64,000 nt of DNA from assembly GCF_016595235.1 (NCBI RefSeq), contig NZ_JAENHL010000006.1, positions 496,001 to 560,000 of the forward strand, written 5' to 3'. Positions 1 to 64,000 of this stretch are shown piece after piece. The notes beneath the pieces were generated by a model. The model saw nothing but the letters and a program-made list of their open reading frames with translations, had not been told where the DNA came from and ran no database searches. Within the stretch, counting starts at the first letter, position 1, and every line of letters begins with the position of its first letter. The translations under genes were made by a program, and so were the position numbers. Source of the stretch: Taklimakanibacter albus. GTDB taxonomy: Bacteria; Pseudomonadota; Alphaproteobacteria; Rhizobiales; Aestuariivirgaceae.

Positions 1-28
1 ATTCCGGGTCAGAGCTGGGTCTCCATAG

Positions 29-2663
<2,635 letters not shown>

Positions 2664-2667
<4 letters not shown>

Positions 2668-3338
2668 GGCCTTTCGATCTTTCGGTCTATCTCGTGCTCG
2701 ATCCGCTGCTCTGCCGTGATCTGTCGATGGTCGAGACGACACGCGCCGCCGTGGCGGGTGGCGTCACCATGGTGCAACTGCGCGACAAGGAGGTCGGCAC
2801 CGCCCGCATGATCGAGACCGGGCTGGCGCTCAGGGCGGTATTGGCGGGCACCGGCGTCCCGCTCATCGTCAATGACGATGTCGAGGCGGCCATCGCGATT
2901 GCCGCCGATGGCCTGCATGTGGGCCAGGAGGACATGATGGCGGTGGAGGCGCGCCGGCGTATCGGACCCGACATGATCCTCGGTCTTTCGATCGAGACGC
3001 CACAGGCGGCGCGCGCGATGAATGGCACCATCGTCGACTATGTCGGCCTCGGCCCGGTCTTCGCTACACCGACCAAGGCGGACCACAAGCCGCCCATAGG
3101 TTTTGCCGGCCTGGCGGAGCTCGTGGCGCTCTGCAAGCTCCCGGCGGTGGCGATCGGTGGACTCAAGGTCGAACATGCCGCATCCGTGATCGCGGCCGGG
3201 GCGGACGGGCTGGCTGTGATCTCAGCCATTTGCGGCCAGCCCGATCCGCGCGCCGAAGCGGCGCGCCTCGCCGATGCGGTCAGGAGCGCCAGAGCGCGTG
3301 GAAATGATGCAGCGGCCCGTGGCCATGCCCGACGGTGA
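2664..3338 (+). CDS. thiE: Thiamine-phosphate synthase ThiE
   Basis: Joins HMP pyrophosphate and thiazole phosphate to thiamine phosphate. The 224-residue TIM-barrel protein shows the family motifs in order: VQLRDKE near residue 37, VNDDVEAAIAIAADGLHVGQ (phosphate and Mg binding) near 70, GLGPVFATPTKADHKPPIGF near 128 and AIGGL near 167. The ATG at 2664 overlaps the thiM stop (ATGA). The last 59 bases overlap the 3' end of thiD on the opposite strand, so the ThiE tail of about 20 residues (rich in Ala, Arg and His) is read antisense to the ThiD C terminus. Confidence 0.96.
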
Positions 3339-4083
3339 GCTCATCGCTCGCGGCGAGCGCGCCTGAGAGATAATCCTTGGCGCGCCGCACGCTCTCTTCC
3401 ATTCCATGACGGGGGAGCAGAGCGGCGATGGCGGCCGAGAGCGTGCAGCCGGTGCCGTGATCATTCTTGGTGGTGATGCGCGGCGCCGAGAATTCGACGC
3501 TGCCGCCGCTGCCGAGCAGGATATCGGTGCTTTCGGCCGAGCCTTCGAGATGGCCGCCTTTGAGCAGCACCCATTCGGACCCGAGCTCGAGGAGGTCCTT
3601 GGCGCGCGCCTGCATTTCCGTCGCGCTCCACTGCGGCTCAGCGCCGAGCAGCACCGCGGCCTCCGGCAGGTTCGGCGTGATGAGGGTCGACAGTGGCACC
3701 AGCACATCGCGAATGGCGGCGATCGCATCAGGGCGCAGGAGATGGTGTCCGCTCTTCGCGACCATGACCGGATCGAGCACGATCCGCTTGGCGCCATGAC
3801 GCTTGAGGCGATCGGCGATCGCTTCGGCGATGGCCGCCGTCGCCACCATGCCGATCTTGACCGCATCGACCCGCACATCTTCGAACACCGCATCGATCTG
3901 GTCAGCGATGAAGCTGGGCTCCAGCGTCACGAAGGAACGGACACCTTGCGTGTTCTGGGCGACGACCGCGGTGACGGCGGCCATGCCATAGGCACCTTGG
4001 GCCGAGAACGTCTTGAGATCGGCATGGATGCCGGCGCCGCCGGTCGGGTCTGTGCCGGCGATGCTGAGGATATTCGGGATCAT
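3280..4083 (-). CDS. thiD: Hydroxymethylpyrimidine/phosphomethylpyrimidine kinase ThiD
   Basis: Ribokinase-family enzyme that phosphorylates HMP and HMP phosphate to the pyrophosphate used by ThiE. The 267-residue sequence has the N-terminal substrate motif (AGTDPTGGAGIHADLKTF) and the C-terminal anion-hole motif NDHGTGCTLSAAIA. It is convergent with thiE and overlaps it by 59 bases, an arrangement that keeps the thiamine genes together although thiD is transcribed with purN and purM. Its ATG overlaps the purN stop by four bases, so it is the last gene of purM-purN-thiD. Confidence 0.96.
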   Translation of the reverse strand: MIPNILSIAGTDPTGGAGIHADLKTFSAQGAYGMAAVTAVVAQNTQGVRSFVTLEPSFIADQIDAVFEDVRVDAVKIGMVATAAIAEAIADRLKRHGAKRIVLDPVMVAKSGHHLLRPDAIAAIRDVLVPLSTLITPNLPEAAVLLGAEPQWSATEMQARAKDLLELGSEWVLLKGGHLEGSAESTDILLGSGGSVEFSAPRITTKNDHGTGCTLSAAIAALLPRHGMEESVRRAKDYLSGALAASDELTVGHGHGPLHHFHALWRS

Positions 4084-4724
4084 GGAATGGTGAGCGGCAG
4101 GCGCAGCCCGGACTTGGCCGGGGTGAGCTTCTCGCCGTCGACCCGGATGGCGCCAGAGGCCACTAGAGCCAGCGCGCGGGGATAGATCTTGTGCTCCGCG
4201 TCGAGCACGCGCGCCGCGAGTGTCTCGGGCGTATCGGCCCTGAGAACCGGCACCGAGGCTTGCGCGATCAGCGGGCCGTCATCGACGTCGCTCCTGACGA
4301 AATGCACGCTGCAGCCATGGCGCGTGATCTTGTCGGCGAGCGCCCGCTCATGTGTATGAAGACCCTTGTAAGCGGGCAGCAGGGAGGGGTGGATATTGAT
4401 CATCCGGTCGCGCCAGCGCCCGACGAAACCTTCCGTCATGATGCGCATGAAGCCGGCGCAGGCGACGAGCTCGACGCCATGGCGCTTGAGCGCCGCATCG
4501 AGTGCGTCATCAAAGGCTTCGCGCGATGCATGTGCCTTGTGGTCGACGACTTCGGTGGCGATGCCTTCTGCTTGTGCGAAAGCGAGGCCGGCGGCAGAAG
4601 GCCGGTTGGAGACGACCACCACGATCTCGGCCGGATAGGCGGGATCGCGCGCCGCTTTAACCAGGGCTTGCATATTCGAGCCCCGGCCTGAAATGAGAAT
4701 GCCGGTTTTCCTGCGCGCGCCCAT
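4080..4724 (-). CDS. purN: Phosphoribosylglycinamide formyltransferase PurN
   Basis: Transfers the formyl group of 10-formyl-THF to GAR in purine synthesis. The 214-residue protein has the N-terminal phosphate-binding GRGSN motif, the catalytic segment INIHPSLLPAYKG with its His, and the downstream DVDDGPLIAQ segment containing the catalytic Asp. The start overlaps the purM stop by one base (4724 shared), and the stop overlaps the thiD start, giving a tight purM-purN-thiD transcription unit. Confidence 0.97.
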   Translation of the reverse strand: MGARRKTGILISGRGSNMQALVKAARDPAYPAEIVVVVSNRPSAAGLAFAQAEGIATEVVDHKAHASREAFDDALDAALKRHGVELVACAGFMRIMTEGFVGRWRDRMINIHPSLLPAYKGLHTHERALADKITRHGCSVHFVRSDVDDGPLIAQASVPVLRADTPETLAARVLDAEHKIYPRALALVASGAIRVDGEKLTPAKSGLRLPLTIP

Positions 4725-5806
4725 CAGAGCGCGAGCCGCCCGCGGGGCTTGACCTGCTCTTCACCTTCCTGGCGTTCGGCGATGGTTCCCACCCGCACGA
4801 CCTGCTCGCCCTGATCCTGGAGGAGGCGCATCACCTCATCGGCGCTTTCCGCCGTCGTGACGCAGATCATGCCGATGCCGCAATTGAAGGTGCGCAGCAT
4901 CTCGCGCTCGCTGATATTGCCGACCTGCTGCAGCCAGCCGAAGACCTTCGGGCAGGGGATCTGCGCCAGATCGATCTCGGCCACGGTATGGGCCGGGAGC
5001 ACGCGCGGGATGTTCTCGAGGAAGCCGCCGCCGGTGATATGGGCGAGCGCCTTGATGCCGGATGAAGCTTTGAGCGCAGCAAGCACCGGCTTCACATAGA
5101 TGCGGGTGGGCGTGAGGAGCGCTTCGCCCAGCGTCTTGTCGGGAGCAAAGGGCGCTTTGTCCCCATATTTAAGACCGCTGATATCGGCCAGGCGGCGGAT
5201 CAGCGAATAGCCGTTCGAATGCGGGCCCGAGGAAGCCAGGCCCAATATGACGTCGCCCGGCCCGACATCGGGTTTGGGCAGGATGTTCTCGCGCTCGACC
5301 GCGCCGACCGCGAAACCGGCGAGATCGTAATCGCCGCCATGATACATGCCCGGCATCTCGGCGGTCTCACCACCGATGAGGGCGCAGCCGGCCTGCCGGC
5401 AGCCTTCGGCGATGCCGGCGATGACGTCGCGCGCCTCGTTTACCTGGAGCTTGCCGGTCGCGAAATAGTCGAGGAAGAACAGGGGCTCGGCGCCTTGCAC
5501 GACGAGATCGTTGACCGACATGGCGACGAGGTCGATGCCGACAGTGCCATGCAGGCCGGAATCGATGGCGATGCGTAATTTCGTGCCGACCCCGTCATTG
5601 GCCGCGACCAGGACCGGGTCCTTGAAGCCGCAGGCCTTGAGGTCGAAAAGGCCGCCGAAGCCGCCCAGCGCCGAATCGGTTCCGATGCGCGCCGTCGCCT
5701 TGGCGAGGGGCTTGATAGCCTCGACCAGGGCGTTTCCGGCCGAAATATCAACGCCTGCGTCGGCGTAGGAAATGCCATTATGGCCGTCTTGTTTGCCTGC
5801 GCCCAT
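4724..5806 (-). CDS. purM: Phosphoribosylformylglycinamidine cyclo-ligase PurM
   Basis: ATP-dependent ring closure to aminoimidazole ribotide, which also feeds ThiC. The sequence shows [14 protein letters not shown] at the N terminus, the [14 protein letters not shown]/substrate segment and [11 protein letters not shown], all typical of PurM. The open frame runs up to 5899, but family members start about 10-15 residues before the SYADAGVDI block. ATG at 5806 gives a 360-residue protein and has GAGG 12 bases upstream; ATG at 5824 (366 residues) is the alternative. The extra frame beyond 5824 overlaps an intergenic hairpin and is not likely to be coding. Confidence 0.95.
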
Positions 5807-5891
5807 GCCGCTAGTTTGCCTCATTGATCTAGGAATTCTGCTGTGATCCGGGGTGCCGGGGCTGAATAGCCCGAACGGTGCCTTAGATAAA

Positions 5892-5917
5892 GCGCTCAAT
5901 TGGGCTCAACTGAGCGC
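5892..5917. repeat. Small inverted repeat GCGCTCA/TGAGCGC
   Basis: Seven-base arms at 5892-5898 and 5911-5917 with a 12-base loop, at the purM side of the purM/DUF2066 divergent gap. The arms share the AGCGCTC core with the larger hairpin at 5980-6027. It may be part of the same composite element. Confidence 0.5.
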
Positions 5918-5922
5918 CTCAG

Positions 5923-5965
5923 AACCTTACCCGATCGGATTGTTGTAATCCGATCGGGTAAGGTT
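5923..5965. repeat. Perfect 19-bp-arm palindrome
   Basis: Arms AACCTTACCCGATCGGATT (5923-5941) and its exact reverse complement (5947-5965) are separated by GTTGT. There is no T-run on either side, so it is not a standard terminator, and it sits between divergent genes. It is followed 14 bases later by the two-tier hairpin at 5980-6027, an arrangement mirrored near 51657-51779. Confidence 0.85.
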
Positions 5966-5979
5966 CGAGTTTGTACTTG

Positions 5980-6027
5980 GAGCGCTTCCTGATCGCCAAA
6001 GTCGGGTGACTTTGGCGGGAAGCGCTC
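5980..6027. repeat. Two-tier bulged hairpin, copy A of a dispersed intergenic repeat
   Basis: Lower stem GAGCGCTTCC/GGAAGCGCTC (5980-5989 and 6018-6027), a one-sided four-base bulge TGAT, upper stem CGCCAAAGTC/GACTTTGGCG and a four-base loop. The reverse complement of 51657-51704 matches this 48-base sequence at 43 of 48 positions by hand alignment, so the two are copies of one dispersed element in opposite orientation. This copy ends about 20 bases before the DUF2066 start. Confidence 0.85.
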
Positions 6028-6048
6028 TGGGCAGATGGAGTTTAGTGA

Positions 6049-7173
6049 ATGACGTGCCGTTCCAGGGGCCTCCTCGGGGCCTTCCTGACCTTTCTCATCC
6101 TTGCCGCGCCGCTGAAAGCCTGGGCCGTTGGCCCGGTCGAAACCGGCCTGTTTTCGGTTACCGGCGTGGAGGTGGACGTCACCGACAAGGACGCCGCCAC
6201 GGCCCGCACCCGCGCCATCATCGAGGCCCAGGTCAAAGCCTTCTACCAACTGGCCGAAAGGCTGGGCTCGCCCGAGGCCGCCAAGCGGCTTCAGGGCATG
6301 GATGCCCGCGATATCGGCCGTATGCTGCGTTCCCTGAGCATCGAGGAGGAGCGCTCCGGCCCCGGCCGTTATATCGGCAAGCTCACCGTGCGCTTCCTGC
6401 CCGGCAAGATCCGGGAACTGTTCGGCCGCTATGGTATCGACGTCGTCGAGGAGCAGGCCCCGCCGCTGGTCGTCCTGCCGCTGTGGAAAGGGCCGAACGG
6501 GCTGGTCCTCTGGGAAGACAATCTCTGGCGCAAGGCCTGGCTCGACCTTAAGGCCGAGCAGTCGCTGGTGCCGATCATCGTGCCTCTGGGCGATCTCCAG
6601 GACACCTCCGCCATCAGCCCGGAGGAAGTCGCCGCCGGCGACGCCATCAAGCTCGAGAGCCTGATGATCCGCTATGAGGCCAAGGCCGTGCTCGTCGCCA
6701 TCGCCGAACCGGACCCCTCGGGTGGCATCCGCGCCGTGATGCAGGGCGATTCGCCGCTCGGTAAGATCAATTTCGACAAGACCTATACCGCCGAGGACGG
6801 CACGCTTGAATCGGCTGCCGCCGCCGCGGCGCGGCGGTTCGACGACGTTATGCTGGAAAAGTGGCGCTCGGTGCGCCTCAAGGTCGCCGCCGAGGCTCAA
6901 GCCCGCGTCGCGGCCGAGCAGCAGGAATCGCGCGCCTCGCGTTCGATGCCGGTCGCCGTACCGTTTTCGGGCATCTATCAGTGGAACGGCATCCGCGCCC
7001 GGCTTATGGCGACCCCGGGCGTCGTTGGCGTCGATGTCTCGACCATCGCCGAGAATGGCGCCGTCATCCAGCTGGCTTTCGTCGACTCGGTCCAGGATCT
7101 GCAGCAGGCTTTGTCGGGAAGCGGCCTCAGGCTGGTGCAGGCGGGCGGGACATGGGTACTGCAGCCGTTGTAA
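6049..7173 (+). CDS. DUF2066 domain protein, exported
   Basis: Uncharacterised 374-residue protein. Residues 1-26 form a signal peptide (basic start, hydrophobic core, ending LKAWA). The mature part begins with the DUF2066 pattern: VTDKDAATARTRAIIEAQ, then RLGSPEAAKRLQGM and the strand LTVRFLPGKIRELFGRYGI. The second half has three hydrophobic-strand blocks ending with WVLQPL. Families of this type are periplasmic or envelope proteins without a known reaction. It is divergent from purM across the palindromic gap and begins the run that continues with the phosphatidyltransferase and permease genes. Confidence 0.75.
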   Translation: MTCRSRGLLGAFLTFLILAAPLKAWAVGPVETGLFSVTGVEVDVTDKDAATARTRAIIEAQVKAFYQLAERLGSPEAAKRLQGMDARDIGRMLRSLSIEEERSGPGRYIGKLTVRFLPGKIRELFGRYGIDVVEEQAPPLVVLPLWKGPNGLVLWEDNLWRKAWLDLKAEQSLVPIIVPLGDLQDTSAISPEEVAAGDAIKLESLMIRYEAKAVLVAIAEPDPSGGIRAVMQGDSPLGKINFDKTYTAEDGTLESAAAAAARRFDDVMLEKWRSVRLKVAAEAQARVAAEQQESRASRSMPVAVPFSGIYQWNGIRARLMATPGVVGVDVSTIAENGAVIQLAFVDSVQDLQQALSGSGLRLVQAGGTWVLQPL

Positions 7174-7206
7174 GATGACACCAGCAACCATCATCTTCTT
7201 CGCCAC

Positions 7207-7761
7207 ATGAATTTGCCGAATATCATCTCCATCGGCCGGATTCTGCTGGTGCCGGTCACCATCTGGCTGATCGTCGCCGGCCAGTTCGGGCTCGCTTTCC
7301 TGTTCTTTATCATGGCCGGCGTCAGCGACGGCATCGACGGCTATATTGCGCGCCGCTACCAGATGAAGACGCAGCTCGGCGCCTATCTCGATCCGCTCGC
7401 CGACAAGCTGCTGCTGGTGTCGATCTATGTATCGCTGGGCTTGCTGCAGCATATGCCGGCCTGGCTCGTCATCCTGGTCGCCTCGCGCGACGTGCTGATC
7501 GTCGGTGCCGTGATTCTCTCGTGGATTCTCGACAAGCCCCTCAAGATGCAGCCGCTCATCACCAGCAAGGTCAATACCGCCGCTCAGATCATCCTGGCCG
7601 GCGGGCAGCTGGCGGTGCTCGCCTGGATGTCGGACGCCACCTGGTTCCTCAATATCGGCAGCGCCGTCGTGGCTTTCCTCACCGTCGCCTCCGCCGCTCT
7701 TTACATGCGGGCATGGGCCCGCCATATGGCCAACGGAACCAGCACGAGGGACGCGCCATGA
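7207..7761 (+). CDS. CDP-alcohol phosphatidyltransferase (PgsA-like)
   Basis: Integral membrane enzyme that moves a phosphatidyl group from CDP-diacylglycerol to an alcohol; glycerol phosphate is the likeliest acceptor from its resemblance to PgsA, but the substrate is not proven. The complete family signature D-G-x2-A-R-x8-G-x3-D-x3-D is present from D44 to D66. There are about four or five hydrophobic segments in 184 residues. The stop overlaps the start of the following permease gene (ATGA at 7758-7761), so the two are translationally coupled. Confidence 0.9.
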   Translation: MNLPNIISIGRILLVPVTIWLIVAGQFGLAFLFFIMAGVSDGIDGYIARRYQMKTQLGAYLDPLADKLLLVSIYVSLGLLQHMPAWLVILVASRDVLIVGAVILSWILDKPLKMQPLITSKVNTAAQIILAGGQLAVLAWMSDATWFLNIGSAVVAFLTVASAALYMRAWARHMANGTSTRDAP

Positions 7762-8873
7762 CATTGCAGCGGCAATTCACCTTCTGGGCCGTGGCGCTGG
7801 CGGTGGTTATCCTGGCTCTCTGGCTCCTCGGCGATATCATGCTGCCTTTCATCGCCGGGTTGGTGCTGGCCTATTTCCTCGATCCCGTTGCCGATGCATT
7901 GGAGCGTCTGGGCCTGCCGCGGCTTGCCGCGACGCTGCTCATCCTCATTTCGAGCATTCTGGTCATCGTCATCCTCCTGGTGCTGCTATTGCCGGTGCTG
8001 GGTGACCAGATCGCACGCTTCTCCTCCAATCTGCCGGGCTACATGCAGGCGCTGGTCAAGCTCTTCGACGAGCTCGCGCCACAATGGCTGAAGGACATGC
8101 TGGCCTCCTCGGGCACCAATCTGCCGGCTTCGCTGTCCGATCTCGCCGGCAAGGCGGCCGGTTGGGTGGCGGCGATCCTGACCTCGATCCTGTCCGGCAG
8201 CCTGGCGCTGGTGAATGTCATCTCGCTCCTGGTCGTCACCCCGATCGTCGCCTTCTACATGCTGAACGACTGGGACCGCATGGTCGAAAAGGTCGATGGC
8301 TGGCTGCCGCGCGATCATCTGACGACTGTCCGCCGCCTCGCCACCCAGATCGATGAAGCCATGGCGGGCTTCATCCGCGGCCAGGGCACCGTCTGCCTTC
8401 TGCTCGGAGTCTTCTATGCCGTGGCGCTGTCCTTCGCCGGGCTCAATTTCGGCCTGCTGATCGGGCTCGGGGCAGGGCTCCTGAGCTTCATTCCCTATGT
8501 CGGCTCGATCATCGGCGGCGTTCTTGCCATCGGCATGGCGCTCATCCAGTTCTGGCCCGATTGGGCGCATATCATCATCATCATCGCCATTTTCGCCGGC
8601 GGCCAGTTCATCGAGGGAAATTTTCTGTCGCCCAACCTGGTCGGCAACCGTATCGGCCTCCACCCGGTCTGGCTGATGTTCGCGCTTTTTGCCTTCGGCT
8701 ATCTCTTCGGCTTCGTCGGCCTTCTGCTCGCCGTGCCGCTGGCTGCCGCGGTCGGCGTGCTGGTCCGTTTCGCCATCGAGCAATATCTGAAAAGTCCGCT
8801 CTATCTGGGCATACCGACTCAAAAAAAGCTCCCTGAGCCCAGTGAGCCCAAGCGCCGGAGCCCGCCCAAATAA
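7758..8873 (+). CDS. AI-2E family transporter (PerM/DUF20 type)
   Basis: Polytopic membrane protein of the PerM/YdiK family (371 residues from ATG 7758). It shows paired N-terminal transmembrane helices, a central amphipathic portion (about residues 95-150) and a C-terminal block of helices with the family pattern GxxxxxxFIPYVGSIIGG and the segment FIEGNFLSPNLVGNRIGLHP. The reading frame is open further upstream, but ATG 7758 overlaps the previous stop and gives the correct N terminus. Family members include the putative autoinducer-2 exporter TqsA; the true substrate is unknown. It lies directly before hdaA, as in other rhizobia. Confidence 0.9.
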   Translation: MTLQRQFTFWAVALAVVILALWLLGDIMLPFIAGLVLAYFLDPVADALERLGLPRLAATLLILISSILVIVILLVLLLPVLGDQIARFSSNLPGYMQALVKLFDELAPQWLKDMLASSGTNLPASLSDLAGKAAGWVAAILTSILSGSLALVNVISLLVVTPIVAFYMLNDWDRMVEKVDGWLPRDHLTTVRRLATQIDEAMAGFIRGQGTVCLLLGVFYAVALSFAGLNFGLLIGLGAGLLSFIPYVGSIIGGVLAIGMALIQFWPDWAHIIIIIAIFAGGQFIEGNFLSPNLVGNRIGLHPVWLMFALFAFGYLFGFVGLLLAVPLAAAVGVLVRFAIEQYLKSPLYLGIPTQKKLPEPSEPKRRSPPK

Positions 8874-9577
8874 TGGGCACCGAAGGACGCCAGCTTGCAT
8901 TCGACCTGCCGCACCGTCCCGCCTCCGGGCGCGATGATTTCCTGGTCACGCCGTCCAACGAAAAGGCGGTGGCGCTCATCGACCTGTGGCCCAACTGGCC
9001 CTCGCATGTCCTGATCCTGCTCGGCCCGCCGGGCAGCGGTAAATCCCACCTCGCCGCGGTCTGGCGTGAGACGACCGGCGCCCGGATCATCGCTCCGCCT
9101 GAGATCCACAAGGAATCCGTGCCCGACCTTCTCCAAAAGGGGGCGCTGGTGATCGAGGACGCTCCCGGCGAAAGGCTGGACGAGGCGGGATTCTTCCATC
9201 TTCTCAACCTCGCCCGTGAGCAGAAGGCGTCGATCCTCATCACCGCCCGTCAAGCCCCGCTCGGCTGGGGCATTGCGTTGCCGGACCTTATTTCGAGGCT
9301 CAAGGCGGCGCCTGTCGCCCAATTGGGCGCTCCAGACGACGAATTGCTGCGCGGCGTCCTGGTCAAGCTCTTCGCCGACCGCCAGATCGCGGTCGACGAG
9401 GCCACGGTGAGCTATCTCCTGGCCCGGATGCCGCGGGAACTCGATGCCGCCCGCAGCCTAGTGGCCGAGATCGACCGGCGGGCGCTGGAGGAGCGGGCCG
9501 AGGTCACGCGGAATTTTGCCGCCAGGGTGCTTGGGGATATAACATCTCCAGGGCTTTTCGCCGAGGATGAGGGTTAA
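8873..9577 (+). CDS. hdaA: DnaA-related regulator HdaA
   Basis: Hda-type protein that promotes hydrolysis of ATP bound to DnaA after replication starts and so limits re-initiation. The 234-residue sequence starts with a beta-clamp-binding motif, QLAFDLP, and has a Walker A motif GPPGSGKS near residue 57 followed by a Walker B-like VIEDAPG and a DnaA-type AAA+ lid (ISRLKAAPVAQL...). It lacks the DnaA DNA-binding domain. The ATG shares one base with the previous stop (TAATG). The order permease-hdaA-ppk-ppx is conserved in Hyphomicrobiales. Confidence 0.88.
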   Translation: MGTEGRQLAFDLPHRPASGRDDFLVTPSNEKAVALIDLWPNWPSHVLILLGPPGSGKSHLAAVWRETTGARIIAPPEIHKESVPDLLQKGALVIEDAPGERLDEAGFFHLLNLAREQKASILITARQAPLGWGIALPDLISRLKAAPVAQLGAPDDELLRGVLVKLFADRQIAVDEATVSYLLARMPRELDAARSLVAEIDRRALEERAEVTRNFAARVLGDITSPGLFAEDEG

Positions 9578-9651
9578 CGGAATTCCTTCATCGTTCGGTC
9601 ATATGGGCTGGGTAGAGGCTCTGAAACTGGGGTTTCCGGCAGGATCGCGCG

Positions 9652-11826
9652 ATGAACGAGATTTCTCTCTCCATAGAACCGACGAATACGACCGGGCTCA
9701 CCGACCCTGGCCGCTTCATCAACCGCGAATTGTCCTGGCTTGTCTTCAATATGCGGGTTCTGGAAGAGGCCCGCAACGCCAGTCACCCGCTCCTTGAGCG
9801 CCTGCGCTTCCTCTCCATATCGGGCAACAACCTCGACGAATTCTTCATGGTGCGCGTCGCCGGCCTCGTCGGCCAGATGCGCGCCAGGCTCGCCGAACTG
9901 AGCCAGGACGGCCTGACGCCCGCCGAGCAGCTCGACCAGGTGCGCAAGCTCGCCCAGGAGCTGATGAGCGAGCAGGATACGCGCTGGCTGCAATTGCGCG
10001 ACGAACTGAGCCAGAACGGCATCCACATCACCGATGGCTCCGATCTCAACGAGGAGGAGCGTGCCTGGCTCAGCGAGCGCTTCCTGAGCCACATCCTGCC
10101 GGTGGTCACGCCGATCGCCATCGACCCGGCCCATCCTTTCCCCTTCATTCCCAATCGCGGCTTCATCATCGCACTCCAGCTCAAGCGCCGTCGCGACGGC
10201 GGCATGATGAACGCGCTGCTTCCCATTCCTCAGCAGCTCGACCGTTTCATCAGGCTGCCGGGCGCCATCGCGCGCTTCATCTCGCTCGAGAACATGCTGT
10301 CCTTTTTCGTGCCCAGACTCTTTCCCGGTTATGACGTGCTGGGGCAGGGGCTGATCCGCCTCATCCGCGACAGCGATATCGAAATCGAGGAAGAGGCGGA
10401 AGATCTGGTGCTGCTTTTCGAAAGCGCCCTCAAACGCCGCCGCCGCGGTTCGGTGATCCGCATGGAGATCGACGCTGCCTGTCCCTCCAACTTGCGCGAC
10501 TTCATCGCCGACGAGCTCGACGTGTCGGCCGACGTGATGGTCACCTGCGCCGGCCTCATCGGCTATTCCGACACCAAGCAGCTCATTCTCGACGAGCGTC
10601 CGGATCTCAAATTCAAGCCCTTCGTGGCGCGTTTCCCGGAGCGCATCCGTGACCATGGCGGCGACTGCTTCGCCGCCATCCGCCAGAAGGACATCATCGT
10701 CCATCACCCTTACGAATCTTTCGACGTCGTCGTCCAGTTCGTCCGCCAGGCCGCCCAGGACCCCGATGTCGTCGCCATCAAACAGACGCTCTACCGCACC
10801 TCGAATGACAGCCCGATCGTCGCGGCGCTGATCAAGGCGGCGGAAGCCGGCAAGTCCGTCATGGCGCTGGTCGAGCTGAAAGCCCGCTTCGACGAGGAAG
10901 CCAATATCGCCTGGGCGCGCAATCTCGAACGCGCCGGCGCCCAGGTCGTCTTCGGCTTCATCGAGCTCAAGACTCACGCCAAGGTCTCGATGGTGGTGCG
11001 CCGCGAGGGCGGCAATATGCGCACCTACGTGCATTTCGGCACCGGCAACTATCATCCGGTGACGGCCAAGATCTATACCGACCTCTCCTTCTTCACCTGC
11101 GATCCGGCGCTCGCGCGCGACGCCTCCAGGCTTTTCAATTACATTTCGGGTTATGCCGAGCCCGAGGATCTCGAGAAGATCTCACTGTCGCCCATCGGCA
11201 TGAAGGCGCAGCTTCTCGAGGACATCGAGGACGAGATCGAGCATGTGAAGGAAGGCCGGCCCGGCCAGATCTGGGCCAAGCTCAACTCGCTGGTCGATCC
11301 CGGCATCATCGATGCGCTTTATACGGCGAGCCAGGCCGGCGTTCAGATCGACCTCGTGGTGCGCGGCATCTGCTGCCTGAGGCCCGGCGTGCCAGGCCTG
11401 TCGGAAAACATCCGCGTCAAGAGCATCATCGGCCGCTTCCTCGAGCATAGCCGCATCATCTGCTTCGGCGCCGGCCACGGCCTGCCGCATCAGAGCGCCA
11501 GGGTCTATATCGCGTCGGCCGACTGGATGCCGCGCAACCTGCATCGCCGCGTCGAGACGCTGATTCCGATCGAGAACCCGACGGTGCATGAGCAGGTCAT
11601 GGGCCAGATCATGATGGCCAATATGCGCGACAACGAGCAGAGCTGGGAATTGCTGTCGGACGGCTCTTCGCGCCGCATAGCACCTGGGCCCGACGAGGAG
11701 CCCTTCAATGCCCACACCTATTTCATGAAGAATCCATCTCTCTCTGGACGCGGCAGATCGCTTAAAGGTAGTCTGCCGCCACCGATCACGGCGCGCGTGA
11801 GCAGGAAGTCCAGAGCCAAGAAGTGA
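9652..11826 (+). CDS. ppk: Polyphosphate kinase 1
   Basis: Reversibly polymerises the gamma-phosphate of ATP into polyphosphate. The 724-residue product has the N-terminal helical domain ([20 protein letters not shown]), the catalytic PLD-like domains with [10 protein letters not shown] and the histidine in [11 protein letters not shown] that lines up with the phospho-acceptor region of PPK1, plus [22 protein letters not shown] 9652 lies 74 bases after hdaA. The stop overlaps the GTG start of ppx, so synthesis and degradation of polyphosphate are encoded in one coupled unit. Confidence 0.97.
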
Positions 11827-13334
11827 AGCGTAAAAGATTAGGCAGCGGGTCGACGAAATACCGTCCGGTATCGGTCGTCGACATCGGATCGAACTCGGTG
11901 CGGCTTGTCGTCTATGACGGCCTGCGGCGGGCGCCGACGCCTGTCTTCAACGAAAAGCTCCTCTGCGGCCTGGGCCGCGGCGTGGCCACCACGCGCCAGC
12001 TCCATCCGCAGGGCATGGAGCGCGCGCTGGCGGCGTTGCGCCGCTTCAAGGCGCTGTCGCGCCAGATCGGCGCCCGCGAAGTCTATGCGGTAGCGACCGC
12101 GGCGGCACGCGAGGCCGAGAATGGTCCGCAATTCGTCGACATGGCGGAAGAGGCGCTGGGCGCCCATATCGACGTGCTCTCCGGCAAGGAAGAGGCGCGG
12201 CTCGCCGCCATGGGGGTCATGGCCGGTGTCACTGGCGCCGACGGGTTGATCGGCGATCTGGGCGGCGGCAGCCTTGAGCTCATCGATGTGAGCGAAGGAC
12301 GCATCCGCGACGGCATCACTTTTCCGCTCGGGCCCTTGCGACTCATCGACATGTCGGGCGGCTCGACCGCCAAGGCGCGCGACATCATCGACAAGTATCT
12401 CGATTCATCGCCACTCCTCACGAAGCTCAAGGGCCGCACGCTCTATGCGGTGGGCGGCACCTGGCGCAACATCGCGCGCATCCATATGGGCCAGACGCGT
12501 TATCCGCTCCATGTCCTGCATAATTACACGATCGGGCGCGAGCAGGCGCGTTCGGTGGCCGATCTCGTCTCGCATCTCTCATCGTCTTCGCTGAAAGACA
12601 TCAAGACCGTCTCCAAGAGCCGCATCGACACCTTGCCTTTCGGTGCCTTGGTGCTCGAGCGCCTGCTCGCCAAGTCCAAGGTGAAGCAGATGGTCGTCTC
12701 GATCTATGGCGTGCGCGAGGGCCTGCTCTATTCGAAGCTGCCGAAGCGCAAGCGCGATACCGACGCGCTGCTATCCTCGTGCTGGGATTTCTGCTGCCGC
12801 TATGCGCGCTCGCCCGAGCACGAGCTCGAATTGTGCGATTGGACCGACAAGCTCTTCGCCCATAAGAGCTTCGAGGAGACGGAGCCTGAGCGCCGCCTGC
12901 GCCAGGCCGCCTGCCTCCTGGCCGACATCGGCTGGCGCGCGCATCCGGACTACCGCGCCCAGCGTTCGCTCGGCATGATCTCCCAGGCGGCTTTCGTCGA
13001 TATCGACCATGCCGGTCGCGTCTTCCTGGCCCTCACCATCTATTATCGCTACGAGGGCGAGGAGGAGGGCATGACCACCAGCCTCGCCCGCCTTGTCGAC
13101 GACAAGACGCTGGAGCGGGCCAGACTTTTGAGCGAGGTCTTCCGCCTTGCCTACATCCTCACCGCCGCCATGCCCGGCGTTCTGCCGAAGATCGGCATCG
13201 AGGTCGAGGGCACCCGCAATCTGATGCTCCGGGTGCCGCGGAAATTCGCCGATCTCATGGGCGAGCGCGTCGAGAAGCGCCTCGACGCGCTGGCCGGCCA
13301 GATGGGCCGCACCGCCAAGGTCGAAATCTACTGA
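11823..13334 (+). CDS. ppx: Exopolyphosphatase Ppx/GppA
   Basis: Hydrolyses polyphosphate from its ends (and possibly pppGpp). The 503-residue sequence has the two ASKHA phosphate motifs, [15 protein letters not shown] near residue 18 and [12 protein letters not shown] near 143, and a long C-terminal helical part of HD-like appearance. Translation starts at GTG 11823 within the ppk stop (GTGA). It is convergent with the GYD-domain gene. Confidence 0.95.
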
Positions 13335-13347
13335 TCCCGGATCCGGC

Positions 13348-13641
13348 CTATTTCACTTTGGCCAGAACCTTCGCCATCTCATCCGCGGTGAAGGCGGGCA
13401 GCGTCTCGGTACGCACATTGCCCGCCATGCCGAGGGTGAGACCGAGCGCGGTGATGCTCGTCACATCCGGCGCCTCGACGACCGAGACGACGTCATACTT
13501 TCCCAGGGTCCAGTAGAGCTCTTTGACGGTGGCGCCGTTCTGCTTGGCAAGCTCGCGGAATTTCTCGGCGCGCTTGACCGTGTCCTTGACGGCGCGGATT
13601 CCCTGATCGGTAAAGTTCGTGAGGAGAATAAAGGCAGGCAT
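13348..13641 (-). CDS. GYD domain-containing protein
   Basis: Small 97-residue protein of the GYD family, recognised from the N-terminal FILLTNFTDQGIRAVKDT strand-helix and the central LGKYDVVSVVEAPD block that gives the family its name. Function is unknown; the fold is a ferredoxin-like alpha/beta unit. It starts at ATG 13641 with GGAGG nearby on the minus strand. It lies 71 bases after rnd on the same strand and could be co-transcribed with it. Confidence 0.85.
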   Translation of the reverse strand: MPAFILLTNFTDQGIRAVKDTVKRAEKFRELAKQNGATVKELYWTLGKYDVVSVVEAPDVTSITALGLTLGMAGNVRTETLPAFTADEMAKVLAKVK

Positions 13642-13712
13642 GGTTCAACCTCCCTGCTGGATCCCCCGGAACTACAGAGCGTAGCACAAGCGCGGGCGTT
13701 AGGGCAGGGAGG

Positions 13713-14900
13713 CTATTCCGCGGCGGCGGCGGTGGGCTTGAAGGGCGCCGCACTTGGCATGATTTCGGCCCGGCCATCGCGGAAGCCGATGACGGCGCGG
13801 CCATGCTTGAGGTCGAGCGCGATCGCGCCGAACATCTGGCGGCGCCAGCCATTCATCAGCGGCACGTCGGCCTCGTCGTCCTGCGCCACCGCGTCGATAT
13901 CGGAAGCGCTGGCGAGAAGTCGCGGCGCCAAGCCTTCGCGCTCGGCCACGATCTTGAGCGCGAGCTTGAGGATCTCGGCGGCGGCCTGCGTGCTCTCGGG
14001 CATCTTCTCATGCCCGCCGGGAAGTGGCGGCAGGAGCTTCGCGTCGGTCTCGAGCCCGTCCTTGACGGCGACGAGGATCGCCTCGCCGGCGCGCGAATTG
14101 CCGAAACCGCGTGGCAATGCGCGTGACGCGTTCAGCGCCTCGCGCGTCTGCGGCATCTGGGTGGCGACCTCGATCAGCGCGTCATCCTTGATGATGCGCT
14201 GGCGCGGCACGTTCTTTTCCTGGGCCTCGCGCTCGCGCCAGGCGGCAAGCGCGATCAGGACGCCCAATTGCTTCTTCGAGCGCAGCCGGGTCTTGAGCCG
14301 CTTCCAGGCGTCTTCCGGCGCCATATTGTAGGTCTTGGGCGAGGTCAGGACTTCCATTTCCTGCGCCAGCCAGGGCTCGCGGCCAGTCTTGTCGAGCTCT
14401 TCTTTCAGCTTCTCATAGACGGTACGCAGATGGGTGACGTCGGATAGCGCGTAATTGAGCTGCTTCTCGGTGAGAGGGCGCCTGGACCAGTCGGTGAAGC
14501 GCGAGGACTTGTCGATCTGGGCGCGCGCCAGCTGCCGCACGATCGATTCATAGGAGACCTGGTCGCCGAAGCCGCAGACCATTGCGGCGATCTGCGTGTC
14601 GAACACCGGATGTGGCACCCGGCCCGACAGATGCACGAAAATCTCGATATCCTGGCGCGCCGCATGAAAGACCTTGAGGACATTCTCGTTGGTCATCAGC
14701 GCGTGGAAGGGCTTGAGGTCGATATCCGGCGCCTTGGGGTCGATGATCGCCTGATGGTTTCCGCCGGCAATCTGGATGAGGCAGAGGTCAGGCCAGAAGG
14801 TCTGCTCGCGCATGAATTCGGTATCGACCGTGACATAGGCTTCCCGGGCGAGTTCCTTGACGAGCGCCTTGAGCGCGGATGTGGTGGTGATGACCTCCAT
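13713..14900 (-). CDS. rnd: Ribonuclease D
   Basis: 3'-5' exoribonuclease that trims tRNA and other stable RNA. The 395-residue sequence has the DEDDy exonuclease residues: VTVDTEFMRE (D and E), FHAARQDIEIF (D) and the C-terminal LNYALSDVTHL with Tyr and Asp. An HRDC domain follows (about residues 205-285), then an Ala-rich tail. It is divergent from aspS across a 268-base gap; rnd and aspS are neighbours in many rhizobia. Confidence 0.96.
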   Translation of the reverse strand: MEVITTTSALKALVKELAREAYVTVDTEFMREQTFWPDLCLIQIAGGNHQAIIDPKAPDIDLKPFHALMTNENVLKVFHAARQDIEIFVHLSGRVPHPVFDTQIAAMVCGFGDQVSYESIVRQLARAQIDKSSRFTDWSRRPLTEKQLNYALSDVTHLRTVYEKLKEELDKTGREPWLAQEMEVLTSPKTYNMAPEDAWKRLKTRLRSKKQLGVLIALAAWREREAQEKNVPRQRIIKDDALIEVATQMPQTREALNASRALPRGFGNSRAGEAILVAVKDGLETDAKLLPPLPGGHEKMPESTQAAAEILKLALKIVAEREGLAPRLLASASDIDAVAQDDEADVPLMNGWRRQMFGAIALDLKHGRAVIGFRDGRAEIMPSAAPFKPTAAAAE

Positions 14901-15168
14901 AGGGCTCTAAGTCGCGCGAGTCCGGGGCAGGCGTCAAATGATTTGCTGTCTCATTCGCGAAAAATATGGTTTTTCCTTACTTTTCAGTAATTTAAGCCTA
15001 TTTTCGACTCGTTTTGTCAATTTTCCAGATTTGCCGCAGCGTCGACAGGCATCCGGACCGGAAAAACCGCCTGAAACGGCTAAAACCGCGGGCAACTTGA
15101 CAATCGCGCCTCCCCATGCGCTTTTCCGCGCTCTTCTACTGATTTTCCGACCCGATTTGCGAGGGATT
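14901..15168. other. AT-richer divergent gap between rnd and aspS
   Basis: 268 bases with several A/T runs (for example around 14960-15015), unlike the flanking coding DNA. It must hold the promoters of rnd and aspS. A TTGACA lies at 15097-15102, but no good -10 element follows at 16-18 bases, so no promoter is assigned. Open frames through the gap toward aspS are not supported as coding. Confidence 0.5.
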
Positions 15169-16950
<1,782 letters not shown>

Positions 16951-17025
16951 GGAGCGAAGGATGAGTGGCGGATGGGGCCATTGCGATGAGATCGCCGCTC
17001 CGCCATTGGCCGTCCGGGGCGTCCG

Positions 17026-20000
17026 GTGAACATGCCGCGCCCCATCCTGCCGCGGGACTGGAAGCTGACGCTTCCACGCCACGGCGGGGATTGGGCGGAC
17101 AAAGCCGAATTCGATGAGCTGTCGCGCCGCTCACTCACCGAGCATCTGACGACGATCCGCTGTCGCGGCCGGCTGAGACCGGGCGAGGTCGCGGTTCTGT
17201 GCGTTCTACGCAATGAGGCGGCGCGCCTGCCGCTCTTCTTCGAGCATTACCGGAAGCTCGGGGTCGACCGCTTCTTCATGGTCGACAACAATTCCGACGA
17301 TGGCTCGCACGAGATGCTGCTGGCCGAGCCACTGGCCGATGTCTTCCACACGACCACGCCTTATTACGACAGTTGCTTCGGCATCTACTGGTATAACGGC
17401 CTAGCGCGCGAATACTGCACCGGCAATTGGGTGCTGATGGCCGATGCCGACGAGCTGCTCGTCTATGACGGCATGGAAACGCATGGCCTCGCGGTTTTGG
17501 GAGCGTGGCTCAAAAGCCAGGGCTTCGACCGGCTTTTCGGGATCATGCTGGATATATATCCATCCGGCCCGGTCGGACTGGGCAAAAGGGAGATCGCCGA
17601 TATCCTGGAAAAGGATTGCTGGTTCGACGCGGAAGGTTATTCCGCCCGCCGCCTGCCGACCGGCTGGATCGTGCATGGCGGGTCCCGCCACCGACTCTTC
17701 GAGAAGGGCGGCATGGCGGCGCCCATTTCGAAATATCCGTTCTTCGAGATGACGCCGGAGCGCTCGGTTCTCAACGCTCATTATCTGTGGCCCGTCGATA
17801 CCAGCACGAATGTGGCCTTCGGCGCCTTCCTGCATCTCAAGCTGATGGATGATTTCATCAGGAGATCCGCGGTGAATGAGGCCGAGGGGCAGCATTGGCT
17901 GGGTGCGCTGCATTACAGCACGATCAATCGGCGCCTCGCCAACGCTTCGCATATCGTTGCGGTCACCGAGCAGTCGCGGCGTTATACCGGAGCCGCCAGC
18001 CTCATGGCGAACCGGATCATTTCACCGATTGCCTGGGACGCTGAGACGCGCCTCGATCATACGCGGCCTTATCTAGTGCTCGGCGAGATCGGCTGGAAAT
18101 ACTGGCGCGCCACGCTTCCGGTGCCGGGCAAGGACTGGGTGCGGGGCGATGAGTTCATCGCCTTGTCGCAACGCTCGCTCAGTGAGCATCTGACGACGAT
18201 ACGATGCCGGGGGACGTTGCGCGACGGCGAGTGTGGCCTGATCTGCGTTCTGCGCAACGAGATCGATCGGCTGCCATTGTTCTTCGAGCATTACCGGAGT
18301 CTCGGCGTCACCCGTTTCCTCATCATCGACAACGGCTCCGACGACGGATCGCATGAATTTCTGCTCGCTCAGCCTGATGCCGATATCTTCCTGACCCAGG
18401 CGGCATTCAGGGACGGACAGGCCGGCCTTTACTGGGCCAATGCGGTGGCGCGCGCATTCTGCATCGGACACTGGATCCTCAGGGTCGATGCCGACGAACT
18501 CCTCGTCTATGACGGCATGGAAGAGCATGATCTGCCACAGCTTGCTGATTGGCTCGACCATTGCGGCCTCGACAGGATTTTCGCGCCGCTTCTCGATATT
18601 TACCCGTCCGGTGCCCTGGGCGAGCGACGCCGCAGCGTCACTGACATCCTGAAGGATGATTGCTGGTTCGACACTGAGGGTTACACGCTCAACCGGATCC
18701 GGGCCGGATGGGACCTGACCGGCGGAGCCCGCCGTCGCCTGTTCGGGAAGGACGAAGACGAAACCTGGCCGACCTTGTCGAAATACCCTTACTTTCGTAT
18801 GGCGGACGACACCGTCATCTTCAATCACCATTGGCAATGGCCCTATGACGAGGCCACGGAAGGCCCGCAGGGCGCGTTGATACACCTCAAATTGATCGAC
18901 GATCTTGCCGAGCGCACTGAGCGTTATGTCCGTGAAGGCCAGCACTTCAATCAATCCATGGACTATCAACGGATTGCGGGCATGCTGGCGGGCCGGCCTG
19001 ATCTTGTGGCCTTTCATGAAGGCTCAAGCCGTTATCGCGGCCCCCGGAGCCTGGTGCGTCAGTCCTTCATGCTGCCGATCGATTGGGATGCGCCCACCGA
19101 TCCGGCGGAGATCGAGAAACGCAAGGCCTTTCTCAGGCAGGGACGGCGGCCGCCGAACCGGACGATGTGGACCAGCACACTGCCCGAAGAAGGTGGGGTG
19201 TGGGAAAAGCGACAGCAATTCAATTGGGAGTCGCATCGCAGCCTCGCTGAGCATTTGGATATCGTCCGCTGCCGGGGCCCGCTGGCGCCGGGCGAGATCG
19301 GCCTTGTCTCCGTCGTGAGAAACGAGGCCATACGTCTTCCGCTCTTCTTCGACCATTACAAGAAGCTCGGCGTGACGAGATTCTTCATGATCGACAACAT
19401 GTCCGACGACGGATCGCATGAGATCATCGCAGCCGAGTCCCGGGCGGACATCTTCCGGGCGCACGCCTCTTATGCCGAGGGATTAGGCGGCATCTATTGG
19501 GCCAATGGGATCGCGCGTGAATTCTGTCGCGGATGCTGGACGGTCCATTCCGATGCCGACGAGTTGCTCGTCTATGATCGCATGGAGGAAAGGCATCTCG
19601 CCGACCTCGGTCGGTGGCTGGCGGCCAGGAATCACGACAGGATCCATGGCTTGATGATCGATGTCTATCCCTCGGGCGAAATCGGCCAGGACGGCCGATC
19701 CATCGCTGAAATCCTGGCGACCGATTGCTGGTTCGACGGTGATGGTTATGTCGAGACGCGTGAGAAGGGCGGGTGGCTGACGACCGGCGGCCCGCGTCAT
19801 CGGCTCTTCAACAATGGGCCCGACGTCCATGCCCATTGGCTGTCGAAGCATCCGTTCATCCGGGTTTCGGAGGAGACGAGCATCATCGATGCACATTTCC
19901 TCTGGCCGGTCCCCCCTGCCAAACCGGTGGCCCGCGGCGCGCTGCTGCATCTCAAGCTGATGGATGACTTCCAGGCGCGTAGCCGGCGCTATGAGGAGGA

Positions 20001-20160
20001 GGGGCAGCATGCGCTCGGCTCCCGCGCTTACCAGATCATCAATCAGGAACTCGCCGGTATGCCGAAGCTGGTCGCCCATTATCCGGGTTCCAGACGTTAT
20101 GCCGGCCCCGCGAGCCTCATCCGCCACGGCATGATGCAGCCCATCGATTGGGATGCCTGA
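17026..20160 (+). CDS. Triple-domain glycosyltransferase (three tandem Glyco_tranf_2_4-like units)
   Basis: 1044-residue protein built from three copies of one glycosyltransferase domain of about 330 residues: 12-339, 360-689 and 715-1044, with linkers of 20 and 25 residues. Each copy starts with W-x3-LP, has RSLxEHL and RCRG, then a nucleotide-sugar-binding block (RNE...RLPLFF-E/D-HY..LGV.RF...DN.SDDGSHE), a GT-A DxD-type motif DADELLVYD (residues 140, 488 and 843), LDIYPSG or a close variant, DCWFD, and ends with SL...PI-W-D-A. All three copies keep the DxD motif, so all could be active. It resembles the GT2/GT92-like family with RNE and LGV motifs. There is no signal peptide or membrane segment. 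It starts at GTG 17026 or ATG 17032. No other glycan genes are adjacent; donor and acceptor are unknown. Confidence 0.88.
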   Translation: MNMPRPILPRDWKLTLPRHGGDWADKAEFDELSRRSLTEHLTTIRCRGRLRPGEVAVLCVLRNEAARLPLFFEHYRKLGVDRFFMVDNNSDDGSHEMLLAEPLADVFHTTTPYYDSCFGIYWYNGLAREYCTGNWVLMADADELLVYDGMETHGLAVLGAWLKSQGFDRLFGIMLDIYPSGPVGLGKREIADILEKDCWFDAEGYSARRLPTGWIVHGGSRHRLFEKGGMAAPISKYPFFEMTPERSVLNAHYLWPVDTSTNVAFGAFLHLKLMDDFIRRSAVNEAEGQHWLGALHYSTINRRLANASHIVAVTEQSRRYTGAASLMANRIISPIAWDAETRLDHTRPYLVLGEIGWKYWRATLPVPGKDWVRGDEFIALSQRSLSEHLTTIRCRGTLRDGECGLICVLRNEIDRLPLFFEHYRSLGVTRFLIIDNGSDDGSHEFLLAQPDADIFLTQAAFRDGQAGLYWANAVARAFCIGHWILRVDADELLVYDGMEEHDLPQLADWLDHCGLDRIFAPLLDIYPSGALGERRRSVTDILKDDCWFDTEGYTLNRIRAGWDLTGGARRRLFGKDEDETWPTLSKYPYFRMADDTVIFNHHWQWPYDEATEGPQGALIHLKLIDDLAERTERYVREGQHFNQSMDYQRIAGMLAGRPDLVAFHEGSSRYRGPRSLVRQSFMLPIDWDAPTDPAEIEKRKAFLRQGRRPPNRTMWTSTLPEEGGVWEKRQQFNWESHRSLAEHLDIVRCRGPLAPGEIGLVSVVRNEAIRLPLFFDHYKKLGVTRFFMIDNMSDDGSHEIIAAESRADIFRAHASYAEGLGGIYWANGIAREFCRGCWTVHSDADELLVYDRMEERHLADLGRWLAARNHDRIHGLMIDVYPSGEIGQDGRSIAEILATDCWFDGDGYVETREKGGWLTTGGPRHRLFNNGPDVHAHWLSKHPFIRVSEETSIIDAHFLWPVPPAKPVARGALLHLKLMDDFQARSRRYEEEGQHALGSRAYQIINQELAGMPKLVAHYPGSRRYAGPASLIRHGMMQPIDWDA

Positions 20161-20166
20161 AAGCAA

Positions 20167-20193
20167 AATGGCCGGGAGAAGCTCCCGGCCATT
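20167..20193. terminator. Bidirectional hairpin between convergent genes
   Basis: Perfect 12-base arms AATGGCCGGGAG/CTCCCGGCCATT with a three-base loop lie in the 57-base gap between the glycosyltransferase stop and the stop of the exported protein gene on the minus strand. A-rich bases precede it and TTGTCGTT follows. It probably ends transcription from both sides. Confidence 0.8.
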
Positions 20194-20217
20194 GTCGTTC
20201 GATGATGGTGGCGCCAA

Positions 20218-21426
20218 TCAGTCGTTGGCGGAGATGCTGACGCCCAGCTGGTCGAGTGCTGCGCCCGGATTGTTCGGGTCGAGCGTCATGATCTGCTGGA
20301 CGGTGATCGGCTGCGCCGGCTTGGCCACGATGGTGAGCGAGCGCGGATCCTTGAGATAGGCATTGACCGCCTCGACCGCCTTCTGGGTGAAAGCCGGGTT
20401 CTTGAGCTCGGCGAGGCCGAGCTGAAGCATCGCGCCGGCATTGGCGACCATGGTCGCTTCATCCATGCCCTGCATGGCGGCGAGGAGCGGCAGCACCTTC
20501 TTGGTGATCGACTTGTCCTCGAAGCGGAGCGTCACGCGGCTGACCTGAATGCCCTGGACGAGCGGCATGAGGGCGCTTGGATCCGGCTGCGCCTCGTCCT
20601 TCAGCTTTTGCAGCTGGCCGACCAAAGCGAGGGGGATCTCACCCGCGCCTGCGCCGATCTTGAGCGTGGCCATGTCCTTGCCGGCATAGGCGATGTCGAA
20701 ATCGAAGCCCATCTTGTCCGAGCCGATATCCATCGTGCCATTGCCGCCGATGTCGAAGGAAAGAGTCGAGTAGCCGAGCTGCTTGAGCGTGCCTGAGCTG
20801 TCGAGCGCCGCGACCGCGGCTTCCGGGACCGTGATATTGCTGATCTTGAAGTCGCTCTTGCCGGCGCCGGTGACCGGATCGCCGTCCCAGGTCATTTCAT
20901 AGCCGTCGGCCGTGAAATTGTGACCGCCCGCGGCAAGGGTCATCTGGCCCGAGCTCATCTTCTTGGCCACATTCATGCTGGCGCGCAGCAGGTCGGTCGG
21001 GCTCGGATTGTCGCCCAGCGCCTTGACATACCAGTATTCGGCCGAACTCTTCGGCACCGAGATGGTGAAGTTGCCTTCGCGGCTGCCCACTTCGATGGTG
21101 GTGTCATTATATTCGGCGGCCGCGACCTCGAACAGACCATTGCCCTTGTCGGTGATGCCGCTAAGCGTCACTTTGGCGACATTGAGGGACATTTTGCCCT
21201 CGTCCTCGCCAGGAGCCTGCATATTGGCGGAGAGCCCGTCGATGACGACCGAGCCGTCACTGCCGGTGGTGACCGACTTGTAGGTCGGCTTGGTCTGGAG
21301 CTGGGTTTCCCAGTTCTTCAGGATCGCGCTGACAAGCGGGGGCTCTTCGGCCGCCCAGGCAGACGTCGCACCCGCCAGGGATGTAGCGAGAATCAAAACG
21401 AGCGCCGAGCGCTTGACCAATCTCAT
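20218..21426 (-). CDS. Exported protein of unknown function
   Basis: 402-residue protein that I do not recognise. Residues 1-25 are a clear signal peptide (MRLVKR, hydrophobic core, ending AWA before AEEPP). The mature part is rich in short beta-strand patterns and repeats of the type 'vtlsgItd', 'isnItvp' and 'vsrVtLrFEDKSItkKvL', ending with a block on proline-rich PAQPITVQQIM. This beta-rich layout suggests a periplasmic or outer-membrane-associated protein, possibly lipid-binding like AsmA- or DUF945-type proteins, but that is only an impression. It has its own promoter region facing the L,D-transpeptidase gene. Confidence 0.8.
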   Translation of the reverse strand: MRLVKRSALVLILATSLAGATSAWAAEEPPLVSAILKNWETQLQTKPTYKSVTTGSDGSVVIDGLSANMQAPGEDEGKMSLNVAKVTLSGITDKGNGLFEVAAAEYNDTTIEVGSREGNFTISVPKSSAEYWYVKALGDNPSPTDLLRASMNVAKKMSSGQMTLAAGGHNFTADGYEMTWDGDPVTGAGKSDFKISNITVPEAAVAALDSSGTLKQLGYSTLSFDIGGNGTMDIGSDKMGFDFDIAYAGKDMATLKIGAGAGEIPLALVGQLQKLKDEAQPDPSALMPLVQGIQVSRVTLRFEDKSITKKVLPLLAAMQGMDEATMVANAGAMLQLGLAELKNPAFTQKAVEAVNAYLKDPRSLTIVAKPAQPITVQQIMTLDPNNPGAALDQLGVSISAND

Positions 21427-21673
21427 ATCCTAACCTCTTGAAAAATATTGAATGCCCCACCCGGGCGGCAGACATTAGGTCAAGCGATGGGAAAATCCAA
21501 TGGCGAACTCGTGGCGAAGTTGCGATTTGGCCGGCCCGAAATGGTGCCAGGCGGGCCGGGTAAGGGTGGAAAATCCCGGCCCTCTGGCCAGTTGAAACGT
21601 CAAAGACGAAGGATTAATGTCCGCCGCGGATAATTCCACTCGAGACGGGGCTGTCTCTTAACAAGGGGTTAAT

Positions 21674-22399
21674 ATGCGGAAATTGTGGATCGGCGTTGCG
21701 GCTGTCCTGGCCGTGACGGGGCTTGCGGTGGGACAGGTGCAGGCCTCGACGCCGAATGTGAAGTCCAACATCACGGTGGCGGACGAGAAGCCGGCGCCTA
21801 AGAAGAAGAAGGTCGTCGAGAAGAAGAAGCCTGAGATCAAGAAAGAGCGCCGCGTGACCACACGGCGCGATTGCGGTGGTTTCTTCGAATGCCTGTTCAA
21901 TACGAAGCGGGTCAGCCGGAGTTCCATGTCGGGCGTGAGCGACCGGACCACCCGTTCGACCGTCTCCTTCGCCGATGCGCAGTACAAGCCGGGCTCGATC
22001 GTCGTCCGCACCCCCGAGCGCGCACTTTATTACGTGCTGCCGGGCGGCAAGGCGCTGCGCTACAAGGTCGGCGTCGGCAAGGACGGCTTCCAGTGGAGCG
22101 GCAATTCCAAGATCGGCATGAAGAAGGAATGGCCGGATTGGCGCCCGCCCGCGACGATGATCGCGCGTGAAGCCGCCAAGGGCAACAAGATACCGGATTA
22201 CATGGAAGGCGGTCCGAACAACCCGCTGGGCGCCCGCGCCATGTATATCTCAGGGACCCTGTTCCGCATCCATGGCACCAACAATGCCGCCTCGATCGGC
22301 GGTGCGGTGTCCTCCGGCTGCATCCGCATGATGAATTCCGACGTGATCGATCTCTATGAGCGGGTCGCCGTCGGCTCGCGGGTCTATGTCTATCAATAG
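21674..22399 (+). CDS. L,D-transpeptidase (YkuD family), exported
   Basis: Peptidoglycan or outer-membrane-protein cross-linking enzyme of the ErfK/YbiS/YcfS/YnhG type. The 241-residue protein has a signal peptide (residues 1-24), a Lys-rich stretch around residues 38-58, and a C-terminal YkuD domain with the catalytic signature: HGTNNAASIG followed by SSGCIRM, giving the His and the nucleophilic Cys near residue 217. ATG 21674 follows AAGGGG. It is a single-gene unit with a terminator at 22423-22450. In rhizobia these enzymes make L,D-crosslinks and tether outer-membrane beta-barrels. Confidence 0.93.
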   Translation: MRKLWIGVAAVLAVTGLAVGQVQASTPNVKSNITVADEKPAPKKKKVVEKKKPEIKKERRVTTRRDCGGFFECLFNTKRVSRSSMSGVSDRTTRSTVSFADAQYKPGSIVVRTPERALYYVLPGGKALRYKVGVGKDGFQWSGNSKIGMKKEWPDWRPPATMIAREAAKGNKIPDYMEGGPNNPLGARAMYISGTLFRIHGTNNAASIGGAVSSGCIRMMNSDVIDLYERVAVGSRVYVYQ

Positions 22400-22422
22400 A
22401 CCTGGCGAATCCGGGTAAGATG

Positions 22423-22450
22423 AGCCGCGGGGATTTCCCGCGGCTTTTTT
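22423..22450 (+). terminator. Rho-independent terminator after the L,D-transpeptidase gene
   Basis: Stem AGCCGCGGG/CCCGCGGCT (22423-22431 and 22437-22445) with loop GATTT is followed directly by a run of T. The next gene starts at 22482, so that gene probably has its own promoter in the short gap or is reached by read-through. Confidence 0.88.
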
Positions 22451-22481
22451 GTTAGAATGATCGCGAGTTTGAGGGGCTCTC

Positions 22482-23138
22482 ATGGACTGGTTTGCGCCGA
22501 TCGACTCTTATTGCGAACGCCTGCATCCCGGCCTCCTGGCCGAGCCGCTCAATACGCTGAGCAATGCCGCCTTCATCATCGCGGCGATCTGGGCCGCCCG
22601 GGCGGCGCTCAGGCGGGGCAACCGCGAGCCGGTCATCTGGCTCCTCATCGCGCTCGTCTTCGTGATCGGTCTCGGCAGCCTGGCCTTCCACACCTTCGCC
22701 AATCAATGGTCGGTGCTGGCGGATGTGCTGCCGATCACGGTCTTCATCTATGGCTACCTGGCTTTCGCCCTGCGCCGCTTCCTGGGCTTCGCCTGGTGGA
22801 AGATCGCCGGCGCCCTGATCGTCCTGTTCGCCATCACCTTTGTCGCCGAAAACATCCTGCCGCCCGGCTTCATGAACGGCTCGGGCGCCTATCTGCCGGC
22901 GCTAGTGGCGAGCGTGCTTGTTTCGATCGAGCTCTTGCGCCGCGGCCATCCGGCCCATCTCAATGTGAGCCTCGCCTCGACGGTCCTGTTCGTGTCGCTG
23001 ATTTTCCGCACCGCCGACATCGTGCTGTGCTCGCTTTTACCGATCGGCACGCATTTCGTCTGGCACATTCTGAACGGCGTCGTCCTGGCGCTCTATCTCG
23101 AGGCGGCGATCCGCTACGGTAGTCGTAAGCCGGTCTGA
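22482..23138 (+). CDS. Ceramidase-like integral membrane protein (CREST superfamily)
   Basis: 218-residue protein with about seven hydrophobic helices. It shows the alkaline-ceramidase pattern: an N-terminal PLNTLSNAAFI, then GLGSLAFHTFANQW with the first metal-binding His, an Asp in LADVLPI, and a C-terminal HFVWHILNG with two His. In the family these His and Asp residues bind zinc and hydrolyse amide bonds of ceramide-like lipids; the bacterial substrate is unknown. ATG 22482 follows GAGGGG. It stands alone. Confidence 0.82.
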   Translation: MDWFAPIDSYCERLHPGLLAEPLNTLSNAAFIIAAIWAARAALRRGNREPVIWLLIALVFVIGLGSLAFHTFANQWSVLADVLPITVFIYGYLAFALRRFLGFAWWKIAGALIVLFAITFVAENILPPGFMNGSGAYLPALVASVLVSIELLRRGHPAHLNVSLASTVLFVSLIFRTADIVLCSLLPIGTHFVWHILNGVVLALYLEAAIRYGSRKPV

Positions 23139-23204
23139 AGCGGCAAGGCGTGACGACGGGGCTCTTGCCATATCCGGGGGAGCATTTCGGCGCGCCGCGT
23201 GCTC

Positions 23205-23250
23205 CACAAAAAGAACTGGCCCCGGAGGCGCATGCCGTCCGGGGCCCAGT
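23205..23250 (-). terminator. Rho-independent terminator of the Lys/Ala peptide gene
   Basis: Read on the minus strand: a stem of ACTGGGCCCCGGA-type arms (23238-23250 and 23215-23226, one bulged base) with an 11-base loop, followed by TTCTTTTT. It starts 23 bases after the stop codon of the small gene at 23273-23350. Confidence 0.75.
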
Positions 23251-23272
23251 CCTGAAGTATCGCTAAAGAAGA

Positions 23273-23350
23273 TTAGGTCTTCTTCTTGGCGGCCTTCTTC
23301 TTCGTAGCCTTCTTAGCAGCTTTCTTCTTAGCAGCTTTCTTCGCAGCCAT
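23273..23350 (-). CDS. 25-residue Lys/Ala-rich histone-tail-like micropeptide
   Basis: Short open frame: ATG at 23350, TAA at 23273-23275. The product has 13 Lys, 9 Ala, 2 Thr and the start Met, arranged as AA/KK(K) repeats like the C-terminal tails of histone H1 or the tails of bacterial HU-like proteins. Support for a real gene: AGGAG (minus strand, 23359-23363) lies eight bases before the ATG, and a strong terminator follows 23 bases after the stop. Such a basic peptide would bind nucleic acid or another polyanion such as polyphosphate; that is inference. It stands alone between the ceramidase-like gene and the nrdJ end and is not a tail of a larger frame, since an in-frame extension is not evident. 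Confidence 0.72.
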   Translation of the reverse strand: MAAKKAAKKKAAKKATKKKAAKKKT

Positions 23351-23894
23351 ATCTATTTCTCCTGGTTAAATTAGAGCCCCAATAACGCAGGTAAGCCTCA
23401 CATCAAACGATCGACAGATGACCCATGAGGAATCAACATTTGTCAGACCGTCATCGCAACGTGTTGTCTACCTGTTTGTGTGATTCGGCAATATGCCGAC
23501 CACATCTGGTATGTCATCAGAAATCAGCTAACAACCGGTAAACATTGAGAAATCGTAGTTTTTGTCCGTGGACGGATGAAAAAGCCTCGGATTCACGGGA
23601 ATCGAGCCGGAATCAAGTGTTTTCTTGGTATGATCCGTATACGGAACAGGGCTCTGAATCGACCTCGCCGAGGCCCTTCGGAGGCCGGTTTTTGACTGTG
23701 GCGGCAAAGTCACGCCTGTAAAAATATTTGTGGAAGACGGGCTCCGGAAGCTGAATCCGACCGTTGGAGCCGTTCCGAAGCTGCGCTCGGCGACGCGCAA
23801 GGAGGGGAATCGGTGCCTCGAATTTTGGCGAACACGACTGCCATCGCCATCATTTCGACCGATGACGGACAATTTCCGGGAGGCGATTGCCCGC
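23351..23894. other. Gene-free gap upstream of the micropeptide gene
   Basis: 544 bases, AT-richer than the flanks, between the micropeptide start and the nrdJ terminator. Open frames of 60-131 residues through it have no ribosome-binding site or family resemblance. It must hold the micropeptide promoter. A perfect 12-base palindrome TCCGTATACGGA lies at 23634-23645, and a GC-rich patch at 23668-23690 is followed by GGTTTTTG. A small RNA is possible but not shown. Confidence 0.45.
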
Positions 23895-23924
23895 AAAAAA
23901 ATGGCCGGGACATGCCCGGCCATT
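23895..23924 (-). terminator. Rho-independent terminator of nrdJ
   Basis: On the minus strand, stem AATGGCCGGG/CCCGGCCATT with a five-base loop is followed by seven T, 30 bases after the nrdJ stop. The ten-base arms are identical to the inner arms of the terminator at 20167-20193. Confidence 0.9.
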
Positions 23925-23954
23925 CTCAGATCGCCATTATGCGGCGCTCACCTC

Positions 23955-26900
23955 TTATGAGCACCCGCTCGTCGAGCCGCAGGTGTCGCATTTGAGGCAG
24001 GTGCCATTGCGCACCATCGTGTAGTTGCCGCACTCGTTGCAGCTGTCGCCCTCATAGCCCTTCATCCGGGCCTCGGTGCGCCGGTCGAACTCCATCACTT
24101 GGGGTGCCGCATGCACATGCACGTGCTCCTCGTGATGCTCATGCACATGCACCTCGGCCACGCGGGCCTCGGCGACGGCGAGCGCCGAGGTGCCGTAGCT
24201 CTCGGTCGCCCGCATCTGTAGCGCGTGGGCGGGCGAGCCGCTCACCGGCGCGCTCGTCGGCATGACGACGACATTGCGGGTGTTGAGGTTGCGGCGCACG
24301 AAGCCCGACGACAGGACCCTGGAGGCGGGCAGCGGTGCCGGCGGCGGTGCGCTGCCGTCGTCCACGCCTTTGCCCAGCGCGTCGAAGCCGATATCGGAGG
24401 GCTCGACATGGGCGAGGTCGTGACGGCCGAGATAGGAGACCGCCAGCTCGCGGAACACATAATCGAGGATCGAGGTGGCGTTCTTGATCGACTGGTTGCC
24501 CTGGACGAGGCCCGCCGGCTCGAAGCGGGTGAAGGTGAAGGCCTCCACGAACTTCTCGAGCGGCACGCCGTATTGCAGGCCCGTCGACACCGCGATGGCG
24601 AAGTTGTTCATCATGGCGCGCAGCGCCGTGCCTTCCTTGTGCATGTCGATGAAGATCTCGCCGAGGCGGCCATCTTCATATTCGCCGGTGTGCAGATAGA
24701 CCTTGTGGCCGCCGACGATCGCCTTCTGGGTATAGCCCTTGCGGCGCTGCGGCATGACTTCCCGGTCGCGCTTGACCATGACCTCGACGATCTTCTCGAC
24801 GATGGTCTCGACGCGCTGCACCTGGGTCTTGCCGGCGAGCTGCTCGGCCAGATCCTCCTCAGCCTCATCGTCCTCGATGAGCTGGGCCGAGAGCGGCTGG
24901 GAGAGCTTGGAGCCGTCGCGATAGAGGGCGTTGGCCTTCAACGCCAGCTTCCAGGACAGCATATAGGCCGCATTGCATTCCTCGACCGAGGCGTCGTTCG
25001 GCATATTGATGGTCTTGGAGATGGCGCCCGAGATGAAGGGCTGGGACGCCGCCATCATGCGGATATGGCTGTCGACCGAGAGATAACGCCTGCCGAGCCG
25101 GCCGCACGGATTGGCGCAGTCGAACACCGGCAGGTGCTCATTCTTGAGGCCGGGCGCACCCTCGAGGGTCATGGCGCCGCAGACATGGACATTGGCGCGC
25201 TCGACATCGGTCTTCGTGAAGCCGAGATGGCTCAGAAGGTCGAAGCTGAAATCGTTGAGCTGCTCGTCGCTGAGCTTGAGGACGGTCTTGCAGAAGCCTT
25301 CACCCAGCACGAACTTGTTGAACACGAACTTGATGTCGAAGGCGGAAGCCAGTCCCGCCTCGATCTTGGTGATCTCGGCGTCGCCGAAGCCCTTGGCCTT
25401 GAGCGCCGCATGGTTGATGGCCGGGCTGTCGGCCAGCGACCCGTGGCCCACCGCATAGGAGATGATGGTATCGATCTCGTCCACGCCGTAACCCAGCGTG
25501 CGCAGCGCCTCGGGCACCGCCTGGTTGATGATCTTGAAATAGCCGCCGCCGGCGAGCTTCTTGAACTTCACCAGAGCGAAATCAGGCTCGATGCCGGTCG
25601 TGTCGCAGTCCATCACGAGGCCGATCGTGCCGGTCGGCGCGATGACGGTCGACTGCGCATTGCGGTAGCCATGCGCCTCGCCGAGCGTCACGGCCTTGTC
25701 CCAGGCGGCGCGCGCATGGGTGATGAGGGCCTTGTCGAGGCAGCTCAATTCATCGAGCGGCACCGGCGCGGTCTTGACCCCTTCATAGCCGACGGCGGCG
25801 CCATAGGCGGCGCGCCGATGATTGCGCATCACGCGCAGCATGTGGTCGCGGTTCTTCTCGAAGCCGGGGAAGGGGCCCAGCTCCTTGGCCATCTCGGCCG
25901 AGGTCGCATAGGAGATGCCGGTCATGATCGCCGAGAGGGCGCCGCAAATGGCGCGGCCTTCATGGCTGTCATAGGGAATGCCGGCGGTCATCAGGAGGCC
26001 GCCGATATTGGCGAAGCCGAGGCCCAGCGTGCGGAACTCGTAAGAGAGCCGGGCGATCTCCTTGGACGGGAACTGCGCCATCAGCACCGAGATTTCGAGG
26101 ACGATGGTCCACAGGCGCACGCCATGCTCGAAGGAGCCGACGTCGAAGACGCCGTCCGCCTGACGGAACTGCAGCAGGTTGAGGGACGCGAGATTGCAGG
26201 CCGTGTCGTCGAGGAACATATATTCCGAGCACGGGTTGGAGGCGCGGATTTCACCCGAGGCCGGGCAGGTGTGCCAGTCGTTGATCGTGGTGTGGAACTG
26301 GATGCCGGGATCGGCCGATGCCCAGGCGGCATAACCGATCTTGTCCCACAGCGCGCGTGCCGAGGTCGTCTTGGTGGTCTTGCCGGTGAGGCGTGAGATC
26401 AGGTCCCAGTTGCGGTCGCTTTCGACGGCATTGAGGAAGCCGTCGGTGACGCGCACCGAATTGTTCGAGTTCTGGCCGGAAACGGTGCGATAGGCCTCGC
26501 CGTCCCAATCGGTGTCATAGGTGTCGAAGCTGATATCGGTATAGCCCTGGCGCGCGAACTGGATGACCCGCTTGATGTAGTTGTCGGGCACCATATTGCG
26601 GCGCGCATCCTTGACGGCGCGCTTGAGGGCGGGGTTCTTCTCGATCTCGAAGCAGTCGGTGCCGGGGCCTTCGCAATTGACGCAGGCCTTCATGATGGCG
26701 GCGAGCGCCTTGCGCACCACCTTCGAGCCGGTGACGAGGGCCGCCACCTTCTGCTCTTCCTTCACCTTCCACTCGATATAGTCCTCGACATCCGGATGGT
26801 CGATGTCGACCACCACCATCTTGGCGGCGCGGCGCGTGGTGCCGCCCGACTTGATGGCGCCGGCCGCCCGGTCGCCGATCTTGAGGAAGCTCATGAGGCC

Positions 26901-27656
26901 GGAGGACTTGCCGCCGCCCGAGAGCTTCTCGTTCTCGCCGCGCAGCTTCGAGAAGTTGGAACCGGTGCCGGAGCCGTATTTGAACAGACGGGCTTCCCGA
27001 ACCCACAGGTCCATGATGCCGCCTTCGTTGACGAGGTCGTCATCGACCGACTGGATGAAGCAGGCATGCGGCTGCGGGTGCTCATAGGCCGACTTCGACT
27101 TGACGAGCTTGCCGGTTTCGAAATCGACATAGTAGTGGCCTTGGCCGGGGCCATCGATGCCATAGGCCCAATGCAGGCCGGTATTGAACCATTGCGGGGA
27201 GTTGGGAGCGCATTTCTGCGTGGCGAGCATGAAGCACATCTCGTCATAGAAGGCGCGCGCGTCTTCCTCGCCGTCGAAATAGCCGCCCTTCCAGCCCCAA
27301 TAGGTCCAGGTGCCGGCGAGACGGTTGAAGACTTCCTTCGAGCTCACTTCGCCACGGGTGCGCTCTTTGACGGGGAGGGTGCCCACGACCGCATCATCGG
27401 GTACCGAGCGCCAGAGCCACGAGGGAACGGTCGACTCTTCGACGCGCTTCAGGGCGACGGGGACGCCCGCTTTGCGGAAATACTTTTGCGCCAGGATGTC
27501 GGAGGCGACCTGGCTCCAGGAAGAGGGGACTTCGATGTCCGCCAGACGGAACACGATGGAACCATCGGGGTTTTTGATCTCGCTCACCGCCTTTCGGAAA
27601 TCCAGCCCGTGATAGGCGTCTTGACCAGATTTAGTGTAGCGGCGCTCGATCTTCAT
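23955..27656 (-). CDS. nrdJ: Vitamin B12-dependent ribonucleotide reductase NrdJ (class II)
   Basis: Adenosylcobalamin-dependent enzyme that reduces ribonucleotides to deoxyribonucleotides in aerobic and anaerobic conditions. The 1233-residue protein has the ribonucleotide-reductase core ([32 protein letters not shown], and later [19 protein letters not shown]), an acidic segment near residue 930, a His-rich stretch (seven His in 13 residues, about residue 1170) and a C-terminal four-Cys zinc-ribbon-like end (CNECG and CLKCDTCG). The frame is open to 27710, but ATG 27656 with GAGGG upstream gives the family N terminus MKIERRYT. The promoter and two NrdR-type boxes lie at 27862-27931. It is a single-gene unit. 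Confidence 0.97.
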
Positions 27657-27861
27657 GATATCCCTCGTCTTCTTCAATGTTGGCCCACGGGCGGACGCGC
27701 AAGAATCCACCCACCGGCTTCAGTTCACCCGTGTTTGACGACGCAGTACTCCCTATCCGCGAAACAACGCCTCGCGGATCAAGCAGCATTATTTTGGGTT
27801 TTTTTAACTTGTGAGAGCCGGCTTTTGCCCCGGTTCTCCGTACCCCTCAGCCTCAAGACTC

Positions 27862-27890
27862 AATCTATTACATCGTCATGAGAACGTCAA
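27862..27890 (-). promoter_or_regulatory. Candidate sigma-70-type promoter of nrdJ
   Basis: Read on the minus strand: TTGACG at 27890-27885, a 17-base spacer, and TAGATT at 27867-27862. This is a five-of-six -35 match and a usable -10 with ideal spacing. It is 206 bases upstream of the nrdJ start. The downstream NrdR box covers the -35 element. Confidence 0.6.
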
Positions 27891-27900
27891 CAGTTAGTGT
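27885..27900. promoter_or_regulatory. NrdR-type box 2 (weaker), overlapping the nrdJ -35
   Basis: CGTCAACAGTTAGTGT fits about 10 of 16 positions of the NrdR consensus aCaCwAtATaTwGtgT, with the right half (TTAGTGT) near perfect. Its start is exactly 31 bases from the start of the stronger box at 27916, the usual spacing of paired NrdR boxes. Confidence 0.6.
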
Positions 27901-27915
27901 GTAACCAAAATCTTA

Positions 27916-27931
27916 ACACAACATCTTGTGT
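27916..27931. promoter_or_regulatory. NrdR-type box 1 upstream of nrdJ
   Basis: ACACAACATCTTGTGT is palindromic in its six-base arms (ACACAA/TTGTGT) and matches the NrdR box consensus well. NrdR is the ATP/dATP-sensing repressor of ribonucleotide reductase genes; its gene is not in this window. Confidence 0.72.
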
Positions 27932-28040
27932 CCACAGGTTGACGGCGGTCTGCGGACAAGCGAGAGTGCGCCACGATTCGGGAGACCCCGGCAAGGAAAC
28001 CTTGCGCTTGACTGGGAAAAGGCCCGAAAAGCCCCGATTC

Positions 28041-29570
28041 TCAAGGGACGTTACGCTGCGGTGCCTGCCACATGCGCGGGGCGGGTAACGGCGGCAAAGA
28101 GGCAAGAAGGCGCTGACCGGCCCATGTCCATGAGCGCCAGTCCTGCTGTTTGAGCGCAAGCTCGTCATGGAGCGTCTGGCGATACTGCATGGCGGCGACG
28201 GCCTGTGGCGCATCGCGCATCCGGGAAATGAACCAATCGAAGGCCGGCAAAGCCGCGGGGCCCAGGCTGGCGAGATAGGGCATGTCGAGCGTCTGACCGC
28301 GACCGCCGACATCGCCCGCATGGCGGACATTGTAGCTCGCGATGAAGCCCGAAAGATCGGCAAAGGCCATGGCATAAAGCACGCCGACCGCCGCCAGCGC
28401 ATTGCCATTGATGAGCCAGCGCCCGGACTTGCCCATAAGAATGCGGGCCACGATGAGAACGAAGCCGAAGGCGACGAGCCCCATCCAGATCAGCGCCGAT
28501 AGCCTGAGGAACGTCAGTGAATAGTCTTCGATGTAATTGAGCGTGCGCAGTATCGCCGAGGCGACGAGAAAGACGTTCTGCGCCAGCCAGAGATAGATGA
28601 GCGCACGGATGCGGACGTCATGCTCGCTGGGCGCTCCCCGGCGCAGCGCCACTAGGACGAAAGCGCCGGCGAGCAGCGCCGTCAGGATGAGCGGATAGGC
28701 GCCGCGATGGGCATATTGCGCGTGTGTCAAACCATTGGGCAGCGTCTCGCCGGCCCACAGATAGGTGAGATCGAGCCCGTTCTGAAGCGCGAAGATGGCA
28801 TTGCACAGGATGAGGGCGATGAGCACGCTCTGGACCGAGAACAGCCGGACGATGCGCCCGTCGACCTTCTCGGCTTCATAGTCGGCGCCCTTCGGCAGAT
28901 AGATGGCGCTGGCACGCAGGAGGCTCCACACGATCATGCCGGTGAAGGCCCAGAGTATCAGGCGGTCTATGGTCAGGACCGCGAACAGGCTGCCGCCGTC
29001 GAAGGATGTTGCGAAATCCTCGAGGATCGGATTGGCCCAGATGAAGAGCAGGCCGAAGAGAAGAACCGCCGTTACAGGCAGGATCAGAGGCGCGAGCTTG
29101 ATGGCTTGCGCCCGATGACGTCTGCTGGCGAGCCGCAGAAGCCCCAGATCGCGGAAGGGGGACAGCGACATGGTGAGCGTGAAGATGCCGAGCTTGAGGG
29201 CGAGATCGCGGGCATCGGCCGGGCTTCTGAAGGTCGGGCGCAGCACGAGGAGGGCGAGCGCCGACCAGAGCAGGATCGCGGCCAGGGGACCGGGATCGTT
29301 GAACAAGGCGAAGCACAGACCAAGGGCGGCGATGCCCAGCGCATAGTCGAACGATCCGGGGCGCGGCACGCGCATCAGCCAGACGATGGCGAGAAGGCTC
29401 GCGGCGAAGAGGCCGAGCGTCGAACCGGCGATGAAGCCCTGGGGCCTGAGAAACAACGCGTCGGCGAGGAGCACCAGCACCAGAGCGGCGACCGCCTTGG
29501 TCCAGAATCGCGAGGTGAAGTGATGGAGAAAAGCACGTCCAACCGGCGCCAGGCCGTTGAAGCTCGTCAT
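28041..29570 (-). CDS. DUF4173 family membrane protein
   Basis: 509-residue polytopic membrane protein with about 11-13 hydrophobic helices. It resembles the DUF4153/DUF4173 family: the long helical N-terminal half, a central segment YEAEKVDGRIVRLFSVQSVLIALI, AGETLPNGLTHAQYAHRGAYPLILTALLAGAF, and a soluble C-terminal tail after IASYNVRH. Function is unknown. Related proteins are found near envelope or two-component genes in rhizobia. The gene lies downstream of the MFS exporter gene on the same strand, 109 bases apart. Confidence 0.8.
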   Translation of the reverse strand: MTSFNGLAPVGRAFLHHFTSRFWTKAVAALVLVLLADALFLRPQGFIAGSTLGLFAASLLAIVWLMRVPRPGSFDYALGIAALGLCFALFNDPGPLAAILLWSALALLVLRPTFRSPADARDLALKLGIFTLTMSLSPFRDLGLLRLASRRHRAQAIKLAPLILPVTAVLLFGLLFIWANPILEDFATSFDGGSLFAVLTIDRLILWAFTGMIVWSLLRASAIYLPKGADYEAEKVDGRIVRLFSVQSVLIALILCNAIFALQNGLDLTYLWAGETLPNGLTHAQYAHRGAYPLILTALLAGAFVLVALRRGAPSEHDVRIRALIYLWLAQNVFLVASAILRTLNYIEDYSLTFLRLSALIWMGLVAFGFVLIVARILMGKSGRWLINGNALAAVGVLYAMAFADLSGFIASYNVRHAGDVGGRGQTLDMPYLASLGPAALPAFDWFISRMRDAPQAVAAMQYRQTLHDELALKQQDWRSWTWAGQRLLASLPPLPAPRMWQAPQRNVP

Positions 29571-29679
29571 CTGACCGTCCCTCTTGTTTTATGACTGCAT
29601 CAGGGGACGGCTTCGCGGATATTGCGAGACGCGCCGGCGGCAATCCGGCGGTGGAATTGCGGAATGATTGGGGCAGCGA

Positions 29680-31230
29680 TCAGTGAAGGCCGGAACGGGG
29701 CCCGGTGCTGTTATCCACCCGCCGCACGAAGCAGAGTGCCACGAGACCGACCACCGTGATCAGCGCCAGGAGCATCCAGGCATCGTTGATCGCCATCACC
29801 AGCGACTGTTTCTCGAGATCGGGCAGGAGATCCATGAGCCGCATCGAATCGAGCCCGCCCTCGACATCGGCCGGCGTCAGGCCGAAGAGCTCGAGCGTCG
29901 CCGGGTCACCCGCCTTGAGCTTCTCGGTCAGCATGTCCGCGTGCTCGGGGCCGCGTGTGAACATCACCGTGTCGATCAGCGATATGCCGATGGCGCCGCC
30001 CAGATTGCGCATCATGTTGAAGAGGCTGCTGCCGTCGCCGATCTCACTCGGCGCCAGCTGCGACAAAGCGATGTGGGTGGGCGCCAGGAGGCACAGCATG
30101 ACCGACGCGCCGCGGATGACCTGCGGCCAGAACATCTCATAATAGTCGGTGTCGGTGGTCTCGTTCATGCTCAAGGCGAGACCGAGCGCGAAGACAAGGA
30201 AGCCGGCCACGGTCAGGAGGCGCGCATCGACACGTTTTTCGAGCTGCACCGCGATCGGCGCCATGAGGAGTTGGGCGGCGCCCGTCACCAGCATGATCTC
30301 GCCGATGCGCAACGGGCCGTGGCCGCGCACGAAGGAAAGGAAGACCGGCATCAGATAGACCATGCCGAAGAGCGCGGCGCCGAGCGCGAAGCTCAGGACG
30401 CAGCCGGCGGCGAAATTACGCCGGCGCAACAGCGAGATGTCGACGATGCGATTGTCATGGGTGAGCGTACGCCGGATGAAGAAGACGGCGAGAATGACGG
30501 TCGCGGCGAGAAGGCCGAGCACCGTACCGGACAGCCAGCCATCGTCGGGCGCATGTTTGAGCGCGATCTCGAAAGCGGCGAGCCCGAGAGCGAGGCAGGC
30601 GAGCGACAGCCAGTCGAGCCGCTTGAAATGCGAGATGTCGCGGGTTTCGGGCGCGAAGCTCCTTGCGGCGACAAAAAGAGCGATGATCCCCGGCACGACA
30701 TTGATGAGGAACAGCCAGTGCCAGGATGTCGTTTCGGTGATCCAGCCGCCGACCACGGGACCGAGCGTCGGCGCCAGCACCGCCACCATGCCGGCGATGG
30801 TGGTGGCGAGCGCCTCGCTCGATTTCGGAAACAGCAGGAAGACCGCGGCGAAGACGAGCGGGATAAGAACGCCGCCGGCAAAGCCTTGGATAACCCTGGC
30901 GGCGATGAGGGACGTGAAATCGAAGCTGAAGGCGCAGGCGATCGAGGCGAGCGTGAAGACGCTGAGCGCGATGATGAAGGTTCGCTTCAGGCCGAGCGCG
31001 CGGATGAACAGGCCGGTGAGCGGAATAGCGATGATCTCGGCGATCAGATAGGCCGTCTGGATCCAGCTCATCCGGTCGGCGCCGATCGCCAGCGCTTTCT
31101 CGATGACGGCGAGCGAGGTGACCACGACCTGGATGTCGAGGATCGCCATGAACATGCCGAGGCACATGGCGGCGAATCCGGCCCAGGTGGCGGCACCGGC
31201 ATGTGGTCGATCGGGAGAAACGTCGGTCAT
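29680..31230 (-). CDS. MFS multidrug exporter, DHA2 (EmrB/QacA) type
   Basis: Proton-driven drug exporter of the inner membrane. The 516-residue protein has about 14 hydrophobic helices, the DHA2 start MFMAILDIQVVVTSL, motif A-type loop RALGLKRTFI between helices 2 and 3, and the antiporter motif C in APTLGPVVGGWITE. No HlyD/EmrA-type membrane fusion partner is adjacent, so it may act alone or with a distant partner. The substrate is not deducible. It is divergent from the DedA-PAP2 gene. Confidence 0.92.
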   Translation of the reverse strand: MTDVSPDRPHAGAATWAGFAAMCLGMFMAILDIQVVVTSLAVIEKALAIGADRMSWIQTAYLIAEIIAIPLTGLFIRALGLKRTFIIALSVFTLASIACAFSFDFTSLIAARVIQGFAGGVLIPLVFAAVFLLFPKSSEALATTIAGMVAVLAPTLGPVVGGWITETTSWHWLFLINVVPGIIALFVAARSFAPETRDISHFKRLDWLSLACLALGLAAFEIALKHAPDDGWLSGTVLGLLAATVILAVFFIRRTLTHDNRIVDISLLRRRNFAAGCVLSFALGAALFGMVYLMPVFLSFVRGHGPLRIGEIMLVTGAAQLLMAPIAVQLEKRVDARLLTVAGFLVFALGLALSMNETTDTDYYEMFWPQVIRGASVMLCLLAPTHIALSQLAPSEIGDGSSLFNMMRNLGGAIGISLIDTVMFTRGPEHADMLTEKLKAGDPATLELFGLTPADVEGGLDSMRLMDLLPDLEKQSLVMAINDAWMLLALITVVGLVALCFVRRVDNSTGPRSGLH

Positions 31231-31536
31231 CGGGTGATCACAATGAGGTGAGAGGACGTCTTGAATAGCAGAGAGGCGGCTTTCATTCGAGCTTGGCGCT
31301 CACGCGTGATTCGGCGTAGTCTCCGATCATGCGATTTTTGTTCATATTGTTGCAGCTTTTTAAGTCATTCAGCGGCCTGGAACCCGCTATCCTCGGCGCA
31401 ACCCGCGCAATCGTGAAGAGGCGCTGCCTTGTTCTTGACATGAGGTTCTTGGTAAGTCCGGCGCATGTCCCGCCTGTCGCATGCGCCGCATCGTAATATC
31501 CCTGTGACCTTCCCGACTTAACGAGCCGCTGGCCGC
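31231..31536. other. Divergent gap between the MFS gene and the DedA-PAP2 gene
   Basis: 306 bases with an AT-rich section around 31333-31365. It holds an inverted repeat GGCGCATG/CATGCGCC (31460-31467 and 31480-31487) with a 12-base loop, which could be an operator. A TTGACA at 31435 has no matching -10 element. No gene is seen. Confidence 0.45.
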
Positions 31537-33552
31537 ATGGAGTATATTCAGCCTTATCTCGATTTCTTCACCCAGAATCCCGGCTGGGCGATCGCCATTG
31601 TCTTTTTGATCGCCTTCGGCGAGGCCTTGCTCATCATCGGCCTGTTCGTGCCCTCGACCGCGGTGCTGGTCGGCGCCGGCATGCTGGTCGGCACCGGGCA
31701 TCTTGAATTCTGGCCGGTTTTCGCGGCAACCGCTATCGGCGCCATATTGGGCGATCAATTATCCTATTGGGCGGGCCGCCTGTTCGGTGAGCGGCTCAAG
31801 ACGCTGTGGCCGCTCAACCGCTATCCGGTCCTGGTGGCGCGCGGCGAGGACTTCGTGCGCAAGCATGGCGGCAAGTCGATCGCCATCGGTCGCTTCGTGC
31901 CGGGAGTCAAGGCGGTGGTGCCCGGCATTGTCGGCATGTTCGGCATGGGGCAGGTCTATTTCGCGGTCATCAATGTCTCGTCGGGCCTGTTCTGGGCCTT
32001 GGCGCATGTGGCGCCGGGCATGCTGTTCGGCCAGGTGCTGGCCATGGCGGGCGAGCTCAGCGAAAGGTTGCTGATCGTCCTTCTGGTGCTGCTCGTGCTG
32101 CTGGCGGTCGCCGGCTGGCTCATCCGGCTCTTCATCGGCGGCCTCGGGCCGATCATCGAACGCGGCCAAGACCGTTTCGCCGCCTGGGCGGAGCGGCAGC
32201 CGGGCCGCTTCTGGCCCCGCATCGGCGCCGTGATCTCGCCGGCGCATCCGGGATCGCTGTCGATCATTCTGTTCGCCGCTCTGGCGGTGACGGCGCTCAT
32301 CGCCTTCCTCCACATCATGAGCAGCGTCTTCGGCCAGTCGGCGCTGATCAATACCGATCTCTCGATCCACAACATGATGCAGAGCCTGCGCAATGCGCCG
32401 GCCGACGAAATCATGACCATGGTGACCATGCTGGGCGACGGCGCCGTCATGGGGACCGTCGGCATCGCCATCGTACTCTGGCTGGTCTGGCGACGCGAAT
32501 GGCGCATCGCCGGGGCGGCCTTCGTCACCATACTGGCGGCGCGACTTTTCGTGCCCTTGATGAAATTGTGGCTGCAGCGGCCGCGCCCGGTGGAATTGAC
32601 CGGCCTGCCGGAGATCTTCAGCTTTCCCTCCGGCCACACGACCTTCGCCACCGTGACGCTCGGCGTCTTCGCGGTGCTGGTCACACATGGCTTGCGCAGC
32701 TGGGGCAAGGCGGTGGTATTCGCCGCCGTCGGCATCGTCGTCATCGCCATCGCCTATTCGCGCATCTATCTCGGTGCCCATTGGATGTCGGACGTCCTCG
32801 GCGGCTTCCTCTTCGGCGCCGCGATGATCGCCGCTTTCGGTATCGCCATCGAGGCGGTGCCCTCGCGCCGCCTCCAGCCCATCGGCCTGAGCATCGCCGT
32901 CCTTCTCGCTTTCCTCGCCGCCGGCACGATCCATATCAATCGTGACTACACCGCCAATGCCGAGATGTATTCGCCGCGCGAGGCGATCGTTCTCTATGAT
33001 CAGGAGCAGTGGGAGACCGGCGCCTGGGCCGGCCTGTCGCGCCGGCGTATCGATCTCGCCGGGCGCAACGAGGAAAAATTCGCCGCGCAATGGGCGGGCG
33101 ATCTCTCACCGCTGAGCGAGGCGCTCGCCAAGGATGGCTGGACCGAGCAGGGCAAGTGGTCCTGGACGCTCGGCCTCGCTTATCTCGACCCCAACCGCAG
33201 CCTCGCCGATCTGGCGCCGCGCCCGGCACTGCATCGCGGCCGCGCCGCCGAATTCACCTGGACCAAGCCGGTTGCCGGCGACGCCAATCAGCGCCTGGTG
33301 CTGCGCGCCTGGAAGACCGATGTGATGATCGGCAAAGGCGACAAGACATATCCGATCTATGTCGCGAGCCTGATGCGTGAGCGCCTGCGCCACGACCTCA
33401 ATCTCTATGCGGTCCCTTCGGCGGTGGTACCGCAGCCGGCCGAGCTCGAGTCCTTCGCGTCCTTGTTGCGGTCGATACCGGGGGTGCGGATCGTCGCCGT
33501 CCGCGGATTGGAGGCCAAGGACGGCCTGACGCTGGTGGATGCCATGCAATGA
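31537..33552 (+). CDS. DedA - PAP2 phosphatase - LssY C-terminal fusion protein
   Basis: 671-residue inner-membrane protein with three parts. Residues 1-200 are a DedA/SNARE-associated domain (FGEALLIIGLFVPST, GALIGDQLSYWAGR-type segment, GRFVPGVKAVVPGIVGM), a family linked to undecaprenyl-phosphate or phospholipid flipping. Residues about 230-450 are a PAP2 acid phosphatase with all three motifs: KLWLQRPRP, FPSGHT and SRIYLGAHWMSD. Residues about 480-671 match the LssY C-terminal domain (YPIYVASLMRERLRHDLN). The combination suggests dephosphorylation plus translocation of a polyprenyl or glycerol phospholipid. ATG 31537 is chosen for the first hydrophobic segment. Confidence 0.9.
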   Translation: MEYIQPYLDFFTQNPGWAIAIVFLIAFGEALLIIGLFVPSTAVLVGAGMLVGTGHLEFWPVFAATAIGAILGDQLSYWAGRLFGERLKTLWPLNRYPVLVARGEDFVRKHGGKSIAIGRFVPGVKAVVPGIVGMFGMGQVYFAVINVSSGLFWALAHVAPGMLFGQVLAMAGELSERLLIVLLVLLVLLAVAGWLIRLFIGGLGPIIERGQDRFAAWAERQPGRFWPRIGAVISPAHPGSLSIILFAALAVTALIAFLHIMSSVFGQSALINTDLSIHNMMQSLRNAPADEIMTMVTMLGDGAVMGTVGIAIVLWLVWRREWRIAGAAFVTILAARLFVPLMKLWLQRPRPVELTGLPEIFSFPSGHTTFATVTLGVFAVLVTHGLRSWGKAVVFAAVGIVVIAIAYSRIYLGAHWMSDVLGGFLFGAAMIAAFGIAIEAVPSRRLQPIGLSIAVLLAFLAAGTIHINRDYTANAEMYSPREAIVLYDQEQWETGAWAGLSRRRIDLAGRNEEKFAAQWAGDLSPLSEALAKDGWTEQGKWSWTLGLAYLDPNRSLADLAPRPALHRGRAAEFTWTKPVAGDANQRLVLRAWKTDVMIGKGDKTYPIYVASLMRERLRHDLNLYAVPSAVVPQPAELESFASLLRSIPGVRIVAVRGLEAKDGLTLVDAMQ

Positions 33553-33610
33553 CCCAGGCTGGACAAACCTCGCCATTTCAGCCATTCAGGACCCGAAAGG
33601 TGACGACGTG

Positions 33611-34009
33611 ATGGACTTCCTGAAGCAGATATTCTCCTGGTGGAACGGGCAGACCCTTGGTTTGCGCTTCTATACGTGGCGTAAGGGCGAATTCGTCGGC
33701 GAGGACCAGTTCGGCAACCGCTACTATCGGGCGCCCTCGGCGCTGCCGCGGTCGATCGCCGAACGCCGTTGGGTCGTCTATAACGGTTATGCCGAAGCCT
33801 CGGCGATCCCGCCCGGCTGGCATGGCTGGATGCATCATCGCGACGCCAATCCGCCGACCAAGAATGGCTACCAGCCGCGCGAATGGGAAAAGCCGCACCA
33901 TCCGAATCTCACCGGCACCGCGCAGGCTTATCGCCCGCCCGGCAGCATCGTCGGCAGCGTTGCGCCCAAGCCGGCAAAGCCCGATTACGAAGCCTGGCGG
34001 CCGGAATAA
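33611..34009 (+). CDS. NADH:ubiquinone oxidoreductase accessory subunit NDUFA12
   Basis: 132-residue homologue of the mitochondrial complex I accessory subunit B17.2/NDUFA12, found in alphaproteobacteria but outside the nuo operon. The family core is clear: GLRFYTWRKGEFVGEDQFGNRYY, then RRWVVYNGYAEASAIPPGWHGW and the C-terminal PHHPNLTGTAQAY. The frame is open to 33539; ATG 33611 is preferred for its match to the family N terminus (AAAGG about ten bases before it). Neighbours MlaD and DUF2155 are its usual companions. Confidence 0.93.
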   Translation: MDFLKQIFSWWNGQTLGLRFYTWRKGEFVGEDQFGNRYYRAPSALPRSIAERRWVVYNGYAEASAIPPGWHGWMHHRDANPPTKNGYQPREWEKPHHPNLTGTAQAYRPPGSIVGSVAPKPAKPDYEAWRPE

Positions 34010-34100
34010 GCGGGCCTTTCCGGCTCGCTGCTGCCACAATTTGCGGGTTGTCTCGAATCCCTAAAGACCGCTACATGGCCGGGTCGCAAGGGACCGTATT

Positions 34101-34610
34101 ATGAAGAACACCACTGTTGAAACCGCCATTGGCGCTCTGGTCATCCTGATCGCCGCCGGCTTCTTCGTCTTCGCCTATTCGACGTCGGGGGCGGGCACCG
34201 CTTCGGGCGGCTACCGGCTCAAAGCCGAGTTCGACAATGTCGCCGGCGTCAATACCGGCACCGATGTGCGCCTCGCCGGCATCAAGATCGGCACGGTGGT
34301 CAGCCAGACGCTGAATCCCGACAATTACCAGGCGGTCATCACCATGACGATCGACCCCAAGGTGAAGCTCACCGACGACACGACGGCCAAGATCACGTCG
34401 GAAGGTCTGCTCGGCTCGAATTTCGTGGCGCTCGATCCGGGTGGGTCGGAGACCGTCCTGGCCGATGGCGGCGAGATCACCAACACGCAAGGCGCCGTCG
34501 ACATCTGGTCGCTGATCTCCAAGGCCATGTTCGAGGGCAAGGGTGGCGGCGACAAGCCGGCCGAAAGCACACAAGCGCCGGCGCCTACGCCGGAAACGCA
34601 GCCGCAATGA
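34101..34610 (+). CDS. mlaD: Outer-membrane lipid asymmetry protein MlaD
   Basis: Periplasmic MCE-domain substrate-binding subunit of the Mla phospholipid transporter. The 169-residue protein has one N-terminal membrane anchor (residues 8-27), an MCE domain (YRLKAEFDNVAGVNTGTDVRLAGIKIG, then LTDDTTAKITSEGLLGSNFVALDPGG) and a Pro-rich tail. The other Mla genes (mlaE, mlaF) are not nearby, as is common in alphaproteobacteria where mlaD sits near the NDUFA12 and DUF2155 genes. The stop overlaps the methyltransferase start (ATGA). Confidence 0.92.
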   Translation: MKNTTVETAIGALVILIAAGFFVFAYSTSGAGTASGGYRLKAEFDNVAGVNTGTDVRLAGIKIGTVVSQTLNPDNYQAVITMTIDPKVKLTDDTTAKITSEGLLGSNFVALDPGGSETVLADGGEITNTQGAVDIWSLISKAMFEGKGGGDKPAESTQAPAPTPETQPQ

Positions 34611-35368
34611 CGGCTGACGCTCCGCGCCGGCAGAGTTGGTCGGCCTCCACCTATGACACGCATGCGCGCTTCGTCTCCGACCTCGCCGGCGGCGTTCTCG
34701 ATTGGCTGGCGGCCCGGAAAGGCGAACGGATCCTCGATTTGGGTTGCGGCGATGGCGTCCTGACGGCGGAACTCGCCGCTTTGGGCGCCGATGTCGTCGG
34801 TGTCGATGCGAGCGAGAGCTTCGTCGCCACGTGCAGATCGCGCGGCCTCGATGTCCGGGTCATGGACGGCGAGGCGCTGACCTTCGAAAACGAATTCGAC
34901 GCCGTCTTCTCCAATGCCGCGCTGCATTGGATGACGCGGCCCGAACGTGTCGTCGCCGGTGTGCGGCGCGCGCTGAAGCCGGGTGGCCGTTTCGTCGCCG
35001 AGTTCGGCGGCCATGGCAATGTCGCGGGAATCGTGACGGCGCTCGAGGCTGTGGCGCGGCGCCACAATGTCGACGCGGCGCTGGCGCATCCCTGGTTCTT
35101 CCCCACCACCGAAGCCTATCAGGCGATGCTGGAAAAGGACGGTTTCGAAGTGAAGCGCATCGCGCTCATTCCCAGGCCCACGCGGCTCAAGACCGGCATG
35201 GCCGCCTGGCTCAGCATTTTCCGCCAGCCTTTCTTCGATCAGTTCGGCGCCCGGTCCCAGGAGGTGGTGCGCGAGGCGGAGGATCTCCTGCGCTTTGCTT
35301 TGTGCGACGAGGCCGGGAACTGGACGGCGGATTACGTGCGTTTGCGTGTCGAGGCCAAGAAATTATGA
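34607..35368 (+). CDS. Class I SAM-dependent methyltransferase
   Basis: 253-residue Rossmann methyltransferase resembling the trans-aconitate/ubiquinone-biosynthesis group. Motif I ILDLGCGDG is at residues 42-50, the acidic VVGVDAS end of strand 2 follows at about residue 65, then FSNAALHWM and LKPGGRFVAEFGG (motif III region). The substrate cannot be named. It is coupled by four-base overlaps to mlaD before it and the DUF2155 gene after it. Confidence 0.88.
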   Translation: MTADAPRRQSWSASTYDTHARFVSDLAGGVLDWLAARKGERILDLGCGDGVLTAELAALGADVVGVDASESFVATCRSRGLDVRVMDGEALTFENEFDAVFSNAALHWMTRPERVVAGVRRALKPGGRFVAEFGGHGNVAGIVTALEAVARRHNVDAALAHPWFFPTTEAYQAMLEKDGFEVKRIALIPRPTRLKTGMAAWLSIFRQPFFDQFGARSQEVVREAEDLLRFALCDEAGNWTADYVRLRVEAKKL

Positions 35369-35808
35369 AGCGTGTCGTGCCGGTCCTAGCTCTGCTTGTT
35401 TTGGCCGCGCCGGCCAATGCCGAGCGCATCTCCAATCCGATCGCCGTCTTTGCCGGCCTCGACAAGATCACCGGCCTCACCACCACATTCGAAGCCAAGA
35501 TCGGCGAGGAAAAGCGTTTCGGCGGGCTCTATGTCAAAGCCGATGCCTGCTATACGCGCGACATCACCGAAGAGCCGAAGACGACGTCCTTCGTGGAAGT
35601 CGAGGAGATCGAGCCCGACGATAGCCGCAAGAAGATTTTCTCCGGCTGGATGTTCGCCGAAAGCCCGGGCTTGAGCGCGGTGGAGCATCCGATCTATGAC
35701 GTATGGCTGACCGGCTGCCGCGATCCCAATGCGCCGCCGCCGGTCATCGAACAGACACCCGATACGCAGCCTTTGGACAGCGGCCAGGAAGGCGAGCCCG
35801 AAGACTGA
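35365..35808 (+). CDS. DUF2155 exported protein
   Basis: 147-residue protein with signal peptide (residues 1-18, MKRVVPVLALLVLAAPANA). The mature part has the DUF2155 pattern LDKITGLTTTFEAKIGEEKRFGGL followed by CYTRDITEEPKTTSFVEV and SGWMFAESPGLSAVEHPIYDVWLTGC, with two conserved Cys. Function is unknown; in alphaproteobacteria it often lies near the aat/accC block and NDUFA12, as here. ATG 35365 overlaps the methyltransferase stop. Confidence 0.88.
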   Translation: MKRVVPVLALLVLAAPANAERISNPIAVFAGLDKITGLTTTFEAKIGEEKRFGGLYVKADACYTRDITEEPKTTSFVEVEEIEPDDSRKKIFSGWMFAESPGLSAVEHPIYDVWLTGCRDPNAPPPVIEQTPDTQPLDSGQEGEPED

Positions 35809-35835
35809 TCAGGGGGATATAGGGGGAAGATCATC

Positions 35836-37857
35836 TTGAAGGCGTTTCATCTCGTCGAAGCCTCGATTGCCGAGCTTCGTGAGGCGCTCGAGCAGGGCAA
35901 AGTCACCAGCGTCGAGCTTGTCGGTGCCTGTCTCCGCCGCATCGCTTTCTATGATCGTCATGGCCTCAAGCTGAATGCCGTTCCAGTGCTCGACCCGTCG
36001 ATGTTCGAGGCTGCCGCGGCTTCCGACAAGAGGCGGCGCGAGGGCAGGCTGCTCGGTCCGCTCGATGGCATTCCCTACACCACCAAGGACAGCTATCGCA
36101 CCAAGGGGCTCACCGTTGCCTCGGGCTCGCCGGCCTTCGAGCGGCTCGTGGCGCAGGATGACGCCTTCACCATCGAGCGCCTGCGCGCCGCCGGCGCCGT
36201 CCTCATCGGCCGGACCAACATGCCGCCGATGGCTAATGGCGGCATGCAGCGCGGCGTCTATGGCCGCGCCGAGAGCCCTTACAATGGCGATTATCTGACT
36301 GCCGCTTTCGCCTCGGGCTCCTCCAACGGCTCGGGCACCGCCACGGCGGCGAGCTTCGCCGTCTTCGGGCTCGGCGAGGAGACCTGGTCGTCGGGCAGGG
36401 CACCCGCCTCCAATAATGCGCTCGTCGCCTATACGCCCTCGCGCGGCGTGATCTCGGTACGCGGCAACTGGCCCTTGGTGCCGACGATGGACGTGGTCGT
36501 GCCGCATACGCGCAGCGTCGCCGATCTCTTCGAGCTGCTCGACGTGATCGTCGCCGATGACCACACCGCGCGCGGTGATTTCTGGCGCGTCCAGCCCTGG
36601 GTGAAGATCAAGCCGAGCTCGGCGCTGCGCCCCGAGAGCTACAAGGAGCTTCTCGTCGCCGGTGCGCTCAAGGGCATGCGGCTTGGTGTGCCGCGTATGT
36701 ACATAGGGCGCGACACCGAAGCGCGCGAGCCGATCGAGACCAGAGCCTCGGTGATCGCGCTGTGGGAGCAGGCGGCCCGCAGGCTGGAGGCGCTCGGCGC
36801 CGAGGTGGTCGAGGTCGATTTCCCGGTGGTCTCGAATTACGAGCGCGACCGGCCGGGCGCCCGATCGATGGTCGACCGGGGGCTGGTGCCGGAGAGCTAT
36901 GAGACGCATGAAATGGGCCTCCTTTGCGCCTGGGCCTTCGATGATTTCCTGCGCGCCAATGGCGATCCGGCCTTGCCGGATCTCGCCTCCGTCGAAGCCG
37001 ACAAGATTTTTCCGCAACCACCTGGCGCGCTTCCCGATCGCTATGGCAGCGATTCGAGCTTGCGGAACATGGTCGATCTGGCGCGGGAAGGTTTGCGTCC
37101 GCTCGCCGAGATTCCGGATATCGAAGCCGGCCTCAAGGGGCTCGAAGCCACGCGGAGCGTCGATTTCGAGGAGTGGATGGATCGCCTCGGTCTCGACGCC
37201 GTGGTGCTTCCCGCCGTCGCCGATGTCGGCCTCGCCGATGCCGATGTGAACGAGGCCTCGGCGAAGCTCGCCTGGCGCAATGGCACCTGGGTCGCCAATG
37301 GCAATGTCATCTGGCGCCATCTCGGCATTCCGACCGTGACGGTGCCGATGGGCAATATGGCCGATATCGGCATGCCGGTCGGCCTTACCATCGCCGGCAA
37401 GGCCTATGACGATACACGTCTCCTGCGCTTCGCCGCCGAATTCGACCATACCGCGCGGTTGCGTGCCGCCCCGCCGCGGACACCGGAATTGCCGGAAGAC
37501 ATTTTCGCGACGCCACGGCCGATCGGATCATCTTCATCGGCTGAGTTGAAGGTGACCGTCGCCGCCGAGACGCGATCACTCAACGCTGAGTTCGATGAGG
37601 TACTGGCGCGCGTTGAGCTGACATCCGATGGTCCCATCGATTTGGCGGGCGCCATGATGATGATTCACGTTAATGGCGCGCCGGCCGAGATCACAGCCGA
37701 TGGTTTCGTGTGGACGGTGAGACGGAAGGTGCCGGCCACGGAGCACAAAGCGATTCATAGTATCTGGCGTGCGCCTTACGGCTCGATCGTCACCGCCGTG
37801 ATCCGGCTCGCCGATGGCCGCAGCGCCGGCGCTTACGCGGTCACCGGCGGTATCTGA
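35836..37857 (+). CDS. Amidase with a C-terminal extension
   Basis: 673-residue amidase-signature enzyme. The Ser-cisSer-Lys triad is visible: K84 in YTTKDSY, cis-Ser S162 in SGSSNGSG, and nucleophile S186 in ETWSSGRAP, with the 24-residue Ser-Ser spacing of the family. The segment around S186 is unusual (WSSGRAP where most members have GGSIRxP). The family core ends near residue 545; residues 546-673 form an extra beta-rich domain (LKVTVAAETRSLN..., MMMIHVNGAPAEITADG) that I do not recognise. Start is TTG 35836 after AGGGGGAAG. It lies between the DUF2155 gene and aat, which are often closer together in rhizobia. Substrate unknown. Confidence 0.85.
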   Translation: MKAFHLVEASIAELREALEQGKVTSVELVGACLRRIAFYDRHGLKLNAVPVLDPSMFEAAAASDKRRREGRLLGPLDGIPYTTKDSYRTKGLTVASGSPAFERLVAQDDAFTIERLRAAGAVLIGRTNMPPMANGGMQRGVYGRAESPYNGDYLTAAFASGSSNGSGTATAASFAVFGLGEETWSSGRAPASNNALVAYTPSRGVISVRGNWPLVPTMDVVVPHTRSVADLFELLDVIVADDHTARGDFWRVQPWVKIKPSSALRPESYKELLVAGALKGMRLGVPRMYIGRDTEAREPIETRASVIALWEQAARRLEALGAEVVEVDFPVVSNYERDRPGARSMVDRGLVPESYETHEMGLLCAWAFDDFLRANGDPALPDLASVEADKIFPQPPGALPDRYGSDSSLRNMVDLAREGLRPLAEIPDIEAGLKGLEATRSVDFEEWMDRLGLDAVVLPAVADVGLADADVNEASAKLAWRNGTWVANGNVIWRHLGIPTVTVPMGNMADIGMPVGLTIAGKAYDDTRLLRFAAEFDHTARLRAAPPRTPELPEDIFATPRPIGSSSSAELKVTVAAETRSLNAEFDEVLARVELTSDGPIDLAGAMMMIHVNGAPAEITADGFVWTVRRKVPATEHKAIHSIWRAPYGSIVTAVIRLADGRSAGAYAVTGGI

Positions 37858-38505
37858 TCAGTCTTTGCCGGCCAGCCGCAGCACGAGCTCGGGATCGCGG
37901 TCGCCCTGGAACTTGAAGAACTCGGCATCCTGCTCGATCGCCTTCTCGAGCAGTACATGATAGTCGGCGCGGTTGATGGCGCGGGCGCCCAGGCTTTCGA
38001 GATGTGGCGTGGTGAACTGGGCGTCGAGCAGGGTGAAGCCGCCGGCCTTGAGCCTGGCCACCAGATGGACAAGCGCCACCTTGCTGGCGTCGGTCTCGCG
38101 CGAAAACATGCTTTCGCCGAAGAAGGCGCCGCCGATGCGCACCCCGTAGAGACCACCGACCAGCTGGTTGCGCCGCCAGCATTCGACCGAATGACAACAG
38201 CCCATCTTGTAGAGCTGCCCGTAAAGCGACTTGATGCGCTGATTGATCCAGGTCGTCTTGCGGTCCGGCATCTTCTCGGCACAGGCCGCCATCACGTGGG
38301 TGAAGGCGGTGTCGACCCTGACGTCGAAGCGACGCTGGCGGATGCGCTTGCGCAGCGAATGCGAGATATGCAGCCCGTCGAGCGGGAATATGCCGCGCTC
38401 TTCCGGTTCGACCCAGTAGAGCGCATTGTCCTCGGCACTTTCCGCCATCGGAAAAATCCCGGCGGCATAAGCCTTGAGCAGGATTTGCGGCGTGATCGAG
38501 GACAT
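37858..38505 (-). CDS. aat: Leucyl/phenylalanyl-tRNA--protein transferase Aat
   Basis: Adds Leu or Phe to N-terminal Arg/Lys of proteins, marking them for ClpAP. The 215-residue protein begins [20 protein letters not shown] and has the diagnostic [21 protein letters not shown] block and the [14 protein letters not shown] segment. The frame runs further upstream to 38850, but the family N terminus places the start at ATG 38505, five bases after the accC stop. It is last in aroQ-accB-accC-aat and convergent with the amidase gene. Confidence 0.95.
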
Positions 38506-38510
38506 CGGCG

Positions 38511-39854
38511 TCAGGGATTTTTGGCCAGGTACTTCTCGAGCCAGTGGATGTCGTAGTGGCCGTCGATGATGTCGGGTTCGCTGACGAGACGCTGGAACAG
38601 CGGGATGGTCGTCTCGACGCCTTCGATGACATACTCGCTCAACACACGGCGCAGGCGCATCAGGCATTCGGTGCGCGACTTGCCGAATACGATGAGCTTG
38701 CCGATGAGGCTGTCGTAATAAGGCGGGATGCGATAGCCGGCATAAAGGGCCGAATCGATGCGCACGCCGAGACCGCCCGGCACATGCACATTCTCGACGC
38801 GCCCCGGTGAAGGGGCGAAGGTCGTCGGGTTTTCCGCATTGATGCGGCACTCGATGGCGTGACCTGAGAAGGTGATGTCGTCCTGCTCATATTTGAGCGA
38901 GGCGCCCGCGGCGATGCGGATCTGCTCCTGCACGAGATCGAGACCGGTTAGCATTTCGGTCACCGGATGCTCGACCTGGAGGCGGGTGTTCATCTCGATG
39001 AAATAGAACTCGCCGTTCTCGTAGAGGAACTCGACCGTGCCGACGCCTTCATAGCTGAGCTTCTGCATGGCTTTGGCCACGCGTCCGCCGATCTGCTCGC
39101 GCTGCGCCGCGTTGAGGGCGGGGGAATGGGCTTCCTCCCACACTTTCTGGTGGCGCCGCTGCAGCGAGCAGTCGCGCTCGCCCAGATGCACCGCGCGGCC
39201 CTGGCCGTCGCCAAGCACCTGGATTTCGATATGGCGCGGTTTCTCGAGATATTTTTCGAGATAGACATCGCCATTGCCAAAGGCGGCCTTGGCTTCGGTC
39301 TGCGCCGTCTGGATGGCGTTTTCGAGCTCAGCCTCGCTGCGCGCCACTTTCATGCCGCGCCCGCCGCCGCCCGCCGTCGCCTTGATCAGCACCGGATAGC
39401 CGATGTCCTTAGCGACGCGCCTTGCCTCACTGATTTCGCTGACGCCACCTTCCGAGCCCGGCACCACCGGAATGCCAAGCTCCTTGGCGGTGCGCTTGGC
39501 CTCGATCTTGTCGCCCATGGTGCGGATATGGGCCGAGGAGGGGCCGATGAACTTGATCTTGTGCTCTTCGAGGATCTCGGCAAAGCGGGCATTCTCGGAG
39601 AGGAAACCATAGCCCGGATGCACGGCCTCGGCGCCGGTGATCTCGCAGGCTGCCACGATGGCGGGAATATTCAGATAGCTGTCGCGCGCCGGCGGCGGGC
39701 CGATGCACACGCTTTCGTCGGCGAGCCGGACATGCATCGCCTCTTCGTCGGCCGTCGAATGCACGGCGACAGTGTGGATGCCGAGCTCGCGGCAGGCGCG
39801 CATCACGCGAAGGGCGATCTCGCCGCGGTTGGCAATGAGGACTTTGTCGAACAT
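38511..39854 (-). CDS. accC: Biotin carboxylase subunit of acetyl-CoA carboxylase
   Basis: ATP-dependent carboxylation of biotin on AccB, first step of fatty acid synthesis. The 447-residue sequence starts [20 protein letters not shown], has the glycine-rich ATP-grasp loop [11 protein letters not shown] and the active-site region [15 protein letters not shown]. It begins four bases after accB; the operon order is aroQ, accB, accC, aat. Confidence 0.98.
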
Positions 39855-39858
39855 CGCG

Positions 39859-40359
39859 CTACTCGATCAGCACGAGAGCTTCGCCATATTCGACAGGGCT
39901 GCCGTTCTGGACGTAGATCTGCGTGATCTTGCCGGCGCGGGGCGCCGGGATCTGGTTCATCGTCTTCATGGCCTCGATGATGAGAAGCGTCTGGCCGGCT
40001 TTCACTTCAGTGCCGATCTCGACGAAATTGGGAGAGCCGGGCTGCGCTGCCCGGTAGATGGTGCCGACCATGGGCGATTTGACCGCATCGACCGGAATGG
40101 CGGGCGTGGCGGCGTGGGCCGCCGTCGGTGCTGCAGCTGGCGCGGCCGGCGCCATATGGGCCGGGGCGGGGGCCGCCGCATAGACGGTGTTGCCGCCGCG
40201 CGAGACCCTGACGCGCACGCCGCGCTGCTCCAGCTCGATCTCGGTGAGACCGGTCGTGTTGAGCAGGTCGGCGAGGTCGCGGATCAACCCGAGCTCGCTC
40301 GACTGAGCGGGGGCCTGGGCCTTCGGCTTGGCGGGTGGTGGATTCTTCTTCGAGGGCAT
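39859..40359 (-). CDS. accB: Biotin carboxyl carrier protein AccB
   Basis: 166-residue biotin-carrying subunit of acetyl-CoA carboxylase. It has a Lys/Pro-rich start, a variable Ala/Pro linker (about residues 60-95) and a C-terminal biotinyl domain with the biotinylation site EAMKTMNQI (Lys near residue 131) preceded by GQTLLI. It is directly upstream of accC. Confidence 0.97.
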   Translation of the reverse strand: MPSKKNPPPAKPKAQAPAQSSELGLIRDLADLLNTTGLTEIELEQRGVRVRVSRGGNTVYAAAPAPAHMAPAAPAAAPTAAHAATPAIPVDAVKSPMVGTIYRAAQPGSPNFVEIGTEVKAGQTLLIIEAMKTMNQIPAPRAGKITQIYVQNGSPVEYGEALVLIE

Positions 40360-40367
40360 GGTCTGTC

Positions 40368-40814
40368 TTACCCCTTCTTGACCGTCAGGATTCTGTGAAT
40401 TGCGTCGAGCGCGAGCTCATAACCATGGCCGCCGAATCCGCATAGGACACCGTTGGCGACCGAGGAGACGTAGCTGTGATGCCGGAACGGCTCGCGCTTG
40501 TAAATATTGGTGAGGTGGACTTCGATCAAGGGCAACTCGGCGATGCGTAGCGCATCATGGATGGCGACCGAGGTATGCGTATAGGCGCCGGCATTGAGGA
40601 CCAGGCCGCTCGCGGCACTGCGCGCCTCCTGAATCCAGGTGACGATTTCCCCTTCCAGATTGCTCTGCCGAAAGGAGATATCGAGGCCCAGCGCCTTGGC
40701 TTTGGTCCGGCAGCGTTCCTCGAGCCCGGCCAAGGTCTCGTGGCCGTAAACGTCGGGTTCGCGCAGCCCAAGCATGTTCAGGTTGGGCCCGTTTATGACA
40801 AAAACAGGTTTCAT
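40368..40814 (-). CDS. aroQ: Type II 3-dehydroquinate dehydratase
   Basis: Dehydrates 3-dehydroquinate in the shikimate pathway. The 148-residue dodecameric-type enzyme starts MKPVFVINGPNLNMLGLREP, has the flexible active-site loop with Arg and Tyr near residue 22, LVLNAGAYTHTSVAIHDAL, and EVHLTNIYKREPFRHHS with the catalytic His. It is eight bases upstream of accB. Confidence 0.97.
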   Translation of the reverse strand: MKPVFVINGPNLNMLGLREPDVYGHETLAGLEERCRTKAKALGLDISFRQSNLEGEIVTWIQEARSAASGLVLNAGAYTHTSVAIHDALRIAELPLIEVHLTNIYKREPFRHHSYVSSVANGVLCGFGGHGYELALDAIHRILTVKKG

Positions 40815-40869
40815 GAGAGCGCTTATAGGCGGTCAGACGTGCTTCGGGAAGGCTGGACGCCGGCCATCC

Positions 40870-41622
40870 TCAGCAAAGCTTGCACCCGCCATTATCGCGG
40901 ATCTGCTTGACCACCGCGGCAAGGGCCTCATAGCCGACCGCGCCCGGAATCACGGTTTCGTCGATGATAAAGGCGGGAGTGCCCTGAATCTTCAGGGAAT
41001 CGGCCAGTTGCATATTGCGGGTGATGACCTGGTTGACCTCGTCCGCCTCCATGTCGGCCTTCAGCTTCTTCACATCGAGGCCGCTCGCCTCGGCGATCTG
41101 GTCGGCCACCGCTTCGTCGATGCGGCCCTCATGCGCCATCATCGCCATGTGATATTCCCAATACTTGCCCTGCTTGCGCGAGGCGAGCGCGGCGCGCGCC
41201 GCATAGACCGAGCCCGGGCCCAGAATGGGGAATTCCTTCATCACCAGCTTGAGGTCCTTGTCGGCGTCGATCATTTTCATGACATCGGGGAACGCCCGTT
41301 TGCAGTAGCCGCAATTGTAGTCGAAGAATTCGACCATGGTGACCTTGCCCTTGGGATTGCCGCCGACCAGGTCGTCCTTGCTGCGGAAAATGTCCGCCGC
41401 CATGGTCTTGAGAATGTCGGTCCGCGCCGAATCCTCGGCTTCCTGCTGCTTGCGCTCGAGCTCCTGCATGGCGTCGCGCACCACTTCCGGATTGTCCAGC
41501 AGATACTGCCGGATGATGTCGCCGAGCTCTTTCTTCTGGGCGTCGTTGAACTCCGCCGCCTGAGCGGGGAGAACGAAAAGGGCGATCAAAGCGATCAGGA
41601 GGGCGCGGATGGGCTTAAGCAT
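40870..41622 (-). CDS. DsbA-family thiol oxidoreductase (ScsC/BdbD-like)
   Basis: 250-residue periplasmic thioredoxin-fold protein. It has a signal peptide (residues 1-22, ending AQA), a helical N-terminal extension (EFNDAQKKELGDIIRQYLLDN) as in ScsC-type proteins, and the active-site motif CGYC in FFDYNCGYCKRAF near residue 105. The cis-Pro loop GTPAFII is near residue 218, and the protein ends with GGCKLC, giving an extra Cys pair. It probably forms or isomerises disulfides in exported proteins. It is 61 bases downstream of the M48 protease gene, same strand. Confidence 0.92.
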   Translation of the reverse strand: MLKPIRALLIALIALFVLPAQAAEFNDAQKKELGDIIRQYLLDNPEVVRDAMQELERKQQEAEDSARTDILKTMAADIFRSKDDLVGGNPKGKVTMVEFFDYNCGYCKRAFPDVMKMIDADKDLKLVMKEFPILGPGSVYAARAALASRKQGKYWEYHMAMMAHEGRIDEAVADQIAEASGLDVKKLKADMEADEVNQVITRNMQLADSLKIQGTPAFIIDETVIPGAVGYEALAAVVKQIRDNGGCKLC

Positions 41623-41683
41623 GGAGAATCCTTAACGGGAAAGGCAGGCGCGGGACAATGCGCCCAATCAGGGAGCGGGTCTA

Positions 41684-43057
41684 CTAGTCGCTCCGGTTCA
41701 CGAAGTTCAAAATGTCGTTAGCGCGCAGCCAGTCGGGCGAGCCACGCTTGAGCGACGCCATGGCGATCTTGGCTTTCTCGGTAGCGAGCTCCTTGTCGCC
41801 CCGGTAATAGGCGAATTCGGCGGTGGCGAGATCGGCGCGCGGTATGTCGCCCATAATCCCATAGGCCATGGCCATGAACTGGTAGAGGCTCGGCGTGTCG
41901 TCCTCGGTCTTGCGGGCCAGCCTGAGCTCGCTCAGGGCGGCCTGGGCATTGGCCTTGTTTTCAGTGCCGAGCAGCGCCTGGGCCAGCATGATGCGGATGA
42001 GCCCGTTATTGGGCAGCATCTTCACCGTCTGGCGCAACGGAGCGATGGCCTGGGCCGGCTGGCCGCCTTCGAGCAGCGCCTGGCCTTTGAGCTCATGGAA
42101 ATAGGGATCGCTCGGCAAATCGCGGATCAGCGTGTCGATCACTTTAATGGCATTACGCGTATCGCCTGAGCGGAACATCGCGATGGCGCGGGCATAGCGG
42201 GCGGGCATGCTCGTGTCGGAAGTCGGATAGCGCTGGAAGACGACCTGGGTCGGATTGAGGAAGCCGACCAGTTTCGCCTGCATCAGCTTGTGGCGGAGCA
42301 TGATCTCCGGCTTGTCCGCCGTATCGAAATATTTGCTGCCCTTGGCCGCGATCTCGAGATTGCGGATACGGTCGAGCGGCATCGGATGCGACAGGACATA
42401 GGGGTCGACATTCTGCAGCGACGCCATCGACTGGTTGGCGAGTTTCTGGAACAGGGTCAGCATGCCTTTGCCCGACTGCCCCGTCGCGGTCAGATATTTC
42501 ATCGCCGCCTGATCGGCGGAGGCCTCCATGGCGCGCGCATAGCTCAAGACCATGCGCTGGGCGAGGCCCTGCGAGCCCATCATGATGCCGCCGCCGGCGC
42601 GTGCCACCTGGCCGTCACCCGCCACCGCGCCTCCGGCGACCGCGGCCGCGCCGAGCAGCATGCCGATGATGGTGGCGGTGCTCTTGCGGTCGATCTCGAT
42701 CTGCATGCGGGCGAGATGGCCGCCGGCGATATGGCCGGTCTCATGGGCAAGAACCCCGATCACTTCATTGGGGGTCTTGGCCTGGGTGAGAAGGCCGGTG
42801 TGGATGAAGATGCGTTGGCCACCGGCCACGAAGGCGTTAATGCGCGGATCGTTGATGAGATAGACATGCACTGATCCGGGATTGAGGCCCGCCGCCTGGA
42901 AGATCGGCTTGGTGTAGAGCCGCATCAGGCTCTCGATCTCGGCGTCGCGGATGAGGGAGGGACCCTTGCGCTTGCTCTGCGCGAAAGCGGGCGGCACCAG
43001 AGCCGCGACCGCGACACTCATCGCACACAGGACAGCAATGATGCGGCGCGCAGCCAT
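41684..43057 (-). CDS. M48 family metalloprotease with TPR repeats (BepA-like)
   Basis: 457-residue exported protein. A signal peptide (residues 1-27, ending AFA) precedes an M48 protease domain with the zinc motif HETGH in GVLAHETGHIAGGHL near residue 128, and a C-terminal tetratricopeptide part from about residue 290. E. coli BepA, with the same layout, folds or degrades outer-membrane proteins such as LptD; that role is inferred here. The frame opens at 43081, but ATG 43057 has GGAGGAG just upstream and gives a proper signal peptide. Confidence 0.93.
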   Translation of the reverse strand: MAARRIIAVLCAMSVAVAALVPPAFAQSKRKGPSLIRDAEIESLMRLYTKPIFQAAGLNPGSVHVYLINDPRINAFVAGGQRIFIHTGLLTQAKTPNEVIGVLAHETGHIAGGHLARMQIEIDRKSTATIIGMLLGAAAVAGGAVAGDGQVARAGGGIMMGSQGLAQRMVLSYARAMEASADQAAMKYLTATGQSGKGMLTLFQKLANQSMASLQNVDPYVLSHPMPLDRIRNLEIAAKGSKYFDTADKPEIMLRHKLMQAKLVGFLNPTQVVFQRYPTSDTSMPARYARAIAMFRSGDTRNAIKVIDTLIRDLPSDPYFHELKGQALLEGGQPAQAIAPLRQTVKMLPNNGLIRIMLAQALLGTENKANAQAALSELRLARKTEDDTPSLYQFMAMAYGIMGDIPRADLATAEFAYYRGDKELATEKAKIAMASLKRGSPDWLRANDILNFVNRSD

Positions 43058-43083
43058 CGCTCCTCCGGTTGGCGCTAACACAA

Positions 43084-43131
43084 GCGCGTGATCAGGAAAA
43101 GTGGATACCGGTTTTCCGTCCGATCACGCGC
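43084..43131. repeat. Rhizobial-type palindromic repeat, GCGCGTGATC element copy 1
   Basis: Lower stem GCGCGTGATC/GATCACGCGC, a one-sided four-base bulge GTCC, inner arms GGAAAA/TTTTCC and loop GTGGATACCGG. The same element occurs inverted at 51603-51651. Palindromes with ...GGAAAAGTGG...CCGGTTTTCC... are common dispersed repeats in Hyphomicrobiales genomes. It lies just upstream of the M48 gene start. Confidence 0.85.
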
Positions 43132-43146
43132 TAAACTTAAGATTCC

Positions 43147-43194
43147 GATCACGTTTATCAGTTCAGGTCGACCCGACCTGAACTGATCGTGGTC
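43147..43194. repeat. Two-tier bulged hairpin, sequence-divergent member
   Basis: Outer stem GATCACG/CGTGGTC with one mismatch, one-sided bulge TTTA, perfect inner arms TCAGTTCAGGTCG/CGACCTGAACTGA and loop ACC. The sequence differs from the copies at 5980 and 51657, but the architecture is the same. It lies 57 bases after the end of rne. Confidence 0.75.
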
Positions 43195-43251
43195 TAGTCT
43201 TCTCGGAAGCAAATGAGGCGAGTTTGAGGCTCGCCCCATTGTTCCAAGCGC

Positions 43252-45882
43252 CTATCCCCGCTTGCTCCACCAGCCGGCCTTGGCCTGAGCCGGACGTTCG
43301 GCGGCGACGGTCGGTGCCGGCGGCTGCCATTTCGGCGGCTGATAGGCCTCGACGGGGGCGGGGGGCGGTGCCGGCTCGGCCTTTGGCTTCTCGATCGGCT
43401 TCGGCGCGGGCGCCGATTCCTCGAAGCGGACCTCGTGGCGCTCTTCGCGGTGGCGTTCTTCACGATGACGCTCTTCACGCGGCTCGGCGGCGGCTTCCTG
43501 GCCGCCCGGCGCGTGATCGGCGGAAGCTTCGCCATGGCCATTGCGGTCACCGCGATTACGGTTGCGCCGTCCGCGGCCCCATCTGTCACGCCGTCCGCGC
43601 CGATCGCCGCGAGCCTCGCGGTCGCCACCTTCGGTGCGTTCCTCGCGCGGTTCACGCGCTTCGTTGTCGATGGTTTCGGGGGCTTCGGGCTCGGCGTCCT
43701 CGTCATCGGCGTCGAAGGCCGCCTGCGGCTCGAGGCCCGGCTGGTCGCCCAGTCCCGGAACGTCGTCGCGCTCGCCACCATTGCCGTTGAGGCCGTGCTC
43801 GCGCTCCTGGCCACGGCGTCCACCACGGCGGCCACGCCGCCTGCGGCGCCGGCGCGAATTGTCGCCGTTGCCTTGCTCGCCATTGCCTTGCTCGCCATGC
43901 TCGGCGCGCTCGGATTGGGCGTCGCTCTCTCTTTCTTCTTCTTCCTCGGCCTCGGGCACGTCTTCGGCTTCGGGCTCTTCGTCCCGATCCTGGAAGGCCG
44001 TGTCGATCTTGACCGGCGCCGCGGTCTTGCGCTGCGGCACCGCGCGCTCACCGGCACGCTCGATCAGGACCTGCGAGCCCTTCACGTCGTCGCTCGGCAC
44101 GATGAAGATCGAGATGCTGTAGGTGGCTTCGAGATCGAGAAGATGATTGCGCTTCTCGTTCAGCACATAGGCCGCCACGTCGCGGTGGCATTTGACGGTG
44201 AGGTTCTCGGACTTGCGGCCGATGAGATGCTCTTCGATGGCGCGCATGACGGACAGCGCGCAGGACGACACCGAACGCACGATGCCGCGGCCCTCGCAAT
44301 GCGGGCAGACACGGGTCGAGCCTTCGAGCAGGCTGGGCCTCAGGCGCTGGCGCGACATTTCGAGCAGGCCGAAATGGCTGATGCGGCCGACCTGGATGCG
44401 AGCGCGGTCGTTCTTCAGCGCCTCTTTAAGGCGGCGCTCGACGGAACGGTTGTTGCGCTTCTCCTCCATGTCGATGAAGTCGATGACCACCAGGCCGGCG
44501 AGGTCGCGCAGGCGCAGTTGCCGGGCGATTTCGTCGGACGCCTCGAGATTAGTCTTGAGCGCGGTGTCCTCGATATTGTGCTCGCGCGTCGCCTTGCCGG
44601 AGTTGATGTCGATCGACACCAGCGCCTCGGTCTGGTTGACGACCATGTAGCCGCCGGACGGCAGTGTCACGTTCTGCGAGAACAGGCTGTCGAGCTGTGT
44701 CTCGACCTGGAAGCGCGAGAACAGCGGCCGGTTGTCCTTGTAGAGCTTCACGTTGCGCGCATGACTCGGCATGAGCATCTTCATGAAGTCTTTGGCCTCG
44801 CGATAGGCCTCGTCGCCCTCGACCTGAACGTCGTCGACATCTTTGCTGTAGAGGTCGCGGATCGAGCGCTTGATCAGGCTGCCTTCCTCATAGACGAGGG
44901 CAGGCGCGGTGGAGGAGAGCGTCAGGTCGCGGACATTCTCCCACAGGCGCATCAGATAATCGAAATCGCGCTTGATCTCGGTCTTGGTGCGCTGGGCGCC
45001 GGCGGTACGCACGATGAGCCCCATGCCGGCCGGCACTTCGATATCGCGGGTGACTTCCTTCAGCCGGCGGCGGTCGGTCGAATCGGTGATCTTGCGCGAG
45101 ATGCCGCCACCGCGCGCGGTGTTGGGCATCAGCACGCAATAGCGGCCGGCGAGCGAGAGATAGGTGGTGAGCGCGGCACCCTTGTTGCCGCGTTCTTCCT
45201 TCACGACCTGGACCAGGATCACCTGACGGCGCTTGATGACTTCCTGGATCTTGTAGACGCGCCGCTGCGAACGGCGGCGGCGCTGCGGCACTTCCTCGAG
45301 CGCGTCCTCGGCGCCGACGGAGTCGACTTTCTGCGCCTCGGCGTCTTCTTCGACGCTTTCGATGCCATCGCCGATTTCAGCCGGAAGTCCGTGCTCGACC
45401 TGCGGAGCGGCGATCGGCTCGGCCTCGAGGGTTTCGGGGGCGGCCGCAGCGGCGGCCATAGCCTCGTCCGAATGGTCGTCGTCATGGCGTTCGGCCGACG
45501 CGTCGGCGCCTGCGCCTTCGCTGGACGAGGATTCGGCATGATCGTCATGCGAATCCGTGTGGCGCGGATGGAAGTCGTCGTCGTGATGACGGGCGTCTTC
45601 CTCTTCCTCGCGCAGCAGCGCCTGCCGGTCGGCGACCGGGATCTGATAATAGTCGGGATGGATTTCCGAGAAGGCAAGGAAACCGTGGCGATTGCCACCG
45701 TAGTCCACGAAAGCGGCCTGCAGCGACGGCTCGACGCGCGTCACCTTGGCCAGATAGATGTTGCCTTTCAGTTGTTTGCGTGCGGCGCTCTCGAAATCGA
45801 ACTCTTCGATGCGATTGCCACGAACCACCACCACGCGGGTTTCTTCCGCATGAGTGGCGTCGATGAGCATTTTGCTGCCCAT
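43252..45882 (-). CDS. rne: Ribonuclease E
   Basis: Endoribonuclease of the RNA degradosome. The 876-residue protein starts MGSKMLIDATHAEETRVVVV. An S1 domain (about residues 35-215) is interrupted by an acidic, His- and Ser-rich insertion (about residues 90-195). The catalytic core follows, with VVIDFIDMEEKRNNRSVERRL holding an active-site Asp, then ARIQVGRISHFGLLEMSRQRL, and the zinc-link CPHCEGRG near residue 530. The last 280 residues are a low-complexity Arg/Glu/Gly tail ending in a Pro-rich stretch and KAGWWSKRG, the usual scaffold for degradosome partners. A long leader precedes it. Confidence 0.96.
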   Translation of the reverse strand: MGSKMLIDATHAEETRVVVVRGNRIEEFDFESAARKQLKGNIYLAKVTRVEPSLQAAFVDYGGNRHGFLAFSEIHPDYYQIPVADRQALLREEEEDARHHDDDFHPRHTDSHDDHAESSSSEGAGADASAERHDDDHSDEAMAAAAAAPETLEAEPIAAPQVEHGLPAEIGDGIESVEEDAEAQKVDSVGAEDALEEVPQRRRRSQRRVYKIQEVIKRRQVILVQVVKEERGNKGAALTTYLSLAGRYCVLMPNTARGGGISRKITDSTDRRRLKEVTRDIEVPAGMGLIVRTAGAQRTKTEIKRDFDYLMRLWENVRDLTLSSTAPALVYEEGSLIKRSIRDLYSKDVDDVQVEGDEAYREAKDFMKMLMPSHARNVKLYKDNRPLFSRFQVETQLDSLFSQNVTLPSGGYMVVNQTEALVSIDINSGKATREHNIEDTALKTNLEASDEIARQLRLRDLAGLVVIDFIDMEEKRNNRSVERRLKEALKNDRARIQVGRISHFGLLEMSRQRLRPSLLEGSTRVCPHCEGRGIVRSVSSCALSVMRAIEEHLIGRKSENLTVKCHRDVAAYVLNEKRNHLLDLEATYSISIFIVPSDDVKGSQVLIERAGERAVPQRKTAAPVKIDTAFQDRDEEPEAEDVPEAEEEEERESDAQSERAEHGEQGNGEQGNGDNSRRRRRRRGRRGGRRGQEREHGLNGNGGERDDVPGLGDQPGLEPQAAFDADDEDAEPEAPETIDNEAREPREERTEGGDREARGDRRGRRDRWGRGRRNRNRGDRNGHGEASADHAPGGQEAAAEPREERHREERHREERHEVRFEESAPAPKPIEKPKAEPAPPPAPVEAYQPPKWQPPAPTVAAERPAQAKAGWWSKRG

Positions 45883-46444
45883 ATGTCATTATCCTTTGCA
45901 CAGGCCGGGGGCAGGGCGGCTTCGGTCTCGGTTCCGGGTAGGAGACGGTATGAAGGCCTTGGCGCCGGCGCGCGCTTAAGAGGCATGATCGGCGCTAAGC
46001 GCAACCGCGCGCTGCCCGGAGCGGCTGTCAAAGACGGCCCTTCAGGAAAAAATGTCAGCGCAGGATGATTCATGCCTGTTGTTTATCCACATGTCCCGGC
46101 CGTGCCGGAACGGTTCAACGCATCTGCCCGTCGTCATCTGGGTGCCACCCCAAAAGGGCAGTGGGTCCGCCGTATTGCGGGCCCGTACTGGAACGCATCC
46201 GAAGGGGCTATCGTTTAAGATCCCGGAGCCCGTCCGTAGCGGAATTCGACGCTCCGGCGGCTTCGCTTTGGACCTGGAAGGTCCCGCTCTGCCGGCGCGG
46301 AGGGTTAGTGCCTGTTTAGGCAGACGGCGGCAGTTTGGCAAGCATAGGTGTGTGCCCTTGCGGCAATTATTGCTTGGCTTTGGAAACTTTGGGTTAACCA
46401 CCACCCCTATAGGCTCCCGGCAGGTGATTTGGGCAGCAGGAGCT
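45883..46444. other. Long divergent gap between rne and the amidase gene
   Basis: 562 bases, no supported gene. It must hold the promoters of rne and amiC. The rne side is expected to be a long 5' untranslated region, because RNase E genes are commonly autoregulated through their leaders. Possible hairpins occur around 46144-46188 (CCACCCC-AAAA-GGG-CA-GTGG and GGGTCCGC/GCGGGCCC). Open frames across the gap have no ribosome-binding site and are rejected. Confidence 0.5.
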
Positions 46445-47752
46445 ATGTCGGGTTTTCCGCGCGGGAAATGGGGGTTAGGCGTTTTTCTTGCGGCGATCCT
46501 TCTGGTCGCCGGCGGGACGCTTGCGCTGGCGCCTGCCCATGCGGAGGAGGTGACGGCGATTGCCGCCCGGGTTGCTGGCGATGACGGCAAGACCCGTTTC
46601 GTCGCCGACCTCACGCGGCCGGTGAGCTACAGCGTCTATGTCCTGCCCAATCCCTACCGCGTCATGATCGATCTGCCGGGGGTCGCCTTCGACCTCGGCC
46701 CCGGAAGCAGTGGCTCGGGGCTCGGCCTCGTCAGTGCCTATCGCTTCGGCCCATTGGGCAAGGATCGCTCGCGAATCGTCATCGACACGACAGGCCCGGT
46801 GCTCATTGCCAAGTCCTTCCTGGTGAAGCCGGAAGACGGCCAGCCGGCCAGGCTCGTCGTCGATCTCGTCAAGACCGATGAGAAGACCTTCCGCATGGCG
46901 CATGAGGCCGATACCGCGGCGCGCCCTCAAGTCCCCGCCGAGCCGGAAGCCGATGACACCGTGCAGACCGCGACCGCCATGCCTTTGCCGGTGCCCAAGC
47001 CCGGCACTGAAGCGCCGCCCACGGCGGCGGAACGGCCGGCACCCGCAAAACGCGCCGACGGCAAGCGCGTGATCGTCATCGATCCGGGCCATGGCGGCAT
47101 CGATCCGGGTGCCATCGGCATTCGCCGCACCAAGGAAAAAGACGTCGTTCTCGCCTTCAGCCGGGCGCTGAAGGACAAGCTTGGGGCAAACAAGAATTAC
47201 GAAGTGATCCTGACACGCGACGACGACACCTTCCTGTCGCTGAAGCAGCGAGTGAAGGTCGCCCGCCAGAATCAGGCCGATCTGTTTATCGCTGTCCACG
47301 CCGATACCGTGCGCGGCGCCTCGGTGCGCGGCGCCACCCTCTATACCGTTTCCGAAAAGGCTTCCGACGCCGAGGCCGAAGCCCTGGCGCAGAAGGAAAA
47401 TCGCGCCGACATCATCGGTGGCATGGACCTTGGCACCGAGAATGAGGAGGTCACCGACATCCTGATCGAGCTGGCCCAGCGCGAAACCAAGAATCATTCG
47501 ATCTTTTTTGCCAAGAAGGCGGCGACGCAGCTGCAGCTCGTCACCCATATGACCGGCAAACCCACCCGCTCAGCCGGCTTCGTGGTGCTGAAAGCGCCCG
47601 ACGTGCCCTCGGTCCTGCTCGAGCTCGGCTATCTGTCGAACAAGGCGGACGAGGCGCTGCTGGTATCGCCCAAATGGCAGGCGCAGGTGACGGAAGCCAT
47701 GGCGAAGGCGATCGACACCTATTTCGCCACCGAGATCGCCGCCCGCCAGTAG
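46445..47752 (+). CDS. amiC: N-acetylmuramoyl-L-alanine amidase (AmiC type)
   Basis: Periplasmic zinc amidase that cleaves septal peptidoglycan. From ATG 46445 the product has 435 residues: signal peptide (1-33, ending AHA), AMIN domain (about 35-135; TRFVADLTRPVSYSVYVLPNPYRVMIDLPG), a Pro/Ala linker, and an Amidase_3 domain with VIDPGHGGIDPGAIG (first zinc His), a Glu in the next block and LFIAVHAD (second His). The frame is open upstream to 46052, but the signal peptide fixes the start; AGGAG is very close to ATG, so GTG 46421 is an alternative. It is divergent from rne and upstream of mrcA. Confidence 0.93.
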   Translation: MSGFPRGKWGLGVFLAAILLVAGGTLALAPAHAEEVTAIAARVAGDDGKTRFVADLTRPVSYSVYVLPNPYRVMIDLPGVAFDLGPGSSGSGLGLVSAYRFGPLGKDRSRIVIDTTGPVLIAKSFLVKPEDGQPARLVVDLVKTDEKTFRMAHEADTAARPQVPAEPEADDTVQTATAMPLPVPKPGTEAPPTAAERPAPAKRADGKRVIVIDPGHGGIDPGAIGIRRTKEKDVVLAFSRALKDKLGANKNYEVILTRDDDTFLSLKQRVKVARQNQADLFIAVHADTVRGASVRGATLYTVSEKASDAEAEALAQKENRADIIGGMDLGTENEEVTDILIELAQRETKNHSIFFAKKAATQLQLVTHMTGKPTRSAGFVVLKAPDVPSVLLELGYLSNKADEALLVSPKWQAQVTEAMAKAIDTYFATEIAARQ

Positions 47753-47895
47753 GCCGGTCCGCACAAGGTAAACGCCGCCAGCCCGCCACATTTCGCTCCT
47801 AAATCCAGGGCCAATTGGTAATTGGGCAGACGGCGGGAAGCGTGCTAAGCGCTGATTCATCACAGTATTTCGGATGTTGAATTTGCCTCAGGGGC

Positions 47896-50382
47896 ATGAT
47901 GCTTAGATTTTTGGGTTGGCTCTTCACGGTTGGGTTCATCGCGTTTCTCGGCGTCGCGGGCGGCGTCGGTTATGTGATCTGGGACATGTCGAAGGGCCTG
48001 CCGGATTACAAGCAGCTCGCTTTGTATGAGCCGCCGGTGATGACACGCGTGCACGCGGCCGACGGCACGCTGGTCGCCGAATATGCCGAGCAGCGCCGTC
48101 TCTTCGTGCCCATCAACGACATTCCGAAGAAGCTGATCCAAGCCTTCCTGTCGGCCGAGGACAAAACTTTCTACGAACACCAGGGCCTCGATTGGCCGGG
48201 CCTCGCCGCGGCGGGGCTGCGCTATATCCAGGTGAAAGCTACCGGCAAGGGCCAGATCGTCGGCGCCTCCACCATCACCCAGCAGGTGACGAAGAACTTC
48301 CTTCTCACCAATGAGCGTTCCGTGGAGCGCAAGATCAAGGAAGCTATCCTCGCGCACCGCATCGAGCAGGCCTTCAACAAGGACCAGATCCTCGAGCTTT
48401 ATCTCAACGAGATCTTCCTCGGCCTCAACTCCTATGGTGTCGCCGCCGCCTCGCTGAACTATTTCGGCAAATCGCTGAACGAGCTGTCGCTCGAAGAGAT
48501 CGCCTATCTCGCCGCACTCCCCAAGGGCCCCAACAACTATCATCCCTTCCGCCAGACCAAGCGCGCCATCGAGCGGCGCAACTGGGTGCTCGGCGAAATG
48601 TTCAATAACGGCTACATCACCGCCGCCGAGCGCGACGCGGCACAGGGAAAGCCGCTCGAAGTCAATCCGCGCCCCTTCGGCGCACAGCTTTTCGCGGCCG
48701 AATCCTTCGCCGAGGAGGCGCGCCGCGAGCTCGTCCAGATCTATGGCGAGGACAAGCTCATGAAGGGCGGCCTGTCGGTGCGCACCACGCTCGATCCGAA
48801 GCTGCAGATCTTTGCGCGCCAGGCCGTGGCCCGCGGCCTCATCACCTTCGACCGCAAGCGCGGCTTCCGCGGTCCGGTCAAGAACGTGGCACTTGACGGC
48901 GACTGGGGCGAAACCATCGGCAAGATGAAGGTGCCGTCCGACCTCGAGCCCTGGCGGCTCGCCATCGTTCTCGAAGTCGACGATGCCGGCGCCAAGATCG
49001 GCCTGCAGCCCAAGACGCTGATTTCAGGCAAGATCGACAAGGCCCGCGACACCGCCAGCGTGCCGCTCGCTTTGCTGAGCTGGGCGCGCAAATATGTCGA
49101 CGGCTCGAAGCTCGGGCCTGAGGTCAAGAAAGCCGGCGACGTCCTGGCGGCCGGCGATATCGTCTATGTCGCGCCCGACAAGAATCCGGGCCAGTTCCAT
49201 CTCGTGCAACTGCCCGACGTCGAAGGCGCGCTCGTCGCCATGGACCCGCATACCGGCCGCGTGCTGGCGCTGGTCGGCGGCTTTTCCTATGGCAAGAGCC
49301 AGTTCAACCGCGCCGTCCAGGCGCTGCGCCAGCCGGGCTCCGCCTTCAAGCCCTTCGTCTATGCAGCCGCCCTCGACAATGGCTACACGCCGTCCTCGGT
49401 GATCCTTGACGCTCCGATCGAATTCAAGATGTCGAATGGCGAAATCTGGAAGCCGAAGAACTATCAGGACAAGTTTTACGGGCCTTCGACGCTGCGGCGC
49501 GGCGTGGAGCAGTCGCGCAACGTGATGACGGTGCGCCTCGCCAATGATCTCGGTATGAGCCGCATCGGCGAACTCGCTCAACGCGTCGGCATCTATGACA
49601 AGGTGCCGAACCAGCTCTCCTACGCGCTGGGGGCGGGCGAAACCACGCTGCTCAAGATGACGACCGCCTACAGCATCATCGCCAATGGCGGCAAGAAGAT
49701 CGAGCCAACGCTCATCGACCGGGTGCAGGACCGCTACGGCAAGACCATTTATCGTCACGACAAGCGTGAATGCGCGCAGTGCGGCAACCAGACCTGGCAG
49801 GAACAGGCCGAGCCCGAATTGTTCGATGTCCGCCCGGAAGTGATGAACCCCTATACCGCCTATCAGATCACCTCGATGATGGAGGGCGTGGTCGAGCGCG
49901 GCACCGGCAAGAAGCTCAAGCTGGTCGGCAAGCCTGTGGCGGGCAAGACCGGCACCTCGAATGACGAGCGCGATGCCTGGTTCATGGGCTTCACGCCCGA
50001 TCTGACCGTCGGCGTCTATATCGGCTATGACAATCCGAAGCCCATGGGCAAGGGGCGCACCGGCGGCGAGCTCGCCGCCCCCGTGGTGGCCGACTTCATG
50101 CGCATGGCCTTGCGTGACAAGGCGGCGACCCCGTTCCGGGTGCCGAAGGGCATCGAGCTCATTCCGATCAACGTGAAGAGCGGCCAGCGCGACCTCTTCG
50201 GCGATCCGGGTGTCATCCTCGAGGCTTTCAAGCCGGGCGAGGAACCGCCGTCCAAGACCACCATCATCGGCGACCAGGTGGCGACCTCGGGCGTTCCGCT
50301 CGACGGCACCAGCGCCCAGCCGCCCGAGAGCGACGCGGTGATCGAAGGTGGGTTGACGACCGGCACCGGCGGCCTCTATTGA
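47896..50382 (+). CDS. mrcA: Penicillin-binding protein 1A
   Basis: Bifunctional peptidoglycan synthase of the inner membrane. The 828-residue protein has an N-terminal anchor (residues 5-28), a GT51 transglycosylase domain with AFLSAEDKTFYEHQGLD (catalytic Glu) and GASTITQQVTKNF, an intervening region, and a transpeptidase domain with S482-x2-K485 in QPGSAFKPF, SRN in VEQSRNVMTVRLA, and KTGTS at K684. The order amiC-mrcA-prfB is standard in rhizobia. Confidence 0.97.
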   Translation: MMLRFLGWLFTVGFIAFLGVAGGVGYVIWDMSKGLPDYKQLALYEPPVMTRVHAADGTLVAEYAEQRRLFVPINDIPKKLIQAFLSAEDKTFYEHQGLDWPGLAAAGLRYIQVKATGKGQIVGASTITQQVTKNFLLTNERSVERKIKEAILAHRIEQAFNKDQILELYLNEIFLGLNSYGVAAASLNYFGKSLNELSLEEIAYLAALPKGPNNYHPFRQTKRAIERRNWVLGEMFNNGYITAAERDAAQGKPLEVNPRPFGAQLFAAESFAEEARRELVQIYGEDKLMKGGLSVRTTLDPKLQIFARQAVARGLITFDRKRGFRGPVKNVALDGDWGETIGKMKVPSDLEPWRLAIVLEVDDAGAKIGLQPKTLISGKIDKARDTASVPLALLSWARKYVDGSKLGPEVKKAGDVLAAGDIVYVAPDKNPGQFHLVQLPDVEGALVAMDPHTGRVLALVGGFSYGKSQFNRAVQALRQPGSAFKPFVYAAALDNGYTPSSVILDAPIEFKMSNGEIWKPKNYQDKFYGPSTLRRGVEQSRNVMTVRLANDLGMSRIGELAQRVGIYDKVPNQLSYALGAGETTLLKMTTAYSIIANGGKKIEPTLIDRVQDRYGKTIYRHDKRECAQCGNQTWQEQAEPELFDVRPEVMNPYTAYQITSMMEGVVERGTGKKLKLVGKPVAGKTGTSNDERDAWFMGFTPDLTVGVYIGYDNPKPMGKGRTGGELAAPVVADFMRMALRDKAATPFRVPKGIELIPINVKSGQRDLFGDPGVILEAFKPGEEPPSKTTIIGDQVATSGVPLDGTSAQPPESDAVIEGGLTTGTGGLY

Positions 50383-50417
50383 GCCCGATCAACTAATCAA
50401 CTTTTCGAAGCAAAATC

Positions 50418-51549
50418 ATGCGCGCCGAAATCATCAATCTCGTCGACGAGATGAAGCAGTCCATAGGGCTGCTGAGGAGGCATCTTTGACTGGGATAACG
50501 CCCAGAAGAAGCTCGCCGAACTGAACGCTAGGTCCGAGGATCCGGCGCTCTGGAACGATCCCCAGGTGGCGCAGGATGTCATGCGCAAGCGCCAGGATCT
50601 CGAAAGCCGCATCAATCTGGTGCGTCGTCTCGAGCAGACGATCGAGGACAATACCGGCCTGATCGAGCTCGGCGAGGCCGAGGGCGACCAGGCGATCGTC
50701 AAAGAGGCCGAGAAGGCGCTGACCGGCCTCAAGGACGAGGTCGCCAAATACGAGATCGAGACCTTGTTGTCGGGTGAGGCCGACCAGAATGAGGCCTTCC
50801 TGCAGGTGAATGCCGGCGCCGGCGGCACCGAGAGCCAGGACTGGGCCAGCATGCTTCTGCGCATGTATGTGCGCTGGGGCGAGCAGCACGACTACAAGGT
50901 CGATATCCTCGACGAGCATTCGGGCGAAGAGGCGGGCATCAAATCCGCCACCATCCAGGTCAAGGGCCACAATGCCTATGGCTGGCTCAAGACGGAATCG
51001 GGCGTGCACCGGCTGGTGCGCATTTCGCCTTATGATTCCAATGCGCGGCGCCACACCTCCTTCGCCTCGATCTGGGTCTATCCGGTCCTCGACGACTCGA
51101 TCGATATCCAGGTCAATGAAAGCGAGTGCCGCATCGATACCTACCGCGCCTCGGGCGCCGGCGGCCAGCACGTCAACACCACCGATTCGGCGGTGCGTAT
51201 CACCCATATCCCGACCGGCATCGTCGTCGCCTGCCAGAGCGAGCGCTCGCAGCACAAGAACCGCGCCACCGCGTGGAAGATGCTGAAAGCGCGCCTCTAC
51301 GAGCTCGAGCTGCAGAAGCAGCAGGAGAAGATCGACGCCGCCAATGCCAAAAAGACCGATATCGGCTGGGGTCACCAGATCCGTTCCTACGTGCTGCAGC
51401 CCTACCAGCTGGTGAAGGATCTGCGCACCGGCAAGACTAGCACCAACCCGACGGCGGTGCTCGGCGGCGACCTCGACGAGTTCATGGCCGCTTCACTCGC
51501 CCAGCGCGTGCATGGCGGCGGCCCGTCGCAGGTGGACGATATCGACTGA
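50418..51549 (+). CDS. prfB: Peptide chain release factor 2, +1 programmed frameshift
   Basis: RF2, which ends translation at UGA and UAA. The frame starts at ATG 50418 ([12 protein letters not shown]...), reads 23 codons to CTT (50484-50486) and meets TGA at 50487-50489; the rest continues in the +1 frame from GAC 50488 to the stop at 51549, giving about 376 residues. The tripeptide region reads SPY (family SPF), followed by [10 protein letters not shown], and the catalytic GGQ is in GAGGQHVNT. The frameshift site is intact, so this is a working autoregulated gene, not a pseudogene. It lies 35 bases after mrcA. Confidence 0.96.
50475..50490 (+). promoter_or_regulatory. prfB programmed +1 frameshift site
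   Basis: AGGAGG (internal Shine-Dalgarno, 50475-50480), a three-base spacer CAT, then CTT-TGA-C. This matches the E. coli prfB arrangement (SD, three bases, CUU UGA C). When RF2 is scarce the ribosome slips +1 at CUU and makes full RF2. Confidence 0.93.
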
Positions 51550-51602
51550 TCCGGGCTTGAGATCGGGCGCCGGGATGCGATAGCCTCACCTGTCTCAATC
51601 TG

Positions 51603-51651
51603 GCGCGTGATCTTTTCGGAAAACCGGCGTCCACTTTTCCGGATCACGCGC
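51603..51651. repeat. Rhizobial-type palindromic repeat, GCGCGTGATC element copy 2
   Basis: Lower stem GCGCGTGATC/GATCACGCGC identical to the copy at 43084, a one-sided bulge TTTT, upper stem CGGAAAA/TTTTCCG and an 11-base loop. It is in the opposite orientation to copy 1. It lies between prfB and the Rieske gene. Confidence 0.85.
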
Positions 51652-51656
51652 ACCTA

Positions 51657-51704
51657 GAGCGCTTTCCGCCAAAGTTGCTCGACTTTGGCGATAAGGAAGC
51701 GCTC
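51657..51704. repeat. Two-tier bulged hairpin, copy B of the element at 5980-6027
   Basis: Outer stem GAGCGCTT.../...AAGCGCTC, one-sided bulge ATAA, inner arms CGCCAAAGT/ACTTTGGCG and loop TGCTCG. Its reverse complement matches 5980-6027 at 43 of 48 positions. Confidence 0.85.
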
Positions 51705-51721
51705 CAGCTTAAATGTTTTTC

Positions 51722-51779
51722 GAGCCCTTTTTCCCGTTTTGATCGAATCGGAACAATTCGATCAAAACGGGAAGGGCTC
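51722..51779. repeat. Two-tier bulged hairpin with long upper stem
   Basis: Outer stem GAGCCCT/AGGGCTC, one-sided three-base bulge TTT, perfect 17-base inner arms (51732-51748 and 51756-51772, core CCCGTTTTGATCGAAT) and a seven-base loop. It ends 12 bases before the Rieske gene start. It occupies the same relative place as the palindrome 5923-5965 next to copy A. Confidence 0.85.
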
Positions 51780-51791
51780 TAGGCAGGTGTC

Positions 51792-52805
51792 ATGCTCAAT
51801 CTCGATCCGCGTTATTATATCGATCCGGCCATCTATGACCGCGAGCGCTCCGAGCTCTTCGCCAGGACCTGGCAGCTGCTCGGACCGGTTTCGCAGGTCG
51901 CCCAGCGCGGCGAATACTGCGCCGTCGAGATCGCCGGCCACAAGGTCTTCGCGATCAGGGGCAGGGACGGCAAACTGCGCGGCTTTCGCAATCTTTGCCG
52001 CCACCGGGGCGCCCGCCTTCTCGAAGAGGGCAATGGCCGCTGCCCGACCATCCGCTGTCCCTATCACCAATGGGTCTGGGCCGATGACGGCCGGCTGATG
52101 AACGTGCCGTGGTTCGGCGAGGCCCCGGACTTCAAGCTCGAGGACTGGCGGCTCGCCGAGATTCCGGTCGCCGAATGGCGCGGCCTTTTGTTCATCGCCA
52201 TCGCGCCGTCGATGACGCTCGAGCAGCAGCTCGGCGATCTGATGAACGAGATCGCCGATGAGCCGATCGAAGGCTACACGCCGATGCGCACCGAGCGCAT
52301 GGTCTTCGACGCCAACTGGAAGATCTACACCGACAATTTCGTCGAGGGTTATCACATACCGGGCATCCACCCGCAGTTCTTCGCGGCTATCGATTTCGAG
52401 CAGTTCAAGACCACCGCCCATGACGGCCTGATCCGCATGACGGCGCCGCCGCGCGACGGCCTGTTCTATCGCGGCAAATGGCTGTGGATGTGGCCGAACT
52501 GGACCTTGTCCTTGTTCGACGGCGGCATGAACACGTCGCGGATCAATCCGCTGGGGCCGAACCAGACCGAGCTCATCTACAATTTCTATTTCGCCGACAC
52601 GTCCGAGACCAAGGCCAAGGAGCGTGACGACCTCGTGGCCCGCAATCTCGACATCGTGCGCGAGGATTTCGAGATCTGCCTCGAGACCCACAAAAACTAT
52701 GCCTCGGGCGCCTATACGCCGGGTCCGTTGTCACCGCGTCACGAGGCCGGGGTCGCCTATTTCCAGGACCGCATCCGCAACAGCCTCGGACTGACGCCCG
52801 CCTGA
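51792..52805 (+). CDS. Rieske non-heme iron oxygenase, alpha subunit
   Basis: 337-residue ring-hydroxylating or demethylating oxygenase. The Rieske [2Fe-2S] ligands are C69, H71, C89 and H92 (LCRHRGARL and RCPYHQW). The catalytic iron site is NWKIYTDNFVEGYHIPGIHP with H188 and H193, and the third ligand is probably the Asp in REDFEICLETHK. It is shorter than most alpha subunits. No reductase or ferredoxin gene is adjacent, so electrons must come from elsewhere. The closest relatives by pattern are Rieske oxygenases acting on quaternary amines or aromatic acids; the substrate is not deducible. The operator region is filled by the palindromes at 51603-51779. Confidence 0.92.
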   Translation: MLNLDPRYYIDPAIYDRERSELFARTWQLLGPVSQVAQRGEYCAVEIAGHKVFAIRGRDGKLRGFRNLCRHRGARLLEEGNGRCPTIRCPYHQWVWADDGRLMNVPWFGEAPDFKLEDWRLAEIPVAEWRGLLFIAIAPSMTLEQQLGDLMNEIADEPIEGYTPMRTERMVFDANWKIYTDNFVEGYHIPGIHPQFFAAIDFEQFKTTAHDGLIRMTAPPRDGLFYRGKWLWMWPNWTLSLFDGGMNTSRINPLGPNQTELIYNFYFADTSETKAKERDDLVARNLDIVREDFEICLETHKNYASGAYTPGPLSPRHEAGVAYFQDRIRNSLGLTPA

Positions 52806-53038
52806 CGGAAGCCCTCAGAAAGGGAACCTTGATTTATCGAGAGAATCCTCGAAACTGCGCTCTTGTGGGGCGACAATAGGCAAGGGGTGGCTGTCAGTAA
52901 GGCGGCTGCCATTGTTTGGCCGTCATTGATGGGCTTATCTCGCTCATATTTACAAGTGTTTCCGGTACTTTGCGGGCCCCTTGAGTCGGAAGCTTTGCTG
53001 GGACGGACGGTAGGTACGGCGGCGCGGCCCGCCGGCGC

Positions 53039-56000
53039 GTGGCGGTGAATAGACGACATTCGGACGGGGCTGCTCAGGCTTTGCGGCGATTTTTGAAAAC
53101 GACGGCGCTGGTGCTCTTAGGTCTCGTGGCGATCGTCGTCGTCGCGGGCGCTGTGTTTTTCATCCGCCTGATGAACGGTCCGGTGTCGCTGGATTTCGTG
53201 CGCGACCGCATCCAGGCCGAGATCAACGAGAGCCTCGGCGGCGGCCTCAAGGTCTCGCTCGAAGGCGTGATGATCGAGCGCGACGCCAATACCGGCATGC
53301 CGCATTTCCGCCTGCGCAATGTCGAGCTGGTGGATCCGCAAGGAGCCGTCATCGCGCGGGCGCCCAAGGCCGCCATCGGCGTCGACGGCAGCGACCTCAT
53401 GAGCGGCACGGTGGTGCCCAAGCAGATCGAGCTGATCGGCCCGCGCATCGTCGCCCGCCGCACTCTCAGCGGCGGCTTCAAGCTCGGCTTCGACGAGCAT
53501 CGCGCCAGCGAAAATTCCAAGGATGCTTCCGGCAAGTCGAACCAGGAAACCAATCTGCAGCAGGTGGCGCCCGAGACACAGGGCGGCACGGTGATCGACT
53601 TCCTCAGCGGCTCGGAAGAGGCGAGCGCCGCCATGGCCAGCCTCGATGCCATCCTGATCAGCGACGCTGTCATCCAGCTGGTCGACGAGGTCAACGGCAC
53701 CAGCTGGAACATCCCCAAGGCGAGCCTCGCCTTCAAACGCATGCCCTATGGGTTCACCTTCTTCTCCGAGGCCAGGATCGCTTCCGGCGGCACGCCGTGG
53801 CGCGCCGAGATCTCCGCCAGCTATCGCCGCGAGCGCAAGTCCTTCGCGGTGTCGGCGCGCATCACCGATCTCGTGCCGGCCGATATCGCCGACGACGTCT
53901 TCGCTCTCGCCAAGCTCGCCCAGGTGAAGCTGCCGCTCTCCGGCCATGTCGAGATGGAAGTGAGCGAGGAGGCGAAAGTCATCAACGGCTCGGCCGAATT
54001 CACCGCGGCGGCGGGCGAGGTGGGACTGCCGGGCTTCATCGCCGAGCCGATCGCGGTGAATGAAGGGCTCATCAGGCTCGATTTCGATCCCAAGACCGGC
54101 GGCATCGTCATCAGCGATTCCACTTTGTTGATCGGCGGCACGCCGGCCCAGATCGCCGGCCGCTTCACGCCGCTGCGCCAGCCCGACGGCCGTCTCGATG
54201 CGCTCAAGATCGAGATCAACGCCCGCAATCTGAGCCTCGACCCCAACTCTATCGTCAAGGACCAGATCGCCATCGACCGGGTGGATTTCGTCGGCGTCGC
54301 CTCGGTGCGCGAGGCGCGTTTCGATGTCGAGGACGCGGTGATCATGGCGGGCAAGGCCGGCGTGCGCCTGCGCGGCAGCTTCACCGGCGGCGAGCGTTCG
54401 GTCGGCATCAAGCTCGCGGGGCGCATGCGCGACGTATCGGCGCCGATCCTGAAACGTCTGTGGCCACCGATCATCGCGCCCAATACGCGCAAATGGGTGA
54501 ACACCAATATCCTCGCCGGGCGCATCACCGAGGGTGAGTTCGTCATCAACCTGCCGGTCAACGGGCTTGCCGACGGTCTCAAGAACAAACTCATCCCGAA
54601 TGACGCCATCGCCGCGCGCTTCGGGCTCGACGGTGTCACCACGACCTATTTCGGCGGCCTCCCGCCGATCGCCGAGGCCAATGGCGAAGCGACGCTCGGC
54701 GGCGACACCTTCTCCCTGCGCCTCGACAAGGGCGTGGTGCGCACGCCATCCGGCAAGAAGGTCGATCTGAGCAAGGGCACGCTCAAGATGACGCAGTTGC
54801 TGGCGCCGATGACACCGGCCGCGATCCATCTCGAGGGCCAGGGCGGCGTGCCGACCTTCATCGAATATCTCGATCTCGATCCGTTGAATCTCGTGTCGAA
54901 GAGCGGCGGGGATGCCCGCAACCTGACCGGCGACGCCCAGGTGGCGATGGACCTCTATCTGCCGCTCAAGCAGATCGTCGATCGCGACGATGTGAAAGTC
55001 TCGGCCACCGCGAAGCTGCGCAACGCCGATCTCAAGGACGCGTTCGACGGTATCGATCTCAATGACGGCACGATCGATCTCAAGATCACCGAGAACGCCA
55101 TTCGGGCGGAAGGCACCGCCAAGCTCAACGACATCGCGGCCAAGATCACCTGGTGGCGCGATGGCGGCCCGGAAAATCCGCAGAATGCCATCATCGAAAC
55201 CACGCTCGATGCCAAGCAGCGCGACGCCATCGGCGCCAAGGTCAACGACTATGTGAGCGGGCCGGTCAAAGTGAAGGTGGCGCTCCAGGATTTCCGCGAC
55301 AAGGTGGATAAGATCAAGGTCGAGGCCGATCTCTCCAAGGCGTCGCTGCGGCTCGCCGCCATCGACTGGTGGCGGCCGCCGGCGCTACGCACCACCGCGA
55401 GCTTCGATTATGCGCCGGGCGACGGCAAGGCCGGGCGCATCGACAACCTCACCATCAAGGGCGACGGCTTCCTGATGAAGGGCCAGGTCGCGATCAATGG
55501 CGCGGGCCAGATGTCGGAAGCCAAGTTCCCGACCGTCGTGCTCAACGAGGACAACCGCTTCGGCGTCGTCATCTCGCTGGACAAGGAGGCGACGAATGTC
55601 TCCATCAACGGCACGAGCTTCGATGCGCGCCCCTTGATCCGCTCGCTCTTCGCCAATCGCCCGGCATCATCCGGCGATGAGGACTCGGGCAAGCAGAAAA
55701 GCAAGGGCGTGCTGATCGTCGATGCGCTCGTCGACAAGGTCTATGCACATCGCGGTGAAGTCGTGAATGGCGTCGCCGGCAGCGTCGTCATGCGCGACGG
55801 CTATGTCGAGCGCGCGACACTCAACGGCACGTTCATCAGCGGCCAGCCCATCACCATCCGCATCATGCCGTCCGATGACGGCGGGCGCGACCTGCGCATC
55901 GGCGGGCGCGACGCGGGCTCGGCGCTCAGGGCCGCCAATCTCTATTCCAAGGTCGCCGGCGGCCAGATCGACTTCACAGCCAGGCTCGGCGGGGGAGCCG

Positions 56001-56506
56001 ATTCAACGGTGCGCAACGGCCGTCTCACCTTGCGCGACTTCGAGGTTCGCGACGAGGCGGCACTCGCCCAGCTCGATCAGAAGGGCAGGCCGAAAAAGGC
56101 GGGGCCGCGCCGGGGTGGTGTGGTGTTCTCGCGCTTGACCTTGCCCTTCACCAGCGACGCCCGTTTCATCCGCATCGGCGATACGCTGGTCAAGGGACCC
56201 GAGCTCGGCGCCACCGCGCAGGGCCTCATCCGCAAGGTCGACGGCGCCATCGACATCGACGGCACGATCATTCCGGCCTACGCGCTGAATTCGGCGATCG
56301 GCGAGATTCCGATCCTCGGCCAGATCCTCACCGGCGGTAAAGGCGAGGGCATCTTCGGCCTGACCTATGCGGTGGGCGGCACCATGTCGAAGCCGCGCTT
56401 CCAGGTGAATCCGGTTTCAGCCATCGCGCCCGGCATCCTGCGCAAGTTCTTCGAATATGGCGGCAGCAACGGCCCGGCGCCCAAGCGGCGCGAGCGCACC
56501 AATTGA
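53039..56506 (+). CDS. YhdP/AsmA-like envelope protein (DUF3971)
   Basis: 1155-residue protein of the AsmA-like superfamily, which bridges inner and outer membranes for phospholipid traffic. It has an N-terminal anchor (about residues 20-42: TTALVLLGLVAIVVVAGAVFFI), an extended beta-rich periplasmic part with DUF3971-like blocks (LWPPIIAPNTRKWVNTNILAGRITEGEFVINLPV) and a C-terminal AsmA_2-type end (ILGQILTGGKGEGIFGLTYAVGGTMSKPRFQVNPVSAIAPGILRKFFEY), which is the best-conserved part. It starts at GTG 53039 or GTG 53045; the first is chosen to keep the short basic start. It is followed ten bases later by the GST gene. Confidence 0.9.
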   Translation: MAVNRRHSDGAAQALRRFLKTTALVLLGLVAIVVVAGAVFFIRLMNGPVSLDFVRDRIQAEINESLGGGLKVSLEGVMIERDANTGMPHFRLRNVELVDPQGAVIARAPKAAIGVDGSDLMSGTVVPKQIELIGPRIVARRTLSGGFKLGFDEHRASENSKDASGKSNQETNLQQVAPETQGGTVIDFLSGSEEASAAMASLDAILISDAVIQLVDEVNGTSWNIPKASLAFKRMPYGFTFFSEARIASGGTPWRAEISASYRRERKSFAVSARITDLVPADIADDVFALAKLAQVKLPLSGHVEMEVSEEAKVINGSAEFTAAAGEVGLPGFIAEPIAVNEGLIRLDFDPKTGGIVISDSTLLIGGTPAQIAGRFTPLRQPDGRLDALKIEINARNLSLDPNSIVKDQIAIDRVDFVGVASVREARFDVEDAVIMAGKAGVRLRGSFTGGERSVGIKLAGRMRDVSAPILKRLWPPIIAPNTRKWVNTNILAGRITEGEFVINLPVNGLADGLKNKLIPNDAIAARFGLDGVTTTYFGGLPPIAEANGEATLGGDTFSLRLDKGVVRTPSGKKVDLSKGTLKMTQLLAPMTPAAIHLEGQGGVPTFIEYLDLDPLNLVSKSGGDARNLTGDAQVAMDLYLPLKQIVDRDDVKVSATAKLRNADLKDAFDGIDLNDGTIDLKITENAIRAEGTAKLNDIAAKITWWRDGGPENPQNAIIETTLDAKQRDAIGAKVNDYVSGPVKVKVALQDFRDKVDKIKVEADLSKASLRLAAIDWWRPPALRTTASFDYAPGDGKAGRIDNLTIKGDGFLMKGQVAINGAGQMSEAKFPTVVLNEDNRFGVVISLDKEATNVSINGTSFDARPLIRSLFANRPASSGDEDSGKQKSKGVLIVDALVDKVYAHRGEVVNGVAGSVVMRDGYVERATLNGTFISGQPITIRIMPSDDGGRDLRIGGRDAGSALRAANLYSKVAGGQIDFTARLGGGADSTVRNGRLTLRDFEVRDEAALAQLDQKGRPKKAGPRRGGVVFSRLTLPFTSDARFIRIGDTLVKGPELGATAQGLIRKVDGAIDIDGTIIPAYALNSAIGEIPILGQILTGGKGEGIFGLTYAVGGTMSKPRFQVNPVSAIAPGILRKFFEYGGSNGPAPKRRERTN

Positions 56507-56515
56507 GCGGAGATC

Positions 56516-57142
56516 ATGATCCTCATCGGCCAATATGACTCGCCCTTCGTGCGCCGTGTCGGCATCGCGCTGACGCTGTACGGCATGACGTTCGAGCACC
56601 GGCCGTGGTCGATCTTCGCCGACGCCGACAAGATCCGGCCCTATAATCCGTTGACCCGCGCCCCGACCTTCGTGCTCGACGACGGCACGGTGCTCATCGA
56701 GAGCCATCTCGTCCTCGATTATCTCGACAGTCTGGTGCCGGAGGATCGCGCTTTGTTTCCGCGTCGCGAGCCCGCGCGTCATCGCGCCCTCAAGGTCGCA
56801 GCCCTGGCGACGGGCCTGGCGGACAAGGGTGTCAGCCTCTTCTACGAGAAGCGTCTGCATCGGGAGGCGTCAACCGTCTGGGTCGAGCGTTGCCGCGGGC
56901 AGATCCTGGGGGTGCTTGCCGAGCTCGAGGCCGACCGGGCGGCGCGCGCGACGAGCTATTGGTTCGGCGACCGTATCGGCCACGCCGATATCGCCGTCGC
57001 CGTGGCGCTACGTTTCCTCAACGAGGCGCATCCGGGGTTGGCGCGCATGGAAAACTACCGCGGCCTCACGGACCATGCCGCGCGGCTCGAAGCGTTGCCG
57101 GTCTTCCGGACAGTCGCTCAGGCTTTCATCCCGCCGACCTGA
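56516..57142 (+). CDS. Glutathione S-transferase family protein
   Basis: 208-residue GST-like protein. The N-terminal thioredoxin fold (MILIGQYDSPFVRRVGIALTLYGM) has the Ser-Pro-Phe pattern at the glutathione site, followed by PTFVLDDGTVLIESHLVLDYLD, the glutathione-gamma-Glu-binding ES motif. The C-terminal half is the helical GST_C domain (YWFGDRIGHADIAVAVALRFL). Reaction unknown. It lies nine bases after the YhdP-like gene, so the two are probably co-transcribed. Confidence 0.9.
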   Translation: MILIGQYDSPFVRRVGIALTLYGMTFEHRPWSIFADADKIRPYNPLTRAPTFVLDDGTVLIESHLVLDYLDSLVPEDRALFPRREPARHRALKVAALATGLADKGVSLFYEKRLHREASTVWVERCRGQILGVLAELEADRAARATSYWFGDRIGHADIAVAVALRFLNEAHPGLARMENYRGLTDHAARLEALPVFRTVAQAFIPPT

Positions 57143-57219
57143 CCGGAGCAGGGGAATTTCTGCAGGGGACTCTGCAGCGGATTAACAGCGGATCTGCAGG
57201 GATCTGCAGGGAATTCCGG

Positions 57220-57258
57220 AAAATCGCGGAAAACAGGGATTTTCCCGCCCGCGATTTT
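57220..57258 (+). terminator. Possible terminator after the GST gene
   Basis: Arms AAAATCGCGG and CCGCGATTTT (57220-57229 and 57249-57258) with a 19-base loop that can fold further, followed by TC on the plus strand. It lies 78 bases after the GST stop and 29 bases before the tyrS stop, so it could serve the convergent pair. Confidence 0.5.
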
Positions 57259-57286
57259 TCGCACCCTCGCGTCCGCGTTTGCAACC

Positions 57287-58543
57287 TTATGACGCGGCCT
57301 TCAGCAGCACGTGCTTCTTGCGGCCCATCGACAGCTTGATGACACCGTCCTTTGTGAAGGTGGCTTCGGTGAGCTGCAACTTATCGTCGGCGACCGGCGC
57401 ATCGTTCACCTTGATGGCACCGCCCTGGATCTGCCGGCGTGCATCGCCATTGGAGGAGGCGAGCCCGGCCAGGACCAGAGCCTTGAGGATGCCGAGTCCG
57501 GGGCGGAACTCCGCGCCGGGCACGTCGATCGAGGGCAAGCCTTCGGCGGCCTGGCCTTCCTCGAAGGTACGGCGCGCCGTCTCGGCGGCTTCGAGGGCGG
57601 CTTCCTTGCCATGGAGGAGCGTGGTCGCCTCGGTCGCCAGGGTCTTCTTGGCCTCGTTGATCTCGGCCCCGCCAAGTGCTGCGAGCCGCTCGATCTCAGG
57701 CAGAGGCAGGATGGTGAAGAGCTTGAGGAAACGCGCCACGTCGGCGTCCTCGGCATTGCGCCAGAACTGCCAGTATTCGTAAGGCGAGCGCATGTCGGCA
57801 TTGAGCCATACGGCGCCTGCCGCCGTCTTGCCCATCTTGGCGCCGGAAGCGAGCGTGACCAGCGGCGTCGTCAGCGCATAGAGCTGATGGGTGCCCATGC
57901 GCCGGCCGAGATCGACGCCGGTGACGATATTGCCCCACTGATCCGAGCCGCCCATCTGCAGATTGGTGCCGTAGCGGCGCGCCAGCTCGGTGAAGTCATA
58001 GGCCTGCAGGATCATGTAGTTGAATTCGATGAATGACATTTCGTGCTCGCGCTCGAGGCGGAGCTTCACCGAATCCATGGTCAGCATGCGGTTGATCGAG
58101 AAATGCCGGCCGATGTCGCGCAGCATGTCGATGTAATTGAGCTTGGTCAGCCATTCGGCATTGTCGACCATCATGGCGTCTTTCGGCCCATCGCCGAATT
58201 TCAGGAATTTGGCGAAGACGCTCTGGATGCCGCGCTTATTGTCCTCGATCTCCTCGATGGTGAGGAGCTTGCGGCCTTCATCGCGCCCGGTCGGATCGCC
58301 GACGCGGGTGGTGCCGCCGCCCATCAGCGCGATGGTCTTCTGGCCGGTCTGTTGCGCCCAGTAGAGCAACATGATCTGGACGAGCGAGCCCACATGCAAT
58401 GAGCGTGCGGTGCAGTCGAAGCCGATATAGGTATTGACCTCTTTCTTTGCCGCGAGCTGGTCCAGCCCATCGAAATCGGATCCCTGATGGATGTATCCGC
58501 GGGTGGAAAGAGTGTTAAGGAATTCAGACGAGAACTTGCTCAT
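57287..58543 (-). CDS. tyrS: Tyrosyl-tRNA synthetase
   Basis: 418-residue class I synthetase charging tRNA-Tyr. The HIGH-type motif is [13 protein letters not shown] near residue 45, the KMSKS-type loop is [12 protein letters not shown] near 234, and an S4 RNA-binding domain closes the protein ([19 protein letters not shown]). It is divergent from anmK across 48 bases. Confidence 0.97.
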
Positions 58544-58591
58544 AACTGGCCTAAATATAACGGAAACGGGCTCTTACCACGGGATAAGCGC

Positions 58592-59704
58592 GTGTCAAAA
58601 CTCTACACGGCGATAGGGCTGATGTCGGGAACCTCCCTCGACGGCATCGACATCGCTTTAATCACCACCGACGGCGAGGAAACGGTGAAACGCGGGCCCT
58701 CGCGCACCTATGCTTACGTGCCCGAGCAGCGCGCGATGCTGAAGGAAGCGCTCATGGACGCGCTCACCCTCAAGGACCGGCGCGAGCGGCCGAAAAGCCT
58801 GGGCCAGGTCGAATGGTCGCTGACCGAATGGCATGCGCTGGCAGTTGAATCCTTTTGCCAGGATCTGGGCCTAAACCTCAAGGATATCGACGTAATCGGC
58901 TTCCATGGCCAGACGGTCCTGCACCGTCCCGAACGCCGCCTGACCGTTCAATTGGGCGACGGAGCGCTGCTGGCGCAAAGGCTCAACTGCCGTGTGGTCT
59001 ATGACATGCGTGCTGACGACATCGCCGCGGGTGGGCAGGGAGCCCCGCTGGTGCCGGTCTATCACCGGGCTTTGTCGGCGAGCCTCGAAGTGCTGCCGCT
59101 CGCTTTCCTCAATATCGGCGGCGTCAGCAATGTCACCTGGATCGGGCCCCATGGGGAGCTCATCGCCTTCGATACCGGCCCCGGCAATGCGCTCATCGAC
59201 GACTGGGCGCTCAAGACCACAGGGCGGCCGGTCGATATCGACGGCAGGCTCGCTTTCGCGGGTCACGTGCAACAGTCGGTGGTGGCGCAGTTCCTGGGCG
59301 ATTCCTACTTCGAGGAACCGGCGCCCAAATCGCTCGACCGCGACAGCTTCGCGTCGCTCGATCTGTCGGGGTTGAGCCCTGCCGATGGCGCGGCGACCCT
59401 GACCGCCGTCACCGCGGGCGCTGTGGCCTTATCGCGCAACTGGTTTCCCGAAGATCCCAAGCTTTGGGTGATCTGCGGCGGCGGACGCAAGAACCCGGCT
59501 CTGATGGCGGCGTTGCGTGCCGCTTTGAAGCTCGGGCCGGAAGCGCTCGTCCCGGCCGAGGCGGCAGGTTTCAATGGCGACTCCATGGAGGCCGAGGCCT
59601 GGGCTTATCTGGCGGTGCGCTGCCTGCGCGAGCTGCCGATCACCTTTCCGGGCACCACTGGCGCGCCCGAGCCGATGACCGGGGGCGTGGTGACGGAGCT
59701 TTAG
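58592..59704 (+). CDS. anmK: Anhydro-N-acetylmuramic acid kinase
   Basis: Phosphorylates 1,6-anhydro-MurNAc in cell-wall recycling. The product from GTG 58592 has 370 residues and starts MSKLYTAIGLMSGTSLDGID, the AnmK N-terminal ATP motif; IGFHGQTVLHRP, NIGGVSNVTWIG and FDTGPGNALIDDW follow in order. The frame is open back to 58487, overlapping the tyrS 5' end, but the family start is at the SGTSLDG block. tyrS and anmK are neighbours in many alphaproteobacteria. Confidence 0.95.
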   Translation: MSKLYTAIGLMSGTSLDGIDIALITTDGEETVKRGPSRTYAYVPEQRAMLKEALMDALTLKDRRERPKSLGQVEWSLTEWHALAVESFCQDLGLNLKDIDVIGFHGQTVLHRPERRLTVQLGDGALLAQRLNCRVVYDMRADDIAAGGQGAPLVPVYHRALSASLEVLPLAFLNIGGVSNVTWIGPHGELIAFDTGPGNALIDDWALKTTGRPVDIDGRLAFAGHVQQSVVAQFLGDSYFEEPAPKSLDRDSFASLDLSGLSPADGAATLTAVTAGAVALSRNWFPEDPKLWVICGGGRKNPALMAALRAALKLGPEALVPAEAAGFNGDSMEAEAWAYLAVRCLRELPITFPGTTGAPEPMTGGVVTEL

Positions 59705-59721
59705 AGATAGAGACCCGGCCA

Positions 59722-59748
59722 TGTCACAATGGTTCTGGCTGGCTCGTC
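59722..59748 (+). promoter_or_regulatory. ECF41-type promoter
   Basis: TGTCACA at 59722-59728, exactly 16 bases, then CGTC at 59745-59748. This is the reported ECF41 consensus (TGTCACA-n16-CGTC). It is 30 bases before the AhpD-like gene that precedes the ECF41 sigma factor gene, so it predicts autoregulation of the operon. Confidence 0.85.
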
Positions 59749-59778
59749 TTGTGGGATATAACCGGAAAGGAAATCCCC

Positions 59779-60225
59779 ATGCGACTGGCACAGAAAACCA
59801 TCGGCCCGGAGCTTCTCCAGGCGGCCACCCATCTCGAGATGAAAATCCGCGCGGCGGGTCTCGATAAGCAGCTTCTGCATCTGGTCAAGGCCAGGGCCTC
59901 GCAGATCAACAATTGCGCCTATTGCCTCGATCTGCATAGCAAGGAGGCGCGCGCCGACGGCGAAAGCGAGGAACGGCTTTATCTCCTCGCTGCCTGGCGC
60001 GAGGCGGTGAGCTTCACGCCCAAGGAAAGAGCTGCTCTGGCCTGGACCGAGACGGTGACGCGGCTTTCCGATACGCATGTGCCCGATGAGGAGTGGGAAG
60101 CGGTGCGCCGGGAATTCAGCGAGGAGGAGGTGGCGAAGCTCACCGTGGCCATCGGCATGGTCAATTTGTGGAACCGCCTCGCCGTGTCCTTCCGCAGCAT
60201 CCCCGGCAGCAGGCCCGGAAGCTGA
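59779..60225 (+). CDS. AhpD-like carboxymuconolactone decarboxylase family protein
   Basis: 148-residue CMD-fold protein with the AhpD-type redox centre C46-A-Y-C49 and H53 in INNCAYCLDLH. Members with this motif are thiol peroxidase-like or disulfide-reducing proteins; the exact reaction is unknown. The frame is open upstream, but ATG 59779 with AAAGGAAA upstream, just after the ECF41-type promoter, fixes the start. It is the characteristic partner of ECF41 sigma factors, whose gene starts ten bases after the stop. Confidence 0.93.
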   Translation: MRLAQKTIGPELLQAATHLEMKIRAAGLDKQLLHLVKARASQINNCAYCLDLHSKEARADGESEERLYLLAAWREAVSFTPKERAALAWTETVTRLSDTHVPDEEWEAVRREFSEEEVAKLTVAIGMVNLWNRLAVSFRSIPGSRPGS

Positions 60226-60235
60226 GGAGTCCACC

Positions 60236-61129
60236 ATGAACGAACAGGTCTTCGAGACACACCGGAAATATCTGACCGGCATCGCCTATCGCATGCTCGG
60301 TTCCTATGCGGAAGCCGAAGATGTCGTGCAAGACGTCTATCTGCGCTGGCACAGGACCGACCACCACGATGTCGTCGACCCCAAGGCCTTTCTGGCGCGG
60401 ATCACGTCCAGGCTCTGTCTCGATGTCCTCAAATCGGCGCGCCGGCGGCGCGAGACCTATGTCGGGCCGTGGCTGCCCGAGCCCTTGATCGAGGGGCTCG
60501 TCGATGAAAGCTCGCCAGCGGAGGAACTCGCCGGCGATCTGTCGGTGGCGATGATGCTGGCGCTCGAGCGCCTGTCGCCGCTCGAGCGTGCCGCTTTCCT
60601 GCTGCACGATATCTTCGAGATGGGCTTTCCGGCGGTCGCCGAGACGATCGGGCGCAGCGAGGACAGCACCCGGCAGCTGGCGAGCCGGGCGCGCAAGAAC
60701 CTGCGCAGCGCCCGGCCGCGCTACAAGGTCGATGCGGAAGCGGAAGGCGCCATCACCCGCGCCTTCTACGATGCCGCCTATAAGGGCGATCTCGCCGGCT
60801 TGAGCAAGCTTCTTGCCGAGGATGTCGAGTTCCAGTCCGATGGCGGCGGCGTGCGCCCGGCGGCGACGAAGATCCTGGCCGGCATCGTCCAGGTGGCGAA
60901 GTTCATCGCCGGCTATGGCCAGAAGACCTTCGCGGGACATGGGATGAGCCCGGTGCGTTTCGTCCGCATCAACGGCATGCCAGGCTTCGCCACCATCGAA
61001 GCCGACGGCCTGCCGCAGACCATGTCCTTTGAGATCAAGGACGGCAAGGTCAGCGGTATCTTTGTGATCCGCAATCCGGAGAAGCTTAAGCACGTGACGG
61101 CGGAGTGGATCAGGGAGGGCCAGACATGA
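60236..61129 (+). CDS. ECF41 family RNA polymerase sigma factor
   Basis: 297-residue extracytoplasmic-function sigma factor with a fused C-terminal regulatory domain. Sigma-2 covers about residues 10-75 (GIAYRMLGSYAEAEDVVQDV), the linker has the ECF41 WLPEP motif at 79-83, sigma-4 is about 108-160, and a SnoaL-like domain covers about 168-290 with the signature DGGG at 202-205 and NPEKL at 280-284 (NPDKL in most members). ECF41 factors have no anti-sigma factor; the C-terminal domain tunes activity. The signal is unknown. It follows the AhpD-like gene at ten bases. Confidence 0.94.
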   Translation: MNEQVFETHRKYLTGIAYRMLGSYAEAEDVVQDVYLRWHRTDHHDVVDPKAFLARITSRLCLDVLKSARRRRETYVGPWLPEPLIEGLVDESSPAEELAGDLSVAMMLALERLSPLERAAFLLHDIFEMGFPAVAETIGRSEDSTRQLASRARKNLRSARPRYKVDAEAEGAITRAFYDAAYKGDLAGLSKLLAEDVEFQSDGGGVRPAATKILAGIVQVAKFIAGYGQKTFAGHGMSPVRFVRINGMPGFATIEADGLPQTMSFEIKDGKVSGIFVIRNPEKLKHVTAEWIREGQT

Positions 61130-61358
61130 GAGGAGCCGTGGAATTGCTCCCGCTGCTGCGTTGCCGAGCACACCCGCGGGCCATGGCCGTGACGCCCTTG
61201 CGTTTGTTGTTGGGTTCCCACATCCTGCCGACTCCAAGGTGTCGGTGACAGTGCGTTTGATACGCCGCCTCGGTTTGTTGGAGTTGCATATTCCAAGTCA
61301 AATGCATTTGTCACCGCAATTTGAGCCGAGAGGCTAGGCGCGGTGGAGGCGCGGAAGA

Positions 61359-61931
61359 GTGAACGGAATTTGCCTCAGTTTCATCGTGTTCGTTTTGCTT
61401 GCCTGTGGATCGGCGGGGGCAAAGGAGCCCTATTTTCCCGCCGATATCATTGATGAAAACGCTCAGCGAGGATGGTTTCCTTCCTCTTTATACTCCAGAT
61501 ACCTGACCGCTATGAACGAGCCTTCGCTTATCGATGCTGGAGAAGCAGAAGTCTACCGAATCCTGTGGCTACGGACCTTTCACTCGCCGATGGTCTTTCG
61601 GTTGACAGTCAAGTCAGATGGTACCGCGGATCTGGTCACGAAGAAGACCAATGGTTTGGGGGCTGGAGAGCCCGGCCGTCTGGTGGTTGATGCGGTAACG
61701 AATATTACGAATCAGGACACGGAAACTTTCCTTAGTGGCCTGGAACGGACAAATTTCTGGAACCTAACGACTGCGGAGGAGAGGAGAGGCTTCGATGGTG
61801 CCTATTGGCTCGTCGAGGGCGTGAAGGGGAAGAAGTATCACGTTGTCGAGAGATGGGGCGGTGGAGATATCATGGATTGGGCTTTATCGCTTATGAGGAA
61901 AAGCGGTGAGGACCTGCGACCAATATACTAG
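61359..61931 (+). CDS. Low-GC secreted protein of unknown function
   Basis: 190-residue protein from GTG 61359 with a hydrophobic signal sequence (residues 4-15) and Cys at residue 16 in VLLACGS, so possibly a lipoprotein. The rest (TKKTNGLGAGEPGRLVVDAV, then FWNLTTAEERRGFDGAYWLVEG) resembles no family I can name. Base composition is lower than the neighbours: the 60 bases 61441-61500 have 26 G/C (43%), and codon usage is mixed. It probably came from elsewhere or is under weak selection. It is on the plus strand between the ECF41 operon and katG. Confidence 0.7.
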   Translation: MNGICLSFIVFVLLACGSAGAKEPYFPADIIDENAQRGWFPSSLYSRYLTAMNEPSLIDAGEAEVYRILWLRTFHSPMVFRLTVKSDGTADLVTKKTNGLGAGEPGRLVVDAVTNITNQDTETFLSGLERTNFWNLTTAEERRGFDGAYWLVEGVKGKKYHVVERWGGGDIMDWALSLMRKSGEDLRPIY

Positions 61932-61959
61932 CCCTGGTCATTGGCGAAATAGACCCATG

Positions 61960-61986
61960 AAAAGAACCGCGGGATCGCTCCCGCGG
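61960..61986 (-). terminator. Rho-independent terminator of katG
   Basis: On the minus strand, arms CCGCGGGA/TCCCGCGG (61979-61986 and 61967-61974) with a four-base loop, followed by TTCTTTT. It lies 27 bases after the katG stop. The stem core is shared with the terminator at 22423. Confidence 0.8.
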
Positions 61987-62012
61987 CTCTCGATGTTTCG
62001 GCAGGATGGCGC

Positions 62013-64000
<1,988 letters not shown>

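Follow-up and report, generated by a model that had tools for sequence, protein, structure and literature searches.

Why does a bacterium keep three related glycosyltransferase units in one protein chain, how old is this arrangement, and what might the protein do? The gene lies in a 64,000-nucleotide stretch of DNA (the window) from Taklimakanibacter albus, which has a 7.17-Mb genome and belongs to a genus of five species in the genome collection. The open reading frame and the unit borders proposed by an initial annotation were reproduced exactly by an ORF check and an alignment (Table 1). The Pfam family PF13704 matched three stretches of the whole protein (E = 5e-72; 239 bits in total versus a cut-off of 27.5), and every unit taken individually exceeded the same cut-off (78 to 89 bits). 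The start codon is uncertain (i.e., GTG at 17026 or ATG at 17032). In the relatives from two genomes (G055 and G057), the in-frame N-terminal leader is longer, and its last residues are RPILPRDWKL. A similar leader appears to be present in the window at 16946-17031 but out of frame with the gene, and the actual start may therefore lie elsewhere. No membrane-spanning stretch was detected in the protein (top 19-residue hydropathy, 1.06), and with no part of it reaching the hydrophobicity of a membrane helix, it is probably a soluble protein.

Table 1. Predicted features of the three-unit glycosyltransferase gene, in window coordinates
Feature	Coordinates	Strand	Basis or remarks
Three-unit glycosyltransferase gene	17026..20160	+	1,044 aa; ORF, three PF13704 stretches, orthologues in two sister species
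Unit 1 (T1), residues 12-339, GT-A glycosyltransferase unit	17059..18042	+	alignment, unit HMM 1-330, T1 clade 100/100, dN/dS 0.11-0.14
Linker between units 1 and 2, residues 340-359	18043..18102	+	falls outside the repeat unit in the alignment
Unit 2 (T2), residues 360-689, GT-A glycosyltransferase unit	18103..19092	+	alignment, AF2 model, GALS1 match (Z 12.7), dN/dS 0.12-0.17
Linker between units 2 and 3, residues 690-714	19093..19167	+	falls outside the repeat unit in the alignment
Unit 3 (T3), residues 715-1044, GT-A glycosyltransferase unit	19168..20157	+	alignment, T3 clade 100/100 sister to D2, dN/dS 0.16-0.18
DxDE motif, unit 1, residues 140-143	17443..17454	+	invariant in 42/42 relatives outside the genus and 16/16 genus units
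DxDE motif, unit 2, residues 488-491	18487..18498	+	invariant in 42/42 relatives outside the genus and 16/16 genus units
DxDE motif, unit 3, residues 843-846	19552..19563	+	invariant in 42/42 relatives outside the genus and 16/16 genus units
Invariant histidine, unit 1, His270, HxK motif	17833..17835	+	invariant in all 26 sequences of wide alignment A3
Invariant histidine, unit 2, His620	18883..18885	+	wide alignment A3 and residue check in relatives
Invariant histidine, unit 3, His975	19948..19950	+	wide alignment A3 and residue check in relatives

The units are 52.1% (units 1 and 2), 53.7% (units 1 and 3), and 51.5% (units 2 and 3) identical over 328 to 330 alignment columns, and 138 of the 330 columns are identical across all three. 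Chance likeness is excluded by the unit-versus-unit BLASTP results (E = 8e-120 to 1e-127), and the 41-residue block in which 31, 30, and 29 pairwise identities had been counted was found at alignment column 56. Identity at third codon positions is just 45 to 50% between unit pairs, which indicates that the unit duplications are old. Orthologous units of the protein are 73 to 92% identical between species, and each has been under purifying selection, as had been proposed for all domains (dN/dS = 0.11 to 0.18 among orthologous units by NG86, with high dS in the more distant pairs). The claim that the units are about equally diverged holds for these identities, but the trees described below show an unequal history underneath. 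Seventeen positions are fixed inside each unit class yet differ in all three classes, including some beside conserved motifs (i.e., 117-118; 138, right before DxDE; and 226, after an RxRxF motif).

An AF2 model of unit 2, built from an alignment of unit 2 with 15 other units of the genus, was confident (pLDDT, 90.8; pTM, 0.91). Its top match among solved folds was GALS1 of family GT92 (Z = 12.7; rmsd of 4.3 over 221 residues; 8% identity), followed by ThuS (Z = 12.0) and then by many GT-A enzymes; the nearest solved folds are GT92 and GT2-type enzymes. Since the top matches fall within 1 Z, the likeness denotes the GT-A fold and not one family. The Pfam GT92 model scored 25.1 bits on the whole protein (cut-off, 23), with a best stretch of only 32 residues, and profile searches of the PDB by sequence did not reach GALS1; GmaR was among the nearest solved relatives by profile. 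Thus, a predicted GT-A fold, taken from the unit 2 model, is accompanied by a DxDE motif in every unit. The structure prediction suggested by the initial annotation gave a confident GT-A unit, but the full-length model (seven sequences) was of low confidence (pLDDT, 46; pTM, 0.32) and yielded no usable arrangement of the units.

The DxD motif reported for all three units is present in each as DADE. Conserved charged residues, defined by their retention in 90% or more of 42 single-unit relatives outside the genus, were present in all three units at Arg62, Glu64, Asp87, Asp92, Asp140, Asp142, Glu143, Asp176, Asp201, Arg221, Arg223, Lys236, His252, His270, Lys272, and His290 (unit 1 numbering). 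There are only two exceptions: an Asp that is kept in unit 2 alone (D451; L103 and R806 in the other two units) and a near-universal Arg that is replaced by Lys in unit 3 (K779). When the alignment is widened to take in GT92-scoring proteins, the invariant residues are Asp92, Asp140, Asp142, Glu143, and His270 alone. His252 and His270 are near-universal among the relatives and kept in every unit; GALS1 has been reported to use a histidine as a catalytic base (PMC11062476). Inactivated sites in two of the three units, which would have spoken against an old array of working domains, are contradicted by this conservation, and degenerate units are ruled out by the residue check together with dN/dS. 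With these residues intact in all three units, more than one unit may be catalytically competent.

The three-unit protein (T; units T1, T2, and T3) occurs in three of the five species of the genus, and its orthologues in the two sister species are 89% and 77% identical to the window protein. One sister genome (G057) has, in addition to T, a separate two-unit gene (D1-D2) at an unrelated locus; in another genome (G054), the slot after aspS is occupied by a pair of neighbouring two-unit genes, A1-A2 followed by D1-D2 (L165:8635-12884); and a D fragment lies on a short contig in G056. The slot filled by two two-unit genes in G054 holds one three-unit gene in sister species.

Phylogenetic trees placed all units of the genus in one clade on a long branch, within which T1, T2, T3, D1, and D2 each formed a strongly supported class (99 to 100% for T1, T2, and T3). 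Whether the unit 1s of different species cluster together had been raised as a check, and they do, as do the unit 2s and unit 3s of the three species. Species-wise clustering of the three units, as expected from recent gene conversion, is ruled out by these clades and by the AU test (p-AU = 4e-189). Since the units cluster by position, the arrangement is older than the species, and its units have escaped homogenisation. A clade consisting of the T units alone was also rejected (p-AU = 0.0016), which rules out a clean triplication confined to the three-unit protein. Instead, the trees grouped T3 with D2 (93/95), T1 with D1 (89/89), and T2 with A2 (92/98), with support that is good but below the strictest threshold, and these groupings indicate that each unit of T goes back to a separate member of a larger, older array. 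Judging from the trees, an array of no fewer than three to four units was probably present in the ancestor of the genus and served as the source of T. The "old triplication" of the initial annotation is thus old, as positional clustering in three species attests, but it is not a simple triplication.

Outside the genus, searches of the order, class, phylum, and named genomes returned single-unit PF13704 proteins with few exceptions, i.e., an 856-aa protein (L228) in which PF13704 occurs twice, and several mosaics joining PF13704 to other domains. These surveys sampled the groups: scores in the larger protein searches cover only the two top candidates of each genome, and no more than 30 loci from any one search were inspected for architecture. 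Within the samples surveyed, two- and three-unit fusions of this subfamily are confined to the genus; as far as the searches go, its fused arrays are found only there and mostly in the fixed slot after aspS. Two giant mosaic proteins (L229:5512-11556, 2,015 aa; L155:7010-11137, 1,376 aa) combine galectin-like, Galactosyl_T, and PF13704 domains, and one of them also has a GT2 domain.

In Rhodobacterales, the closest single-unit PF13704 relatives occur as two neighbouring genes at most of the loci examined (L129:5890-8121, L082:4820-6936, and the majority of the remaining Rhodobacterales loci in the range L077-L154). The upstream and downstream genes form two clades of their own, apart from the units of the genus, so the duplication there was independent, and an origin of the fused arrays by fusion of such a pair is unsupported. 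PF13704 has reached a similar multiplicity independently in Rhodobacterales, in the form of adjacent genes. Conserved neighbours of these pairs encode an inositol-monophosphatase-like protein, a cytidylyl-/nucleotidyltransferase, a GT14 Branch-DUF5927 protein, a sulfotransferase, and an ABC-type permease; going beyond the Pfam matches, we would read some of them as CysQ, KdsB, RfbA, and KpsM. The conserved paired locus looks like a sulfated-polysaccharide locus. DUF5927 lies C-terminal to the GT14 Branch domain in L129:8040-9818 and L082:6941-8647, and our literature search found no mention of this domain. No homologue of the KpsM-like permease was detectable in the genus in a search run without a positive control.

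Two plasmids carry relatives in polysaccharide loci, together with genes for ABC export and for sugar nucleotides. A plasmid source for the genus array was rejected since the plasmid relatives found are at most 33% identical and have a single unit each where looked at. A phage origin was likewise rejected (zero matches in viral contigs), and nothing found bore out an identity of the relatives with the capsule genes of the Rhodobacter capsulatus GTA receptor.

The flanking gene order (ppk-ppx-rnd-aspS-[GT]-sec402-YkuD-ceramidase-like-RNR) is identical in the window and in three sister genomes. These neighbours are unrelated housekeeping genes on mixed strands. No other glycosyltransferase, sugar-nucleotide enzyme, or polysaccharide exporter was found by Pfam among the approximately 38 larger ORFs of the window, in which the wall-related genes are peptidoglycan genes; the reported lack of a neighbouring glycan cluster is therefore borne out. 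Since the flanks are the same in the three sister genomes, any link to a pathway rests on the distant relatives. A protein of 402 aa (20218-21426), which begins like a signal peptide and matches no Pfam family, always adjoins the glycosyltransferase in the genus (75 to 96% identity). The glycosyltransferase gene diverges faster than its neighbours (88.8% identity versus 94 to 99.6% for the neighbouring enzymes in G055), and fast evolution is usual for surface-glycan genes.

Judged from their residues and codons, the three units are intact, have been separately kept by selection, and bear old position-specific identities. In our proposal, the protein would work in the cytoplasm as a soluble glycosyltransferase whose single chain contains three complete GT-A active sites, each of which would bind a metal and a sugar nucleotide via the DxDE motif and the conserved histidines. 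The three diverged sites may act one after another on a single growing acceptor, with transfers that differ at least in part, and this acceptor would most likely be a surface-polysaccharide or lipopolysaccharide precursor; we consider the chances of this reading to be about even. We infer the activity of each unit, the difference between their transfers, and the surface-glycan role, the last of which is suggested by the loci of the distant relatives and by the fast evolution of the gene and not by its neighbours. The old class-specific differences argue for non-identical transfers, and the paired Rhodobacterales genes in glycan-type loci are what one would expect of paired units that act one after the other on a single glycan. 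A stricter form of this proposal, in which three specialised units fused from the older array work as an assembly line, each adding a different sugar or linkage in a fixed order to one acceptor, is tentative.

The three units might instead perform the same transfer (i.e., same donor and linkage), their repetition serving a repeating acceptor, avidity, or dose. All three units retain the same near-universal residues, they are about equally related, and two-unit forms and a 2+2 arrangement also occur in the genus, as if number and not identity varied freely. However, only approximately half of the residues are common between units, far below the identity of orthologous units, the classes remain separate in every species and have not been homogenised, and some class-fixed differences adjoin conserved motifs; we regard identical transfers as rather unlikely. 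That only one or two units are catalytic, with the remainder acting as acceptor-binding or structural modules, is improbable: although some glycosyltransferases carry a noncatalytic module, such as CBM95 of GALS1 (PMC11062476), and selection by itself is no proof of catalysis, every unit retains the conserved charged residues, including DxDE and both histidines, the two exceptions lying elsewhere, and dN/dS is similar across units. An acceptor other than a surface polysaccharide (i.e., a protein, a small molecule, or a tRNA-related substrate) would fit the conserved position next to aspS in four genomes and the presence, among the nearest solved relatives, of GmaR (by profile) and the peptide S-glycosyltransferases ThuS and SunS (by fold). 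Given the unrelated neighbours on mixed strands, the two-unit form at an unrelated locus in one sister species, and the location of distant relatives in polysaccharide loci, we hold such an acceptor to be improbable.

Multi-active-site glycosyltransferases are already known, among them WbdA, a tandem-domain mannosyltransferase. As far as the searches go, three homologous PF13704 units in one chain are confined to one genus. K4CP chondroitin polymerase and LARGE1 also have several catalytic domains in one chain, and K4CP alternates two sugars (PMC13411425), but their two domains differ in activity, whereas the window protein has three homologous units (approximately 52% identical) of a different family. 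The single-unit PF13704 (Glyco_tranf_2_4) enzymes of Alphaproteobacteria belong to the same family (approximately 30 to 39% identity over the unit) but are mostly proteins of approximately 340 to 390 aa, while two or three units are fused in this genus. The Rhodobacterales pairs (e.g., Ruegeria pomeroyi, L129) likewise consist of old paralogous units kept together and separately conserved, but they are separate genes, duplicated independently, and their capsule-like locus also carries Branch-DUF5927 and sulfotransferase genes. The mosaics (L155, L229, and L230) join one PF13704 domain to other glycosyltransferase domains; they combine different families (GT2, Galactosyl_T, and lectin) and not repeated copies. 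GALS1, the top solved fold match but nearly level with ThuS (a galactan synthase of Populus; PDB 8d3t/8d3z), whose family model scored just above its Pfam cut-off, consists of one GT92 domain and CBM95 (PMC11062476).

Our literature search found no report matching "three glycosyltransferase domains" and no functional work on bacterial PF13704 or characterised bacterial member. PF13704 is nonetheless common in Alphaproteobacteria, and the activities of three related units in one protein would help anchor the family. Should every unit prove active and specific, the genus would offer a natural series, from single genes elsewhere to the two-unit, 2+2, and three-unit forms. Such a series would make it possible to ask what is gained by fusing homologous glycosyltransferases, be it channelling, ordered addition, or a fixed ratio.
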